Source: Chitinophaga pinensis | Lineage (GTDB): Bacteria > Pseudomonadota > Gammaproteobacteria > Burkholderiales > Burkholderiaceae_C | Length of the DNA: 61,974 bases | Assembly: GCA_943326015.2 (NCBI GenBank) | Contig: CALPRQ020000022.1 | Location: 1 to 61,974, forward strand | Direction of reading: 5' to 3' | In this document: positions 1-61,974 of the stretch, one piece after another | How the letters are laid out: every line of letters starts with the position of its first letter | Numbering within the stretch: position 1 is the stretch's first letter | Translations under genes and position numbers: made by a program | The notes under the pieces: model-generated | The model's input: only the letters and a program-made list of their open reading frames with translations | Database searches by the model: none | What the model was told of the DNA's origin: nothing

Positions 1-1041
1 ATCCTGCATGGCGAGCGCAGCCCCGACCCGGCCGTGCGCGATGCGGCGCAGCATCTGAAAGCCGACATGCACGCGGTCGAGCTGGCCAGGCTGTCGGACA
101 ACAGCTACGCCCAATTCGACCCCAAGGCGAGACCGAAGGAGAAGAAGCCGCCGGAGCCTTGGCAGGCGATGACGGAACAGCAGGTCAAGGATGCTGGGCT
201 CGATTACGAGCTTGTCAAGCGATCAAAAGCAACGATTTACAAGCTGCCACCCGATTTTCCGTTCGACCCCAAGACCGTGGTCGCATTCCGGGGCACGACC
301 GGCGAGGCAGAGGACATCCTGACTGACCATGACCAGGCACTCGGGCTCAGGACCCGGCAATACGATGCTGCGACCGATCTCGGGAAGCAGCTGAAAGAGC
401 ATTTTCCCGATGCCGAAGTCACCGGCCACTCGCTCGGCGGCGGCAAGGCGCAGGCAGCTGGTGTCGCGGGCGGACTCAAGGGCAGCATGTTCAATGCCGC
501 CGGGCTGCACCCCAAGACGGTGAACATGTCACCCGCCAACCTCGCAACCCACGCCGGTCGCTTCCAGCAGTACCGTGCCGAAGGCGTGGGCGGCGGTGAT
601 CCGCTGACCGGGGTACAGAACTCGCGCGCCTGGCAGGGAAAAGTCTATGGCGGCGCGCAGGGCCTGCAGAAGCTGGTCCAGGCCAACCAGTGGGCGCTCA
701 ACGAGCTCGGCCTCAAAGACCCGCTGGGTTTGTTGACGGAATCGGTGCAGGGCATGGCACGCGGCTTGGCCGAGCGTGTTCTCAAGGTCACGCCGCAGGA
801 GGCCAAGCGCAACCTGGCCTACAGCGGCGGCGAGTGGTATCTGCCGCCTGCGCTCGGCGAAGTACGCGGCATCGCGAGCAAGACCGCCCAGGGCCGTGAC
901 ACGCCGCTCGAGCAGCAGCATGGCATCGGCGGCGTGATCAATGGCCTGGAAACCCGCAAGGCCGGCGACATCAACAAGCTGCTGGCCGGCACCGGACAGC
1001 CCGGACCCGCAAGCGACTATATCGGCCCGACCCGGGCCTAG
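1..1041 (+). CDS. lipase-like protein, probable secreted antibacterial effector (5' truncated)
   Basis: An alpha/beta-hydrolase of the lipase class 3/DUF2974 kind. The core reads VVAFRGT, then a tract of about 45 residues, then the nucleophile elbow GHSLGGG and FNAAGLHPKTV, the usual order in phospholipase effectors delivered by type VI or Xanthomonas-type IV systems. The frame is open to base 1, so the GTG at 34 need not be the start; an N-terminal delivery domain (VgrG, PAAR or other) may lie outside the window. The stop is at 1039-1041, 10 bases before an ankyrin-repeat gene with a signal peptide, the arrangement expected of effector and immunity genes. The fold family is well supported; the secretion route and antibacterial role are inference. 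Confidence 0.7.
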   Translation: MLHGERSPDPAVRDAAQHLKADMHAVELARLSDNSYAQFDPKARPKEKKPPEPWQAMTEQQVKDAGLDYELVKRSKATIYKLPPDFPFDPKTVVAFRGTTGEAEDILTDHDQALGLRTRQYDAATDLGKQLKEHFPDAEVTGHSLGGGKAQAAGVAGGLKGSMFNAAGLHPKTVNMSPANLATHAGRFQQYRAEGVGGGDPLTGVQNSRAWQGKVYGGAQGLQKLVQANQWALNELGLKDPLGLLTESVQGMARGLAERVLKVTPQEAKRNLAYSGGEWYLPPALGEVRGIASKTAQGRDTPLEQQHGIGGVINGLETRKAGDINKLLAGTGQPGPASDYIGPTRA

Positions 1042-1051
1042 CGGGGACATC

Positions 1052-1858
1052 ATGAACTCCATCCACAACCACATCCGCCGAGTCAGCCGCCTTCTGCTGC
1101 TTGCCGCCAGCGGCTGGCTGCTCAACCCCATCACAGGACAAGCCATGATCACGACCGACAAGGTATTCGCCGACCCGCGGGTCGCCCAGCTGGCCAATGC
1201 CGCGCAGGATGGCGACCTCGCGCGCATCCAGCAGCTGATCCAGGCCGGGGCTCCAGTGAAGTTCGTCGGCCAGGAAGGGATGACGGTGACGCACTACGCG
1301 CTGCGCGCGCGCCGCCACGCGCCGCAGGTGATGGAGCTGCTGCTCAAAGCCGGCGCCGATCCAGTTTCCATGCTGTCAAACGGCGAGAGCGTGCCATCCT
1401 ATTCTGTGTCGCGCGACAACGCCGACCCCGAGGTGGTCAAGGTGCTGCTGGCACATGGAATCAGCCCGAACTGGTTTCCACCTGGTCAGAAGACGTCACT
1501 GCTGCAGGACGCTGTCATGGGACACAACCTGCCAGTCATCAAGCTGCTGGTCGAGCGCGGCGCCAATATCAATTATGTGCATCCGATTTCAGGATCAGCG
1601 CTGCACTACGCCCTGAACGGCACCGACTTCTACAGGGCCACCTATCTGGTCGAGGCAGGCATAGACCTCAAGCTGCTCGACAACACATCGCCCGAGATCA
1701 AGAGCCCGCGCACGGTACGTCGTACCGCAATCGAGAAGTTCTGTCATTTCGATGGCGGCCAACGCGGCGACGACCCGCTGCCCGAAGCCGCCGACGGCTG
1801 GCGACTCTTCACCGCAGCACTCGCGAAGCGCGGCGTCACCATGCCTTGCGGGTTGTGA
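1052..1858 (+). CDS. exported ankyrin-repeat protein, probable immunity protein
   Basis: 268 residues. The start is the ATG at 1052, right after the lipase stop; it gives a basic N-terminus, a hydrophobic stretch (LLLLAASGWLL) and a cleavable-looking end near GQA, so export to the periplasm is likely. The body has about four ankyrin units (LANAAQDGDLARIQQLIQAG, MELLLKAGADP, VKVLLAHGI, IKLLVERGANINYV). Such proteins are commonly encoded beside lipase effectors and protect the producer by binding the enzyme in the periplasm. The pairing is inferred from adjacency and the signal peptide. It could instead be an unrelated ankyrin adaptor. Confidence 0.72.
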   Translation: MNSIHNHIRRVSRLLLLAASGWLLNPITGQAMITTDKVFADPRVAQLANAAQDGDLARIQQLIQAGAPVKFVGQEGMTVTHYALRARRHAPQVMELLLKAGADPVSMLSNGESVPSYSVSRDNADPEVVKVLLAHGISPNWFPPGQKTSLLQDAVMGHNLPVIKLLVERGANINYVHPISGSALHYALNGTDFYRATYLVEAGIDLKLLDNTSPEIKSPRTVRRTAIEKFCHFDGGQRGDDPLPEAADGWRLFTAALAKRGVTMPCGL

Positions 1859-1976
1859 CCAATTTGAAAACTGAACTATTTGTGATCAACTGCGTTGCAC
1901 TGAGTGCAAATCGGAGGTTCGCGGTTAACGCTACAACCTCGGTGGGGTCATCGGGGCTTTTCGTTTTCTGGGCTGT

Positions 1977-2309
1977 TCAAGGACTCTCACTGGCCGAACT
2001 GCTTTGCAGCACGACCTTGTCCCGCTCGATGATCTTGCGGAACGACTCGCTTGTCGTGGCCCAGTCGACCACATCCACCCGCCATGGCAGATCGGACTCG
2101 GAGAAGTCATCAACCAGCGCGGCACTCACAGCCAGCGACAGCGGCTGATCGGTGATGATCGCCAGGTCCAGATCGGAATACGGCTTGGCGGTCCACTTGG
2201 CGCGCGAGCCGAAGGCCCAGACCTCGTACCGAGGCACATGTCGCTGCAGGATGCGGCGCACGATCTCCCAATGGTCGGCACGAACGTCAATGGGGGGCTG
2301 CTCAGCCAT
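1977..2309 (-). CDS. MNT-type nucleotidyltransferase antitoxin
   Basis: 110 residues. It carries the minimal nucleotidyltransferase signature FGSRAKWTAKPYSDLDLAI, with the GS pair and the two metal-binding aspartates. Starting at the ATG at 2309 gives MAEQPPID and an 8-base overlap with the end of the upstream HEPN gene, typical of a co-translated pair. In characterised HEPN/MNT systems the MNT protein silences the HEPN RNase, in studied cases by AMPylating it. No longer N-terminal extension is needed. Family assignment is strong; activity here is inferred. Confidence 0.85.
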   Translation of the reverse strand: MAEQPPIDVRADHWEIVRRILQRHVPRYEVWAFGSRAKWTAKPYSDLDLAIITDQPLSLAVSAALVDDFSESDLPWRVDVVDWATTSESFRKIIERDKVVLQSSSASESP

Positions 2310-2736
2310 TGCGCGCCTCCAGACTGGCCAGCAAGGTGCGCGCATCGTTGATGAAGAGCAGCGTGCCTTGGTAGACCTGCTGGGCCTTCTCATGGTCGTA
2401 GGTGTGTGCCGTGATGTTGCGCATTCTCCGGTAGCCGAACCATGCCTCGACATCCCGGATCAATCCCTTTTCAGCGGCCAGGCGCAGTACATCGCGGAAA
2501 CTGCCTTGATCGACCTCGTCGGGACTGGCGGATTCCAGCTCGATCTGGCGCTTGATCATCTTGAAGCCGACTTCGTAGACGAACTCGAAGTTCTGTATCA
2601 CGCCGGCAATCAGCGTGTTTTGTACCTTGAGCGACTGCTCGTTGAACCATTCGCTGTCGCTGACCACCTCCAGGCTGTCTTCCAGCGAAGTCAAGGCGCG
2701 TTGCAGGGCACTCAAGTCCAGTGTCGAGTCGTTCAT
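2302..2736 (-). CDS. HEPN-domain toxin (HI0074-like nucleotidyltransferase partner)
   Basis: 144 residues, mostly helical. Near the C-terminal third it has YRRMRNITAHTY, matching the Rx4-6H(xY) active-site motif of HEPN RNases. The chosen start (ATG at 2736, MNDSTLDLSALQ) drops 13 implausible residues of upstream frame. It is the first gene of a two-gene minus-strand unit with the MNT antitoxin, so the order is toxin first. It stands alone between the ankyrin gene and ppsA, as expected for a mobile toxin-antitoxin module. Confidence 0.83.
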   Translation of the reverse strand: MNDSTLDLSALQRALTSLEDSLEVVSDSEWFNEQSLKVQNTLIAGVIQNFEFVYEVGFKMIKRQIELESASPDEVDQGSFRDVLRLAAEKGLIRDVEAWFGYRRMRNITAHTYDHEKAQQVYQGTLLFINDARTLLASLEARNG

Positions 2737-2823
2737 GCCTGATTCTTTCCTTCGGGTTCGGACGGCATGTCCCACATCTCACGGTAGGCGTGGATGCTGG
2801 TTGTGCCTAAATTCTGGCCATGT

Positions 2824-2870
2824 TAAAGCCAAAAGGCCGGCCCACGCCCAGACAGACGCAGGCCGGCCCT
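2824..2870 (-). terminator. rho-independent terminator of ppsA
   Basis: Read on the minus strand about 50 bases after the ppsA stop, two copies of GGCCGGCC lie about 18 bases apart. They can pair in a stem of 8 bp, extended to about 10 with a G-U and an A-U pair, followed by TTTTGGCTTT. The loop is long and the T-run is interrupted, so strength is uncertain. Confidence 0.55.
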
Positions 2871-2918
2871 GTTGCCGGTCGGAACCAGGCCCGCAGCAGG
2901 CCCGGTGCAGGATAGCGA

Positions 2919-5309
<2,391 letters not shown>

Positions 5310-5490
5310 GGATAAGCTCCGTTGATGTTGAAAAACCGGTGGACCTGGACCGAAGCGACGCATCGTTGTCTTGTTGTGCGCATCGACCTGCGACCAGGTA
5401 TCGCAAATCGCGATAATCCGAAACATTGTAGGGGCCGCGCAAGGAACGTGCAGCCCATTTCGCGACAATCGACCCGAGGGTAAGTACCAG

Positions 5491-6312
5491 ATGCCGCACC
5501 GCACCGCTTTCTTCATTTCCGACGGCACCGGCATCACGGCCGAGACCTTCGCCAACGCCATCCTGGCGCAGTTCGAGATCAAGCCGCACCGCATCCGCCT
5601 GCCCTTCGTCGACAGCGTGGACAAGGCACACAACGCGGTGCGCCAGATCAACCACAGCGCCCAGGTCGACGGCGCGCGCCCGCTGGTGTTCACGACCGTG
5701 GTCAACATGGAGGTGCTCGCGGTACTCAAGGCCGAGTGCAAGGGCATGCTGATCGACATGTTCGGCACCTTCATCGCGCCGATCGAGGCCGAGATCGGCA
5801 TCAAGTCGAATCACCGGGTCGGGCGCTTCTCGGACGTGACGCGCAGCAAGGAATACCATGACCGGATCGAGGCGATCAACTTCACGCTGGCGCATGACGA
5901 CGGCCAGACCCATGTCGACCTGGACAACTCCGACCTGATCCTGATCGGCGTCAGTCGCAGCGGCAAGACGCCGACCTCGCTCTATCTGGCGATGCAGTTC
6001 GGGCTCAAGGTCTCGAACTACCCGCTGATTCCGGAGGACTTCGAGCGCCGCCAGCTGCCGCCCGCACTCGTGCCCTACAAGAAGAAGCTGTTTGGTCTGA
6101 CCATCAACCCCGAGCGCCTGAGCGAGATCCGCAACGAGCGCAAGGCCAACTCGCGCTACGCCAGCCTGGCCAACTGCCGCTACGAGGTCAGCGAGGCCGA
6201 GGCGATGATGCGGCGCGCCGGTGTGCGCTGGATGTCGACCACCAGCAAGTCGATCGAGGAGATCTCGACCATCATCCTGCAGGAAATCCAGCCCGATCGG
6301 CTCGATTACTGA
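5491..6312 (+). CDS. ppsR: PEP synthase regulatory protein (bifunctional kinase/pyrophosphorylase)
   Basis: 273 residues, exactly the family length (DUF299). It inactivates PpsA by ADP-dependent phosphorylation of a Thr beside the catalytic His and reactivates it by Pi-dependent dephosphorylation. The N-terminus [19 protein letters not shown] is typical, and the P-loop-like [11 protein letters not shown] lies near residue 155. The start at 5491 fits; the in-frame region upstream is promoter sequence. A 181-base intergenic region separates it from ppsA; I cannot pick out clear -35/-10 boxes there. Confidence 0.96.
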
Positions 6313-6336
6313 ACAGGCAACCAGACTTCATGCGGG

Positions 6337-6406
6337 CTGGGGCGGGGTGGCGCCGGGTGACGATTTGTGCTCGCACCATGAGGAGCCCGGCGCTACCCCG
6401 CTCCAG
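6337..6406. repeat. long imperfect hairpin between convergent genes
   Basis: Arms at 6337-6357 and 6386-6406 pair over about 21 bases with only G-U-type mismatches (left arm begins CTGGGGCGGGGTGG, right arm ends CTACCCCGCTCCAG). The loop is about 28 bases. It sits between the stops of ppsR and the exonuclease gene. There is no T-run, so it is either a bidirectional mRNA-end structure or a REP-like palindrome. Confidence 0.5.
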
Positions 6407-6442
6407 TCCCAACTCCAGCCCGGTCACCGACCTGCCCTGCGC

Positions 6443-8632
6443 TCAATACTTGAGCCTGGCGTAATAGGTCTGCTGCGCGGCGGCCCTGGCCTGGCCCAGC
6501 GTCGTGATGCCTTTCTCGGCCAGCAGCGGGATGAGGCGCAGGAAGATCTCGGCCGTGACGGTGGCGTCGCCCAGCGCGTTGTGCCGCCCGGTCACGGTGA
6601 TGTTGAAGCGCTGTGCGATGGCCTCGATCCGGTGCGATTCCTGGCTCGGGTGCACCACAGCCGACAGCAGCAGGGTGTCGAGCACGGGCTGATCGAACAG
6701 GATGCCAGTGCTGGCCTCCTTGATCTGCAGGAAGCGCATGTCGAACGCGGCGTTGTGACCGACCAGCACGGTGTCGCGCGTGAAGGCATGGAAAGCCGGC
6801 AGCACCTGGTCTATCGTCGGCTGGCCCCTGACCATGTCCTGCTCGATGCCGTGGATGGGGATGCCTGCCGGCGGGATCATGAACTGCGGGTCGACCAGCT
6901 GGTCGTAGGTCTCCTGGCGCAACAGCTTGCCGTTGACGATGCGAACGGCGCCGATCTGGAGGATCTCGTCGCCGCCGGCCGGGTTCAGCCCCGTGGTCTC
7001 GGTGTCGAACACGGTGTAGGACAGCTCGGTCAACGGCCTGTCGTCGAGCGCGCTGGCCTGATCCGCACGGCTGAAGAGGTCGAAATCGTAGAACTCGGGC
7101 CGGCCTGGAGCTTCGGCGGCCTGCAGTGCCTGTGCCTGCCTGGGCGACACGCCGGGCAGCAGAAAGCGGAAGAAGGACAGCTGTCTGGCGCGGTCGCGCT
7201 CGAACCAGAGCGCGCCGCCATGGCGTTCGACCACGTCACGCACCGAGAAGCTGTAACTTTCCGCTCCGATGCGGACCGGGTCGAGCTCCCAGCCCATGAC
7301 GGTCTCGGTGCTGATGGCCTGCCCGATCCACATCAGGTCGAGTTGCATCCTGGACGGTCCTTGCGCAGCGGGTTGCAGCCGGATCTGCACGAAACGCACA
7401 TCGAACTCTTCGTGCAAGCGGGCCGCCAGGTAGACCAGCGCCTGCAGCAGGCTGAAGCTCTCGATGCGCAGCCAGGCACTGGCGTCGACCTCGGCTTCGC
7501 GCACTGACAGGCCGGCCTGCTCATGGATGCGGCGCTGGGCGGCGGCAACGAAATCGCTGCCCAGCATGTCCTCCATCGGCCAGCGGCTGGCGACGCGCTC
7601 GGAGGCCTGGCCCATCAGCGGCTTGAGGCGCTCGCCCATGGTCAGCGCTTCGTCGCGCACGACCTGCAGGAAGCGCTCGCGCATGGCGGGCTCCAGGTCG
7701 GGGAAATCCAGCATCTCGACCGCCGCCTGGATATTGGCCAGCGAGGCCCGGCTGCCCTCGGTCAGGGCCAGCAGCGCCCGGTCGCGGCCGGCCTCCTGCT
7801 CGTAATCGGGCATCACGTCGTCGAGCATCAGCACATAGCCCGCGATCTCCGGCGCGGCATCCGAGCCGGAACCGACCGGCTGGCGCACCGGCGCGAGCTG
7901 GACCCGCAGCAGCTGGCCCGCAGGCGTGAGCGTGACGAACTGGGCCGAGGGGTGGGCTGCGCCGCGCTGCATGCGCTGGCACACGTTCTCCAGCGCATGC
8001 GCGACCAACTTGCGGTCGAACAAATCATGGATGGATCGACCCAGGCCCAGCAGGCCGGCCGCGTCCGCTGGCCGCGCCGATTCCGCCAGGGCCTGGAACT
8101 GGGCGCGGGCGCGCTGGTTGTAGAGCAGGATGCGGCCTTCGAGGTTGCAGACCACCACGCTCTGCGTGAGCTCGGACATCAGCGCGGCCAGGCGCGACTT
8201 CTCCTGCTCGATATGCTGGGCGGCGGCCTGGACCTTGGCTTCCATCTCGCGGCGCAAGGTCTCGCGCTGGTCCACCAGCTGGTTGAACAGCACGGTGAGC
8301 GCGCGCGTCTCGGGGTTGCCCGCCGGCGCCAGCTCGCGGACCACGTCGGTGCGCAGCAGGATCTGCGCGTTCTCGGCCAGCCGGACCGAGGGCGTGACCC
8401 AGAAATCGAACCAGCGCTTGAGTCCGTAGGCAATCGCTGCGATGCCGCCAGCCCAGGTCAGTCCGACCGCCACCAGGTGCGGACCGATCAGCTCGAAGGC
8501 CGCCTGGCGCTGGGCTGGCTCCAGGGCGAGGGCGACCAGTGCGAAGGTCAGCGCCAGCCAGGCGATCGAGCCGACGGCAGCGGCCGCCAGCATCAGCCAC
8601 AGGCGCCGGTCGGTCCGGCCCGGCCTGATCAT
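6443..8632 (-). CDS. membrane sensor-like protein fused to a DnaQ-type 3'-5' exonuclease
   Basis: 729 residues. Order: two membrane segments (about 13-37 and 52-70), a linker/coiled coil (about 110-150), a PAS-like domain (about 150-280), a kinase-like region (about 285-520), and a DEDDh exonuclease domain (about 537-715). The exonuclease motifs are complete: DTETTG at 543, GHNAAFD at 625-631 and RHNALGD with His684 and Asp689. The kinase half looks dead: where an H-box would read THELRTPL it has TEGSRASL (291-298), so the phospho-acceptor His is missing. It overlaps the upstream receiver gene by 4 bases (ATGA), so the two are co-translated with the CrbS-like kinase gene. The exonuclease fold is certain; substrate and role are unknown. 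Confidence 0.85.
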   Translation of the reverse strand: MIRPGRTDRRLWLMLAAAAVGSIAWLALTFALVALALEPAQRQAAFELIGPHLVAVGLTWAGGIAAIAYGLKRWFDFWVTPSVRLAENAQILLRTDVVRELAPAGNPETRALTVLFNQLVDQRETLRREMEAKVQAAAQHIEQEKSRLAALMSELTQSVVVCNLEGRILLYNQRARAQFQALAESARPADAAGLLGLGRSIHDLFDRKLVAHALENVCQRMQRGAAHPSAQFVTLTPAGQLLRVQLAPVRQPVGSGSDAAPEIAGYVLMLDDVMPDYEQEAGRDRALLALTEGSRASLANIQAAVEMLDFPDLEPAMRERFLQVVRDEALTMGERLKPLMGQASERVASRWPMEDMLGSDFVAAAQRRIHEQAGLSVREAEVDASAWLRIESFSLLQALVYLAARLHEEFDVRFVQIRLQPAAQGPSRMQLDLMWIGQAISTETVMGWELDPVRIGAESYSFSVRDVVERHGGALWFERDRARQLSFFRFLLPGVSPRQAQALQAAEAPGRPEFYDFDLFSRADQASALDDRPLTELSYTVFDTETTGLNPAGGDEILQIGAVRIVNGKLLRQETYDQLVDPQFMIPPAGIPIHGIEQDMVRGQPTIDQVLPAFHAFTRDTVLVGHNAAFDMRFLQIKEASTGILFDQPVLDTLLLSAVVHPSQESHRIEAIAQRFNITVTGRHNALGDATVTAEIFLRLIPLLAEKGITTLGQARAAAQQTYYARLKY

Positions 8633-9003
8633 GCGCCCGCTCCGAGCAGGCCGCGCACCTTGTCAACCAGTTCCCGGGTCGAGAAGGGCTTGGTCATGTA
8701 GTCGTTGGCGCCCAGCGCCAGTCCCTTGGCCATGTCGGTATCGCGCCCCTTGGCGGTCAGCATCAGAATGCGCAGCGCCGACAGCTCGTCGTGCTCGCGC
8801 ACGGCCTGCAGCACGTCGAAGCCGGTCTTGATCGGCATCATGACATCGAGCAGGACCAGGTCGGGCTGCTGTTGCAGGATGGCGTCGAGCGCCTGCTGGC
8901 CGTCGCGCGCGACCAGCACCTGGTAGCCCTCGCGCTTCATCAGGAATTCGAGCGAGAGCAGGATGTTGGGCTCGTCGTCGGCAATCAGTATCTTGGCGCT
9001 CAT
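8629..9003 (-). CDS. single-domain response regulator (CheY-like receiver)
   Basis: 124 residues: one receiver domain and no output domain. Visible are the acidic pocket (ADDEPN), the phospho-acceptor Asp53 in LVLLDVMMP, the Thr in MLTAKGR and the Lys in MTKPFS. It lies between the CrbS-like kinase (21 bases upstream) and the exonuclease-sensor fusion (4-base overlap), so it probably takes phosphate from that kinase and acts by protein contact. Characterised CrbS partners (CrbR) have a DNA-binding domain; this one does not. Confidence 0.92.
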   Translation of the reverse strand: MSAKILIADDEPNILLSLEFLMKREGYQVLVARDGQQALDAILQQQPDLVLLDVMMPIKTGFDVLQAVREHDELSALRILMLTAKGRDTDMAKGLALGANDYMTKPFSTRELVDKVRGLLGAGA

Positions 9004-9024
9004 GCGCGGTCTCCATGCTTGTTG

Positions 9025-11766
9025 TTATTCGGGGGTGCCCAGAGGCAGCCAGAAGCCGAAGCAGGCACCCTGCCCCGGTGACGAGCGCAGCCACAGCTGG
9101 CCGCCGAAATGCTCGACGATCTGGCGGCTGATCGGCAGGCCCAGGCCGGTGCCCTGCGGGCGGTGGCTGCTGTCGCCGCCCTGGCGGAATTTCTCGAACA
9201 CCAGCGCCTGCTGCTCTGGCGGCACTCCGGGTCCATTGTCCTGCACTTCGACCTGCACGCGGTCCTCGCTTTGCACGAGACTGACCCGGATGCGGCCGTT
9301 GCCACCCGGCACGAACTTGGCCGCGTTCGAGAGCAGGTTCAGCATGACCTGGGTCAGGCGGTCGGCGTCGGCGCGCAGGATCACGGGCTGGGCCGGCAGG
9401 TCCAGCTCCAGCCGGGCGCCACGCTCGCGCAGCAGCTCGGTGACGGTCTGCGCGCTGCGGCGGATCAGCTCGGCGAGGTCGAGCTCGGCGTTGTGCCACT
9501 CGGCATGACCGGACTCGATCTTGGCCAGGTCGAGTACCTGGTTGACGAGCCGGCCCAGGCGCTCGGTCTCGGCCACGATGATGGCCAGGAAGGTCTCGCG
9601 CTGCTGCCGGTCCATCGATTCGGCGCCGGTCTCACCCTGTCGCGCATCGTCCAGCATCAACTCGGCCAAGGCACGGATCGAGGTCAGCGGTGTGCGCAGC
9701 TCATGCGTGACCGAGGACATGAAGTCGTCCTTGAGCCGGTCCAGGCTCTTGAGCTGCTGGTTGGCTGCGCGCAGCTCGGCGCTGGCGCGTTCGAGCGAGA
9801 GCGACTTTTCTTCCAGCTCGCGCGAGTGCAGCAGCAGGCGCTTGGCCTCCTCGACCATGCCGAGCAGGTCGTCGAGCGCCAGCGCCTCCTCCTCGACCAC
9901 CGAGGCGACCATGACGCGGGCCGAAGCGCTGCCGATCGCGCCGGTGAGCTGGGTCTCGACGAAATGGACCAGCTCGGCATCGGCCTGCAATCGCTCGATC
10001 GGGTCGACTCCGCGTTGGCGGGCAAAACGCTCGAACAGTTCGCGCGCCCGGCCGGCTCCCAGAAAGCGCTCGGCCAGCGCCAGCAGGCTGGCGACGCTGG
10101 CCTGGCCGCGCCAGAACACTGGCTGCAACTGGCTGCTGCGCTCGAACACATCGACGAACAGCAGCGCCTGGCTGGCCTCGGCCACCGAGGGACTGCGCCA
10201 GAGCGAAACGCCGACGTACAGACTGGCGTTGCCGAGCAGGCTCCAGAACAGGGAATGGGTCAAATTGTCCAGGCCGGTCAGGCCGAACAAGGCCTCCGGC
10301 CTGAGCCAGGCCAGGCCCCAGGGGCCATCGCGCAGAAAGGCGTCCGGCAGCCAGCCCGACTTGGCCAGCGAAGGCAGCATCAGCGTGTAGCTCCAGAGTG
10401 CAAAGCCCGCCAGCAGACCGGCCAGCGCGCCATTTCGGGTGGCGCCGCGCCAGTACATGCCGCCCAGCAGCGCCGGCGCGAACTGTGACACCGCGGCAAA
10501 GCTGATCAGGCCGATGCTGACCAGGGCATAGGCCTCGCCGGCCAGGCGGTAATAGAGGTAACCCAGCAGCATCACGGCCAGGATGGCCAGCCGGCGCGTG
10601 TTGAGGATGGCGCGTGTCAGGTCGCTGCCACCCTCGGACCAGCGGCGCGTGCGCAGCAGCACCGGCACCACCAGGTCGTTGCAGACCATGGTCGAGACGG
10701 CGATGGTCTCGACGATCACCATGCCGGTGGCGGCCGACAGACCCCCGACGAAGGCCAGCAAGGCGAGGGCCGGCTGGCCCTGGCTCAACGGCAGCGAGAG
10801 CACGAAGGTCTCGGGGTCGGCCAGGCCGGGGCCGAAATGCAGCAGGCCGCCGAGCGCGATCGGCAGCACGAACAGGTTGATCAGCAGCAGGTAGAGCGGA
10901 AAGACCCAGGCGGCGCGGCGCAGGTGACGCTCGTCGACGTTCTCGACCACCATGATCTGGAACTGGCGCGGCAGCAAGAGCACCGACAGCATGGCCAGCA
11001 GCGTCAGCGCGAACCATTGCGGGTGGTCGAATCCGCCGTCCAGGCCTGGCGCGAACAGGCGGGCCAGCTCGGGCCTGGCCAGGGCGCGCTCGAAGAGGTC
11101 GCCCACGCCGTCGAACAGGCCCCAGCTGACATAGCCACCGATGGCCAGGAAAGCCAGCAGCTTGACGACCGACTCGAAGGCGACTGCGGCGACCATGCCC
11201 TCGTGGCGCTCGCTGCTGTCGAGGTGACGCGCGCCGAACACCATGGTGAAACCGGCCAGCGCCAACGCGAGATAGAAAGTACCCTCCTGCCACCAGACGC
11301 GCTGCGGCGCGTGGGCTCCAGGCAGCGCCGTCAGGACATCGTAGGCGACCGATACGCCCTTGAGCTGCAAGGCGATGTAGGGCACGATGCCGACCACCGT
11401 GATCAGCGTGACCAGTCCAGCCAGCAGCGGGCTCTTGCCATAGCGGCTGGCGATGAAATCGGCGATCGAGGTGATGCGATAGCGCTTGGCAATGCGCAGC
11501 ATCTTGCGCAGCACCAGCCAGGCCAGCAGCATGGCCAGCATCGGACCCAGATAGATCGGCAGGAACCAGACGCCGGTGCTGGCGGCCCGGCCCACGCTGC
11601 CGAAATAGGTCCAGGCGCTGCAATAGACCGCGATCGAGAGCGCGTAGACCCAAGGGCTGGCAATGATCGAGCGGCCAGCGGCCGCGCGCCGATCACCATA
11701 AGCCGCGACGGCGAACAGCGTCAGCAGATAGGTCAGCGAAACGGCGACGATCAGCAGCGGCGACAT
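9025..11766 (-). CDS. CrbS/CbrA-like hybrid: sodium/solute symporter-type sensor histidine kinase
   Basis: 913 residues. Residues 1 to about 490 form a 13-helix sodium:solute symporter domain (MSPLLIVAVSLTYLL, SAWTYFGSVGRAAS). A soluble linker follows, then a complete kinase: H-box SSVTHELRTPLTSI near residue 685, N-box MLNLLSNAAKF, and G-boxes DNGPGVPP and GTGLGLPI. The family includes CrbS (acetate switch, controls acetyl-CoA synthetase) and CbrA (histidine/carbon-nitrogen balance). actP lies 4.5 kb away in the same neighbourhood, which favours an acetate-type role, but the ligand is inferred. It is first or second in a minus-strand unit with a small membrane protein upstream and a receiver downstream. 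Confidence 0.92.
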   Translation of the reverse strand: MSPLLIVAVSLTYLLTLFAVAAYGDRRAAAGRSIIASPWVYALSIAVYCSAWTYFGSVGRAASTGVWFLPIYLGPMLAMLLAWLVLRKMLRIAKRYRITSIADFIASRYGKSPLLAGLVTLITVVGIVPYIALQLKGVSVAYDVLTALPGAHAPQRVWWQEGTFYLALALAGFTMVFGARHLDSSERHEGMVAAVAFESVVKLLAFLAIGGYVSWGLFDGVGDLFERALARPELARLFAPGLDGGFDHPQWFALTLLAMLSVLLLPRQFQIMVVENVDERHLRRAAWVFPLYLLLINLFVLPIALGGLLHFGPGLADPETFVLSLPLSQGQPALALLAFVGGLSAATGMVIVETIAVSTMVCNDLVVPVLLRTRRWSEGGSDLTRAILNTRRLAILAVMLLGYLYYRLAGEAYALVSIGLISFAAVSQFAPALLGGMYWRGATRNGALAGLLAGFALWSYTLMLPSLAKSGWLPDAFLRDGPWGLAWLRPEALFGLTGLDNLTHSLFWSLLGNASLYVGVSLWRSPSVAEASQALLFVDVFERSSQLQPVFWRGQASVASLLALAERFLGAGRARELFERFARQRGVDPIERLQADAELVHFVETQLTGAIGSASARVMVASVVEEEALALDDLLGMVEEAKRLLLHSRELEEKSLSLERASAELRAANQQLKSLDRLKDDFMSSVTHELRTPLTSIRALAELMLDDARQGETGAESMDRQQRETFLAIIVAETERLGRLVNQVLDLAKIESGHAEWHNAELDLAELIRRSAQTVTELLRERGARLELDLPAQPVILRADADRLTQVMLNLLSNAAKFVPGGNGRIRVSLVQSEDRVQVEVQDNGPGVPPEQQALVFEKFRQGGDSSHRPQGTGLGLPISRQIVEHFGGQLWLRSSPGQGACFGFWLPLGTPE

Positions 11767-11793
11767 GGGGCGAGATTCCGGCCAGCCGGACTC

Positions 11794-11991
11794 TCAGTCC
11801 GGGCGGCGCTCCATGAGCCAGGCCAGCGCCGCGATCAGCAGGGCCCAGAGCACGAACAGCGCGAGCGGAAACAGCGGCAGCCCCCAGAGCAGCGCCTCGC
11901 GGTTCCAGAGCGCGATCAGGGGGTAGTTGAGCAGCAGGCAGCCGGCCACGAACAGCGCCAGCAGGCGTTGCGATTCCAGTTTCTGCTTCAT
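11794..11991 (-). CDS. small two-helix membrane protein upstream of the CrbS-like kinase
   Basis: 65 residues, starting MKQKLESQRLLALF. Two hydrophobic segments (about 10-25 and 35-58) end in ERRPD. It lies 27 bases before the kinase gene. Small membrane proteins of this kind often precede symporter-type proteins, as DUF485 YjcH precedes ActP, and may help assemble the transporter domain. The sequence is not clearly DUF485. The role is inferred from position only. Confidence 0.7.
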   Translation of the reverse strand: MKQKLESQRLLALFVAGCLLLNYPLIALWNREALLWGLPLFPLALFVLWALLIAALAWLMERRPD

Positions 11992-12022
11992 GCTCAGTCT
12001 CCGTCTTGCATCGTTGGCGTAC

Positions 12023-12117
12023 TTGGCGCCAACTTATTGTCCATTTTGCATCCGAAGCGCTTACCCACCACTTACTGTGCGAATCAGGGCTGGATTCGTT
12101 CGTCCGGGTGCAAAATG
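12023..12117. promoter_or_regulatory. candidate operators between divergent signalling operons
   Basis: The 162-base gap between the CrbS-side genes and the DUF294 gene holds a perfect 10-bp palindrome TTGGCGCCAA (12023-12032). It also holds an inverted pair, CATTTTGCA (12042-12050) and TGCAAAATG (12109-12117). They look like regulator sites for the divergent promoters. No regulator is identified and no -10/-35 is convincing. Confidence 0.3.
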
Positions 12118-12153
12118 TCAGCAGCAAGATCGCATGCTGCGCTGAATTCCAAG

Positions 12154-13977
12154 ATGCCCGACACTTTCAATTTTTCTGCTTCCCCGTTCGACTGCCTGAA
12201 CCCCGATGAGCGCCGCCTGGTGCGCCACAGCGTGGACCTGGGCTACTACCGCGAGGGCGACACCCTGCTGGCCCCCGGCATGACACCGACCCACCTGTTC
12301 GTCGTGATCAAGGGCCATGTGGCGCAGTGGGACGGCGAGGAACTGGTCGCGACCTTCGGGCCGGATGACTGCTTCGATGGCCGCGCGCTGCTGGCGGGCA
12401 AGGTCAGCGACCGCTTCATTGCCGCCGAGGAGGTGGTGGCCTACGAGCTCAAGGCACAGGCCGTGACCGAGCTGATCGCCTCCAACGCGGGCTTCGGCGC
12501 CTTGCTGTTTGCCGACCTGGGCCAGCGCCTGGGCGCCCTGTCGCAGCGCCAGGACCAGCATCAGCTGCAGGCGCTGACGCTGGCGCGCGTGGACGAGGCC
12601 TATCTGCGACCGGCGCGCGAGGTCGATGCGCGCGATGACATCGTCTCGGTCGCTCGCATCCTGCATACCGAGCGAACCAACAACGTGCTGGTGCGCGACA
12701 CCAGCGGCGATCCGCCCCGGCTGGGCCTCTTCACCGTGGCCAGGCTCTCGCAAGCCATCCTGGACGGACGTCCGCTCGACCAGCTACCGGTGGGCGACCT
12801 GACCGACTACCCGCTGCTGACGGTGCAGCGCTCGGACCAGATCGGCGACGCGATGACGCTGATGCTGAGTCACCGCGCGCACCGGGTGGTGGTGCTCGAC
12901 GGCGAGCAGATCGTTGGCGTGCTCGAAGCGCTCGACCTGTTCAGCTTCCTGTCCAACCACTCGCACCTGATCAGCGTCCAGATCGAGCAGGCGCAGGACC
13001 TGGAAGCCCTGAGCCAGGCCGCCGCGCAGATCACCCGCATGATCACGCTGATGCAGCGCAGCGGCATGCGGGTGACGCTGATCGCCAAACTGGTGCAGCA
13101 GCTCAACGCGCAGCTGTTCGAGCGCGCCTGGCAGATGATCGCGCCCCCGGAGCTGGTCGCCAACAGCTGCCTGTTCGTGATGGGCAGCGAGGGCCGTGGC
13201 GAACAGCTGCTCAAGACCGATCAGGACAACGGCCTGATCCTGCGCGACGGCTACACGCCTCCGGTCGAGCTGGGCGCGATCTGCGAGCGCTTCTCGCAGG
13301 CGCTGGCGAGTTTTGGCTACCCCGAATGTCCGGGCCGCATCATGGTCAGCAACCCCGACTGGCGCGCGTCGCAGGCCGATTTCTCGCGCCAGGCGCGCGA
13401 GTGGCTGATCCTGCCCGACCCCGACAGCCTGATGAAGCTGGCGATCTTCATGGATGCGCACGCGGTCTGCGGTGATACCGGGCTGCTGCTGCAGGCGCGT
13501 GACGCCGTGCTGGCACTGGCCCCTGACAACCAGCTGGTGCTGGGGCGCTTCGCCTCGGTGATCACGGCCTTCGGCGAGAGCCAGGGCTGGTGGAACAAGC
13601 TGTTCTCGCTCGGCGATGCCGACGCCGGGCTGGACATCAAGCGCGAGGGGATTTTCCCGCTGGTACACGGCATCCGCAGCCTGGCGCTGGCGCGTCGACT
13701 GGCCGATACCGGCACCGCCGCCCGCATCGCGGCACTGGTCGCCGACGGCACGCTGGACGCCAAGATGGGATCGGAACTGACCGAGAGCCTGAGCTTCTTC
13801 ATGGGGCTCAAGCTCAAGGCCGGGCTGACCGAGCTCGACACCGGACGCGCGGTCACCGGGCGCATCGATCCGGCCAGGCTGAGCTCGCTGGAGCGCGACC
13901 TGCTCAAGGACACGCTGGCCGCCGTCAAGCGCTTCAAGGCCCTGCTGCGCCACCGTTTTCACCTGGACGCGATGTGA
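12154..13977 (+). CDS. CNB-CBS-DUF294 putative nucleotidyltransferase signalling protein
   Basis: 607 residues. Order: cyclic-nucleotide-binding-type beta barrel (about 10-125), paired CBS domains (about 150-280, with VVVLDGEQIVGVLEALDLF), DUF294 nucleotidyltransferase-like domain (GSEGRGEQLLKTDQDNGLIL, the GS..E...TDQDN signature as in GlnD/GlnE folds), and a helical C-terminal substrate-binding-like domain (about 470-607). The start at 12154 (MPDTFNFSASPFDCL) is the first one after the divergent promoter region. Such genes recur beside actP-type symporters and exonuclease genes in Proteobacteria. Its stop overlaps the ATG of the exonuclease-like gene by one base. Confidence 0.85.
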   Translation: MPDTFNFSASPFDCLNPDERRLVRHSVDLGYYREGDTLLAPGMTPTHLFVVIKGHVAQWDGEELVATFGPDDCFDGRALLAGKVSDRFIAAEEVVAYELKAQAVTELIASNAGFGALLFADLGQRLGALSQRQDQHQLQALTLARVDEAYLRPAREVDARDDIVSVARILHTERTNNVLVRDTSGDPPRLGLFTVARLSQAILDGRPLDQLPVGDLTDYPLLTVQRSDQIGDAMTLMLSHRAHRVVVLDGEQIVGVLEALDLFSFLSNHSHLISVQIEQAQDLEALSQAAAQITRMITLMQRSGMRVTLIAKLVQQLNAQLFERAWQMIAPPELVANSCLFVMGSEGRGEQLLKTDQDNGLILRDGYTPPVELGAICERFSQALASFGYPECPGRIMVSNPDWRASQADFSRQAREWLILPDPDSLMKLAIFMDAHAVCGDTGLLLQARDAVLALAPDNQLVLGRFASVITAFGESQGWWNKLFSLGDADAGLDIKREGIFPLVHGIRSLALARRLADTGTAARIAALVADGTLDAKMGSELTESLSFFMGLKLKAGLTELDTGRAVTGRIDPARLSSLERDLLKDTLAAVKRFKALLRHRFHLDAM

Positions 13978-14630
13978 TGGAAAACCCGCTTTCCCCCGCT
14001 CGCCTGGCCGGCGCGATCCGGCGCGAATGGCGGCTGCGCCACCTCAGCCAGGCCCGTTACGGCTTCCTGTTCGATCCCGCGCCGGAGAACGAATGGGTCT
14101 CGCTGGCCTGCGCGACCACCGGCCATGACCAGGAAACAGATCAGGTCCTGTCGCTCTGCGCGGTGCGCGTCCGCGGCCACCGGGTGCTGAGCAGCGACCG
14201 GCTGGAGCTGCTGCTGCGCCCCGACGGCCCGGTTCCCGCTGAATCGCTGCGCCGGCATCGACTGCGCGAACAGGACCTCGCGCAGGGCTTGCCAGCGGCA
14301 GAGGCGGCGGATGAGCTGCTGCATTTCGTCGGCAGCCGCCCGCTGCTGGGCTACTACCTCGAATTCGACGTCGCGATGCTGGACCAGATCGTCAAGCCAG
14401 TGATCGGCATCGGATTGCCGCAGGAGCAGGTGGAAGTCTCGTCGCTCTACTACGACTGGCGCCTGCACCAGCTGCCGCCCTACCAGCAGGACGGCGTAAA
14501 CATCGACCTGCGCTATTCGACGATGCTGCAGGCGCTGGACCTGCCCGAGCGCGAGTCGCCCGATCCGCTCGATCGCGCCGTGCTGACGGCGCTGGCCTTC
14601 ATCAAGCTGCGGCAACTGGCGACTGGCTGA
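13977..14630 (+). CDS. exonuclease-fold protein with degenerate ExoI motif
   Basis: 217 residues, an RNase-H-like 3'-5' exonuclease fold usually annotated as the partner of DUF294 proteins. ExoII (LLGYYLEFDVAML) and an ExoIII-like stretch (ESPDPLDRAVLTALAF) keep their aspartates. But the ExoI segment reads WVSLACATTGHD where active enzymes have DxETTG, so both ExoI acidic residues are replaced by alanine, and the ExoIII His is also missing. It is translationally coupled (ATG overlaps the upstream TGA) to the DUF294 gene. Likely catalytically dead or altered; a regulatory or binding role is possible. Confidence 0.8.
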   Translation: MENPLSPARLAGAIRREWRLRHLSQARYGFLFDPAPENEWVSLACATTGHDQETDQVLSLCAVRVRGHRVLSSDRLELLLRPDGPVPAESLRRHRLREQDLAQGLPAAEAADELLHFVGSRPLLGYYLEFDVAMLDQIVKPVIGIGLPQEQVEVSSLYYDWRLHQLPPYQQDGVNIDLRYSTMLQALDLPERESPDPLDRAVLTALAFIKLRQLATG

Positions 14631-14674
14631 AGACCGAGCTGCCGAGATCGGCCTGCAGATCGCGCAAATCCGTA

Positions 14675-16114
14675 TCAGTCGATCCGCTGTGGCGCAGGCG
14701 TGCGGTCGGCTTGCATACGGGCCGCAGCGACGACAGCCAGCACGGATACCGCCGCCAGCAGCAGGAAGCCCTGCGAGTACGCAGCCTGCAGCCCGGCGGC
14801 GGAAGTCCCATGCACCAACTCGCGCCACTGCACGAAGACCGCGACGACCGCGATGCCGACCACGCCACCGAGCTGGCGCGCGTAGCTGCTGACAACGGCT
14901 GCCTGTCCGAGCTGGCTGGCGCCGACATGGCGCAGCGCCGCGAGGTTGAGCGCAGGCAGGATCAGCCCGAGTCCGATGCGCCCGACGATGGTCGCAGCGA
15001 TGATCTCGGAGTAGCTGATGTGACCCGCTTCGACCGCGAACGCGACGAACGAGGCGCCAAAGGCCAGCAATCCGGCCAGCGTCACCCGTTTCGGGGGATA
15101 GCGGTCGACCAGGCGGCCCGCCAGCGGCAGCGTCAGCACCAGCGCGATACCCGAAGGCAGCAGCGCCAGGCCAGCCTCGGCAGCCTGGTAGGACAGCACG
15201 TTCTGCAGGAAGACCGGGATCAGGTAGGTGGACGCATAGAGCCCGAATCCATACGAGAACGACACCAGGCTGCCCATCGCGAAGGTGCGATCGCCAAACA
15301 GCTTGAGCTGGATCAACGGGGCGTCGAGCCGGCGCGCGTGGCGCCAGAACAGCAGCACAGCAGCCAGCGCCAGGCCGAGCTGGCCCAGCGTCCAGGGCGA
15401 CAACAGCCCGCTGTGCTGCAAGCTGGCGACCCCCTCGACCAGTGCGACGGTCGCCAGTGACAGCCAGCCCAGGCCGATCCAGTCAAAGCGCCGCGCGGCG
15501 AGCTCGCGCGGCAGCGGCAGCAGGTAGAGCGCAGCGCCGCCGGCAAGCAGGCTGAACGGCAGCCCAAGCAGGAAGATCGCCTCCCAGCCGAAGCGCTCGA
15601 GCAGCAGGCCGCCTAGCGCAGGCGCGATGGCCGGAGTCAGCGCGATGCTGAAAGTCAGCAGTCCCGACGCCCGGCCCTGGATCTCGCGCGGGAACAGGCG
15701 CATCAGCGCCAGCATGGCGATCGGCTGCAGCACGCCCGCGGCCAGCCCCTGGACGACGCGCGCCAGCACGACGAGTGCGAAGCTGGGCGCAAAAAAGCCG
15801 AAAACGCTCGCGGCCATCAGCGTGAGCTGCGCGACGAGAAAGACGCGGCGCAAGCCTATGCGGTCCAGCAGCCAGGAGGTCGGCAACATCCCGACCGCCA
15901 TCGCCGCCATGAAGCCCGTCATCGCCCATTGCACCTGCTCCTGGCCGATGCCGAAATGGCGCATCATCGCGGGCACCGCGACGTTGAAGCTCGACGTGCT
16001 CAAGACGCCGGCCACCGTCCCCAGACCAATGACCGCCAGCACGATCCATTTGAATGCGGCGCCGTGACGCCGGGACAGGTCATCGTAGGTGGCGGGGCTG
16101 GGGCGAAGTGACAT
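14675..16114 (-). CDS. MFS drug-efflux-type transporter (DHA2 family)
   Basis: 479 residues with about 14 hydrophobic segments. The motif-A region WLLDRIGLRRVFL and the motif-C region LTPAIAPALGGLLLERFGW are those of DHA2 (EmrB/QacA-like) proton-driven exporters. The start at 16114 (MSLRPSPATYDDL) is preferred to an upstream in-frame ATG because family members begin shortly before the first helix (WIVLAVIGLGTVAG). It is convergent with the exonuclease-like gene and follows the actP terminator. Substrate unknown. Confidence 0.85.
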   Translation of the reverse strand: MSLRPSPATYDDLSRRHGAAFKWIVLAVIGLGTVAGVLSTSSFNVAVPAMMRHFGIGQEQVQWAMTGFMAAMAVGMLPTSWLLDRIGLRRVFLVAQLTLMAASVFGFFAPSFALVVLARVVQGLAAGVLQPIAMLALMRLFPREIQGRASGLLTFSIALTPAIAPALGGLLLERFGWEAIFLLGLPFSLLAGGAALYLLPLPRELAARRFDWIGLGWLSLATVALVEGVASLQHSGLLSPWTLGQLGLALAAVLLFWRHARRLDAPLIQLKLFGDRTFAMGSLVSFSYGFGLYASTYLIPVFLQNVLSYQAAEAGLALLPSGIALVLTLPLAGRLVDRYPPKRVTLAGLLAFGASFVAFAVEAGHISYSEIIAATIVGRIGLGLILPALNLAALRHVGASQLGQAAVVSSYARQLGGVVGIAVVAVFVQWRELVHGTSAAGLQAAYSQGFLLLAAVSVLAVVAAARMQADRTPAPQRID

Positions 16115-16216
16115 GGCGTTTTCAATCAGGCCGAGACCGGCAGGCAAAACGGAATGCGCCGGTTGTGAGTCCAGTGACGAAGTATGACAGCGCCACCTTC
16201 ATCATCGCGCCCGCAC

Positions 16217-16254
16217 AAAGAAAAACCGGACCCCCGAAAGGGTCCGGTTTTTCT
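16217..16254. terminator. bidirectional rho-independent terminator after actP
   Basis: A near-perfect hairpin with stem AAAAACCGGACCC / GGGTCCGGTTTTT and a 5-base loop lies about 35 bases past the actP stop. A-run and T-run flank it on both sides, so it can work in either direction. Confidence 0.9.
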
Positions 16255-16287
16255 TGCCGGGAAGCGGGCCAGGCCCGCTCGGTCGGA

Positions 16288-18018
16288 TCAGTGACCCGAT
16301 GCGCCCGAAGCACCCAGACCGGTCTCGGAGCGGACCTTCTGCACAGCGAAGGCAGCGCGCTCGTTGGCGGCGTCCTGGCTGCGGTCGAGGATCGAGAACA
16401 GCCAGATGCCGACGAAGCCGATGGTCATCGAGAACAGCGCGGGCGAGCTGTACGGGAACCAGGCCGAGCCCTTGGGGTTACCCAGCGTGACTTCCCAGAC
16501 CGAGGGCGACACGACGGTCAGCGCGACGGAGGAGATCAGGCCCAGGAAGCCACCGATCACGGCGCCCTTGGTGGTGCAGTCCTTCCACAGCACGCTCATG
16601 AAGAGCACCGGGAAGTTGGCCGAAGCGGCAATCGCGAAGGCCAGCGAGACCATGAAGGCGATGTTCTGCTTCTCGAACGCGATACCCAGGGTCACGGCCA
16701 GCGCGCCGAGGGCCAGCGTGGTCATGCGCGAGACCTTGAGCTCGGAAGCGCTGTCAGCCTTGCCTTGCTTGAACACGGTGGCGTACAGGTCATGCGAGAC
16801 GGCGGAGGCGCCCGACAGGGTCAGACCCGCGACCACGGCCAGGATGGTCGCGAAGGCCACGGCCGAGATGAAGCCGTAGAACACGTTGCCACCGACGGTC
16901 TTGGCGACCAGCACGGCTGCCATGTTGGCGGTACCGGCACCACCCAGGATAATGCCCTTGGCGACATCGGCCATTTCGGGGTTGGTCAGCACCAGGGTGA
17001 TGGCGCCGAAGCCGATGATGAAGATCAGTACGTAGAAGTAACCGATCCAGGTGGTGGCCCAGAACACCGACTTGCGGGCTTCCTTGGCGTCCGGCACGGT
17101 GAAGAAGCGCATCAGGATATGCGGCAGACCGGCGGTACCGAACATCAGCGCCATGCCGAAGCTGATCGCGGAGATCGGGTCCTTGATGAAGCCGCCCGGG
17201 CCCATGATGGACAGACCAGCCTTGGCCGCTTCTTCAGGCGTCTTGCCAGCGTTGGCAGCGATGGCGGTCTTGACCTCGACGCCCTTGGCGAACAACGCTT
17301 CCAAGCTGAAGCCGTACTGCGCCATCACCATGATGGCCATGAAGGTCACGCCGGCGAGCAGCAGGCAGGCCTTGATGATCTGCACCCAGGTGGTGGCGGT
17401 CATGCCGCCGAACAGCACGTAGACCATCATCAGCGCGCCAACGATGACCACGGCCATCCAGTACTCGAGACCGAACAGCAGCTTGATCAGCTGGCCGGCA
17501 CCGACCATCTGCGCGATCAGGTAGAAGGCGACCACGACCAGCGTGCCCGAGGCCGCGAAGGCGCGGATCGGGGTCTGCTTGAAGCGGTAGCCGGCCACGT
17601 CGGCGAAGGTGAACTTGCCCAGGTTGCGCAGGCGCTCGGCCATCAGGAAGGTGATGACGGGCCAGCCGACCAGGAAGCCGATCGAGTAGATCAGGCCGTC
17701 GTAGCCGTTGGCCATCACGGCGGCGGAAATACCCAGGAAGGAAGCGGCCGACATGTAGTCGCCCGCGATCGCCAGGCCGTTCTGGAAGCCGGTGATGCCG
17801 CCACCGCCGGTGTAGAAGTCGGCGGCCGACTTGGTCTTGGACGCCGCCCACTTGGTGATGTAGAGCGTGCCGCAGACGAACAGGCCGAACATCGCGATGG
17901 CGGTCCAGTTGGTCGCCTGCTTGGCGGCCTGGCCGACGTCAGCGCCGGCTGCATGGGCTGCGCCAGCGGCCGCGAGGACCAGCAGCGCGCCGAGGAATGC
18001 GCTCAGGTTTTTCTTCAT
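16288..18018 (-). CDS. actP: cation/acetate symporter
   Basis: 576 residues, a sodium:solute symporter. A signal-like N-terminus ([23 protein letters not shown]) precedes about 13 helices. The core [31 protein letters not shown] holds the Na+-binding and substrate-binding residues of ActP-type permeases. It imports acetate and other short carboxylates under low concentration. The start overlaps the yjcH stop by 4 bases. It forms an operon with yjcH ended by the hairpin at 16217-16254; acs is not in the window. Confidence 0.95.
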
Positions 18019-18323
18019 TTTGCGGCGTCCTTCAGGATTTCCTTGGTCAGCTCGTCGAACTCGCCGTTGGCGCGACGCACGTAGATGCCGGTGATCACGA
18101 TCGTGAAAATGATCACACCCATGCCGATCGGAATGCCGATCGAGGTCACGCCCGCGCCCAGGGGCTGGGCCAGGAAGGGCTTGTTGAAGGCGATCAGCGC
18201 GATGTAGCCGTAATAAACGACCAGCATCATGATGGACAGCAACACGCCGAAGCTGTTGCGCTTGGACTGAAGTTCCTGGTATTTTGGATTTTTCAGGATC
18301 TTGTCGACTACCGGATCACTCAT
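18015..18323 (-). CDS. yjcH: DUF485 inner-membrane protein, ActP partner
   Basis: 102 residues with two membrane helices (about 28-48 and 62-84) and the family N-terminus [15 protein letters not shown]. It always precedes actP and overlaps it by 4 bases here. A good ribosome site (GAGGAGA) lies just before the ATG at 18323. It is thought to assist the symporter; its exact job is not established. Confidence 0.93.
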
Positions 18324-18373
18324 GGATGTCTCCTCTCATGGTGTGGATGGGGCTAAATGTTCATGTGCACTTG

Positions 18374-18383
18374 TCACATGTGA
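18374..18383. promoter_or_regulatory. palindromic candidate operator upstream of yjcH-actP
   Basis: TCACATGTGA is a perfect 10-bp palindrome about 50 bases upstream of the yjcH ATG, followed on the minus strand by a partial second copy (GTGACAAGTGCAC). It does not fit the CRP spacing (TGTGA-N6-TCACA). Regulator unknown. Confidence 0.28.
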
Positions 18384-18477
18384 TCCATTCTCAGGTTGGG
18401 TCTGACGGTCGCCTTACTAAGCCGGTCAGCTTGATCCCGTTCGCGGGTTTACCCTAGACGGGAATTACCCTGCCCCA

Positions 18478-19080
18478 TCAGTTCGGGCGCGGCCAGTCAA
18501 GACAGAGCCAGCCACCGAAAGCGGGTGCGTGGACCGGCCATTCCGTCGCCAATGGCTGGGCATCGGGGCGGGTGTGCAGCAGGCTGGCGGCGCGGATCAC
18601 GCCCGCATGGGTGAACCAGACCCTGTCGCTGCTGCCGGGACAGGGCGTCTTGACGGATGGGTAGTCCCGGACCTGATCGTGCAGCGCCTGCCCGACCCGC
18701 GCGAGCAGTTCGGCCACGCTTTCGCGTCCGCCGAAGCGGTACGAATGGAAATTTTCTGTCCAGTGATCGAACTCGGCGCGATCGATGGCGTCCCAGCGGC
18801 TGAGCTCGAACTGGCCGAAGTCCATCTCGTTGAGACGCGGGTCGCTGACCGGCGGCGCCAGCTCGGGGCGTAGCGCGTGCAACGCAAGCGCGAGCTGCTG
18901 AGCACGCTGCAGCCCGGACATCAGCAGGGTCGCACCAGCGGGCAGCACGGCGGCCAGCTCGCGGGCGGCGCGATCCGTGTCGGCCGCATCGGCAGGCAGG
19001 TCGCTGCTGCCGTAGCAAAGGCCTGGCTCGACCAACGGCCGGGCGTGACGCACCAGCCAGAGTCGGTGCGAGGCGCTCAT
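18478..19080 (-). CDS. cobC: alpha-ribazole phosphatase (histidine phosphatase)
   Basis: 200 residues. The phosphatase signature LVRHARP is near the N-terminus and the second catalytic His is in FTHAGVIRA. In this operon the natural job is removing the 5'-phosphate from alpha-ribazole-phosphate (or cobalamin phosphate), the last step of nucleotide-loop assembly. It overlaps cobS by 4 bases and is the last gene of the cobalamin operon. The histidine-phosphatase fold is certain; the specificity rests on context. Confidence 0.85.
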   Translation of the reverse strand: MSASHRLWLVRHARPLVEPGLCYGSSDLPADAADTDRAARELAAVLPAGATLLMSGLQRAQQLALALHALRPELAPPVSDPRLNEMDFGQFELSRWDAIDRAEFDHWTENFHSYRFGGRESVAELLARVGQALHDQVRDYPSVKTPCPGSSDRVWFTHAGVIRAASLLHTRPDAQPLATEWPVHAPAFGGWLCLDWPRPN

Positions 19081-19907
19081 CGGGCTACCCCAGCACCTGC
19101 GGCCAGGGCCAGGCCCAGATAGAAGGCGATTTCGCCGACCTGCTGGGTCGCACCGAGTCCGTCACCCGTGAAGCCCTGCAGCCGGCGCTTGAGCAGGCGA
19201 CGCATCCAGAGCGCCGCCAGTGCCGTGCCCAGCAAGGCGGCCCCCCAGGCCGTATCCGTCCTCCAGCCGACCAGCAACGCCATCGCCCCGCCCCACCAGA
19301 GCGTTCCGGTGACCAGCGCGCCGACGCTGATCGCATCGGCCAGCGGCTTGGACTTGGAGCGAGGGGTGTCGCCGACATGGGGCAAGGTCGCGATCACGAA
19401 CAGCGGCGCCAGCCTGGATGTCACATGGGCGCCGAACAATGCCGCGACGGCCAGCGCGGCATCGACCTGCGCCAGTGTCGCAAGCAGTGCGCACTTGAGG
19501 CCGAAGACCAGCACCAGCGCGACCGAGCCGAAAGAGCCGATGCGCGAGTCCTTCATGATCTCGAGCGCGCGCTCGCGGTCGTAACTGCCGCCCAGGCCGT
19601 CGGCAAGATCGGCCAGGCCGTCCTCGTGGAAGGCGCCGGTCAGCCAGACGCTCCAGACCGTGCTCGCGAGCGCAGCCACCCAGGGCGCGGCTGGCACAGC
19701 AGGCAAGGCCCACAGCAGCAGGCCGAACAGCAGCGCCGCCAGGAAACCAATCAGCGCGCCGATGGCCGGCATATGGGCTGCGCTGGCGCGCAGCATGGCC
19801 GGGCTGTAGCCGACCCAGGCCGCCAGCCGGCCGGTGACCGGAATCCGGGTGAAGAACTGCAGCGCCAGCAGCCAGTGGCGCACGGACAGCAACAGGCGCT
19901 GCGTCAT
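19077..19907 (-). CDS. cobS: cobalamin synthase (adenosylcobinamide-GDP ribazoletransferase)
   Basis: 276 residues, an inner-membrane enzyme with several helices. It joins alpha-ribazole (or its phosphate) to adenosylcobinamide-GDP. Hallmarks are FFTRIPV near the N-terminus and the metal/substrate loop FHEDGLADLADGLGGSYD followed by MKDSRIGSFG. The start at 19907 (MTQRLLLSVRHW) is chosen because it immediately precedes LLALQFFTRIPV; the longer frame adds a non-homologous stretch. Confidence 0.94.
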   Translation of the reverse strand: MTQRLLLSVRHWLLALQFFTRIPVTGRLAAWVGYSPAMLRASAAHMPAIGALIGFLAALLFGLLLWALPAVPAAPWVAALASTVWSVWLTGAFHEDGLADLADGLGGSYDRERALEIMKDSRIGSFGSVALVLVFGLKCALLATLAQVDAALAVAALFGAHVTSRLAPLFVIATLPHVGDTPRSKSKPLADAISVGALVTGTLWWGGAMALLVGWRTDTAWGAALLGTALAALWMRRLLKRRLQGFTGDGLGATQQVGEIAFYLGLALAAGAGVAR

Positions 19908-19918
19908 GGCCGACCCGG

Positions 19919-20965
19919 TCAGGCCGCGCCGTCCCGGGTCGAGACCCCGGCCGACTCGAAGCTGGCCATCTCGCGCAGGAGGGCGCAAGCCGAAGGCAGC
20001 AGCGGCCAGGCCAGCGCGGCGCCCGAGCCTTCGCCCAGGCGCAGGCCGAGGTCGAGCAGCGGCCGGGCCTCAAGCTGCGCCAGCATCAGGCTGTGGCCAC
20101 GCTCGCCCGAGCGGTGCGCGAACACGCAGCGCTGCAGCACCGCCGGCACCAGCCGCGAGGCGACCAGCACCGCCGCGCAGGTGATGAAGCCGTCGACCAG
20201 GATCACGCGCCGCTCGGCGGCGGCCTGCAGCACGGCACCGACCATGGTCGCGATCTCGAAGCCGCCCATCGCAGCCAGCACGGCCAGCGGATCGGTTACA
20301 CCCTGGTGGCGCAGCAGCACCTCGCGCAGCACATCGGTCTTGCGCGCGATGCCAGGCTGGTCCAGGCCGGTGCCGGCGCCGGTGCAGTCGGCGATGTCCA
20401 GACCGCCCAGGCGGGCCAGGATCAGCGAGGCCGGCGAGGTGTTGCCGATGCCCATCTCGCCCAGCAGCAGCACGTTGCCGGGCAGGCCCTTGACCAGTTC
20501 GATGCCATGGCCGATCGCCTGCTCGCATTGGGCGGATGTCATGGCCGGCTCGGTCGAGCAGTCGGCGGTGCCAGCAGCCACCTTGCGGATCTGCAGGCCC
20601 GGACGCGGTGCGAAGTCATGCGCGACGCCGCAATCGACCACGGTCATGCCGATGCCATGCTGGCGCGCCAGCACGGTGACGGCGGCGCCGCCGGCCAGGA
20701 AGTTCTCGACCATCTGCCAGGTCACGTCGCTCGGGTAGGCCGAGACGCCGCGCCGGGTCAGGCCGTGGTCGCCCGCGAACACCACCATCTGCGGCTGGCG
20801 CAGCTCGGGCGAGTCGCTGCCCAGGATCAGACCCAGGCGCAGCGCCAGCGCCTCGATCGCGCCGAGCGAACCCAGCGGCTTGGTCTTCTGGTCGAGCTTG
20901 CGCTGCAGCGCCAAGGCCAGCGCCTCGTTGTGCAGGCTGTCGATACGGGGCAGGGTGAAAGTCAT
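19919..20965 (-). CDS. cobT: nicotinate-nucleotide-dimethylbenzimidazole phosphoribosyltransferase
   Basis: 348 residues, the usual length. It makes alpha-ribazole-phosphate from dimethylbenzimidazole and nicotinate mononucleotide. Visible motifs are DQKTKPLGSLGAIE near the N-terminus, VFAGDHGL, LLLGEMGIGNTSPAS, and the catalytic Glu in RLGEGSGAAL near the C-terminus. The start at 20965 (MTFTLPRIDSL) follows a 60-base gap after cobQ; the longer frame would run through a repeat element there. Works with bluB, which makes its base. Confidence 0.95.
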   Translation of the reverse strand: MTFTLPRIDSLHNEALALALQRKLDQKTKPLGSLGAIEALALRLGLILGSDSPELRQPQMVVFAGDHGLTRRGVSAYPSDVTWQMVENFLAGGAAVTVLARQHGIGMTVVDCGVAHDFAPRPGLQIRKVAAGTADCSTEPAMTSAQCEQAIGHGIELVKGLPGNVLLLGEMGIGNTSPASLILARLGGLDIADCTGAGTGLDQPGIARKTDVLREVLLRHQGVTDPLAVLAAMGGFEIATMVGAVLQAAAERRVILVDGFITCAAVLVASRLVPAVLQRCVFAHRSGERGHSLMLAQLEARPLLDLGLRLGEGSGAALAWPLLPSACALLREMASFESAGVSTRDGAA

Positions 20966-20977
20966 GTCGATTCCTAT

Positions 20978-20996
20978 ATTGGGGTCAGAGACCAAT
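20978..20996. repeat. short palindromic intergenic motif
   Basis: ATTGGGGTCAGAGACCAAT in the 60-base cobQ-cobT gap. Its ends are complementary (ATTGG..CCAAT, GGTC/GACC around AGA). Very similar motifs recur in many proteobacterial genomes near REP-type or IS-like elements, which is my recollection and not checked here. It is the only sizeable gap in the lower cobalamin operon. Confidence 0.35.
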
Positions 20997-21025
20997 TTTT
21001 CCGGCCAGCTACAGGCAAGCCGGCT

Positions 21026-22510
21026 TCAGGCGATCAGGGCGTCGAGCACGCCGCTGGCGCAATGCCGCTCAAGGTAATCCGCCAGGCCGTCGAACACGCT
21101 GTCCAGCGTCGGGGCCGAGGCACCAAACAGCGCCTGCAGCACGGTCGGGTCCTCGAACAGGCCATGCAGGTAGCAGCCCAGCACGTTGCCGCTTGCGTTC
21201 TGCCAGGCCAGGCCGGGCAGGACCTCGCGCGCGATGTCGCCGGCGGCGGCCATGGCCGGATGCTGCGCGGTCTGGCCGTGGTGGATCTCGTAGCCCTGCA
21301 CCGCCACGCCCGACAAGGCTGACCAGACACCAGAGAGGTCGCCGAAACAGGCCTGGGTGCGCCGGACGGTCTTGTCGGGATCGAATTGCGTGACCAGCGG
21401 CAGCAGGCCCAGTCCGGGCGCATTGCCGTCGACACCATGGGTATCGATCAGGGCCTCGCCCAGCATCTGCAGGCCGCCGCAGATGCCCAGCACCGCACCG
21501 CCCTGCTCCGCATGGTCGGCGATCGCACGGTCCAGCCCCTGGGCGCGCAGCCAGGCCAGGTCGGAACTGGTGTACTTGGAGCCGGGCAGCACGATCCAGT
21601 CGGCGCCAGCCAGCTCGGCCGGGCTGCGGACCCAGACCAGGCGCAGGCCGGGGATGTTCTTCAACGGCTGGAACTCATCGAGGTTGCTCAGGCGTGGATA
21701 GGCCACCACCGCGACCGTGCGCGAGACCACGCCCTGGCTGCGGCTGCGGTCATCGAACACGCCGTCCTCCTCGGGCAGGCCATGCTGCCACCACATCGGC
21801 AAGGTGGCCACGGTCGGCACGCCGGTCAACTGCTCAAGCTGCTCGGGCGCGGGCGCGAGCAGGGTCGCGTCGCCGCGGAACTTGTTGAGCACGAAGCCGT
21901 CGATGCGCGCGCGGTCGGCCTCGGGCAACAAGGCCCAGGTGCCGTAGAGGTGGGCAAAGGCGCCGCCCCGGTCGATGTCGGTCACCAGCAGGCAGCGTGC
22001 GTCGGCCGCGCGCGCCACGCGCAGGTTGACGATGTCGCTGGCCATCAGGTTGATCTCGGCCGGCGAACCCGCGCCCTCGATCACGACCACGTCGTACTCG
22101 ACCCGCAGGTCGTCGAGCGCCTGCGCGATCCGGGGCCAGACCTTTTCCGAGCGGCTGCGCCACGGGGCAGCGCTGAGCTCGGCATCGACCTGGCCCAGCA
22201 TGACGACCTGGCTGCGGGTGTCGGCCTCGGGCTTGAGCAGCAGCGGGTTCATGCGCACATCGGGTTCGGCGCGCGCGGCCAGCGCCTGGAAATACTGGGC
22301 CGAGCCGATCTCGCCTGAGCCGGAGGGTGACGCGACCACGCGCGCGTTGTTGCTCATGTTCTGCGCCTTGAACGGCGCTACTTTCAAACCCTGACGCGCG
22401 TAGTGGCGGCACAGCGCGGTGGCGAGCCAGCTCTTGCCCGCGCCGCTGGAGGTGCCGAGCACCATGACGCATTTGGCCCGATGGAGGGTGGGATCGGCTT
22501 GGGTATTCAT
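21026..22510 (-). CDS. cobQ: cobyric acid synthase (glutamine-hydrolysing)
   Basis: 494 residues. It amidates carboxylates b, d, e and g of adenosylcobyrinate a,c-diamide using ATP and glutamine. The N-terminal synthetase domain has a P-loop-like GTSSGAGKSWL and the KAQNMSNN motif; the C-terminal class I amidotransferase-like domain has the nucleophile in GICGGLQMLG and the His in YEIHHGQT. Its start overlaps the end of cobD by 4 bases. Confidence 0.96.
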   Translation of the reverse strand: MNTQADPTLHRAKCVMVLGTSSGAGKSWLATALCRHYARQGLKVAPFKAQNMSNNARVVASPSGSGEIGSAQYFQALAARAEPDVRMNPLLLKPEADTRSQVVMLGQVDAELSAAPWRSRSEKVWPRIAQALDDLRVEYDVVVIEGAGSPAEINLMASDIVNLRVARAADARCLLVTDIDRGGAFAHLYGTWALLPEADRARIDGFVLNKFRGDATLLAPAPEQLEQLTGVPTVATLPMWWQHGLPEEDGVFDDRSRSQGVVSRTVAVVAYPRLSNLDEFQPLKNIPGLRLVWVRSPAELAGADWIVLPGSKYTSSDLAWLRAQGLDRAIADHAEQGGAVLGICGGLQMLGEALIDTHGVDGNAPGLGLLPLVTQFDPDKTVRRTQACFGDLSGVWSALSGVAVQGYEIHHGQTAQHPAMAAAGDIAREVLPGLAWQNASGNVLGCYLHGLFEDPTVLQALFGASAPTLDSVFDGLADYLERHCASGVLDALIA

Positions 22511-23556
22511 GTCTGATGGCGAATGGAGGTCCAGGCGTGCGCCAGTGCGTCCTGCGCTTCGGGCGCCAGGACGCCCAGTCGCACGCAGCCGGACAGGCCA
22601 AATGAAGTCGCGTCGCGCAGCTTGATGCCCTGCGCGCGCAGGCGGGCCAGATCATGCCCGAGGTCAGGGGTGTCGGGACGCGCGACGAAGTAATTGGCCT
22701 GGCTGGGCAAGGCCTGCCAGCCCAGTTCCCGACACAGATCCAGCTGTCGCCGCTTCCAGACGCGCAAGGTCTGCAGGCTGTCCGTCAGCCATTGCTGCAC
22801 TGCCGGCCGGGTCCATGCCTGCAGCATCGCGACACCATGGGCACCAACCAGCCAGGATGGCGCAAGCGCCTGCAGGGCCTTGATCTGCTCGCCAGCGCCC
22901 AGAGGCGCGATCGCATAGGCCGCGCGCACCCCCGTCAGCCCCAGCGCCTTGTTCGGCGTCCAGAGCTGCCAGATCCGGTCCAGCCCACCGGCGTCAAGCT
23001 GCAAGCCACCTTCCAGGCGCAGCGGACGGTAGGCACTGTCGAGCACCAGCATCTGCTTGGGACGCAAGCCCTGGACCTGCTGCGCCAGGCGCTCATGAGG
23101 CTGGCCGAGTGGACTCGACGGGTCGCAGGCCCAGAGCAGATCCGCCACGGCGGGATCAGTCACAGGCTGCAAGCCCCAGGCGTGGGCCGCCTGGGCATAG
23201 TCGCCATAGTGATGACGTGGCAAGCAGACGCTGGCAGCCCGCTGGTATCCCTGAGGCAAATCCAAGGAAATAGATGGAATCGATCTGGCCGCCTGGGCCG
23301 CCAGCGCGCTGATGCGGAAGATGAATTCACTTGCGCTGCCGGCCAGCACGATGCGTTCGGACGCCACCTGGTGCAAAGCGGCCAATGCCTCGCGCAAGGA
23401 CTGATAACCCGGGTCGGGATAGCGGGTCGGGTCGGCCGACTGGACCGCTGCCAGGGCGTCCGAGCAGGGACCGCAGGCATTGCTGTTGGTCGAGAAGTCG
23501 AAGCGGGGCACGCCGAAGGCGTCGGGGCCACCGTGGAGCCGGTCGGATTCAGCCAT
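22507..23556 (-). CDS. cobD: L-threonine-O-3-phosphate decarboxylase (PLP aminotransferase fold)
   Basis: 349 residues. It makes (R)-1-amino-2-propanol phosphate, the linker of cobalamin. A HisC-like aminotransferase with the early HGG and FSTNSNACGP, and the PLP lysine in TPNKALGLTGVRAAYA. The start overlaps cbiB by 8 bases and its stop overlaps cobQ. Named cobC in the Pseudomonas scheme and cobD in the Salmonella scheme. Confidence 0.9.
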   Translation of the reverse strand: MAESDRLHGGPDAFGVPRFDFSTNSNACGPCSDALAAVQSADPTRYPDPGYQSLREALAALHQVASERIVLAGSASEFIFRISALAAQAARSIPSISLDLPQGYQRAASVCLPRHHYGDYAQAAHAWGLQPVTDPAVADLLWACDPSSPLGQPHERLAQQVQGLRPKQMLVLDSAYRPLRLEGGLQLDAGGLDRIWQLWTPNKALGLTGVRAAYAIAPLGAGEQIKALQALAPSWLVGAHGVAMLQAWTRPAVQQWLTDSLQTLRVWKRRQLDLCRELGWQALPSQANYFVARPDTPDLGHDLARLRAQGIKLRDATSFGLSGCVRLGVLAPEAQDALAHAWTSIRHQT

Positions 23557-24601
23557 GCCATCCTCCGCTTGCAGTCAACCAATCCGCCGTCAGCCAGAAT
23601 TGCGTAAGTAACAAAATTAGCGCACCGAACGCAATCAGGCCAAGCGAGCGCCCAGCCAGCGCACAGGCCCGGGCCGTATCGAGCGGCCCGGGCGCCCGGC
23701 CCTCCGCATTGAGCGCATAGACCCCCGGCTTGCCGAGCCGGATGCCGAGCGCCAGCGCCAACGCCCCCATCGGCCAGCCACCGTTGGGCGAAGGCGTCAG
23801 TACCGCCTCGCGCCACAACCGCGCCAGCGACAAGCCACCCGCTGCCAGCGCCAGCAGCAACGCGGTCAGCCGCGCCGGCAACCAGGACAGCAGATCGTCG
23901 GCATGGGCCGCCCATTTGCCTGCCCACTCCCAATGCCGCCCGCCGCGCTCGCCGCGATAGCCCCACATCGCATCCGCCGTGTTGGCGAAACGGTAAAGCG
24001 CGGCACCCGGCAGGCCCGCCACGGCAAACCAGAACAGCGGCGCGACGACCGAGTCGTTCAGGTTTTCGGCCAGCGACTCGAGCGCGGTCTCGCGCACCTG
24101 CGATGCACTCAGCTGGGAGGTGTCGCGGCTGCAGAGCCAGGACAGGCGCTCGCGGCCCTGCTCCAGCGAGACCGACAGCGCAGACTCGACCGCCTGCACC
24201 TCGCTCCTGAGCATGGCCCAGGCCAGCAGCGGCTTGAGCAGCAGTCCCAGCAGGATGGCAGTCACCCAGACGGACCGCTGCAGCAGCAGGGATTGCAGGC
24301 CAGCGGCCACGGCCAGCACGACCGCGCCACCGGCACACCAGGCCAGCGCGCCCCGCGTGAAGGCCGCGAGGTCAGGAATCTCGACTGGGCTGACGGCCTG
24401 ACTGGCGGTCTGGCTGTTAGCCTGGCCCGACAGGCGCGCGCATGCAAGCGGCGCGATGCGCTGTCCCGCCCAGCCCAGGTAATTCCCGATCCAGACCACC
24501 GGATGCCAGCGCACCGGCGGCTCGCCCAGCCAGCGATCGACTGCCAGCGCCAGCAGCAAGGCCGGTGCCAGGACCAGCCATCCAAACTCGCCGACCATCA
24601 T
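23549..24601 (-). CDS. cbiB: adenosylcobinamide-phosphate synthase
   Basis: 350 residues, a polytopic inner-membrane enzyme. It attaches aminopropanol (phosphate) to adenosylcobyric acid. Recognisable parts are DRWLGEPPVRWHPVVWIG near the N-terminus and SLAENLNDSVVAPLFWF followed by YRFANTADAMWGYRGER. The start is one of two adjacent ATGs (24601 or 24598); the first gives a 4-base overlap with bluB. Confidence 0.94.
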   Translation of the reverse strand: MMVGEFGWLVLAPALLLALAVDRWLGEPPVRWHPVVWIGNYLGWAGQRIAPLACARLSGQANSQTASQAVSPVEIPDLAAFTRGALAWCAGGAVVLAVAAGLQSLLLQRSVWVTAILLGLLLKPLLAWAMLRSEVQAVESALSVSLEQGRERLSWLCSRDTSQLSASQVRETALESLAENLNDSVVAPLFWFAVAGLPGAALYRFANTADAMWGYRGERGGRHWEWAGKWAAHADDLLSWLPARLTALLLALAAGGLSLARLWREAVLTPSPNGGWPMGALALALGIRLGKPGVYALNAEGRAPGPLDTARACALAGRSLGLIAFGALILLLTQFWLTADWLTASGGWHG

Positions 24602-25338
24602 GCGATCTGGCCCTGCCCGTTCGGGACCAACGCCTCCAGCGCCGCAATGCCGGACGATGCGGACGGCTCGAACAGCGCACTCACACAGCCCCAGCCTTCA
24701 TCGAACACCAGCTCGTTCAAGGGCTGGCGTCTGGCCCATTTCTGCTGCTGCAGCATCGGTTCGGCATAGAACTCGTGCACGGGACCCAGGCAGAGCAGCG
24801 CGATCGGCTCGGCGCCTGGCGGCAGCCCCAGCAGCGCAGCAAGCTCGACCGGGTCGAACAGCGAGACCCAGCCCATGCCCAGCCCCTCGGCGCGCGCGGC
24901 CAGCCAGAGGTTCTGGATCGCGCAGCTGGCCGAGGCCAGGTCCATCTGCGGCAGCGTGCGGCGACCGAACACATGCTGCTCGCGTCCGTCGGCCAGACAG
25001 ACCGCCAGCAGCTCGGCGGCGTCGAGCAGGCCTTCGACCTTGAGCTGCATGAACTCATCCTCACGCTGGCCCAGTGCGCGTGCAGTCTCGATGCGCTCGC
25101 GCTCGACCAACCCGTGCAAGCGTTCGCGCATGGCACGGTCTTGGATGCGAATGAAACGCCAGGGCTGCATGAAACCGACGCTGGGCGCATGGTGCGCCGC
25201 CGTCAACAGCCGGCGCAAGGTTTCGGGCTCGACCTGACCGCCGGCGAAATGGCGCATGTCGCGCCGCTCGAAGATCGCGCGATAGACGGCTGCGCGCGCC
25301 TCGGGAGAAAAGGCCTGCGACGGCTGGATCGGGTCCAT
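24598..25338 (-). CDS. bluB: 5,6-dimethylbenzimidazole synthase
   Basis: 246 residues, of the nitroreductase/flavin-destructase type. It converts FMNH2 and O2 to dimethylbenzimidazole, the lower ligand base, so synthesis here is of the aerobic type. Motifs: IFERRDMRHF near the N-terminus, HHAPSVGFMQPWRFI, and GLGMGWVSLFDP. The start is at 25338, 9 bases after the cobO stop. Confidence 0.93.
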   Translation of the reverse strand: MDPIQPSQAFSPEARAAVYRAIFERRDMRHFAGGQVEPETLRRLLTAAHHAPSVGFMQPWRFIRIQDRAMRERLHGLVERERIETARALGQREDEFMQLKVEGLLDAAELLAVCLADGREQHVFGRRTLPQMDLASASCAIQNLWLAARAEGLGMGWVSLFDPVELAALLGLPPGAEPIALLCLGPVHEFYAEPMLQQQKWARRQPLNELVFDEGWGCVSALFEPSASSGIAALEALVPNGQGQIA

Positions 25339-25347
25339 CGACTGGCC

Positions 25348-25917
25348 TCAATCCTCGATGCCGCGCTGGGCCGGAATGCCGGCCTGGAAGGCATGCTTGA
25401 TCAGCTTCATCTCGGTCACGGTGTCGGCGAGCTCGACGATCTCCTCCGGGCAGCGGCGCCCGGTCAGGCAGACATGGACCTGGCCGGGCCGGCTTTTCAG
25501 GGTATCCAGCACGTCCTGCAGCGGCAGCCAGCCGTAGATCAGCGGGTAGGTGATCTCGTCGAGCACGACCAGGAACTGCTCGCCCGACAGGATCGCGGCC
25601 TTGGCCTTCTCCCAGCCATCACGCGCGAGCTGGGCCGAACGCTCCAGGTCCTGGCTCTTCCAGCTGAAGCCATCGCCCAGGCCTTCGATCGGGATGCCCA
25701 GCTGCTCGAACAGGCGGTGCTCGCCAAAGCGCGCCGAAGGCACTTTCATGAACTGGAAGATCCTGACGGCCTTGCCGCGGCCATGCGCGCGCAGCGCCAG
25801 GCCGAAGGCAGCCGTGCTCTTGCCCTTGCCGTCGCCGGTGTTGACGATGACCAGGCCGCGGCGCTCGCCTTCGGCTTTCTCGTAGGGTTTCTCTGTCGGA
25901 GGGGTTTCGATCTGCAT
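25348..25917 (-). CDS. cobO: corrinoid adenosyltransferase (CobA/CobO type)
   Basis: 189 residues. It transfers the adenosyl group of ATP to Co(I) corrinoids. The P-loop is [14 protein letters not shown], with the family motifs FQFMKVP and [11 protein letters not shown], and [15 protein letters not shown] near the end. It lies 13 bases after the transporter ATPase gene and 9 bases before bluB. Confidence 0.96.
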
Positions 25918-25930
25918 TGGGAAATCCTAT

Positions 25931-26707
25931 TCAAGTGACCGATGTGACCGGCAGGGCCACCCACTGTCCGGCCAGGGCGTGGATCGCGATGCGGTGGTCG
26001 AACACCTGTTCCAGCGCGCGCTGCGTCGCCCCATCGTCGCAAGCCCCGTGGTGGGCAATCCGACCCTGATCCATCACGACCAGATCGTCGGCATGCAGCG
26101 CGATCGAGATCTCGTGCAGCACGCTGACCACGGTGCGACCGGCCGATACGAGCTCGCGCACCAGCAGCAGCCAGTCGGCCTGGTGCGGCGGGTCGAGGTT
26201 GGCCAGCGGCTCATCCATCAGCAGCACCTGCGCCTCGACCGCGAGCGCACGCGCCAGCAGCACGCGCTGGCGCTCGCCGCCCGACAGCGCGCCCAGCGGC
26301 CGGTCGCGCCAATCCCAGGCTTGCGTCTGGCGCAAGGCACGCTCGACCGCGGCCTGATCGGCCGGGCTGGCCGGCGCCAGCCAGCCCTGGTGCGGCAGGC
26401 GGCCCAGCATGGCGACGTCGTACACCGTCAGGTCCTCGGCCGCGACCTGGTTCTGGCCCAGCCAGGACAGCGCACGCGCGCGTTCCTGACGCGGCCAGTC
26501 ATGCAGCTCGCGCCCGAGCAGCTCGACCCGGCCGCTGCAGGGCAGCAAGCCGCCGATCGCGCGCAGCAGCGTCGACTTGCCCGCGCCGTTCGGACCGACG
26601 ATGGCAGTCCAGGCCGAAGCGCGCAGCTCCAAGGCTATGCCATGCAGGATGGGGTTACCGCCCAGGCTCGCGCCCAGACCGTGGATCGCGTAAGCGGGAA
26701 CCGTCAC
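25931..26707 (-). CDS. btuD: cobalamin ABC transporter ATPase
   Basis: 258 residues. Walker A GPNGAGKST, signature LSGGERQR, Walker B VLLMDEPLANLD and the switch His in VLHEIS are intact. The start is a GTG at 26707 that overlaps the btuC stop (GTGA), giving MTVPAYAIHGLG; no closer ATG exists in frame. A longer frame reading is only the shadow of btuC. With btuC and btuF it forms the inner-membrane corrinoid importer. Confidence 0.9.
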   Translation of the reverse strand: MTVPAYAIHGLGASLGGNPILHGIALELRASAWTAIVGPNGAGKSTLLRAIGGLLPCSGRVELLGRELHDWPRQERARALSWLGQNQVAAEDLTVYDVAMLGRLPHQGWLAPASPADQAAVERALRQTQAWDWRDRPLGALSGGERQRVLLARALAVEAQVLLMDEPLANLDPPHQADWLLLVRELVSAGRTVVSVLHEISIALHADDLVVMDQGRIAHHGACDDGATQRALEQVFDHRIAIHALAGQWVALPVTSVT

Positions 26708-27783
26708 AACACGCCCCCCGCGTTGAGGCCGCTGCTGCGGCGGTGCATCAGCCAGAGCAGATAGCCGCCGCCCAGCGCCGCGGTCACGACGCCCACCGGC
26801 AACTCCTGTGGCGCGATCGCCCAGCGTGCCAGCAGGTCCGCCGCTTCCAGCAGCACGCCACCCATCAGGCTGGCGAGCCACATCAGCTGGCGGTGCGGCA
26901 CCTTGACGGCAGCGCGCACCAGATGCGGCGCGGCCAGGCCGACAAAGGCGATCAGCCCGGTCTGCGCCACCGCGGTGCCGGTCGCCAGCGCCAGCGTGCC
27001 AACCAGCGCAGCGCGCAGCGGCGCCAGCGGCAGCCCCAGGCTGTGCGCGGTCGCCTCGCCCAGGCTCAGGCCGTCGAGCACCCGCGCCAGGGACCAGGCA
27101 ACGAGCGAACACAGGCACCAGCAGCCGAACATCAGCCCCCAGGCGGTCCAGCCGATGAAGCCGGTGGTGCCGAGCATGAAGGCCTGCATCGCCTGCAGCG
27201 ACTCGGGGGAAAACAGCAGCACCAGCGAGGTCAGCGCGCCCAGCACCACGCCGACGATCACGCCAGCGAGCAACAGGCGCAAGGTATGGCCGACACCGCG
27301 CGCGAGCGCCAGCGTCAGCATCACCGCGAACACCGCGCCGGCGAAAGCCGCGCCAGTCAGGCCCAACCGCACCCAGAGACTGCCCGACAGCATGCTGAAG
27401 GAGGCGCCATTCATCATGCTGCCGCCCACCATGCCGGCACCGCCGCCGACGGCGGCCAGCGCGATCGCGACACCCAGCGAGGCGCCCGAGGCACTGCCCA
27501 GCAGATAGGGGTCGGCCAGTGGATTGCGAAACAACCCCTGCGCCAACGCGCCAGCCAGCCCCAGCAGGCCGCCGGCGGCCCAGGCCCCCAGCGTGCGCGG
27601 CAGCCGGATCTCGGTCACGATCTGCCAGGCCATGTCGTGCTCGGCCGGATCGGCGCCGGCATCAAGCAGCGGACGCAGCAGGTTCTCGAAGCCAGCGCTG
27701 CCGACACAGGTGCCCAGGGCCGCCAGCGCCAACCCGACCAGCAGCAGGCCCCAGCCCAGCAGGGAAGCCTGGCGCAGGTTCAC
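26704..27783 (-). CDS. btuC: cobalamin ABC transporter permease (FecCD family)
   Basis: 359 residues with about ten helices. Family landmarks are LPRTLGAWAAGGLLGLAGALAQG in outline, RNPLADPYLLGSASGASLG, and GLIAFVGLAAPHLVR near the C-terminal third. It overlaps btuF and btuD by 4 bases each. Corrinoid specificity rests on the operon and its riboswitch. Confidence 0.93.
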   Translation of the reverse strand: MNLRQASLLGWGLLLVGLALAALGTCVGSAGFENLLRPLLDAGADPAEHDMAWQIVTEIRLPRTLGAWAAGGLLGLAGALAQGLFRNPLADPYLLGSASGASLGVAIALAAVGGGAGMVGGSMMNGASFSMLSGSLWVRLGLTGAAFAGAVFAVMLTLALARGVGHTLRLLLAGVIVGVVLGALTSLVLLFSPESLQAMQAFMLGTTGFIGWTAWGLMFGCWCLCSLVAWSLARVLDGLSLGEATAHSLGLPLAPLRAALVGTLALATGTAVAQTGLIAFVGLAAPHLVRAAVKVPHRQLMWLASLMGGVLLEAADLLARWAIAPQELPVGVVTAALGGGYLLWLMHRRSSGLNAGGVL

Positions 27784-28682
27784 GCCTTGCCCCCGGCGTT
27801 CTTGCCTGGGAGCGGGTCGGACTTGACGGCCCCGGGCGCCTTCTCGGCCAGGCAGCGCGCCATCAGACGAGCGCCATCGGCCATGCGCGGCCCAGGCCGC
27901 ACCAGCACGTCGGATTCATCGACCGGGAAGATGCAGACCCGGCCCTCGCGCACGGCGCGGATGTTCTGCCAGCCGGGACGCTGCATCAGCCCTTCGGCGT
28001 TGCGCTCGCCGATCATGATCACATCCGGATTGGCGCGCACGATGTATTCGGGATTGAGCTTCGGGAACGGCCCCAGGCTGGCCGGCAGGATGTTCTTCGC
28101 ACCCAGGCGCGCGAGCGTCTCGCCGATGAAGCTGCCCTCCCCCGCGCCATAGGGACCGCGGTTGACCTCGAAATACACCCGAACCTGGCGCACGCTGGCC
28201 GGCAGCGACTGCGCCGCGGCCGAAACGCCGGCGTCGATATGGCGCCAGATCCGTTGCGCGTCCGGCACCTCCAGCACCTGGCCGATCTTGCCGAGCACGC
28301 GCTGCACATCGGCGTGCGTCTTGGGTTCGAGCGCCAGCACCGGAATTCCCAATGCGACCAGCCGTTCCGCCGCGCGCGACGAGGTACCGGCCAGCACCAG
28401 ATCGGGCCGCAGCGCGACGATGGCCTCGATATTGGGGTCGAGGCCGCCGCCGACGCGCGGCAGCTTGTTGACGCTGGCCGGCCAGGTCGAATAGCGGTCG
28501 ACGCCAACCAGGCGCTGGCACTGGTCGAGCTGGCAGACCATCTCGGTCAGCGAAGGCAGGATGCTGACGATGCGCTGCGGCGACTTCGGCAGATTGATCG
28601 GCCGGCCACGGTCGTCGGACAGCGTCAACGCCGAAGCCAGCGTGGCGCTGCAGCACAGCAGCAAGGACAGCAGGCGCTTCAT
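27780..28682 (-). CDS. btuF: cobalamin-binding periplasmic protein
   Basis: 300 residues. Signal peptide MKRLLSLLLCCSATLASA, then the class III binding-protein fold (PQRIVSILPSLTEMVCQL, VGVDRYSTWPASV, RPDLVLAG). It delivers corrinoids from BtuB to BtuCD. It overlaps cobU and btuC by 4 bases each. Confidence 0.92.
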   Translation of the reverse strand: MKRLLSLLLCCSATLASALTLSDDRGRPINLPKSPQRIVSILPSLTEMVCQLDQCQRLVGVDRYSTWPASVNKLPRVGGGLDPNIEAIVALRPDLVLAGTSSRAAERLVALGIPVLALEPKTHADVQRVLGKIGQVLEVPDAQRIWRHIDAGVSAAAQSLPASVRQVRVYFEVNRGPYGAGEGSFIGETLARLGAKNILPASLGPFPKLNPEYIVRANPDVIMIGERNAEGLMQRPGWQNIRAVREGRVCIFPVDESDVLVRPGPRMADGARLMARCLAEKAPGAVKSDPLPGKNAGGKA

Positions 28683-29251
28683 GCGGAGTCCTTCAGGATC
28701 AGTGGCAATCCAGCCGCCATCAGCGTGACACGCGAGCAGGCGGCAGCCACGGTCTGGTTCAGGCGACCGAGCGCATCGACAAAGGCACGCACCTCGCGCC
28801 CGAGCGGGATCACGCCGAGACCGATCTCGTTGCCGACCAGCACAAGCGGGCCAGGGGCATCAGCTATCGATTGCGTAAGTTTCATGATTTGCGATTCCAG
28901 CGCATCGTCCGACAAACCCGTGCCGACGGCGGGCATCATCCAATTGGTCAGCCACAGCGTCAGGCAATCGACTACCAGCAAGCGGTCGGGCCGGCTGTGC
29001 CGGTGAATCGTCTCGGCGAGCGCCAGCGGTTCTTCGATCGTCTCCAGCCCGGGCACGCGCTCGGCACGGTCGACTTGATGGCGCCGGATGCGATCGCGCA
29101 TCTCCTCGTCCCAGGGCTGACCGGTCGCGATCAGCGCGGCGCTGTGCCCGGACGACGATTCCAGCCAGGCACGCGCCAGCAGCTCGGCGCGTTTCGACTT
29201 GCCACTCTTCTGGCCACCCAAGATCAGTTCGCTGCGCGCGATGGTCAGCAT
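28679..29251 (-). CDS. cobU: adenosylcobinamide kinase/guanylyltransferase
   Basis: 190 residues. It phosphorylates adenosylcobinamide and then forms adenosylcobinamide-GDP. The P-loop is LGGQKSGKSKRAE at the N-terminus; the guanylylated His is probably the one in RIRRHQVDR; VDCLTLWLTNW and VGNEIGLGVIPLG are family motifs. The ATG at 29251 overlaps the cbiA stop by one base (TGATG). Confidence 0.94.
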   Translation of the reverse strand: MLTIARSELILGGQKSGKSKRAELLARAWLESSSGHSAALIATGQPWDEEMRDRIRRHQVDRAERVPGLETIEEPLALAETIHRHSRPDRLLVVDCLTLWLTNWMMPAVGTGLSDDALESQIMKLTQSIADAPGPLVLVGNEIGLGVIPLGREVRAFVDALGRLNQTVAAACSRVTLMAAGLPLILKDSA

Positions 29252-30576
29252 CAAGCCTCCTGCGGCAGGAACAGGCTGGCCGCCGCCTCGGGGCTGGACG
29301 GAAACCAGGGATGAAAATAACTGGCCCGGACCGATCCCTGGCGATAGACTGCCTCGCCCTTGTCGGGCGTTGCGGCCATCCCAGGACGGGCAGTACGTGC
29401 CACGGCAGCCACTTCGGTCGCGGCGGTCGAGTAATGGAAGGTGTGCCCCCTCAAAGTACCCGCAGCCAGTTCGAGCTGCTGCGGCCCCAGCGCAGCCAGC
29501 CGCGCCTGCATCGTCACGGAGCCCGGCAGCAGGCCCCAGATCGGATGCGCCACGCCATCCATGTCGACGATCGCATCGAACAGCGCCATCATGCCGCCGC
29601 ACTCGGCCCAGACCGGCCGGCCCGCCGCCACATGCGCGCGCAGGCTCGCGATCAAGCCCGCGTTGGCGCCCAGGCGCTGCGCGTGCAGCTCGGGATAGCC
29701 GCCCGGCAGCCAGAGCGCGTCGCATGGCGGCAGCGCCGCATCAGCCAGCGGCGAAAAACAGACCAGCTCGGCACCCAGCGCGCGCAAGGTATCGAGATTG
29801 GCCTGGTAGATGAAGCAGAAGGCCGCGTCGCGCGCGACCGCGACCCTGCGTCCTGCCAGCAGCTGCGGCAGCGGGGGCATCGGCTCTGGAGCGGCGAAAT
29901 CGACCGCCCAGCGCTGCAGCGCGGCTTCATCCATCTGCCCCAGCGGCGTGCTGGCCAGCGCGTCGGCGGCGGCGTCAAGACGCTCCATCGCATCGGCCAG
30001 CTCGGTCGCCACCGTCAGGCCCAGGTGGCGCTCGGGCAGCGTCACGGCCGGGTTGCGCAGCAGCGCGCCCATCCAGTGCTCGGGCGCCATGCCCTGCTCC
30101 AGCATGCGGCCATGCCCCTCGCTGGCAACGCGGTTCGCCAGCGCCCCAGCCCAGGGCAGACCGGGCCGGTAATGCTGCAGCCCGAACGCCAGCGCAGCAA
30201 AAGTGCCAGCCATCGAAGAGGCATCGATCACCGCCAGCACCGGCAGGCCGAAACGCTGCGCGAGGTCGGCCGCGCTCGGCTCGCCGTCGAACAGCCCCAT
30301 CACGCCCTCGACGATGATCAGGTCGGATTGCTGCGCCGCCGCATGCAGCCGGGCCCGCACATCGGCCTCGCCCGTCATCCAGAGATCGATCTGGTAGACC
30401 GGCTGGCCGCTGGCGAGCTGATGCCAGAACGGATCGAGAAAGTCCGGGCCGCACTTGAACACCCGCACCCGCAGCCCCTGGCGCGTGTGCAGACGCGCCA
30501 GTGCCGAGACGATGGTGGTCTTGCCCTGGCCGGAGGCCGGGGCGGCGACGAGGATGGCGGGGCAGCGGTGGTTCAT
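29251..30576 (-). CDS. cbiA: cobyrinate a,c-diamide synthase
   Basis: 441 residues. It amidates the a and c carboxylates of (hydrogeno)cobyrinate. The N-terminal P-loop is APASGQGKTTI; KCGPDFLDPFWH is diagnostic; the amidotransferase Cys is in WAECGGMMAL. The start at 30576 (MNHRCPAILVAA) lies 2 bases after btuB; an upstream in-frame extension of 75 codons lies inside btuB. Its presence means the cell handles corrinoid before a,c-amidation, so the operon is more than a pure cobinamide-salvage set. Also called cobB. Confidence 0.94.
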   Translation of the reverse strand: MNHRCPAILVAAPASGQGKTTIVSALARLHTRQGLRVRVFKCGPDFLDPFWHQLASGQPVYQIDLWMTGEADVRARLHAAAQQSDLIIVEGVMGLFDGEPSAADLAQRFGLPVLAVIDASSMAGTFAALAFGLQHYRPGLPWAGALANRVASEGHGRMLEQGMAPEHWMGALLRNPAVTLPERHLGLTVATELADAMERLDAAADALASTPLGQMDEAALQRWAVDFAAPEPMPPLPQLLAGRRVAVARDAAFCFIYQANLDTLRALGAELVCFSPLADAALPPCDALWLPGGYPELHAQRLGANAGLIASLRAHVAAGRPVWAECGGMMALFDAIVDMDGVAHPIWGLLPGSVTMQARLAALGPQQLELAAGTLRGHTFHYSTAATEVAAVARTARPGMAATPDKGEAVYRQGSVRASYFHPWFPSSPEAAASLFLPQEA

Positions 30577-30578
30577 CT

Positions 30579-32432
30579 TCAGCGACCCTGCCAGCGCAGA
30601 GTCACATAGGCGGCACGGCCGGGCTGGTTGTAGCCATACACCGTCTCGTAAGACTTGTCGGTCAGGTTGTTCAGGCGGAACTGGATGCGCCAATCTTGCG
30701 TCAGGGCATGCTCGGCGGACAGATCGAGCGTTCCATAACCTGCCAAGCGCTTGGCCTCGGTATTGCCCTTGTCGCCAAATCGATCTGAGGCTGCCAGCCA
30801 ATGCGCGCCCAGCTTCCAGTCGGCCACCTCGCGGCGCAGCGAAGCGCTCAGTTGCGTGTCAGCCCGCTGCGGCAGCTTCAAGCCCGTCTTCTCGTCCTTG
30901 GCATCGAGCAATTCGAGCTGGGTCTGCCATGACCACAGGCCTGCCCCGCCCTCGTAGCCCAGCGACCAGCCCTTGATCCTGGCCTGCTCGACGTTCGACG
31001 GTATCCAGTCGGCATCGAGTGCAGGCGAGACGGGAGCCCAGGCGATCAGATTGTCGATGCGATTGTCGAACCGGGTCAGCTTGACCGGACCGACAGCTGA
31101 CTTGTAGACGAGCGCCAGTTCCTTCGAGTGCCCCTTCTCCGGCTGCAGCAGCGGATTGCCCGCAGCAGGCCAGTACAGGTCGTTGAAGCTCGGCGCCTTG
31201 AACGTCGTGCCATACCCGCCGTGCAGCGCCCAGTCCGACGTGAACTGGTAGCCATAGCCCAGATAGCCGGTATCAGCCGAACCGAACTGCGAATTGTCGT
31301 CGTGGTGCAGGTTGAACTGCCAGAGATGGCCTTGCTTCTGACCATTCAGACCCGCGAAAAGGGAATTGGTGCGCCGGTCGGAGACATCGTAGGCAACCGT
31401 GCTGCTGACCGACTCCTTGACCGATTCAGCGCCCAGCATCCAGGTGCCGATGGCAGTTGCCCACTCATGCTGCAATGTAGTCTGGGTGCGCTCGGTGTCA
31501 TAGCGCGTGGCAGCAGTGGAATTGACCCTGTCCGTGCCAAAACTGGTCGCTCGATCCTCGCCGCGCGCCAGCTTGAGCGTGGTGCGCACGCCTTCGGACC
31601 ACTGATGCTCCAGCCCCGCGCCCAGCACCTGGGTCGTGCTCTCGGTCCTGACATCGAAAGAGGAATCCCCCTTGTCCGAGCGACTCACACCGTTGGCCTG
31701 CAGCGCATGCGCCGTCAGGCGCCACCCCGGTGCCAGGCGCCAGGCCACCGAGCCATTGACCGAATCCTGATCGAACCCATCCCGGTCGGGGTGGTACGAG
31801 CTGCCGGCTTTTAGGTTGGTGGCGGAAAAACCCTTTTCCGTCAGACTGCTGGCACCCAATGCATAGCTGAGCTCATCGGTACCGCCCGAAACCCCGGCAG
31901 CGACCTCGCGATGGCTTTCCGATCCCAGCGTGACGCTGGCATGGGGATGAAAGCCCTTCTGCCCCTGGCGCGTGAACACCTGAACGACACCGCCCATGGC
32001 GTCGCTGCCGTACAGGGCGGCTGCCGGTCCCTTGAGCACCTCGATGCGCTCGATCTGCTCCAGAGGAATGTTGTCCCAGCTGGGCTGGCCCAGGGTAGCC
32101 GAGCCATAACGGACGCCATCGATCAGCAGCAGCGTATGACCAGCATTCGTGCCACGCAGGTAGAGGCTGGAAGACTTGCCCAGGCCACCGTTGGCAGACA
32201 TCTGAATGCCTGCTTCGCGCACCAGCAACTCGGACAGGGTGCGGCCAGCGCTGGCCTCGATCTGGTCCCGATCGATGATGCTGACATCCGCCACCACATC
32301 GGTCAGCGGCTGCGCGACGCGCGCCGCGGTCACGACGACCGGAGCGAGCGGGGATTGAGCGAAGGCAGGAAATGCCGCGGCCAGCGCGAAGTTGAGCACG
32401 GCCAGGCGTGCAGGAGAACTGCAGACTTTCAT
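30579..32432 (-). CDS. btuB: TonB-dependent cobalamin receptor
   Basis: 617 residues, an outer-membrane barrel. Signal peptide ending AFPAFAQ, then a TonB-box-like PVVVTAAR, the plug (SELLVREAGIQMS, GSDAMGGVVQVFTRQG), and a barrel ending YVTLRWQGR, with Arg rather than the usual aromatic last residue. It is the first gene of the operon, and a cobalamin riboswitch lies directly upstream, so corrinoid should shut it off. Cobalamin specificity is firm from this leader. Confidence 0.93.
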   Translation of the reverse strand: MKVCSSPARLAVLNFALAAAFPAFAQSPLAPVVVTAARVAQPLTDVVADVSIIDRDQIEASAGRTLSELLVREAGIQMSANGGLGKSSSLYLRGTNAGHTLLLIDGVRYGSATLGQPSWDNIPLEQIERIEVLKGPAAALYGSDAMGGVVQVFTRQGQKGFHPHASVTLGSESHREVAAGVSGGTDELSYALGASSLTEKGFSATNLKAGSSYHPDRDGFDQDSVNGSVAWRLAPGWRLTAHALQANGVSRSDKGDSSFDVRTESTTQVLGAGLEHQWSEGVRTTLKLARGEDRATSFGTDRVNSTAATRYDTERTQTTLQHEWATAIGTWMLGAESVKESVSSTVAYDVSDRRTNSLFAGLNGQKQGHLWQFNLHHDDNSQFGSADTGYLGYGYQFTSDWALHGGYGTTFKAPSFNDLYWPAAGNPLLQPEKGHSKELALVYKSAVGPVKLTRFDNRIDNLIAWAPVSPALDADWIPSNVEQARIKGWSLGYEGGAGLWSWQTQLELLDAKDEKTGLKLPQRADTQLSASLRREVADWKLGAHWLAASDRFGDKGNTEAKRLAGYGTLDLSAEHALTQDWRIQFRLNNLTDKSYETVYGYNQPGRAAYVTLRWQGR

Positions 32433-32516
32433 GAGATGAAACAGTGAGAAATGCCCTCACCGCCGTCCCCGACGGTGCATGAGCGTCACAGCTACGTCTG
32501 AGCGCAGCCACTTCGT

Positions 32517-32724
32517 TGGCCGGTATCCGGGCTGGCGGAGACAACCTTCATCGCCTTCCCAGGCGCCCGAGGCGCCCAGTGGCTGGGAGATGAAAGCGGA
32601 GCTGGAAAGCTCGTCCGCTTACCGTTGCGGGGGCAGCGCTGGTTAGGAATCCGCCATGCGGCATCATCCCCCCAGCTTCCCGTTGAACTGCCGCACATGA
32701 ACTGCGCAGCGAGCACCAACCCCT
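32517..32724 (-). promoter_or_regulatory. cobalamin riboswitch
   Basis: Read on the minus strand between the divergent zap promoter and btuB. The conserved blocks occur in order: TTGGTGCTCGC (5' paired part), GCTGCCCCCGCAACGGTAAG, the B12-box core CAGCCACTGGGCG, and the closing part GCCCGGATACCGGCC. About 85 bases separate it from the btuB ATG. This gap includes CACCGTC/GACGGCGGTG and GTGAG/CTCAC hairpins close to the start codon, the likely expression platform acting on translation. It should control the whole 14-gene operon. Confidence 0.93.
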
Positions 32725-32765
32725 GTATTCTATCCAACAACCCCACTCGGCCCTAGAATTGGCGC

Positions 32766-32981
32766 ATGTCCTCTCCGTTTCAGATTGACCAGATCGCAGA
32801 TCGCGTCGAGCGCTTGCTGTCCCGGCACGCCGGGTTGCAGCAGCGCCATGCCGAACTCGCACGCGAACTCCAGCAAACCCGGGAGGAGCGCGATGCACTG
32901 AAGCAACGACTGCAGACCGCCACGGCGCGGCTCGACGCCTTGCTGGAACAACTGCCAATTCCCGCTGGAGACGCAGAATGA
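32766..32981 (+). CDS. ZapB-like coiled-coil protein (TIGR02449 type)
   Basis: 71 residues, almost entirely heptad-like coiled coil (RHAELARELQQTREERDALKQ in part). Genes of this kind precede zapA in betaproteobacteria and are annotated as ZapB-like or TIGR02449. It overlaps zapA by 4 bases. A TAGAAT box ends only about 8 bases before the ATG, so the message may have a very short leader. Confidence 0.82.
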   Translation: MSSPFQIDQIADRVERLLSRHAGLQQRHAELARELQQTREERDALKQRLQTATARLDALLEQLPIPAGDAE

Positions 32982-33289
32982 ACCCGGTCCACTTTCCCCG
33001 GCAACTCGAAGTCCAGATCATGGACCAGAGCTACACCCTCTCCTGTCCGGAAACGGGTGAAGCCGCGCTGCGGTCCGCTGTCGCCAGGGTCGATGCCGCG
33101 ATGAACGCGATACGCGACGCCGGCAAGATCAAGTCGCGCGACCGCATCGCGGTGCTGGCCTGCCTCAACATCGCGCACGACCTCAGCAACCCGCAGCCCA
33201 CGGCGGACGAAGTGGCACGCCAGCAGCGTCTGTCCAACCTGATCGAACGCCTGGACCAGGTGCTCGCGGCCGATGACGGCCGATCCTGA
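32978..33289 (+). CDS. zapA: cell division protein ZapA
   Basis: 103 residues. ZapA crosslinks and stabilises FtsZ filaments at the division ring. The N-terminal domain begins with LEVQIMDQSYTLSCPE, as family members do (I.G..Y...C), and a C-terminal coiled coil follows (about 65-95). It is coupled to the ZapB-like gene and followed by 6S RNA, the classic zapA-ssrS order. Confidence 0.92.
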   Translation: MNPVHFPRQLEVQIMDQSYTLSCPETGEAALRSAVARVDAAMNAIRDAGKIKSRDRIAVLACLNIAHDLSNPQPTADEVARQQRLSNLIERLDQVLAADDGRS

Positions 33290-33311
33290 ACCCGCGCGGC
33301 AAGACCTTCGC

Positions 33312-33341
33312 TTGGCACCAGCCGCTTTTTGCCCTTACAAT
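33312..33341 (+). promoter_or_regulatory. sigma-70 promoter of 6S RNA
   Basis: -35 TTGGCA at 33312-33317 and -10 TACAAT at 33336-33341, 18 bases apart. The predicted start, about 7 bases downstream, falls at the 5' strand of the 6S closing stem. Confidence 0.75.
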
Positions 33342-33347
33342 GAAGCC

Positions 33348-33520
33348 GTCTGTCGCCACTGTCGTGGCTTTATATTTCCTTGAACCAATGCTCTCTGAGC
33401 CCGGGCTTGGTACATTGCGCAGCTGGTGCGAGCGTCTCGCGTCAGATGAACCCGAGGCTGCGTTGCCCTCGCCCCCCTGAACCCCTCCGTTCAGGATGAC
33501 GGTCCGGCCTGGCGGCAGAC
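33348..33520 (+). ncRNA. ssrS: 6S RNA
   Basis: About 173 bases after zapA, where 6S RNA usually lies. The closing stem pairs GTCTGTCGCC (33348-33357) with GGCGGCAGAC (33511-33520). Inside are the CTTGAACC segment and a long, mostly paired rod consistent with the open-promoter mimic that binds sigma-70 RNA polymerase. The ygfA gene that often follows is absent. Ends are estimated from the stem and promoter. Confidence 0.78.
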
Positions 33521-33762
33521 ACCCCCATCTCGGCCTTGGCGCCACAATCCTTTTCCCGAATAGCCACTCCTTGTCACTGGTGCGGGATGTTGACTTCATT
33601 GCGTGGCGCGTCACACGGCGGTCACGCTCCGAACCGGCAAAAAAACCCGTTTTTACCCCGGCCCGGCTAGGAAAAGCCCCGCTTTGCGTTTAGGATTCGA
33701 GCACCTGCTTGCAGCCTCGCTGCCCGCAAGGACAGAATTAAACTTCCAGAAGGATCTGCTAT

Positions 33763-34086
33763 ATGGCAACCGCAAAGAAAGTCTCCGCCAAGACAGCAGC
33801 AGCTGCTCCGGCTGCCGCACCGGCTCCTGCCGCCAAGCGCACCCCCAACGCCGCGTTCATGAAGGCCATGACGCCCAGCGCCGCGCTGGCTGCCATCGTG
33901 GGCGCTGCCGCGCTGCCGCGCACCGAAGTCACCAAGAAGGTGTGGGAATACATCAAGAAGCACGACCTGCAAGACAGCGCCAACCGTCGCAACATCAACG
34001 CTGATGCCAAGCTGAAGGTCATCTTCAAGAAGCCCCAGGTTTCGATGTTCGAAATGACCAAGCTAATCAACGAACACCTGTCCTGA
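33763..34086 (+). CDS. SWIB/MDM2-domain protein with Lys/Ala-rich tail
   Basis: 107 residues. The first about 30 residues are Ala/Lys/Pro-rich, histone H1-like; residues about 32-107 form a SWIB domain (LAAIVGAAALPRTEVTKKVW, SANRRNINADAKL). Such small bacterial SWIB proteins are thought to bind DNA; the role is unproven. A ribosome site (AGAAGGATC) precedes the ATG and a strong terminator follows. The 240 bases between 6S RNA and this gene hold no gene that I can see. Confidence 0.88.
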   Translation: MATAKKVSAKTAAAAPAAAPAPAAKRTPNAAFMKAMTPSAALAAIVGAAALPRTEVTKKVWEYIKKHDLQDSANRRNINADAKLKVIFKKPQVSMFEMTKLINEHLS

Positions 34087-34104
34087 TCCACTGCGGCATC
34101 CCGC

Positions 34105-34141
34105 AAAAAACCGACCCCAGCGCAAGCAGGGTCGGTTTTTT
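34105..34141 (+). terminator. rho-independent terminator after the SWIB gene
   Basis: Stem AAAAAACCGACCC / GGGTCGGTTTTTT with an 11-base loop (CAGCGCAAGCA), 18 bases after the stop codon. Symmetrical runs allow use by the convergent MFS gene too. Confidence 0.9.
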
Positions 34142-34186
34142 GTTGCCTGGATCTTGCCGCTGGCTCCGGACAGCCAGGTGGGTTTT

Positions 34187-35416
34187 TCAGGCGCTCGCGC
34201 GGACGGTACGCTGCCCGACCCCCAGCGCCACGGCCACTGCCAGCAGCAGCACCAGGCCGGCGCCCGCCAGCGTGGCGGCGTACCAGGCACGGTCCATCAG
34301 CAGGCCGAACAGCAAGGGCGACAGGGCCAGGCCGGCGTCGAGGCCGGAATACACGGTGCCGTAGATGCGGCCGGTCGCGCCGGCCGGCGTGGCCCGCTTG
34401 ATCATCATGTCGCGACTGGGACCGCCGATACCGACCGCCAAGCCCGTGACGGCCAGCGCCACCATGGTGCCGCTCGCACCCAGCCAGCCGCTGGCGCACA
34501 GCATCAGCAGCGCCGCCCCACCGCTCATGCAGATCGCGACGACCTGCTCGCTGCGGCGTACCCGAGCGGCCAGGAAGCCGCCGGCCAGCATGCCGACGGC
34601 ACCGCACAGCATGTAGGCCGTCAGCGTCGCCGAGGCCGTCTCCAGGCTGACCCCATAGAGCGCGCGCAGGATCGAGACCGAATAGGTGTGCACCACGGCC
34701 AGCGTGGTGGTGGTGAGCAGGAAAAAGGCAAAACACCACCAGACGACGGGCAGGCGCAAGAAGTCGAACTCCCCTTCCCCGCCGGCCGCGCTGCGCCGGG
34801 GTGCCGCGACCGTGCCCAGGTGCTGGCGTTGCCAGACCAGCAGCGCCAGCACCTGAGCATAGATCAGCACGGCACCCAGACAGGCCAGGCGCCAGTCGCT
34901 GCTGGCACCGACGCCGACCAGAAAGGCCGTGCTCAAGGCCCAGCCCAGGTTGCCGGACAGCCCATGCACGCTGTAGGCATGACCCAGCCTGGGCGCAGAG
35001 ATGCGCTGGTTCAGGATGGAAAAATCCACCGGATGAAACGGCGCGTTGCCCAGACCCGCCAGCAGGGCCGACAGCAGCAGGCCACTGTAGCCCTGGGCCA
35101 GTGCAGCCGACAGCGCTGCCCCGATGAACAGCGTGATCGAGCCGAACAGTACCGGCCTGGCACCGACCCGGTCGACCACGAAGCCCGACAGCGCCTGGCC
35201 CAGGCCCGAGACCGTGAAGAACAGCGTCATCATCCAGCCGAGATCGGAATAGGACAGGCCGAAATCGCGCCGGAAGAAGGGGAACAAGGCCGGCAGCAGC
35301 AAGTGGGAAAAATGCGACATCGCATGCGCGACGCCGACCAGTGCCATGACTGTCGCGTCGGTGCGCCAGGCCACGGCAGGGGGGGCGCTGGCGCCGGATT
35401 CAGGGGTATGGCTCAT
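34187..35416 (-). CDS. MFS transporter, fosmidomycin-resistance-like
   Basis: 409 residues, 12 helices. Early sequence ALVGVAHAMSHFSHLLLPALF and motif A FVVDRVGARPVLFG fit the Fsr-like branch of MFS exporters. Two nearby ATGs (35416, 35425) are possible and neither has a clear ribosome site; MSHTPESG is taken. It is divergent from the dehydrogenase gene. Substrate unknown. Confidence 0.83.
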   Translation of the reverse strand: MSHTPESGASAPPAVAWRTDATVMALVGVAHAMSHFSHLLLPALFPFFRRDFGLSYSDLGWMMTLFFTVSGLGQALSGFVVDRVGARPVLFGSITLFIGAALSAALAQGYSGLLLSALLAGLGNAPFHPVDFSILNQRISAPRLGHAYSVHGLSGNLGWALSTAFLVGVGASSDWRLACLGAVLIYAQVLALLVWQRQHLGTVAAPRRSAAGGEGEFDFLRLPVVWWCFAFFLLTTTTLAVVHTYSVSILRALYGVSLETASATLTAYMLCGAVGMLAGGFLAARVRRSEQVVAICMSGGAALLMLCASGWLGASGTMVALAVTGLAVGIGGPSRDMMIKRATPAGATGRIYGTVYSGLDAGLALSPLLFGLLMDRAWYAATLAGAGLVLLLAVAVALGVGQRTVRASA

Positions 35417-35492
35417 GACAAGCATGTTACGTGATGCACAAGACAGACGTTTCGGCGCCGAGGCAGCCCGATATGCCGGCACAATATCGGGC

Positions 35493-36500
35493 ATGAACAT
35501 CGTGATCCTCGACGACTACCAGGATGCAGTGCGCAAGCTGCAGTGCGCGAACCGGCTGGAACCCTACAAGGCCAAGGTGTTCACCAATACCGTCAAGGGC
35601 GTGGGCCAGCTGGCGGTGCGCCTGCGCGACGCCGACATCCTGGTGCTGATACGGGAGCGGACCCAGATCAGCCGCCAGCTGGTGGAAAAGCTGCCGCGCC
35701 TCAAGCTGATCGCACAGACCGGCCGCGTCGGCGCGCATATCGATGTGGCGGCCTGCACGGAGCACGGCGTGGCGGTGGCCGAAGGAGTCGGCTCGCCGGT
35801 CGCTCCGGCCGAGCTGGCCTGGGCCCTGATCATGGCCGCGATGCGCCGCATTCCGCAATACGTGGCCAATCTCAAGCATGGCGCCTGGCAGCAGTCCGGC
35901 CTCAGGTCGGCGTCGATGCCCAGCAACTTCGGGCTCGGCATGGTACTGGCGGGCCGGACCCTGGGCATCTGGAGCTATGGCCGCATCGGCCGCATCGTGG
36001 CGGGCTACGGTCGTGCCTTCGGCATGCGGGTGCAGGTCTGGGGCAGCGAATCGGCGCGCCAGCAGGCCAGGACCGACGGCTACGACACGGTGAGCTCCAA
36101 GGCAGAACTGTTCTCCACCAGCGACGTGCTCAGTCTGCATCTGCGCCTGGGCGAGCAGACCCTGGGCTGCATCTCGCTGGAGGACCTCTCGCTGATGAAG
36201 CCGACCGCGCTGCTGGTCAACACCTCGCGCGCCGAACTGCTGCAGCCCGACGCACTGGTGGCGGCGCTCAACCGTGGCCGACCCGGCATGGCGGCGGTCG
36301 ACGTGTTCGAGTCCGAGCCCATCCTGCAGGGCCATGCGCTGCTGCGGCTGGAGAACTGCGTCTGCACGCCGCACATCGGCTATGTCGAGCTGGAGAGCTA
36401 CGAAACCTACTTTGCCGCCGCCTTCGACAACGTGAGCAACTTCCTGCGCGGTACGCCAACCCATATCGTCAACCCGGGCGTCCTGCAGCCCAGGCGCTGA
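35493..36500 (+). CDS. D-2-hydroxyacid dehydrogenase family protein
   Basis: 335 residues. N-terminal catalytic half starting MNIVILDDYQDA, and an NAD-binding Rossmann core (LGIWSYGRIGRIVAGY). The active-site Arg is in NTSRAELL, the Glu in VFESEPI and the His in CTPHIGYVE, so all three catalytic residues of the PGDH-like family are present. The branch resembles phosphoglycerate dehydrogenase-like enzymes of unassigned substrate. Monocistronic. Confidence 0.87.
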   Translation: MNIVILDDYQDAVRKLQCANRLEPYKAKVFTNTVKGVGQLAVRLRDADILVLIRERTQISRQLVEKLPRLKLIAQTGRVGAHIDVAACTEHGVAVAEGVGSPVAPAELAWALIMAAMRRIPQYVANLKHGAWQQSGLRSASMPSNFGLGMVLAGRTLGIWSYGRIGRIVAGYGRAFGMRVQVWGSESARQQARTDGYDTVSSKAELFSTSDVLSLHLRLGEQTLGCISLEDLSLMKPTALLVNTSRAELLQPDALVAALNRGRPGMAAVDVFESEPILQGHALLRLENCVCTPHIGYVELESYETYFAAAFDNVSNFLRGTPTHIVNPGVLQPRR

Positions 36501-36521
36501 AGCAGGTCCGGTGGTTGGCGC

Positions 36522-37571
36522 TCAGGCCCAACGCTGGCGCTGCAGCCTGACCCAGGTCCATGCCAGCGCCAGCAGCGAGGCCGTGCTCAAGCCCAGCAGC
36601 CCCAGCACCAGGGGGTCCTGCCAGCGCGGCGGCCTGGCCTGCGCCAGCTGCGCATGGACAGCCTCGACCGCGGCGCGCATGCGCGCCTGCTCCACCCGCA
36701 GTCCTTCGAGCTCGGCCTGCAGGCTGGCGGCAGGGGCAACCGGCCCCAAAGGTTCGGCATCGGCTGGCACGGTGCCAGCCGGGCCGGGCAGGCTGCCAGC
36801 CGCTGCCGTGCTGTTTACTGCAGGCTGGAGCGGCATGGCAGCGGTCTCGATCAGATCGAGCTCCAGCCTGGGGCCTGTCGTAGCGGGCATGGCAGGCGTG
36901 GCGGCTGGCTTTTCGGCTACGACCTGCTCGACAGGCTCCTCGCGCACGGGGGCCGGCCGGGTCTTGGCCAGCGCGCGCTCGACACCAAACGGACGAGGAC
37001 GCGGAGGCGGCAAGTTGATCGGAGCCGGGCTGACGGTTCGGCGGCTTGGCGGCTCCGAGCCCGGCTTGCGTGGACGGGCCGAAACGGCGGGCCGCCCACC
37101 CTGATCGGATGCGTTCGGCTTGCCTGCGGACCTGGCTGCCAGCGCGGCCGATGCGGCTCGCGCACGCGTCCTGGCAGCCGCCTCCGATACAGGCCGCTGT
37201 GACAGGGCAGCCGAATCCTGGTCGGCCAGCAAGGCATAGCTGCGGGTATAGGCATTGGCGCAACCCACCCGCATCTGCAATGTCACGATGGGCTCGTTGA
37301 CCGGCTGGCTGGCACGCACCCGCCAACGGATGGCACCCGATTCATCCGGAGCCAGGGTCGTCACCGTCACCTCGGCGGCTGGCAGGCGGCTGTCACCATA
37401 ATGCACCTCGGCTTGCAGGCACTGCCCTGCGGCCGCATCGGACGCGCCCGCCATGACGACCAGCTCCAGTGGACGACCGATCACGACCTGACCCTGCGCG
37501 GTGCCCAGCGTCAGGGCGCCAACCTGTCCCGCTGCCGCCAGCAAGGTGATTGCGGTGGCATGTTTCAGCAT
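36522..37571 (-). CDS. FimV-like exported protein with C-terminal membrane helix
   Basis: 349 residues. A signal peptide (MLKHATAITLLAAAGQVGA) leads into LTLGTAQGQVVIGRPLEL, the typical FimV/TspA N-terminal domain (about 20-125). A long Pro/Ala/Arg-rich linker follows, then a short coiled coil (about 285-315) and one membrane helix (about 322-340). It lacks the LysM and large C-terminal TPR parts of full FimV. The start at 37571 has GGAG just upstream. It follows the PulE-type ATPase gene by 52 bases, suggesting a shared role in type II secretion or pili. Confidence 0.75.
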   Translation of the reverse strand: MLKHATAITLLAAAGQVGALTLGTAQGQVVIGRPLELVVMAGASDAAAGQCLQAEVHYGDSRLPAAEVTVTTLAPDESGAIRWRVRASQPVNEPIVTLQMRVGCANAYTRSYALLADQDSAALSQRPVSEAAARTRARAASAALAARSAGKPNASDQGGRPAVSARPRKPGSEPPSRRTVSPAPINLPPPRPRPFGVERALAKTRPAPVREEPVEQVVAEKPAATPAMPATTGPRLELDLIETAAMPLQPAVNSTAAAGSLPGPAGTVPADAEPLGPVAPAASLQAELEGLRVEQARMRAAVEAVHAQLAQARPPRWQDPLVLGLLGLSTASLLALAWTWVRLQRQRWA

Positions 37572-37623
37572 TTCAAGCTCCGGTGGACACATGGCTGGGG
37601 CATGTTGAGGCCCGGCCCCGGCC

Positions 37624-39642
37624 TCAATCGTTGGCCGAGGCACGCACCTCGGCGAGCGAGGTCCGTCCGGCGAGGACCTTGTCAATGCCGTCCTGACGCA
37701 GCGAGCGCATGCCCTCGGCGAGCGCGAGCTGCCGGATCTCGGCAGGACGTGCGCGCTTTTGCACCAGCTCGCGCAGCGCCGGGGTAGCGACCAGCAGTTC
37801 GTGCAGGGCCAGACGCCCCAGGTAACCGGTGTTCGCGCAGTGATCGCAACCCGCGGCGTGGTAGTCCTGCAGGCGGCCATTGAGCGCATACCGTTGCCGC
37901 CACTCGGCATGCAGGACTGCAGCATCGCGCTGGGGATGCCCGACCGACAGGGCACCCTGGTAGTCCTCGGTCACCTCATGCAGGCGCTCCGCGGTCATGG
38001 GACGAGACCGGACGCAGGACGGGCACAGCCTGCGCACCAGGCGCTGCGCCAGCACGCCCTGCAGCGAATCGGCAAAGGAAAAACTGTCGACCCCCAGGTC
38101 GTTCAGGCGCACGATGGTCTCGGCCGCCGAATTGGTATGCAGCGTCGAGAGCACCAGGTGACCGGTCAGCGAGGCCTCGATCGTGATCTCCGCGGTCTCG
38201 GAGTCGCGGATCTCGCCGACCATGATCACATCGGGATCGGCCCGCAACAGCGAGCGCAGCGCAGCAGCGAAGTTCCAGCCTATGCGGGGATTGACCTGGA
38301 TCTGGCGCAGCCCATGCTGGGTGATCTCGACCGGATCCTCGGCGGTCCAGATCTTGCGGTTGGGCCGGTTCAGGCGCTGCAGGATCGAGTGCAGCGTGGT
38401 CGTCTTGCCCGAGCCGGTCGGCCCCACGCACAGGAACAGGCCGTAGGGCCGCTCGATCAGGCGCTCCAGTTGATCGAGGTTGCGGGGTGCCAGATTCAGC
38501 GAATCGAGCGGAACGACCTTGAAGCCCGTGAGCAGCCGCATCACGACATCCTCGAGCCCGTGGGCGGTCGGAATGGTGGCCACGCGCAGCTCGATCGGCA
38601 GGTTGCCGAATTTCGCGAAGTTGATCTTGCCATCCTGGGGCTTGCGACGCTCCGAGATATCGAGGTCGCACATGATCTTGATGCGCGCGATCAGGGCATT
38701 GCGGTAGCTCGGCGGCAACTCCAGATAAGGGCGCAGCTCGCCATCGATGCGGAAGCGGATCGCCACCTTCTCGCGCCCGGGATAAGGCTCGATGTGGATG
38801 TCGGAGGCGCGCTGGTGATAGGCCTCGGTGATCATCGAGTTGATCAGACGCACCAGGGTGTTGTCGGACTGCTCGATCGACTTTTCGTCCTCGACCGGCC
38901 GGGACTCGCCACCCGCCAGTTCCGCCGCCAGCATCCAGGCGTCCTGCTCGGATGTGGCGCGGGCCTCACGCTCGACGCGCGACTGGCGCTCCTTCGGAGC
39001 CGGACTGTCCACCATGCCAATGCCACGGTAAGCCTTGGCGATTTGCGCCACCAGGTCGGCGCTGGTCGTGACCACCGGCCTGACCTTGCGCTGGCTGGTG
39101 AATTCGAGCTCGTCGAGCAGCTTGAACTGCAGCGGGTCGGTCATCGCCACGACCAGCTTGGACTTCCACTCCATCAGCGGCAACACCTTGAGCTTGACGG
39201 CGGTAGCGGCCGGCACCTTGCGCAAGGCGGCGACATCGATGCTGAACTGTCTGAGATCGACGAAGGGGTAGCCCATCTTGGTCACGAGCGCGAGTTGCAG
39301 GTCAGCCGTCGTGACCAGCCCCATGTCCAGCAAGATCTGCCCCAGCGGAACGCTTTTGCCCGACGACTGGCGCGACAGGGCCTCGGACAGCTGGCTCCGG
39401 GAAATCTTGCCCAGGCCGATCAAGGCCTCGCCGATGGGCATGGGCTGGTGCTGGAGCTGAGACTCGAGTGCGGCACTCAACTCCTCGCGCGTACTCCTGA
39501 CCGCATTGAGCAGGCTGGCTGGCACCGGGTCGGTAGCTAGCGGTTCCAGCTCTGGCGGCATGCTGTCGCTGAAGTCTGGCGCGAACTGAGTGGGTTCAGC
39601 ACCAGACTGGTCACCGTATTCAAGGCGGCTGATGCCAGTCAT
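37624..39642 (-). CDS. GspE/PulE/PilB-type secretion ATPase
   Basis: 672 residues. An N-terminal MshEN/GspE-N type region (about 60-215, GQILLDMGLVTTADLQLAL) precedes the ATPase core: Walker A VGPTGSGKTTT, Asp box ending EDPVE, Walker B DPDVIMVGEIRDSETAE and the His box LVLSTLHTNSA. The four-Cys zinc site is present as CPSC plus CDHC. It powers type II secretion, type IV pili or a related machine. No gspF/pilC or pseudopilin gene is nearby, so it is an orphan or part of a scattered system. Confidence 0.9.
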   Translation of the reverse strand: MTGISRLEYGDQSGAEPTQFAPDFSDSMPPELEPLATDPVPASLLNAVRSTREELSAALESQLQHQPMPIGEALIGLGKISRSQLSEALSRQSSGKSVPLGQILLDMGLVTTADLQLALVTKMGYPFVDLRQFSIDVAALRKVPAATAVKLKVLPLMEWKSKLVVAMTDPLQFKLLDELEFTSQRKVRPVVTTSADLVAQIAKAYRGIGMVDSPAPKERQSRVEREARATSEQDAWMLAAELAGGESRPVEDEKSIEQSDNTLVRLINSMITEAYHQRASDIHIEPYPGREKVAIRFRIDGELRPYLELPPSYRNALIARIKIMCDLDISERRKPQDGKINFAKFGNLPIELRVATIPTAHGLEDVVMRLLTGFKVVPLDSLNLAPRNLDQLERLIERPYGLFLCVGPTGSGKTTTLHSILQRLNRPNRKIWTAEDPVEITQHGLRQIQVNPRIGWNFAAALRSLLRADPDVIMVGEIRDSETAEITIEASLTGHLVLSTLHTNSAAETIVRLNDLGVDSFSFADSLQGVLAQRLVRRLCPSCVRSRPMTAERLHEVTEDYQGALSVGHPQRDAAVLHAEWRQRYALNGRLQDYHAAGCDHCANTGYLGRLALHELLVATPALRELVQKRARPAEIRQLALAEGMRSLRQDGIDKVLAGRTSLAEVRASAND

Positions 39643-39667
39643 GGGAGTGAAAATGCAAAAATGGCAG

Positions 39668-39889
39668 TTAGATATGGATCAGCCATTGGATCACGTTTTT
39701 GGCGATGAATCCAAGCATGCCAAAAGACAGCACAAGAAAGAGCACAAAAGTGCCGAACTTGCCTGCCTTGGACTCGCGCGCCAGGTTGAACACGATGAAC
39801 AGCATGAAGAGGATGAAGGCGGTGACACCGAAGGTCAGGCCGAACTCGGCAATCTGATCCTCGCTCAGGCCGAAAAGGCTGTGGTCCAT
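39668..39889 (-). CDS. DUF2788 small membrane protein
   Basis: 73 residues with two hydrophobic helices (about 15-32 and 45-65). The start at 39889 (MDHSLFGLSEDQIAEFGL) is chosen because GAGGGGG lies 9 bases upstream; the ATG at 39898 would sit on that ribosome site. Function unknown. The 199 bases upstream hold nothing I can name. Confidence 0.8.
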   Translation of the reverse strand: MDHSLFGLSEDQIAEFGLTFGVTAFILFMLFIVFNLARESKAGKFGTFVLFLVLSFGMLGFIAKNVIQWLIHI

Positions 39890-40088
39890 CTTCAGCATCC
39901 CCCCTCGGCCGATGCGGCGGGGCACAGGCCGTGGGCCAGGCCTGGCAGGGGAGCGTGGCGCAGGTCACACCAGCCGCGGGCGAGCCAGCACAGCGGGGAA
40001 GCCAGTGTCACGCCGGACGAGGCAGCTTGCTTGTCTTGCATTGAATTCAATGATCGTGGATGAAAAAAAAGGGACTGGACCGATTGGA

Positions 40089-41728
<1,640 letters not shown>

Positions 41729-41732
<4 letters not shown>

Positions 41733-42775
41733 CGCACAGCCTTTCTCGGGTCGAGCGCGTCGCGCAGCGCGTCGCCCATGAAGGTCAGCAGCAGCAGCGT
41801 GCCCACCAGCAGCGTGAAGGTCGACAGGGTGATCCACCAGGCGTCCAGATTGGCCTTGCCCTGCGCCAGCAGCTCGCCCAGCGAGGGCGTGCCCGGCGGC
41901 ACCCCCAGCCCCAGGAAATCGAGCGAGGTCAAGGCCAGGATGGCCGCGCTCATGCGAAACGGCAGGAACGTCACCACCGGCGTCAGGCTGTTGGGCAGCA
42001 GGTGGCGCCAGATGATCTGCCAATGTCCCAGCCCGAGGGCACGCGCCGCGCGCACATAGTCGAGCTGGCGGTTGCGCAGGAACTCGGCCCGCACGTAGTC
42101 GCTCAGCCCCATCCAGCCGAACAGGCTCAGCAGGATCAGCAGCAGCCAGAGGCCGGGCTCGAACAGCGCCGAGAAGATGATCAACAGGTAGAGCTCGGGC
42201 AGCGCGCTCCAGATCTCGATCAGGCGCTGCACCAGCAGATCGGTGCGGCCGCCGAAATAACCCTGGATCGCCCCCGCCACCAGCCCCAGCAGCACGCCCG
42301 AGCCGGTCAGCGCGAGCGCGAACAGCACCGAGAGCCGAAAGCCGTAGAGCAGCCTGGCCAGCACATCGCGGCCGCGATCGTCGGTGCCCAGCCAGTTGTC
42401 CGCCGAGGGCGGCGCCGGGTGCGGCGCGCGCGCGAAGTAGTTGATGGAGCCGTGGTGGTGGCGGTTCGGCGCCTGCAGCACCCAGTTGCCAGGCTGGTCG
42501 AACTGGCGCCGGATGAAGGGATCGAGGTAGTCGGTCGGCGTCTCGAAGTCGCCGCCAAACGTCGTCTCGGGCAGCTCCTGCAGCACTGGAACATACCAAT
42601 TCCCCTGATAGCGCACCAGCAACGGGCGGTCGTTGGAGACCAGCTCGGCCACCAGGCTGAGCGCAAACAGCAGCGCGAACAGCCGCAGGCTGAACCAGCC
42701 CAGCCGATGGGCCCGAAAGCGCCGCCAGGCCAGGCGCCAGGGGCTGGCAGCGAGTTGATCAGTCGAACTTGACAC
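41729..42775 (-). CDS. yejE: peptide ABC transporter permease
   Basis: 348 residues of the BPD-type permease fold, with a first helix near 25-45, a long periplasmic loop (YQGNWYVPVLQELPETTFGGD in part), then five helices. The EAA loop reads RAARALGLGHWQIIWRHLLPN. The loop carrying YLDPFIRRQF is typical of YejE. It overlaps yejB by 17 bases and yejF by 4. Confidence 0.93.
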
Positions 42776-43793
42776 GCGGGTCCACCCACAGATAACAGAG
42801 GTCGCTCACCAGCTTGGTCAGCAGGCCGATCAGCGTGAACAGGTAGAGCGTGCCGAGCACGACGGGGTAGTCGCGCCGGATCACGCTCTCGTAGCTCAGC
42901 AGCCCGAGGCCGTCGAGCGAGAACAGGGTCTCGATCAGCAGCGAGCCGGTGAAGAAGGCACCGACGAAGGCGGCCGGAAATCCGGTCACGATCGGCAGCA
43001 GCGCATTGCGCAGCACATGGCGCGTCAGCACGCGGCGCTCTGACAGGCCCTTGGCGCGCGCGGTCAGCACATACTGCTTGCCGATCTCCTCCAGCATCGC
43101 ATTGCGGGTCAGCAGCGTCGTGACCGCAAAGGCGCCAAGCACACTGGCCGTCACCGGCAGCGCGATATGCCACAGGTAATCGACCACCCTGGCGCCCCAG
43201 CTCAGGGACTCCCAGTTGGACGAGGTCAGCCCGCGCAGCGGAAACCACTGCAGCTGGCCGCCGAACACCACCAGCAGCAGCACACCCAGCACGAAACCCG
43301 GCACCGCGTAGCCCGCCAGCACCAGGACCGAGGTCGCGGTATCGAAGCGGCTGCCGGCCCGCACCGCCTTGGCAATGCCCAGCGGCAGCGAGACCGAGTA
43401 GGTCAGCAGGAAAGTCCACAGTCCCAAGCTGATCGAGACCGGCAGCTTCTCCCTGACCAGGGTCCAGACATCCTTGTGGTGGTAGAAGCTCTGGCCTAGA
43501 TCGAAGCGCGCGAACTGGCTCAGCATCTGCACGAAGCGCTCGGGCGCGGGCTGGTCGAAACCGTACAGGCGCCGGATCTCCTCGATGCGCTCGGGGTCCA
43601 CCCCCTGACGCCCCCGGTAGCCGGTACCGGCCTGGGTGGCGCCCTCGCCACCGCTGTCGCGCCCCTGCAGCTGAGCGACCATCTGCTCGACCGGGCCGCC
43701 CGGGACGAACTGGATCACGACGAAGGTCAGCAGCAGCACGCCGAACAGGGTCGGCACCATCAGCAGCAGACGCTTGAGAATGTAGTGCCACAT
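42759..43793 (-). CDS. yejB: peptide ABC transporter permease
   Basis: 344 residues. N-terminus MWHYILKRLLLMVPTLFGVLLLTF, a YejB-type insertion around 45-70 (QLQGRDSGGEGATQ), then the permease core with RAKGLSERRVLTRHVLRNALLP. The start at 43793 lies one base past the yejA stop; an ATG four codons earlier would overlap yejA and is less likely. Confidence 0.93.
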   Translation of the reverse strand: MWHYILKRLLLMVPTLFGVLLLTFVVIQFVPGGPVEQMVAQLQGRDSGGEGATQAGTGYRGRQGVDPERIEEIRRLYGFDQPAPERFVQMLSQFARFDLGQSFYHHKDVWTLVREKLPVSISLGLWTFLLTYSVSLPLGIAKAVRAGSRFDTATSVLVLAGYAVPGFVLGVLLLVVFGGQLQWFPLRGLTSSNWESLSWGARVVDYLWHIALPVTASVLGAFAVTTLLTRNAMLEEIGKQYVLTARAKGLSERRVLTRHVLRNALLPIVTGFPAAFVGAFFTGSLLIETLFSLDGLGLLSYESVIRRDYPVVLGTLYLFTLIGLLTKLVSDLCYLWVDPRVKFD

Positions 43794-43794
43794 C

Positions 43795-45660
43795 TCAGTC
43801 CCCACCCTTCACTGGACGGCCCGCGCGATTGGCCGGGCTCGCCCACCAGCTCGACAGCAGCCAGTTTTCCGGCTGGTAATACCTGGGCAGCTGCCGCGGG
43901 CGCTCGAAGCGGCCAGCACGCCAGGCGATGCGGTGCACGCTGCCGTACCAGTGCGGCACCGCGTAATGACCATGACGCAGCACCCGGTCGAGCGCGCGCA
44001 GCGCCGCCACCAGCTCGGGACGCTTGCGGGCGGCCAGGGCGCGCTCGATCAGCGCGTCGACCACCGGGTCGCGCACACCGATCAGGTTGGCCGAACCCTC
44101 GATGGCAGCGGCGCGCGAGCCGAAGCGCTCGATCAGCTCGGCACCGGGCGCCTCGCTGCCGACGATACGGCTGCTGATGAGCTCGAAGTCGAAGCCATCC
44201 AGCCTTTTCTGCAGCAGCGCGAAATCGACCACCTTGTGCCGCGCCTGGATGCCAAGCTTTTCGAGGTTCTTGGCGAAGGGCGTGAAAACCCGCCCCATGG
44301 CGGCGCTGTTGTCGACGAACTCGATCGTGAAGGGTTCGCCGCGCTCGTTGCGCAGCGCACCGTCACGGTAGTGCCATCCGGCCTGCGCGAGCAGATCACG
44401 TGCGCGCCGCAAATGGTCGCGCAGCATCTGACCCGAATCCGGGTCCAGGCTGGTCGCGGGCGGCAGCGGCACGGGCTGCTCGAACAAGGCAGCCGGCAGC
44501 CGTTGCCGCCAGGGCGTCAGCAGCGCGAGCTCGTCAGCGCCGGGCAGTCCGCGCGCCTCGAAATCGCTCGCGACGAAGAACCCGCGCACCCGGGTATAGG
44601 CGTTGTAGAACAGCTGGCGGTTCATCCACTCGAAGTCCAGCGCCAGCCCGATCGCCTCGCGCACGCGCGGATCGCTGAACTTCGCCAGCCGGGTGTTGAA
44701 CAGGAAGCCCTGGAAATCGCCGGCATTGCCATGCGCCAGCTCCTCCTTGACCAGCAGACCACGCTCGAAGGGCCGGCCCTGGTAGGCCTTGGCCCACTCG
44801 CGCGCGACGAAGGCCTGGATATAGTCGAACTCGCCGGCCTTGAAGGCTTCGAGCTGCGCCGTGCTGTCCTGGTAGAGCCGGTAGGTGATGCGGTCGAAGT
44901 TGTACATGCCGCGCCGCACATTGAGGTCAGCCGCCCACCAGTTGGGGTCACGCTCATAGCTGACGTCCCGCCCGTAACCGCGGGTCGCCAGCCGGTAGGG
45001 GCCGGAGCCGATCGGCGGCTCGGCCACGCTGCGGTCCAGCGGCTGACGCTGGCCACCGACCAGACCCCACTGCCGGCTGAACACCGGCAGACTGCCCGCG
45101 ATCAGCGGCAGCTCGGCGCTGCGCCGCGCGAAGTCGAAGCGCAGCAGGCGCTCTCCCAGCACGGTGGCGCGCCGGATGTCGGCGAAATAGCTGCGGTACT
45201 GTGGCGACGCCTCGGGTCCGGTCAGCGTATCAAACGCATGCTTGACATCGGCCGCCAGCACCGGGTCGCCGTTGTGGAAACGCGCCTTCAGGTTGAGTCT
45301 GAAGGTCGCCGACAGGCCATCCGGCGCGACCGTGACATCCTCGGCCAGCAGACCGTAGGCGGTATTGGGCTCGTCGAGCGAGCCGGTCAGCAGGGTCTCG
45401 AGCACCAGCGCGTTGAGGCCGGGCGGTGCCGTTCCCTTGAGCGTGAAGGGATTGAACTTGTCGTACTGGCTGGCGCGCGTGGGCGGCACCAGCGCGATCT
45501 CGCCGCCCTTGGGCGCGCCTGGGTTGACATAGTCGAAATGGGCAAAGCCAGCCGGGTACTTGAGCTCGCCGAACTGAGCCCAGGCATGCGCCGCCCGCGC
45601 GGGCAGGACGCAGCAAAACAGCAAACTCGACAGCCCCAGGCTCAGGAGGGGTAAACGCAT
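43795..45660 (-). CDS. yejA: peptide ABC transporter substrate-binding protein
   Basis: 621 residues, a cluster C (OppA-like) binding protein. Signal peptide MRLPLLSLGLSSLLFCCVLPARA; early motif GELKYPAGFAHFDYVNPGAPKGG is characteristic of YejA. The start at 45660 has AGGAGGGG just upstream and the frame before it runs into fabI. First gene of the yejABEF operon, 37 bases from the divergent fabI, so the two promoters must overlap. Confidence 0.93.
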   Translation of the reverse strand: MRLPLLSLGLSSLLFCCVLPARAAHAWAQFGELKYPAGFAHFDYVNPGAPKGGEIALVPPTRASQYDKFNPFTLKGTAPPGLNALVLETLLTGSLDEPNTAYGLLAEDVTVAPDGLSATFRLNLKARFHNGDPVLAADVKHAFDTLTGPEASPQYRSYFADIRRATVLGERLLRFDFARRSAELPLIAGSLPVFSRQWGLVGGQRQPLDRSVAEPPIGSGPYRLATRGYGRDVSYERDPNWWAADLNVRRGMYNFDRITYRLYQDSTAQLEAFKAGEFDYIQAFVAREWAKAYQGRPFERGLLVKEELAHGNAGDFQGFLFNTRLAKFSDPRVREAIGLALDFEWMNRQLFYNAYTRVRGFFVASDFEARGLPGADELALLTPWRQRLPAALFEQPVPLPPATSLDPDSGQMLRDHLRRARDLLAQAGWHYRDGALRNERGEPFTIEFVDNSAAMGRVFTPFAKNLEKLGIQARHKVVDFALLQKRLDGFDFELISSRIVGSEAPGAELIERFGSRAAAIEGSANLIGVRDPVVDALIERALAARKRPELVAALRALDRVLRHGHYAVPHWYGSVHRIAWRAGRFERPRQLPRYYQPENWLLSSWWASPANRAGRPVKGGD

Positions 45661-45697
45661 GAGACAATTCTGCCCAAGTTTTTCTGGAGATTGACTC

Positions 45698-46507
45698 ATG
45701 GGTTTTCTCGCTGGCAAGAAATTGCTGATCACTGGTCTGCTGTCCAACCGTTCGATTGCCTACGGCGTCGCCAAGGCCTGCCACGCGCAAGGCGCCGAGC
45801 TGGCCTTCAGCTATGTCGGTGAGCGCTTCAAGGACCGCATCTGCGAGTTCGCCGCCGAATTCGACTCCAAGCTGGTGTTCGATTGTGACGTCGGCAGCGA
45901 CGAGCAGATCGAACAAATGTTCAAGGACCTGTCGGTCCACTGGCCGACCTTCGACGGCTTCGTGCACAGCATCGGCTTTGCGCCGCGCGAGGCGATTTCG
46001 GGCGACTTCCTCGAAGGCCTGAGCCGCGAGGCGTTCAAGATCGCGCTCGACATCAGCGCCTACAGCTTCCCCGGCATGGCCAAGGCCGCCAAGCCCTACC
46101 TGAACGACAAGTCTGCGCTGCTGACGCTGACCTACCTGGGCGCGGTGCGCACCATCCCGCACTACAACACCATGGGTCTGGCCAAGGCCAGCCTGGAAGC
46201 CAGCGTGCGCTACCTGGCCGAGGCGCTCGGCACCCTGCCCGACGGCCGCAGCATCCGCGTCAACGGCATCAGCGCCGGCCCGATCAAGACCCTGGCGGCC
46301 AGCGGCATCAAGGACTTCGGCAAGCTGCTGGGCATGGGTGCGGCCGCCGCGCCCTTGCGCCGCAACGTCACGATCGATGAAGTCGGCAACGTCGCCGCCT
46401 TCCTGCTGTCCGACCTGGCCTCCGGCATGACCGCCGAGATCTCCTACGTCGACTGCGGCTTCAGCTCGACCGCCGGCGTCAGCCGCGACAGCGCACAGAT
46501 CGCCTGA
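45698..46507 (+). CDS. fabI: enoyl-ACP reductase (NADH)
   Basis: 269 residues. It performs the last reduction of each fatty-acid elongation cycle. Catalytic Tyr146, Tyr156 and Lys163 fall at the same numbers as in E. coli FabI ([19 protein letters not shown]), and Gly93 in HSIGFAP is the triclosan-sensitive form. The N-terminal [11 protein letters not shown] is the nucleotide-binding loop of the FabI subclass. Confidence 0.97.
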
Positions 46508-46567
46508 TCGGCTCCTGCTCTGACCGGACAGCCATGCGGCCGTTCGGTGTAGCAGTCAGAAGGTCGC

Positions 46568-46594
46568 AAAAAAACCCGCCAAGGCGGGTTTCTT
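46568..46594. terminator. bidirectional terminator between fabI and the DUF465 gene
   Basis: AAAAAAACCCGCC / GGCGGGTTTCTT with a 2-3 base loop, 60 bases after the fabI stop and 20 before the convergent DUF465 stop. A-run and T-rich flanks suit both directions. Confidence 0.85.
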
Positions 46595-46614
46595 CATTCC
46601 AGAACCGGAATCCG

Positions 46615-46830
46615 TCAGGCCGATGCCTTCTTCAGGATCTGGTAGAGCTCGTCCTTGAGACCGAGCTTTTCCTTCTTCAGGTTCTCGATCTCGACCTGGG
46701 TGCCGGAGGCGATGTGGTTCTCCATGTTCTTGATCTGCTGATCGAGCTCGTTGTGCTTGTCGAACAGGCGCGAGAAATGGTGGTCGCTGGTCTTGAGCTG
46801 GGTGATCAGTTCGCGGTACTCAGGAAACAT
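46615..46830 (-). CDS. DUF465 (YdcH-like) protein
   Basis: 71 residues, starting MFPEYRELITQLKTSDHHF. A short helical hairpin rich in heptads, with the family motif HFSRLFDKHNELD. Common in Proteobacteria, function unknown. Separate from the decarboxylase gene upstream (64 bases). Confidence 0.9.
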   Translation of the reverse strand: MFPEYRELITQLKTSDHHFSRLFDKHNELDQQIKNMENHIASGTQVEIENLKKEKLGLKDELYQILKKASA

Positions 46831-46894
46831 GTTTACTCCTACTAAAAGTTGCAGTCATTTTTACGCCATCCGGCGGACGGTGTATTGATCTAGT

Positions 46895-49189
46895 TCAAGA
46901 AAGCTTCACGCAGTCGGCGAAGTAGCGTTTCCTGCCGTCCTCGCCCTGCTCGACCACCAGGCCGTGGATATCGGTCTCGAAGCCCGGGCAATGCTGGTTG
47001 AACTCGCGCGAGAACTTCAGGTAGTCGACGATCTTCTGGTTGAAGACCTCGCCCGGGATCAGCAGCGGAATACCCGGCGGGTAAGGCGTCACCAGGCCGA
47101 CCGTGATCCGGCCGGCCAGCTCGTCGATGGACACGCGGTCGGTATTCTTGCGCGCGATCTGGGCGAAGGCCTCGGTCGGTGTCATGGCCGGCTGCAGCTC
47201 GCTCAGGTACATGTCGGTGGTCAGGCGCGCGATGTCGTACTTGGCGTACATCTCGTGCACATACTGGCACAGGTCGCGCAGGCCCATCTTCTCGTAGCGG
47301 CGGTGCTTCTGGCAGAACTCCGGCAGGATGCGCCACATCGGCTGGTTGCGGTCGTAGTCGTCCTTGAACTGCTGCAGCGCGGTCAGCAGCGTGTTCCAGC
47401 GACCCTTGGTGATGCCGATGGTGAACATCACGAAGAAGCTGTAGAGACCGGTCTTCTCGACCACCACGCCATGCTCGGCCAGGAACTTGGTCACGATGCT
47501 GGCCGGAATGCCGCTGGTGGCAAAGTCGCCGTTCATGTTCAGGCCCGGCGTCACGATGGTGGCCTTGATCGGATCGAGCATGTTGAAGCCTGGCGCCATG
47601 TCGCCGAAGCCGTGCCAGGCCTCCTCGCCATCGACCGGCTGCACACCTTCGCTGTCGGTGCGCTTGAGCACCCAGTCGCGCGCTTCGCCGATGTCCTCTT
47701 CGGCCAGTTCGTCCGGACCCCAGACCTGGAACCACCAGTCGTCGGCGCCGAATTCGTCATCGATCTTGCGCATCGCACGGCGGAAATCGAGCGCCTCGGT
47801 GATGCTCTCCTCGACCAGCGCGGTGCCACCCGGAGGCTCCATCATCGCCGCCGCCACGTCGCAGCTCGCGATGATGCTGTACTGCGGGCTGGTGCTGGTG
47901 TGCATCAGGTAGGACTCGTTGAACAGGTTGCGGTCGAGCTTGGTGTGCTGCGACTCCTGCACCAGCACATGGCTGGCCTGGCTGATGCCGGCCAGCAGCT
48001 TGTGGATCGACTGGGTCGAGTACACCATGGTGTGCTCGGGGCGCGCGCGCTTGCGGCCCATGGCGTGGAAGGGGCCATAGAAGGGGTGGAAGGCCGCGTG
48101 CGGCAGCCAGGCCTCGTCGAAATGCAGGTTCTCGACATAGCCGTCGAGCATGCCCTTGATGGTCTCGGTGTTGTAAAGCACGCCGTCGTAGGTCGACTGG
48201 GTCAGCGTCAGGATGCGCGGCTTGACGGACTCGGCGTCCACGCCCTTGAGCAGCGGGTTGGCGCGGATCTTGGCCTTGATCGCCTCGGGGTCGAACTCGC
48301 TTTGCTGGATCGGGCCGATGATGCCCCAGTGGTTGCGCGTCGGTTTCAGGAACACGGGAATGGCCCCGGTCATGATGATGGCGTGCAGGTTGGACTTGTG
48401 GCAGTTGCGATCCACCACGACCACGTCACCAGGCGCCACCGTGTGGTGCCAGACCATCTTGTTCGAGGTCGAGGTGCCGTTGGTGACGAAGAAGCAATGG
48501 TCGGCGTTGAAGATGCGTGCCGCGTTGCGCTCGCTCTCGCCGATGGCGCCGTTGTGGTCGAGCAGCTGGCCGAGCTCCTCGACCGCGTTGCAGACGTCGG
48601 CGCGCAGCATGTTCTCGCCGTAGAACTGGTGGTACATCTGGCCCACCGGTGACTTCAGGAAGGCCACGCCGCCCGAATGACCCGGGCAATGCCAAGAGTA
48701 GGAGCCGTCCTCGGCGTAGTCGAGCAGCGCCTTGAAGAACGGCGGCTGAATGCCCTCGAGGTAGGACTTGGCCTCGCGGATGATGTGCTTGGACATGAAC
48801 TCCGGCGTGTCCTCGTGCATGTGGATGAAGCCATGCAATTCGCGCAGGATGTCGTTGGGCAGGTGGCGGCTGGTCTTGGTCTCGCCGTAGATGTAGATCG
48901 GCACATCGAGGTTCTTGCGCCGCACTTCCTGGATGAAGGCGCGCAGATTCAGCACCGCCGGATCGAGGTCCGGACCGGGCGTGAACTCCTCGTCGTCGAT
49001 CGACAGGATGAAGGCGCTGGCGCGGCTTTGCTGCTGGGCAAACTGGCTCAGGTCGCCATAGCTGGTCACGCCCAGCACCTCGAAGCCCTCGACCTCGATC
49101 GCCTGGGCCAGGGCACGGATGCTCAGACCCGAAGCATTCTCGGAGCGGTAGTCTTCGTCAATAATGACTATGGGAAAGCGGAATTTCAT
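46895..49189 (-). CDS. Orn/Lys/Arg decarboxylase (inducible-type, PLP)
   Basis: 764 residues. N-terminal receiver-like wing domain (FRFPIVIIDEDYRSEN), PLP core with the SWHCPGHSGGVAF motif and the lysine in YSTQSIHKLLAG, and the large C-terminal domain. Family members decarboxylate arginine, lysine or ornithine for acid resistance or polyamine supply. The start at 49189 (MKFRFPIVI) is typical; the longer open frame upstream has no homologous sequence. No antiporter gene is adjacent, so a biosynthetic rather than acid-stress role is plausible. Substrate not determined. Confidence 0.92.
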   Translation of the reverse strand: MKFRFPIVIIDEDYRSENASGLSIRALAQAIEVEGFEVLGVTSYGDLSQFAQQQSRASAFILSIDDEEFTPGPDLDPAVLNLRAFIQEVRRKNLDVPIYIYGETKTSRHLPNDILRELHGFIHMHEDTPEFMSKHIIREAKSYLEGIQPPFFKALLDYAEDGSYSWHCPGHSGGVAFLKSPVGQMYHQFYGENMLRADVCNAVEELGQLLDHNGAIGESERNAARIFNADHCFFVTNGTSTSNKMVWHHTVAPGDVVVVDRNCHKSNLHAIIMTGAIPVFLKPTRNHWGIIGPIQQSEFDPEAIKAKIRANPLLKGVDAESVKPRILTLTQSTYDGVLYNTETIKGMLDGYVENLHFDEAWLPHAAFHPFYGPFHAMGRKRARPEHTMVYSTQSIHKLLAGISQASHVLVQESQHTKLDRNLFNESYLMHTSTSPQYSIIASCDVAAAMMEPPGGTALVEESITEALDFRRAMRKIDDEFGADDWWFQVWGPDELAEEDIGEARDWVLKRTDSEGVQPVDGEEAWHGFGDMAPGFNMLDPIKATIVTPGLNMNGDFATSGIPASIVTKFLAEHGVVVEKTGLYSFFVMFTIGITKGRWNTLLTALQQFKDDYDRNQPMWRILPEFCQKHRRYEKMGLRDLCQYVHEMYAKYDIARLTTDMYLSELQPAMTPTEAFAQIARKNTDRVSIDELAGRITVGLVTPYPPGIPLLIPGEVFNQKIVDYLKFSREFNQHCPGFETDIHGLVVEQGEDGRKRYFADCVKLS

Positions 49190-49403
49190 GAGGCGTGACA
49201 AACGGTTGAGCGCAAAAGAACACGCGAACCGGGTCACCGGCCGCACAACTTGCTCGCGCCGGAAATCTGTCCCGGCGCGCGATGGCGCCAAGTGTAAGGA
49301 AATAATGTGACAGCGGGTCGCTCGCAAGCGCGTTTGGCCGCAAATTCGGACGCGGCAAGAGTGACGCAAAATTCGATACCAACCCGACAGGGAGTGCAAT
49401 CTG

Positions 49404-49838
49404 ATGAACGATTCGACCGTCTGGTGGCTGCTGGCCGGAGCCGCGGTAGCGCTGGAGCTGCTGAGCGGCACCTTCTACCTGCTGATGCTGGCGCTCGGGC
49501 TGGCGGCAGCGGCGCTGGCCGCACAGGCCGGCGCCGGACTGGCCATGCAACTCGGTGCCGCGGCGCTCATCGGCGGCGGTGCGGTGCTGGTCTGGAGCCG
49601 CCTGGCACGGCAACGCACTGGCTCCAGCGACCGATCCGACAGCCCTGACCTCAATCTCGACATCGGCCAGGTCGTGCAGGTCGGGCACTGGCGCGCCGAC
49701 GGCAGCGCCCAGGTCAGGCATCGCGGTGCAGAATGGACCGTCGAGCTCGATTCCCCCTCCGCCTCCCCTGCCTCTGGCCGCTACCGCATCGTGGCCGTGC
49801 GCGGCAGTCACCTGATCGTGCAAGCCCAACCCGACTAG
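49404..49838 (+). CDS. NfeD-like membrane protein
   Basis: 144 residues. Three N-terminal helices (about 8-28, 30-45, 50-65), then an OB-fold C-terminal domain (about 85-142, IGQVVQVGHW and GSAQVRHRGAEWTVEL). NfeD proteins pair with stomatin-type proteins in membrane quality control; here the partner follows 11 bases downstream. Confidence 0.9.
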   Translation: MNDSTVWWLLAGAAVALELLSGTFYLLMLALGLAAAALAAQAGAGLAMQLGAAALIGGGAVLVWSRLARQRTGSSDRSDSPDLNLDIGQVVQVGHWRADGSAQVRHRGAEWTVELDSPSASPASGRYRIVAVRGSHLIVQAQPD

Positions 49839-49849
49839 GAGTCTTCATC

Positions 49850-50761
49850 ATGGAAATCGCCTTCGTTCTCTTCGTCATCGCCGCGATCTTCGTCATCAAG
49901 TCGATCAAGATCGTTCCGCAGCAGAACGCCTGGGTCAAGGAGCGACTCGGCAAATACGCCGGCACGCTGGCACCGGGCCTCAACTTCGTGCTGCCCTTCA
50001 TCGATCAGGTCACCTACAAGCACAGCCTGAAGGAGATCCCGCTCGACGTGCCAAGCCAGGTCTGCATCACGCGCGACAACACCCAGTTGCAGGTCGATGG
50101 CATCCTCTACTTCCAGGTCACCGACCCGATGCGCGCGAGCTACGGCAGCTCCAACTACGTGACCGCCATCACGCAGCTGGCCCAGACCACGCTGCGCAGC
50201 GTGATCGGCAAGCTCGAACTCGACAAGACCTTCGAGGAGCGCGCGATCATCAACGCCCAGGTGGTCGCCGCGATCGACGAGGCCGCGCTCAACTGGGGCG
50301 TCAAGGTGCTGCGCTACGAGATCAAGGATCTGACCCCGCCAGCCGAGATCCTGCACGCCATGCAGGCCCAGATCACCGCCGAGCGCGAGAAGCGCGCGCT
50401 GATCGCCGCCTCCGAAGGCCGCCAGCAGGAGCAGATCAACATCGCCAACGGCGAGCGCCAGGCATCGATCGCGCGCTCGGAAGGCGACAAGCAGGCCGCC
50501 ATCAACAAGGCCGAGGGCGAGGCGTCCGCGATCCTGACCGTGGCCAATGCCTCGGCGCAGGCGCTCGAACGCATCGCGGCCGCCCTGCAGGCGCCAGGCG
50601 GGGAGCAGGCGGTACAGCTCAAGGTGGCCGAACAGGCCGTCTCCGCCTACAGCCGCGTCGCCGCCGATGCGACCACCACGCTGGTGGTCCCCGGCAACAT
50701 GAACGAGGTCGCCGGACTGGTGGCATCGGCCATGCAACTGATCAAGTCGAGCCGGAATTGA
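49850..50761 (+). CDS. SPFH/stomatin-like membrane protein
   Basis: 303 residues. An N-terminal membrane anchor (EIAFVLFVIAAIFVI), the SPFH domain (about 20-185, QQNAWVKERLGKY, TRDNTQLQVDGILYFQVTD), then a Glu/Ala-rich coiled coil (about 190-265). A ribosome site (CTAGGAG) lies close to the ATG at 49850. Forms a unit with the NfeD-like gene, and resembles QmcA/stomatin-2. Confidence 0.93.
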   Translation: MEIAFVLFVIAAIFVIKSIKIVPQQNAWVKERLGKYAGTLAPGLNFVLPFIDQVTYKHSLKEIPLDVPSQVCITRDNTQLQVDGILYFQVTDPMRASYGSSNYVTAITQLAQTTLRSVIGKLELDKTFEERAIINAQVVAAIDEAALNWGVKVLRYEIKDLTPPAEILHAMQAQITAEREKRALIAASEGRQQEQINIANGERQASIARSEGDKQAAINKAEGEASAILTVANASAQALERIAAALQAPGGEQAVQLKVAEQAVSAYSRVAADATTTLVVPGNMNEVAGLVASAMQLIKSSRN

Positions 50762-50777
50762 AAAAAATCGGCACCGC

Positions 50778-50807
50778 TTGAAAAAAGCCGAAATTCCTGT
50801 CTACAAT
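50778..50807 (+). promoter_or_regulatory. sigma-70 promoter of tRNA-Ser
   Basis: -35 TTGAAA at 50778-50783 and -10 TACAAT at 50802-50807, 18 bases apart, ending 12 bases before the tRNA. Confidence 0.7.
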
Positions 50808-50819
50808 ACGAGTCTTCAC

Positions 50820-50909
<90 letters not shown>

Positions 50910-50943
50910 TGAACAGCAAACGGTAAGCCAACTTACCGCACCA

Positions 50944-50990
50944 AACCCCACTAAAACTGATGAAAATCAGGCCCTTAGTGGGGTTTTTTG
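50944..50990 (+). terminator. terminator after tRNA-Ser, inside the island
   Basis: AACCCCACTAA pairs with TTAGTGGGGTT, then TTTTTTG. The loop holds a second small hairpin (CTGAT GAAA ATCAG). It replaces the native tRNA terminator, now at 57078. Confidence 0.85.
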
Positions 50991-51043
50991 TTGCCTGAAG
51001 CCCAACGAACCCCACATGATCACACCGTTCACCACGGGCAGTC

Positions 51044-51094
51044 TGTAGGTATGGATGTAGGTACCGCCGCAGCTGCCGTTCCGAGATACCTACA
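51044..51094. promoter_or_regulatory. three TGTAGGTA sites before the integrase gene
   Basis: TGTAGGTA at 51044-51051 and 51056-51063 (12-base pitch), and its inverse TACCTACA at 51087-51094, ending 15 bases before the integrase ATG. Probably integrase arm-type sites or an autoregulatory operator. Confidence 0.5.
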
Positions 51095-51108
51095 CCGGAC
51101 CCGCCCAC

Positions 51109-52293
51109 ATGGCCACCAACACCCTGACCGACTCGCAGTGCCGCGGCTTCAAGCCCAAGGACAAGGGCTACAAGAAGTTCGACGGCGAAGGCCTCTACCT
51201 CTGGATCAAGCCCAACGGCTCCAAGCTCTGGCGCCAGTCCTTCCGCTGGGAGGGCAAGGAGCAGACCATCTCCTGGGGCCCCTACCCACAGGTCAGCCTA
51301 GCCGAGGCCCGCGCCAGGCGCGACGAGGCCAAGCAACAGCTGCGCGACGGCATCAACCTCATGGCCGCCGCCGCGCCGACCAAGCCATCCAAGCCATCCA
51401 CGCCGACCTTCTCGAAATGCGCCGAGCTCTACTGGGCCGGCCGCAAGGACTGCACGCGCAAGTACATCGACAACGCCACCCGGGCGCTCGACACCTACCT
51501 GGTGCCCGCGCTGGGCCAGCGGCCGATCGACAGTATCACCCGCAACGACCTCCTGGCCGAGCTGCGCAAGGTGGACGACGCCGGCAAGCATGTCTATGTG
51601 CGCAAGATCCGCCTGTGGGCCGACGCGGTGTTCGAGTGGGCACGCGCCAACGGCCACTGCGATCACAACCCCGCCGCCGAGATCGACCCCAAGAAGGCCT
51701 TCGCCGTGGCCAAGGTCGAGCACTTTGCCGCGCTCGAGCCCAGCGAGATGCCGCAGCTGTTCGACCGCCTGGCCTTCGAGAGCCCGCAGCAGCAGAGCGT
51801 GCTGGCCCTGCGCATGCTGGCCTACACCTGGGTGCGCACCACCGAGCTACGCCAAATGCGCTGGCACGAGATCGAGGGCGAGACCTGGCGCATCCCGGCC
51901 GGCAAGATGAAGCGGTCGCGCGACCACGTGATCCCGCTGAGCCGCCAGGCGATCGAGCTGATCGAGGTCATGCGGCAGCGCGCACGTGGCAGCGAGTACG
52001 TCTTCCGGGGCGAGAGTCGCAAGGACACGCCGATCTCGGAGAACGCCATCCTCTACCTGCTCTACCGCATCGGCTTCAAGGGCCGCATGACCGGGCACGG
52101 CTTCCGGTCGGTCGCGTCTACCTGGGCCAACGAGGCCGGCTACGAGCCCGACCACATCGAGTTCCAGCTCGCGCACAGCGAGGAGAACAAGACCCGCAGC
52201 GCCTACAACCGAGCGCGCTACCTCAAGCAGCGGCGCCAGATGCTGCAGGACTGGGCGGACTGGTTCGACGCCTGCGCCAAGCCGGTCGCCTGA
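51109..52293 (+). CDS. tyrosine-type site-specific integrase (P4-like, DUF4102 N-terminus)
   Basis: 394 residues. N-terminal arm-binding domain (about 1-90, KKFDGEGLYLWIKPNGSKLW), core-binding domain (about 100-185), catalytic domain (about 200-385). Catalytic residues: Arg in TWVRTTELRQMRW, HGFRS (HxxR), the second His in LAHSEENKTRS, and the Tyr in AYNRARY. Complete length. It lies 200 bases from the tRNA-Ser target and should integrate the island there. High-GC, unlike the AT-rich cargo further right. Confidence 0.93.
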   Translation: MATNTLTDSQCRGFKPKDKGYKKFDGEGLYLWIKPNGSKLWRQSFRWEGKEQTISWGPYPQVSLAEARARRDEAKQQLRDGINLMAAAAPTKPSKPSTPTFSKCAELYWAGRKDCTRKYIDNATRALDTYLVPALGQRPIDSITRNDLLAELRKVDDAGKHVYVRKIRLWADAVFEWARANGHCDHNPAAEIDPKKAFAVAKVEHFAALEPSEMPQLFDRLAFESPQQQSVLALRMLAYTWVRTTELRQMRWHEIEGETWRIPAGKMKRSRDHVIPLSRQAIELIEVMRQRARGSEYVFRGESRKDTPISENAILYLLYRIGFKGRMTGHGFRSVASTWANEAGYEPDHIEFQLAHSEENKTRSAYNRARYLKQRRQMLQDWADWFDACAKPVA

Positions 52294-52993
52294 GTGCACC
52301 GATCTAGCCTGCCCAGAATGAATACCCCCAAGGGTTTTTAATCCCGAAAACCCCCGAAAACTTGCACGTTTTTTAGGCAAAACGACCCGAAACACGCCGC
52401 CGCCAAAATCCCGGGGAGGGTTCGGGAAAGACCTAACCAGCAATACTGATACTTGAAAATGCCTGAAAACCGATACAGAACAACCACTTACTAGACACCT
52501 ACTACTCTTACAAAACTTCAACGATGGCCTTACTGGGTTAGAAGAAGTGACTTCAACAATCCTGGTAAATGCACTCTATATAAATCAACTACTTAGAGCT
52601 TTGTAAGACGCTCAGTAACGCCTTGTTGAACGGCGATATAACCAAGTTTTCCCGTTCCAAGTCATGGGGTTGCAGGCGCTTTTCGGGCGCTTTTTTTATT
52701 GTTGAACTTCTCCCGAACCCTTCCCGGAAAAGCTGGGAAAAACTGCCTGAAACCGGCTCAGACTGGGGCGGGGGTATGGCTTGCCGGGCATGGCTTCCTC
52801 ACGCTGGCCGACGGATTCCGTCAAATCCCGACGCGGCAGAGGCCCTGGAAAACGCCCTCCCCCACAGGGAAGCCGGGGGGCCGACCGGGTCGTCATGCGA
52901 GGCCGATTTAGCGCGGGGGCGCGGCGGGGTCTCGACTGCGCGCTGGGGCAGAATGGTGTCCAGCCCCTGCCCGACAGCCCCTTTCTCCCCTGG
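52294..52993. other. gene-poor stretch between the integrase and the IS66 remnant
   Basis: I see no convincing gene. It holds an imperfect inverted repeat (see separate entry), a hairpin-T-run (AGGCGC/GCGCTT then T7) at about 52671-52698, and a GC-rich part (52740-52993) that may be debris from whatever truncated the IS66 element. Open frames here lack ribosome sites and recognisable motifs. Confidence 0.5.
52409..52733. repeat. inverted repeat pair flanking about 280 bp
   Basis: CCGGGGAGGGTTCGGGAAA at about 52411-52429 faces CCCGAACCCTTCCCGG at about 52712-52727, with two or three mismatches over 18 bases. The interior has no gene. It may be a miniature element or the ends of a decayed one. 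Confidence 0.4.
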
Positions 52994-53122
52994 GAACGCC
53001 CGCGCGAACGGATCCAGCCCCAGCGACTGCTCGACCAAGGTCGCCAGGCCATTGATGTTCTTGCGGAAGTCCACGGCTTCACGGTGCAGGTAGACCTTGA
53101 GCCCATCGTCCAAGCGAAACAT
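52799..53122 (-). pseudogene. IS66 family TnpB, truncated
   Basis: The first about 42 residues match IS66 TnpB closely (MFRLDDGLKVYLHREAVDF, then GLDPFARA). Homology stops near 52995 and the frame runs on through unrelated sequence to a stop at 52799. The start overlaps the tnpA stop (ATGA), the normal IS66 arrangement. Not functional. Confidence 0.8.
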
Positions 53123-53677
53123 CAGCGCGCCCCCAGCGCTTCGATCATCGCCTTGACCAAGGCACCATCGCGCCCGCCACATTCGAGCTCGAGCGTCACC
53201 CCGTTGGGCAACTGCGCTCTCAGGCGAGCGGGCACTGGCGCTCGCAGCGCCGAGGTGGCCGCTTCGCGTCGTACCACCACCGGTGCAGCCTCAGTCACGG
53301 CTTCGACTGGCTGATCGACTTCACCGAGCGTGACCACCGGCACGAAGGCCGGCTCCACGCACTCAGCGACAGCGATTCCGCTCGTGGTGCCTTCGCGCTC
53401 GTCGTCGCGAATCCATTTGTGCAGCTGGTTGACGTTGACGCCCGCCCTGAGCGCCATGCCTGATATCGACACCCCGGGTCGGCGACACGCCTCGATCAGC
53501 CCGCGCTTGCCGTCCGGGTCGAAAGTCCGCTTGCCCGTGGGTCCCACCTTGCTGACCTTCAGCGGGAGAAAGCTCAAATCATCATCTGTCATCGTTGCGT
53601 CCGCAGTTCTTGGTTGCGGACGCAATCCTGTCAAACCTCGGCCACCGGCGCCAGGGCGTAGTTGTTCACGCGCTTAC
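52994..53677 (-). mobile_element. IS66 family remnant
   Basis: The left terminal repeat starts GTAAGCG at 53677 on the minus strand, then comes an 85-base leader, tnpA and the first 43 codons of tnpB. The rest (tnpB end, tnpC transposase, right end) is missing, so it cannot move on its own. Confidence 0.72.
53122..53592 (-). CDS. IS66 family TnpA accessory protein
   Basis: 156 residues from the ATG at 53592 (MTDDDLSFLPL). It has a helix-turn-helix N-terminus (KRGLIEACRRPGVSISGMALRAG in outline, then NQLHKWIR) and a C-terminal part ending DGALVKAMIEALGAR. The frame is intact, but the element lacks tnpB and tnpC. An IS66-type left end (GTAAGCG on the minus strand) lies at 53671-53677. Confidence 0.8.
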   Translation of the reverse strand: MTDDDLSFLPLKVSKVGPTGKRTFDPDGKRGLIEACRRPGVSISGMALRAGVNVNQLHKWIRDDEREGTTSGIAVAECVEPAFVPVVTLGEVDQPVEAVTEAAPVVVRREAATSALRAPVPARLRAQLPNGVTLELECGGRDGALVKAMIEALGAR

Positions 53678-53782
53678 GTTAAACCTTAGGGAAAGAATCG
53701 ATGGCCATGGGTTGATTTCAGCAGTGCCGTGATTGTTTTGAATAACCAGAATATCTCCGAACGTCTGCGAACCACAAGATAT

Positions 53783-54481
53783 TCAGGACAAAAATTCATT
53801 TATATGATCATTCAATTTTTTGAGATAAGGAACCCTATCCCCTAAATTGCAATAGATCTCGGCAAAGTCCAGAGCTTCCATTGTCTTTTTTGCCTCACCT
53901 TTTTCGTAGTCTATGCCGGCTAGCGCATAGCATGTCTGCATATCTTCTGCAGGACAATCTCTGGAAGCAACATCATCAAGTGAAGGATCAAAATCCAAGA
54001 CTTCCTTTATAGCCTCAATCGTCAAAGACTCATGAACTCTTTGAAAATGAGTGCACTCCAACAAAAACCATGCCTCAACCTCCATAACACCAAGAATAAA
54101 ATCAACTGGTATTAGTTTTTTACGTATTCCAAACCGCAATCCATTTTCTAGACAACCAATTTTCTCACGAGAAAATTTCGGCCTAACATCTCTAATTCCT
54201 ATTATTTTTGTATAATTTGATTTTGTAAGACTTTCATGCTCCTCTCTTATTCTGCCGGCGACCTGATGATCTCCTCCGCAATCATATATTAAAACATAGT
54301 AATCTTCGCCTGTCGGAATTTTCTTTATATTAATCTGACTAATCGTTTTTGGAACCGCAGAACCGCCAGCTATTCTTCTGGAGTCAATAATGACATTACC
54401 TTTTCCAACAACCTGCTCAATAAGCTTAGTGACAAATGTAACCTCAGTAAGCCCCTCAACAAAAAAGGCGATTTTCTTCAT
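53783..54481 (-). CDS. TOPRIM-like protein with VEG-TE motif, putative nuclease of a two-gene defence module
   Basis: 232 residues, AT-rich. It starts MKKIAFFVEGLTEVTFV: the VEGxTE motif (Glu9, Glu13) is that of DUF4276/OLD-like TOPRIM proteins. YYVLIYDCGGDHQV (Asp67, Asp71) resembles the second acidic motif, followed by KIIGIRDVRP and VMEVEAWFLLE, as in this group. Its start overlaps the upstream ATPase stop by one base. In split OLD-like, PARIS and AbiL systems an ATPase senses phage and a TOPRIM partner is the effector. I cannot place this pair in a named system with certainty. Confidence 0.65.
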   Translation of the reverse strand: MKKIAFFVEGLTEVTFVTKLIEQVVGKGNVIIDSRRIAGGSAVPKTISQINIKKIPTGEDYYVLIYDCGGDHQVAGRIREEHESLTKSNYTKIIGIRDVRPKFSREKIGCLENGLRFGIRKKLIPVDFILGVMEVEAWFLLECTHFQRVHESLTIEAIKEVLDFDPSLDDVASRDCPAEDMQTCYALAGIDYEKGEAKKTMEALDFAEIYCNLGDRVPYLKKLNDHINEFLS

Positions 54482-55614
54482 CAGAATTCCTCACTGTTAT
54501 GAAGAAAATCCATCTCCAAGAAAGAGAAGTTACTCAACCCAGTAAATTCAAAATTCTCAAATATTTCACTCGAATTGCTTTGGTTTTTAACATTTACAAT
54601 AGATCCTGTTCTTTGCAAAACAGACCACTCATTCAAAGGAACTTCATTCATCACAAATTTATCGTTTGTAGACATCAGCAATTGAATCCCAGCAGACTCC
54701 GCCTTCTCTCTAAGAAGGCCGATAAGCTTGCATGATCTATCAAAATCCAATCCCTCACCGATGTCATCTATGATGAAGCAGCCACCTTTTTTGCTTAACT
54801 CATAGTAATTAATAAATATTAAAATCGACAACGCTCTAAACATACCGTCCGACATTCCAAATTGGTCTGTATAGCATTCAAGATCTTCTTCCTGCACGCA
54901 AAGAGAAAGCACATCATTTGGAATCCCCTCTATCTTTATAGTAATTGGTTGCTTCAAGGCAACATCATTCACAAAGTAATTGATTTCAGCCAAATCGGAT
55001 TTAAGTTGATCAATAAACTGTTGGCCGAATTTTTTCGCAGCATCCCTAAATAACCCAGCAATCTGGTTTTGATCTTGTTCATCAATTTTTTGCCCGCCCT
55101 CACTAAAAACAACTAGCGAATGTTTGGGTTGATCTAAGCCAAATTTATAGTATCGCATTTCCGAGCCCCATAAGAATAACGGCTCAAGAAAATCATGCTG
55201 AATTGCATCCCGCCTGGCAACAGCAGCAAGCATGTTTTGAGGAGTTTGAAAATCAATCATAGCTCCAAGTTTCTGGTATTTAATTCTTCCCATCCCTCCA
55301 ACAGACCTATCCAACACAACCTCATCATTAACTATTAGTTTTTCATAAATAATCTCTTTATTCGAAGCTTCAAACGAATATTCATACAAATTTGAATCGA
55401 AATCAAAAATACAACTATAGGAACCACTATCTCCTGGAGGTCGCTTAGACATAAGGGAGTCGCCTAGACTTTTTATTACATTAATAGCCCTTGATTTTCC
55501 TGATGCATTTTTTCCGACAAGCAAATTTCTATCGCCAAGCAACAAGTCTTTCAATTCCCATTTTGTCGGAGAATCTTTGTTTTCTATGTAGCTCAGCGTT
55601 TTAAGTTTCATCAT
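54481..55614 (-). CDS. AAA/ABC-type ATPase (SMC/OLD-like), putative sensor of a two-gene defence module
   Basis: 377 residues, AT-rich, compact. Walker A LVGKNASGKS (34-41 core), ABC-like signature FGMSDGMFRALS (252-263), Walker B CFIIDDIGEGLD (279-290) and a switch STND (315-318). These mark an AAA_15/AAA_21-type ATPase with a short inserted middle. Codon use and base composition differ sharply from the flanks, so it was acquired. The start is at 55614 (or the next ATG, 55611), without a strong ribosome site. Followed directly by the TOPRIM-like gene; 270 bases upstream lies repeat copy A. Confidence 0.75.
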   Translation of the reverse strand: MMKLKTLSYIENKDSPTKWELKDLLLGDRNLLVGKNASGKSRAINVIKSLGDSLMSKRPPGDSGSYSCIFDFDSNLYEYSFEASNKEIIYEKLIVNDEVVLDRSVGGMGRIKYQKLGAMIDFQTPQNMLAAVARRDAIQHDFLEPLFLWGSEMRYYKFGLDQPKHSLVVFSEGGQKIDEQDQNQIAGLFRDAAKKFGQQFIDQLKSDLAEINYFVNDVALKQPITIKIEGIPNDVLSLCVQEEDLECYTDQFGMSDGMFRALSILIFINYYELSKKGGCFIIDDIGEGLDFDRSCKLIGLLREKAESAGIQLLMSTNDKFVMNEVPLNEWSVLQRTGSIVNVKNQSNSSEIFENFEFTGLSNFSFLEMDFLHNSEEF

Positions 55615-56055
55615 GATGCAGTTTTAGTTAATCTCTTCTTTATTTCAACAAACTGAATTTCAGCCAGGAAAAGGAATTTATTTTCAGATTAATAGTTTTC
55701 AATGAGTCAGCACAAAAAGAATCAGGTTTTTTGAAACCATGCGCTTCCTGAACGACCACTTTCTCAAGAAGTTCAGCCACAAGCCAGCCCACACTTTGAA
55801 GCCGGGTCTGCTGAATCAGGTGGGTGCGGAGCTGGATTTTGAAGCTTTTGGAGACATTGTTTTTTAGGGAAAACTAATCAAAGCACAAAGTGTAGCACCG
55901 TGTTACACACCATTCCGCACCCCCAAGGGGGTGCACGGGTTTGGTGGCCCGGTTTCCTCAGGCACAGCAGCCGCACCCATCCTCATGGTCTCGGCTTCAC
56001 TTCAGAGACTGAGTGAGCGTATCAAAGTCACGCATCCACCTCGGCGACCTGACCG
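55615..56055. other. intergenic region with repeat copy A
   Basis: 441 bases without a supported gene. The left part is AT-rich leader of the ATPase operon; an open frame of 42 codons (55739-55867, plus strand) has no ribosome site or recognisable similarity. The right part is the 121-bp repeat copy A. Confidence 0.5.
55883..56003. repeat. direct repeat, copy A (about 121 bp)
   Basis: About 80% identical to 56762-56883 by eye, with one single-base gap. It contains an operator-like GTGTAGCACCGTGTTACAC (55890-55908), a perfect hairpin GCACCCCCAAGGGGGTGC (55917-55934) and a conserved GCAGCCGC..CCCAT stretch. It lies upstream of the minus-strand ATPase/TOPRIM unit. Confidence 0.85.
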
Positions 56056-56661
56056 TCACCCCTGAAGCTGCCAGTGGTGATGCAACCAGAGCAAGTTCAC
56101 ATACAGCTTGGGATTGTCGAGCTGCGCGCGCCGTATCCAGTGGATGGACATCTCTACATTCTTGCGCAGGATGCTCTTGAGACTGTCACGCAGCATCTCA
56201 TCGTCCAGGTCGCCGCGCTTGATGCCAATCGCAATGAACTCGAAGTAGTTCAGGATGTAGCGCAGGGCATGGACGTCGACATGATCGGTCGGACTCTCAC
56301 GCAGGGCAGGGTTGGCCTTGCGCCTGGAGTCGAAGTCGGTGTAGTGCCGGCTCAGGATGTCGGCGTACCGCATATACGTCGACGACAGCCTCGACTGGAG
56401 CAGCGTGTCGATGGTGTGTTTGCGGATCAAGTTGCGCATACTGATCATGTTGGTGAACAGCCAGCCGCACATGGCCAGCAGCGCGGTCGAGATGCTCAGC
56501 ACATGCTCGGCCTTGAACTGGCCGAAGCTGTCCCTGGGTGCGACGACCTCCCACAGCAGGAACACGACCAGCCAGGCAAAGACGGCGGCCAGAAAAAAGC
56601 CCAGCTTTTGGCTGGGCTTCATTGCCGGCTTGATTCGCTTACGCGTAACCATCGCCTTCAC
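56056..56661 (-). CDS. DUF4760 membrane protein
   Basis: 201 residues if the GTG at 56661 is used (198 from the ATG at 56652). Two membrane helices (about 22-42 and 55-75) precede a helical cytoplasmic domain with LRYILNYFEFIAIGIKRGDLDDEMLRDSLK, the DUF4760 core in outline. A 12-codon frame (ATG at 56677, MKSNFREGDGYA) with a GGAG site overlaps its start and may drive translation by coupling. DUF4760 genes often sit in integrated elements; function unknown. Confidence 0.75.
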   Translation of the reverse strand: MKAMVTRKRIKPAMKPSQKLGFFLAAVFAWLVVFLLWEVVAPRDSFGQFKAEHVLSISTALLAMCGWLFTNMISMRNLIRKHTIDTLLQSRLSSTYMRYADILSRHYTDFDSRRKANPALRESPTDHVDVHALRYILNYFEFIAIGIKRGDLDDEMLRDSLKSILRKNVEMSIHWIRRAQLDNPKLYVNLLWLHHHWQLQG

Positions 56662-56761
56662 GGAAGTTGGACTTCATGAGGATCTCCATTTGCCGCTACC
56701 GGCAGCGACAGAAAGTGGTGAAAGCCGGTGAAGATCAGTATCTCACATATTGGTTTTCTAA

Positions 56762-56883
56762 TTACACAGTGTATCACTGTGTTACACTTCATTCCGCACC
56801 CCCAAGGGGGTGCACGGGTTTAGCAGCCCGGTTCCACTAGGCGCAGCAGCCGCGCCCATTCTTCATGGTTGCGGCTTCACTTT
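56762..56883. repeat. direct repeat, copy B (about 122 bp)
   Basis: Partner of copy A. The operator-like part is here a perfect palindrome ACACAGTG-TAT-CACTGTGT (56764-56782), and the GCACCCCCAAGGGGGTGC hairpin (56796-56813) is identical. It lies about 100 bases upstream of the minus-strand DUF4760 gene, as copy A lies upstream of the ATPase unit. Confidence 0.85.
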
Positions 56884-56919
56884 TTTCCCTCGTGCTGCGC
56901 GCACGGGCTCCGTTTATGG

Positions 56920-57020
56920 CGGGCCGTGTGGGGGAGCCCGCAAGGGCTCGCCGGTTCCTAGTGCCGGTCTGCTAACCCCGCACGTGCCTGCCACCCTCGT
57001 TTAGCAGCGAGGGCGACAGG
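56920..57020 (+). ncRNA. C4 antisense-RNA-like structured element
   Basis: On the plus strand: CGTGTGGGG (56925-56933) pairs with CCCCGCACG (56976-56984); inside is a GAGCCC-GCAA-GGGCTC hairpin (56934-56949); after it is a CCCTCG/CGAGGG hairpin (56994-57013) closed by CCTG/CAGG. A ribosome-site-like AAGGAG and an ATG follow at 57038-57052, the reading ending after nine codons beyond the att repeat. The layout recalls phage P1/P4-type C4 RNA regions found before small phage genes. The structure is seen; the family name is from memory. Confidence 0.5.
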
Positions 57021-57059
57021 TCTCTGGATCTGTTCAAAAGGAGCCATTCATGGCTGACA

Positions 57060-57071
57060 CCCTCTCCGCCA
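57060..57071 (+). repeat. attR candidate
   Basis: CCCTCTCCGCCA, identical in sequence and orientation to the tRNA-Ser 3' end at 50898-50909. It is followed by what looks like the original downstream region of the tRNA. Confidence 0.75.
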
Positions 57072-57077
57072 AAACAT

Positions 57078-57112
57078 AACCCCAAGTAGCTAACCTACTT
57101 GGGGTTTTTTGT
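57078..57112 (+). terminator. displaced native terminator of tRNA-Ser
   Basis: AACCCCAAGTAG pairs with CTACTTGGGGTT with a 5-base loop, then TTTT. It lies 6 bases after attR, the position expected for the tRNA terminator before the island inserted. Confidence 0.85.
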
Positions 57113-57137
57113 TTTCTGGATTGTCAGCCCGCTATTT

Positions 57138-57401
57138 TCAGCGCAGGTGCGGATGCGCCATCGACCAGACGTCATCGGGTGGATCAAGCTCCGGAAAGTG
57201 GGAGCAATGATCTTCGGCGATCGACGTGAGGGCCACGACGACATCGAACGGAAAGCCCTTGCGCTGACCGTTGCGGGTATCGTGCAACAGTTCAGCCATG
57301 TAGCGGACGAAGTCCTGATGGCCCCAGTACGACCTCATTTTGCTGCCGATGTGCGGAAATGCCTCATTGATCGCGCTGTAGTGCGGGTTGTTTTCCAGCA
57401 T
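57138..57401 (-). CDS. small protein of unknown function
   Basis: 87 residues starting MLENNPHYSAINEAFPHIG. The start at 57401 is supported by AAAGGGG just upstream; the in-frame extension adds 15 residues without a ribosome site. The sequence (HIGSKMRSYWGHQDFVRYM, DTRNGQRKGFPFDVV) looks like a compact helical protein of the kind seen as conserved hypothetical in Burkholderiales. It lies just outside the island, 107 bases before narL on the same strand. Confidence 0.65.
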   Translation of the reverse strand: MLENNPHYSAINEAFPHIGSKMRSYWGHQDFVRYMAELLHDTRNGQRKGFPFDVVVALTSIAEDHCSHFPELDPPDDVWSMAHPHLR

Positions 57402-57508
57402 GGCGACCCCTTTCTGCCGAAATTTCAGCCTGCTCGTGAACGGCAAGAGACTGAGGCCCGCCAGAACCAGTCCTCTCGCTTGGTGACCATGTTATGGGAA
57501 TTCGCCTC

Positions 57509-58204
57509 TCAAGTCCAGCCGCGCTCGGTGGCGTAGACGGCGGCATGCACGCGGTTGCTCAGATCGAGCTTGCGCAGGATATGCTGGACATGGATCTTGA
57601 CCGTGGTCTCGGCGATATCGAGCTCGCGGCCGATCAGCTTGTTGCTCGCGCCATGCGCGATCAGGCGCAGGATCTCGCCCTCGCGCGGGGACAGGCTGTG
57701 GATCGGATCGTCGTCCGCGATGCCGGGCCGGGCAGCGGCTGAGGCCTGGACCTGATCAACTGCAGAGAGCTGGCCGGGCGTGGCACGCAGCAAGCTGACC
57801 AACTTACTTATCATTTCTGGACTGACCACCGAGTCGCCCTCCCAGATCCGTGCGATCGAATTGGCCAGCTCGTCGGTGTCTATGGTCTTGAGCAAATAGC
57901 CGTCCGCGCCAGCGCGCAGTCCAGCGGCCAGGTCCTCCTCGTTCTCGCTGATGGTCAGCATGACGACGCGCGCCTGCGGCGCCACCGCCTTGAGGCTGCT
58001 GATCGCATGGATTCCGCTGACGCCTGGCAGGTGGTTGTCGAGCAGAATCACGTCGGGCTGGAGCCGGCTGGCCATGCGCTGGGCCTCGCCGGCATCGGCG
58101 GCCTCGCCAGCGATGCTGAGGCGCCGGTCCTGCGCCAGCAAGGCAATCAGGCCACGGCGAAAAAGGTTGTGGTCATCGACCACCAGCAGTCTTATCGGTG
58201 TCAT
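57509..58204 (-). CDS. narL: NarL-family response regulator
   Basis: 231 residues. Receiver with Asp56 in VILLDNHLPGVSG and the Lys in YLLKTIDT, then a LuxR-type HTH (SPREGEILRLIAHGASNKLIG, KIHVQHILRKL). It overlaps its sensor kinase gene by 4 bases. The partner carries a nitrate P-box, so this is a NarL orthologue by context; targets are not in the window. Confidence 0.88.
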   Translation of the reverse strand: MTPIRLLVVDDHNLFRRGLIALLAQDRRLSIAGEAADAGEAQRMASRLQPDVILLDNHLPGVSGIHAISSLKAVAPQARVVMLTISENEEDLAAGLRAGADGYLLKTIDTDELANSIARIWEGDSVVSPEMISKLVSLLRATPGQLSAVDQVQASAAARPGIADDDPIHSLSPREGEILRLIAHGASNKLIGRELDIAETTVKIHVQHILRKLDLSNRVHAAVYATERGWT

Positions 58205-60078
58205 CCCGGATCTCTGGTCATTGGTAATGTCAGCACGACCTCGGTGCCCTGTCCAGGCGTCGATTCCAGCCGCACTTCGGCTCCGATGCCCGCAGCGCGT
58301 TCGCGCATGATCTGCAGGCCGAAGCTCGTGCCCTGGCGGTTGACCTGGGCGGCATCAAAGCCCTGACCATTGTCGTGTACCGTGAAGCTCCAGGGGGGCC
58401 CTTTGCTCACCTTGACCCAGACCTCGCTGGCGTGAGCATGCTTGCGGATGGTGGACAAGGCCTCCTGCACCACATGCAGCACCTGCAACTGCACGTCCGG
58501 GTGCAGCGCCACGCCATGTCCGTTCAGCTCCAGATGCGCCTTCAGGCCGCTCTGGTGCTCGAATTTGTTGAGCGTGGCGCGCAAGGCCTGCTCGATGTCA
58601 TCGCTGTGGCCGCGGGTGCGGAAATGCACCAGCAGCTCGCGCACGTCCTGCAGGCCTTCCTTGACGCCGGCATCGAGCTCGTTGACGTTCTGCAGCACCT
58701 GTTCATGGTCCCCCCGCTGCACAGCAGCGCGCAGCAGGCTCAGCTGGATCTTCATGAAGGCCAGCGACTGCGCGATCGAGTCGTGCAGCTCGCGCGCGAG
58801 CATGGCGCGCTCCTCGCTGACGGCGGCCTCGCGCACCAGGGCCTCGGTGCGCAGGTTTTCCACCGCATTGGCCAGGTGACCCGCGAGCGTGTCGAACAGG
58901 CCCTGCTCCTCGGTCGTCAGGCTGGCCTCGCTGCGATAGAACAGGTCGAGCTCGCCCAGCACACGCTGCTGCAGCCGGATCGGCACGCTGATCAGCGAGC
59001 CATAGCCGGCCTGGATGCAGCGGCTCATCAACCGCTCGTCGCTCGGGATGATGGGGATGACCCGGGTGCGGGTATTGGCCATTGTCTGGCCGCAGGCACA
59101 GCTGCCTGGCACCAGGCAGAGCTCCTCATCGAGCAGTTCCTGCGGCAGGCCGTCGCTGGCCAGCATCAGGTAGCGCTGGCTGGCCTCGTCGGTCCAGCGC
59201 ACAGCGACTGCGTCGGCATTGGCCAGCCGGCGCATCTTCTGCGCAAAGCCCTGCGCCAGGGCTTCGAGCGTATCGGCCTGGGTCAGGAAGTTGCTGACTT
59301 CGTAGAGCGCCGCGAGACGGGTGCGCTGGGCCTCAAGGTCGCGGGTCTTGTCGCGCACCTTGGCCTCCAGCCCGCCGTAGAGCGCCTGCAACCGGCCCGC
59401 CATGTGGTTGAAGCCCGCGGCAACCTCGCCGAATTCGTCGGGGGCCTGCTCATCCAGGCGGACATCGAAGTCCCCCTGCTCCACCTGGCGCAATCCGGCA
59501 CGCAGCCGCTGCAGCGGATGGATCACGTACAGGTAGCCGACATAGAGGGTGAACATGGCTGACAGGATCGCCAGCCCCATCATGAAGAACTGGAACAGCT
59601 TGAGGATCGTCGTCAGGCGCGTCATCTTGCCCTCGATCGCGGACACCAGTCGCTCCACATCCAGCACGAAGTGATCGACCAGCAGCATGAGCGCTGGCGG
59701 ATCGGCCGGCAGCGCCGCGGCTTGCCAGTAGAGCTGCAGCGTCTGCCAGGATCGGTTGAGTTCGTCGAAACTGGCGCGCGAGGACCCGTTCCAGGGCACG
59801 AACAGCGGACGCGTCCTGTCGCCTCGATGCAGCAACTCGATGCTGGCGCTCATCTGCGTCACCATTTGCTGGATTTCGTTCTCACTGCGGCCGCCGTAGC
59901 GGGCGCTCGCGAGTCGCCAGGCCTGCATGCGCAGGCGCCCGGCCTCGTTGACCGCGGCTGCGCCGCCATCGAGCTGACGGGTGACCCACATCGTCATGCC
60001 AATCGACAGCAGCGCGAGCAGCAGCAGGGACAGCCCCAGCAGCAGGAATTTGTTGGAAAGTTGGCCGCGCCAGCGCAT
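58201..60078 (-). CDS. narX: NarX-like nitrate sensor histidine kinase
   Basis: 625 residues from the ATG at 60078 (MRWRGQLSNKF); a longer frame begins 49 codons earlier without support. Two membrane helices (about 10-30 and 165-190) bracket a periplasmic domain whose VNEAGRLRMQAWRLA is the nitrate-binding P-box. Then come HAMP, a GAF-like central domain with a Cys cluster (CLVPGSCACG), a HisKA_3 dimer domain (ELHDSIAQSL) and an HATPase (HDNGQGFD, GLQIMRERA). It phosphorylates the coupled NarL. No nitrate reductase genes are in the window. Confidence 0.9.
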   Translation of the reverse strand: MRWRGQLSNKFLLLGLSLLLLALLSIGMTMWVTRQLDGGAAAVNEAGRLRMQAWRLASARYGGRSENEIQQMVTQMSASIELLHRGDRTRPLFVPWNGSSRASFDELNRSWQTLQLYWQAAALPADPPALMLLVDHFVLDVERLVSAIEGKMTRLTTILKLFQFFMMGLAILSAMFTLYVGYLYVIHPLQRLRAGLRQVEQGDFDVRLDEQAPDEFGEVAAGFNHMAGRLQALYGGLEAKVRDKTRDLEAQRTRLAALYEVSNFLTQADTLEALAQGFAQKMRRLANADAVAVRWTDEASQRYLMLASDGLPQELLDEELCLVPGSCACGQTMANTRTRVIPIIPSDERLMSRCIQAGYGSLISVPIRLQQRVLGELDLFYRSEASLTTEEQGLFDTLAGHLANAVENLRTEALVREAAVSEERAMLARELHDSIAQSLAFMKIQLSLLRAAVQRGDHEQVLQNVNELDAGVKEGLQDVRELLVHFRTRGHSDDIEQALRATLNKFEHQSGLKAHLELNGHGVALHPDVQLQVLHVVQEALSTIRKHAHASEVWVKVSKGPPWSFTVHDNGQGFDAAQVNRQGTSFGLQIMRERAAGIGAEVRLESTPGQGTEVVLTLPMTRDPG

Positions 60079-60288
60079 CGGAATGAGGCCTGCTTCAATA
60101 GAGAGGTGAGGGGTCGCCCCGGCACGGGGTACGGCATGGGATGAGGATATTCGATTGTGCCGCACGAAATACTGGTAAATCAGGCATCGATGGAAGCCGG
60201 ATCCAGTCGCGAAATCCCTTATCATTCTTCAAAGATGTCCACCAACTCCCCTCGCCTTGCGGTCCCTGCGGACCCAGGAGACAACAGC

Positions 60289-61893
60289 ATGAACACCCCC
60301 TTCATCCCCCCGCAAGAACGCGCTGCCTGGACAAAGCTCCAGGCGCTGGCCCAGAGCAAACTGCCCCATCTGCGCGAGCTGCTCGCCGATCCATCCGGCG
60401 CTCGCGCCAGCAACCTGCAACTGAACGCCGCCGGCCTGCGGCTGGACGCCGCCCGCCAGCAAGTCACGCCTGAAGTGCTGCAGGCGCTGCTGGAGCTGGC
60501 CGCCGAGTCCGGCGTACTTGAGCAAGCCCAGGCCCAGCGCCAAGGCGTTGCCATCAATGCGACCGAGCATCGCGCCGTGCTGCACATGGCCTTGCGCGGC
60601 GCCGACATGCCCGATCCGCCCTGGGGCGCGGCGATCTCGGACGCAGTGCGCCAGGAGCTCGACCGCTTCCTGGACGCGGCCGAGCGCATCCGTGACGGGC
60701 GCTGGCGCGGCCACCGAGGCGAGCGCATCACCGACATCGTCAACATCGGCATCGGCGGCTCCGACCTGGGCGGACGCATGACGGTGCAGGCGCTCGATGC
60801 CCATGTCCCGGCCGGACTCGATATCCATTTCGTCTCCAACCCCGACGCCTGGGCGCTGCACAAGAAGCTGCGCCGACTCAGCCCTGACCACACGCTGTTC
60901 ATCGTCCAGAGCAAGACCTTCACGACACAGGAGACCATGACACTGGCGGCTTCGGTCAAGCGCTGGCTAGCCGACCACGGCCTGCAGACGCCAGAGCAGC
61001 AGTCTGCCCACCTCGTCGCCGTGACGGCCGCGCCCGCGCTGTCGGCCGCGCAGGGCTATGCCCCCGAAAACACTTTCGGCTTCTGGGACTGGGTGGGCGG
61101 ACGCTATTCGGTCTGGTCGGCGATCGGCCTGCCGTTGGCGATCGGTATCGGCGCCGCGGGTTTCCGCGATTTCCTGGCCGGCGGCCACGCGATGGACCGC
61201 CATTTCTGGGAAGCGGCTCCCGAGCAGAACATGCCGCTGATGCTGGCCTTGCTGGGCATCTGGAACCGGAACTTCCTGGACTGCCCGACCCAGCTGATCG
61301 CGGCCTACGCGAGCCGGCTGCTGCATTTCGCGCGCTTCGCGCAGCAGCTCGACATGGAATCGAACGGCAAGAGCACCCATGTCGACGGCAGCGCGGTCGA
61401 GGTCGGCACCGGCCCCATCGTCTGGGGCGGCCTGGGCATCGAGGGCCAGCATGCCTATTTCCAGCTGCTGCACCAGGGCCAGCACCGCGTTCCGGTCGAC
61501 TTCATCGGCGTCGAGAGCGAGGACTGCCCGCTGCCGCTGGCCGCCGAGCATCACCGCGTCGCGCTGCTCAACCTGCAGGCGCAGGCGCAAGCCTTGGCAC
61601 TGGGTCGTGACGAGGCTGCCACCGCAGCCGAACTGCGCGCATCAGGCCTGCCGGAGCAACGCATCGCCGAACTGCTGCCGCACCGCACCTTCCGCGGCAA
61701 CGTGCCGAACTCCACGCTCTGGCTGCCCGAGATCAGTCCGCGAGCGATCGGTGCCATGGTCGCGCTCTACGAGCACAAGGTATTCTGCCAAGCCGCGATC
61801 TGGGGCATCCACGCCTTCGACCAATGGGGCGTCGAGCTCGGCAAGACCATGGCCAGGCAGATGGAAGCCGACCCCGCCAGCTTCAGGCCCTGA
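60289..61893 (+). CDS. pgi: glucose-6-phosphate isomerase
   Basis: 534 residues. It interconverts glucose-6-P and fructose-6-P. Signatures: NIGIGGSDLGGRM, the sugar-phosphate part QSKTFTTQET, DWVGGRYSVWSAIG, and GIHAFDQWGVELGK. The start at 60289 has CAGGAG upstream. It reads divergently from narX and converges with an EAL-domain gene at the window edge. Confidence 0.97.
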   Translation: MNTPFIPPQERAAWTKLQALAQSKLPHLRELLADPSGARASNLQLNAAGLRLDAARQQVTPEVLQALLELAAESGVLEQAQAQRQGVAINATEHRAVLHMALRGADMPDPPWGAAISDAVRQELDRFLDAAERIRDGRWRGHRGERITDIVNIGIGGSDLGGRMTVQALDAHVPAGLDIHFVSNPDAWALHKKLRRLSPDHTLFIVQSKTFTTQETMTLAASVKRWLADHGLQTPEQQSAHLVAVTAAPALSAAQGYAPENTFGFWDWVGGRYSVWSAIGLPLAIGIGAAGFRDFLAGGHAMDRHFWEAAPEQNMPLMLALLGIWNRNFLDCPTQLIAAYASRLLHFARFAQQLDMESNGKSTHVDGSAVEVGTGPIVWGGLGIEGQHAYFQLLHQGQHRVPVDFIGVESEDCPLPLAAEHHRVALLNLQAQAQALALGRDEAATAAELRASGLPEQRIAELLPHRTFRGNVPNSTLWLPEISPRAIGAMVALYEHKVFCQAAIWGIHAFDQWGVELGKTMARQMEADPASFRP

Positions 61894-61974
61894 TCAAGCC
61901 TGGGGGCGTTGGTTGAACCACTGCTCGAGTTCGGCAGCCGGCAGCGGCTTGGAATACCAGTGGCCCTGCACGCC
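61894..61974 (-). CDS. EAL-domain protein, C-terminal end only
   Basis: The last 26 codons plus stop are in the window and read GVQGHWYSKPLPAAELEQWF then NQRPQA. This matches the usual end of c-di-GMP phosphodiesterase EAL domains (QG-Y-SKPLPA-E-E-W). The stop begins at the base after the pgi stop. The rest lies beyond the window. Confidence 0.7.
   Translation of the reverse strand, partial: GVQGHWYSKPLPAAELEQWFNQRPQA

Follow-up and report, generated by a model that had tools for sequence, protein, structure and literature searches.

A rare mobile ATPase/TOPRIM-like gene pair as a candidate branch beside known anti-virus systems

The gene pair and its island

The window, i.e. the whole analyzed stretch of 61,974 nucleotides, contains two minus-strand ORFs which have one base in common within TGATG. 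The upstream gene (55614-54481) codes for an ATPase of 377 aa, the downstream gene (54481-53783) for a TOPRIM-like, DUF4276-related protein of 232 aa. The GC content of the pair (1832 bases) is 37.4% versus 66.0% in the remainder of the window, and the lowest value among 563 other window segments of 1832 bp was 57.5%. A scan for promoters and terminators yielded five promoter-like sites, with 4.9 expected, and zero terminators. A tRNA-Ser(GGA) gene (50820-50909, plus strand), which we take as the integration site, is followed by a tyrosine integrase of 394 aa (51109-52293, plus strand; Pfam PF13356, PF00589 and PF22022), by IS66 remnants (52799-53634, minus strand; PF05717 and PF01527; TnpB-like at 52799-53182, TnpA-like at 53122-53634) and by the pair. 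No copy of the tRNA end was found on the right-hand side within the window. The original prediction of two overlapping genes, far more AT-rich than their flanks and situated in an island, was accurate on all three points: the ORFs have exactly the predicted boundaries, the composition differs as described and an integrase at a tRNA-Ser adjoins.

The pair is mobile cargo. The same tRNA-Ser locus was located in four congeners. In one of them (L069) the same integrase is present, 88% identical from 49759 to 52946, and in place of the pair there are genes for an NA37 protein, for a protein of 482 aa that has no match in Pfam, and for an MqsA-type antitoxin. In a second one (L068) the site is occupied by a block of genes that code for capsid, portal and terminase proteins; on the far side of this block a copy of the last 14 tRNA bases plus flank was present (87% identical). 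According to our own reading of the sequences the site holds another integrase-like gene in a third congener (L071) and a transposase-like gene in the fourth (L070; 2 kb to the contig end). Another contig of the third congener (L072) carries the integrase module of the window. There the module begins with the final 23 tRNA bases, and its cargo is a protease-like gene, which scored under the Pfam cut-offs, together with a Rha-type gene. A protein search of the genomes of three of the four congeners did not recover the pair itself, and neither did blastn in the tRNA-Ser stretches of all four.

Several side observations were made at these loci. The block in L068 (1-15401) comprises about 11 kb with an integrase-like ORF and resembles a capsid-forming phage satellite. 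The NA37 nucleoid-associated protein and the 482-aa protein in L069 (3908-6435) make up a two-gene cargo with no PADLOC match, possibly a further defence candidate. The ClpP/SDH-like protease gene carried as cargo in L072 (3763-4728) is below the Pfam cut-off and also had no PADLOC match. In the window, a direct repeat of 106 bases (55878-55983 and 56757-56862; 83% identical) flanks a DUF4760 gene located upstream of the pair, and sequences resembling the region of the second repeat copy recur elsewhere in the genome and in congeners.

Relatives and conserved residues

The small protein and, subsequently, alignments of both proteins served as queries in the search for relatives, and 30 other contigs were examined (11 from IMG/VR, 18 genome contigs, one plasmid). 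On 28 of these both genes were intact; of the other two, the contig of L004 begins within the small gene and L024 is a broken copy. The ATPase and TOPRIM-like genes co-occur wherever both are visible whole. The family alignments comprise 28 members, the window and 27 relatives, including the near-copies L012 and L013, which were both counted; the plasmid locus L006, the cut L004 and the broken L024 were left out, and the plasmid match H2 and the loci L155 and L156 are outside the analyzed set. Identities of the 27 aligned relatives were 23-53% for the small protein and 28-48% for the ATPase. The pair is real and well conserved, far beyond chance. Relatives were present in Polaromonas, Acidithiobacillus, cyanobacteria, Dysgonomonas, other Bacteroidetes and Desulfobacter-type bacteria, i.e. 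in at least four phyla as judged from taxon names. In 24/27 relatives the pair is more than 5 points AT-richer than its own flanks. Among 299 genomes of the family to which the window belongs a single one, its own, has the pair; among 398 genomes of the phylum there were three (E 1e-15), again its own plus two from a single further genus. A search of a phage collection gave no match at E 1e-3, and a plasmid search gave two matching plasmids.

The ATPase was originally said to possess all nucleotide motifs. This is correct for Walker A (GKNASGKS, residues 34-41) and the signature (MSDGM, residues 254-258). In the Walker B/D-loop segment (FIIDDIGEGLD, residues 280-290), however, the position of the catalytic Glu behind Walker B is occupied by Asp (D284), and Asn (N317) stands in place of the H-loop His. 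According to the alignment both replacements are fixed in 28/28 family ATPases, as is an Asp in the D-loop. A Walker-B pattern applied without alignment was of no use for confirmation, since too few rows matched it: it gave D in 23/28 family rows and E in 18/22 AbiLi rows and matched only 2/23 DUF4276 and 10/23 AriA rows; of the matching AriA rows one had D and another N.

In the small protein E9, E13, D98, E134, E136 and K194 are invariant in 28/28 members. Previously, the acidic DCGGD motif had been regarded as the second acidic motif. We rejected DCGGD as motif II, the TOPRIM DxD: D67 is Asp in 16/28 and Asn in 12/28 members, and in the alignment the counterpart of the first DxD Asp of 27/27 other DUF4276 proteins is D98 in IIGIRDV. 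By alignment, IIGIRDV is a degenerate DxD; judged by order and spacing, MEVEAWFL is the equivalent of the metal-B segment of OLD. The odd motif spacing noted earlier is thus due to the misassigned motif II. At the second DxD position (residue 100) the family has Y (16), R (8), F (3) or A (1) and D or E in 0/28, whereas the 27 other DUF4276 proteins have D (20), E (3), Y (3) or R (1). Consequently, the Glu of motif I (E9) and D98 are present in 28/28 members, but a complete DxD is absent from the family. Because position 71 is D in 25/28 and E in 3/28 members, we hypothesize that D71 may replace the lost DxD acid as a metal ligand; the plasmid member L006, the 29th and outside the 28-row set, counts against this with N and G at positions 67 and 71 and an E one place on.

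The folds of both proteins are predictions. The predicted structure of the small protein had a moderate resemblance to the TOPRIM domains of OLD; thus, a TOPRIM fold, the absence of which would have spoken against the original prediction, is suggested by the model. Sequence searches against the PDB with the small protein, single or as a profile, returned nothing useful, and Foldseek against the PDB and viral models only weak and mixed matches. The ATPase profile matched AriA in the PDB over the first 49 positions only (E 0.003).

The conserved residues also bear on the question whether the pair might serve repair or gene control of a mobile element, e.g. as a RecF-like ATPase with a non-cutting, structural TOPRIM partner. 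A weak RecF match of the ATPase (16.1 bits versus a cut-off of 172), the D-loop Asp in 28/28 members and the loss of the DxD Asp agree with such a role. Yet the six invariant residues of the small protein fit selection on a metal site, and the distribution of the pair is rare and patchy. We consider this explanation highly improbable.

Relation to named systems

Here we examined whether the pair belongs to a named system. The PADLOC models for HEC-01 scored 26.4 and 21 bits with the window pair, compared to 426-646 and 192-280 bits for the best HEC-01 models with five ordinary DUF4276 pairs as controls, and membership in HEC-01 was rejected (the models PDLC04143 and PDLC04144 seem to carry each other's label). 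The small protein appears as a distant relative nevertheless: HEC-01B models match up to 23/28 members, at best with 1.8e-12. A further difference concerns the second DxD position, where ordinary DUF4276 proteins keep D or E in 23/27 cases and the family in none. With the Pfam model DUF4276 (PF14103) the small protein of the window reached 19.1 bits versus a gathering cut-off of 30.2; the model matched 22/28 members at E 1e-3, the window's protein not among them. By these scores it is a distant DUF4276 relative and no clear member. The DUF4276 comparison covers 27/30 loci, since L084, L096 and L099 are broken or cut. The genome of the window also contains an ordinary HEC-01 pair on another contig (C42, 20609-24187; 539.7 and 208.4 bits), which is a handy positive control.

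The best PADLOC match of the ATPase was AbiLi with 77-79 bits (best 78.8; 8.9e-23). The five HEC-01 ATPases scored 80-92 bits on the same model, and therefore the AbiLi score of the window represents background. In a class-wide search, the top 26 matches reached 242-351 bits. Membership in AbiL was rejected. With the AriA models the ATPase scored 17.8 bits (PDLC02979; up to 263 in the best matches) and 54 bits (PDLC02980; 84-132 for the five HEC-01 ATPases). The 28 members matched 14 PADLOC families at E 1e-3, and these included neither an AriB nor an AbiLii model, although a distant relative could escape such a search. The PADLOC library presumably contains an AriB model. Of the multi-gene system MADS, the mad3 model matched 22/28 ATPases (16.8 bits for that of the window) and the mad4 model 4/28 small proteins (best 1e-4). 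NCBIfam had no name for either protein, and PADLOC had no match for three neighbors in the window. As originally predicted, none of the catalogues used names the pair: the HEC-01 scores in PADLOC are far below those of the controls, with no full-length HEC-01A or HEC-01B match, and NCBIfam is silent. A literature search in one open-access library found no papers on DUF4276 or on HEC-01 with PADLOC.

In a tree of ATPases the family forms a clade apart from 14 AbiLi-model and 14 AriA-model ATPases, drawn from 22 and 23 usable rows, respectively; these loci bear the names of the models to which they were the best-scoring matches, and some AriA rows of lower score, the lowest having 88 bits, could represent other ATPases. 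Five of 50 AbiLi/AriA loci were dropped for want of an ORF with Walker A in the first 80 residues. From PARIS the family differs further in that AriA has His in the D-loop (22/23) and the H-loop (23/23), where D and N are found here. The OLD proteins of Class 1 and 2 share the TOPRIM fold, which is predicted here, and the order of the metal-site residues. However, OLD is a single chain whereas two genes are present in the window and in 28 intact relatives. Ts OLD is described with a His in the D-loop (PMC7049728), a position which is Asp throughout the family. In Retron/Septu systems the partner of PtuA is reported as an HNH protein, PtuB (PMC10440598), here it is TOPRIM-like; seven island and flank proteins scanned with Pfam included no reverse transcriptase. 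On these sequence criteria the ATPase/TOPRIM lineage is separate. It is a new lineage among known kinds and not categorically new.

A possible mechanism

ATPase/TOPRIM pairs are presented as a large anti-phage class in which TOPRIM function is largely unknown (PMC12409363). The present pair, rare and mobile, probably is one more such candidate on a branch of its own beside the anti-virus systems. By analogy we consider it fairly likely that it constitutes a two-gene, island-borne immune module on the PARIS plan. In PARIS, as that report describes, AriB is held by AriA until its release is triggered by a phage protein, and it then cuts tRNAs (PMC12409363). PARIS is the nearest worked example. 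WonAB, in which an ATPase is combined with another kind of nuclease (PMC12137116), is a warning that the ATPase may be required for activation of its partner and not for restraint alone; further literature is given in PMC10568477, PMC12988326 and PMC12839542. Accommodated to the present pair, the ABC-type ATPase would bind ATP, assemble and, in a complex, keep the TOPRIM protein inactive. Sensing of a phage product or structure would change the shape of the ATPase, and the TOPRIM protein would be freed or activated. The latter could act as a metal-dependent nuclease via E9, E13, D98, E134, E136 and K194 on a nucleic acid, and the most likely target would be RNA, either host tRNA as in the case of AriB or another RNA. 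The growth of the infected cell would halt ahead of phage release, i.e. abortive infection. Because the ATPase is devoid of the usual Walker-B Glu and H-loop His, we propose that the switch may be driven mainly by binding of ATP or by its slow hydrolysis, and less by rapid turnover.

The same departures leave room for an alternative which we hold to be rather unlikely: a separate ATPase/TOPRIM immunity lineage with a rebuilt engine. In the ATPase this would comprise Glu to Asp, His to Asn and a Rad50-type Asp in the D-loop, and in the TOPRIM protein a second metal-A acid moved from DxD to position 71 behind the neighboring strand. Activation would then proceed via ATP-bound assembly or DNA binding and not via hydrolysis-driven release, and the choice of target could differ from AriB and OLD. 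Also concerning the target, in a DNA-directed, OLD-like module the ATPase would recognize unusual DNA and the TOPRIM protein would nick or degrade phage or plasmid DNA, with no host suicide. AriB, the precedent for two-gene pairs, is described as a tRNase (PMC12409363), and the altered metal-A site hints at neither target; we regard a DNA-directed module as quite unlikely.

The overlapping layout and the position in an island would also suit an addiction module of the island, with a TOPRIM toxin and an ATPase antitoxin. Loss of the island would kill or arrest the cell, and any anti-phage effect would be secondary. A survey describes AAA antitoxins paired with TOPRIM_OLD domains (PMC10440598), and AriA is called 'antitoxin' in PDB names. 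However, PARIS with the same layout is reported to serve defence (PMC12409363), and the survey authors speculate on defence for the AAA-neutralized pairs as well (PMC10440598). Nothing was found directly against an addiction module; on balance we judge it unlikely.

The lineage has no name in the profile sets used here, and scans relying on those would miss it. Since both proteins carry fixed departures from standard motifs, the pair is a natural test of the residues needed by the sensing switch and by the TOPRIM nuclease, and the corrected reading of the active site makes it testable. Strong PADLOC matches among the neighbors of the pairs included single cases of PDC-S37, Hhe, PDC-S02 and a type II methyltransferase, for which no enrichment is claimed. 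Among the 143 neighbor proteins of the 28 pairs scanned with Pfam, Phage_integrase was the commonest family with nine members, compared to two integrases recovered by our own profile built from that of the window.
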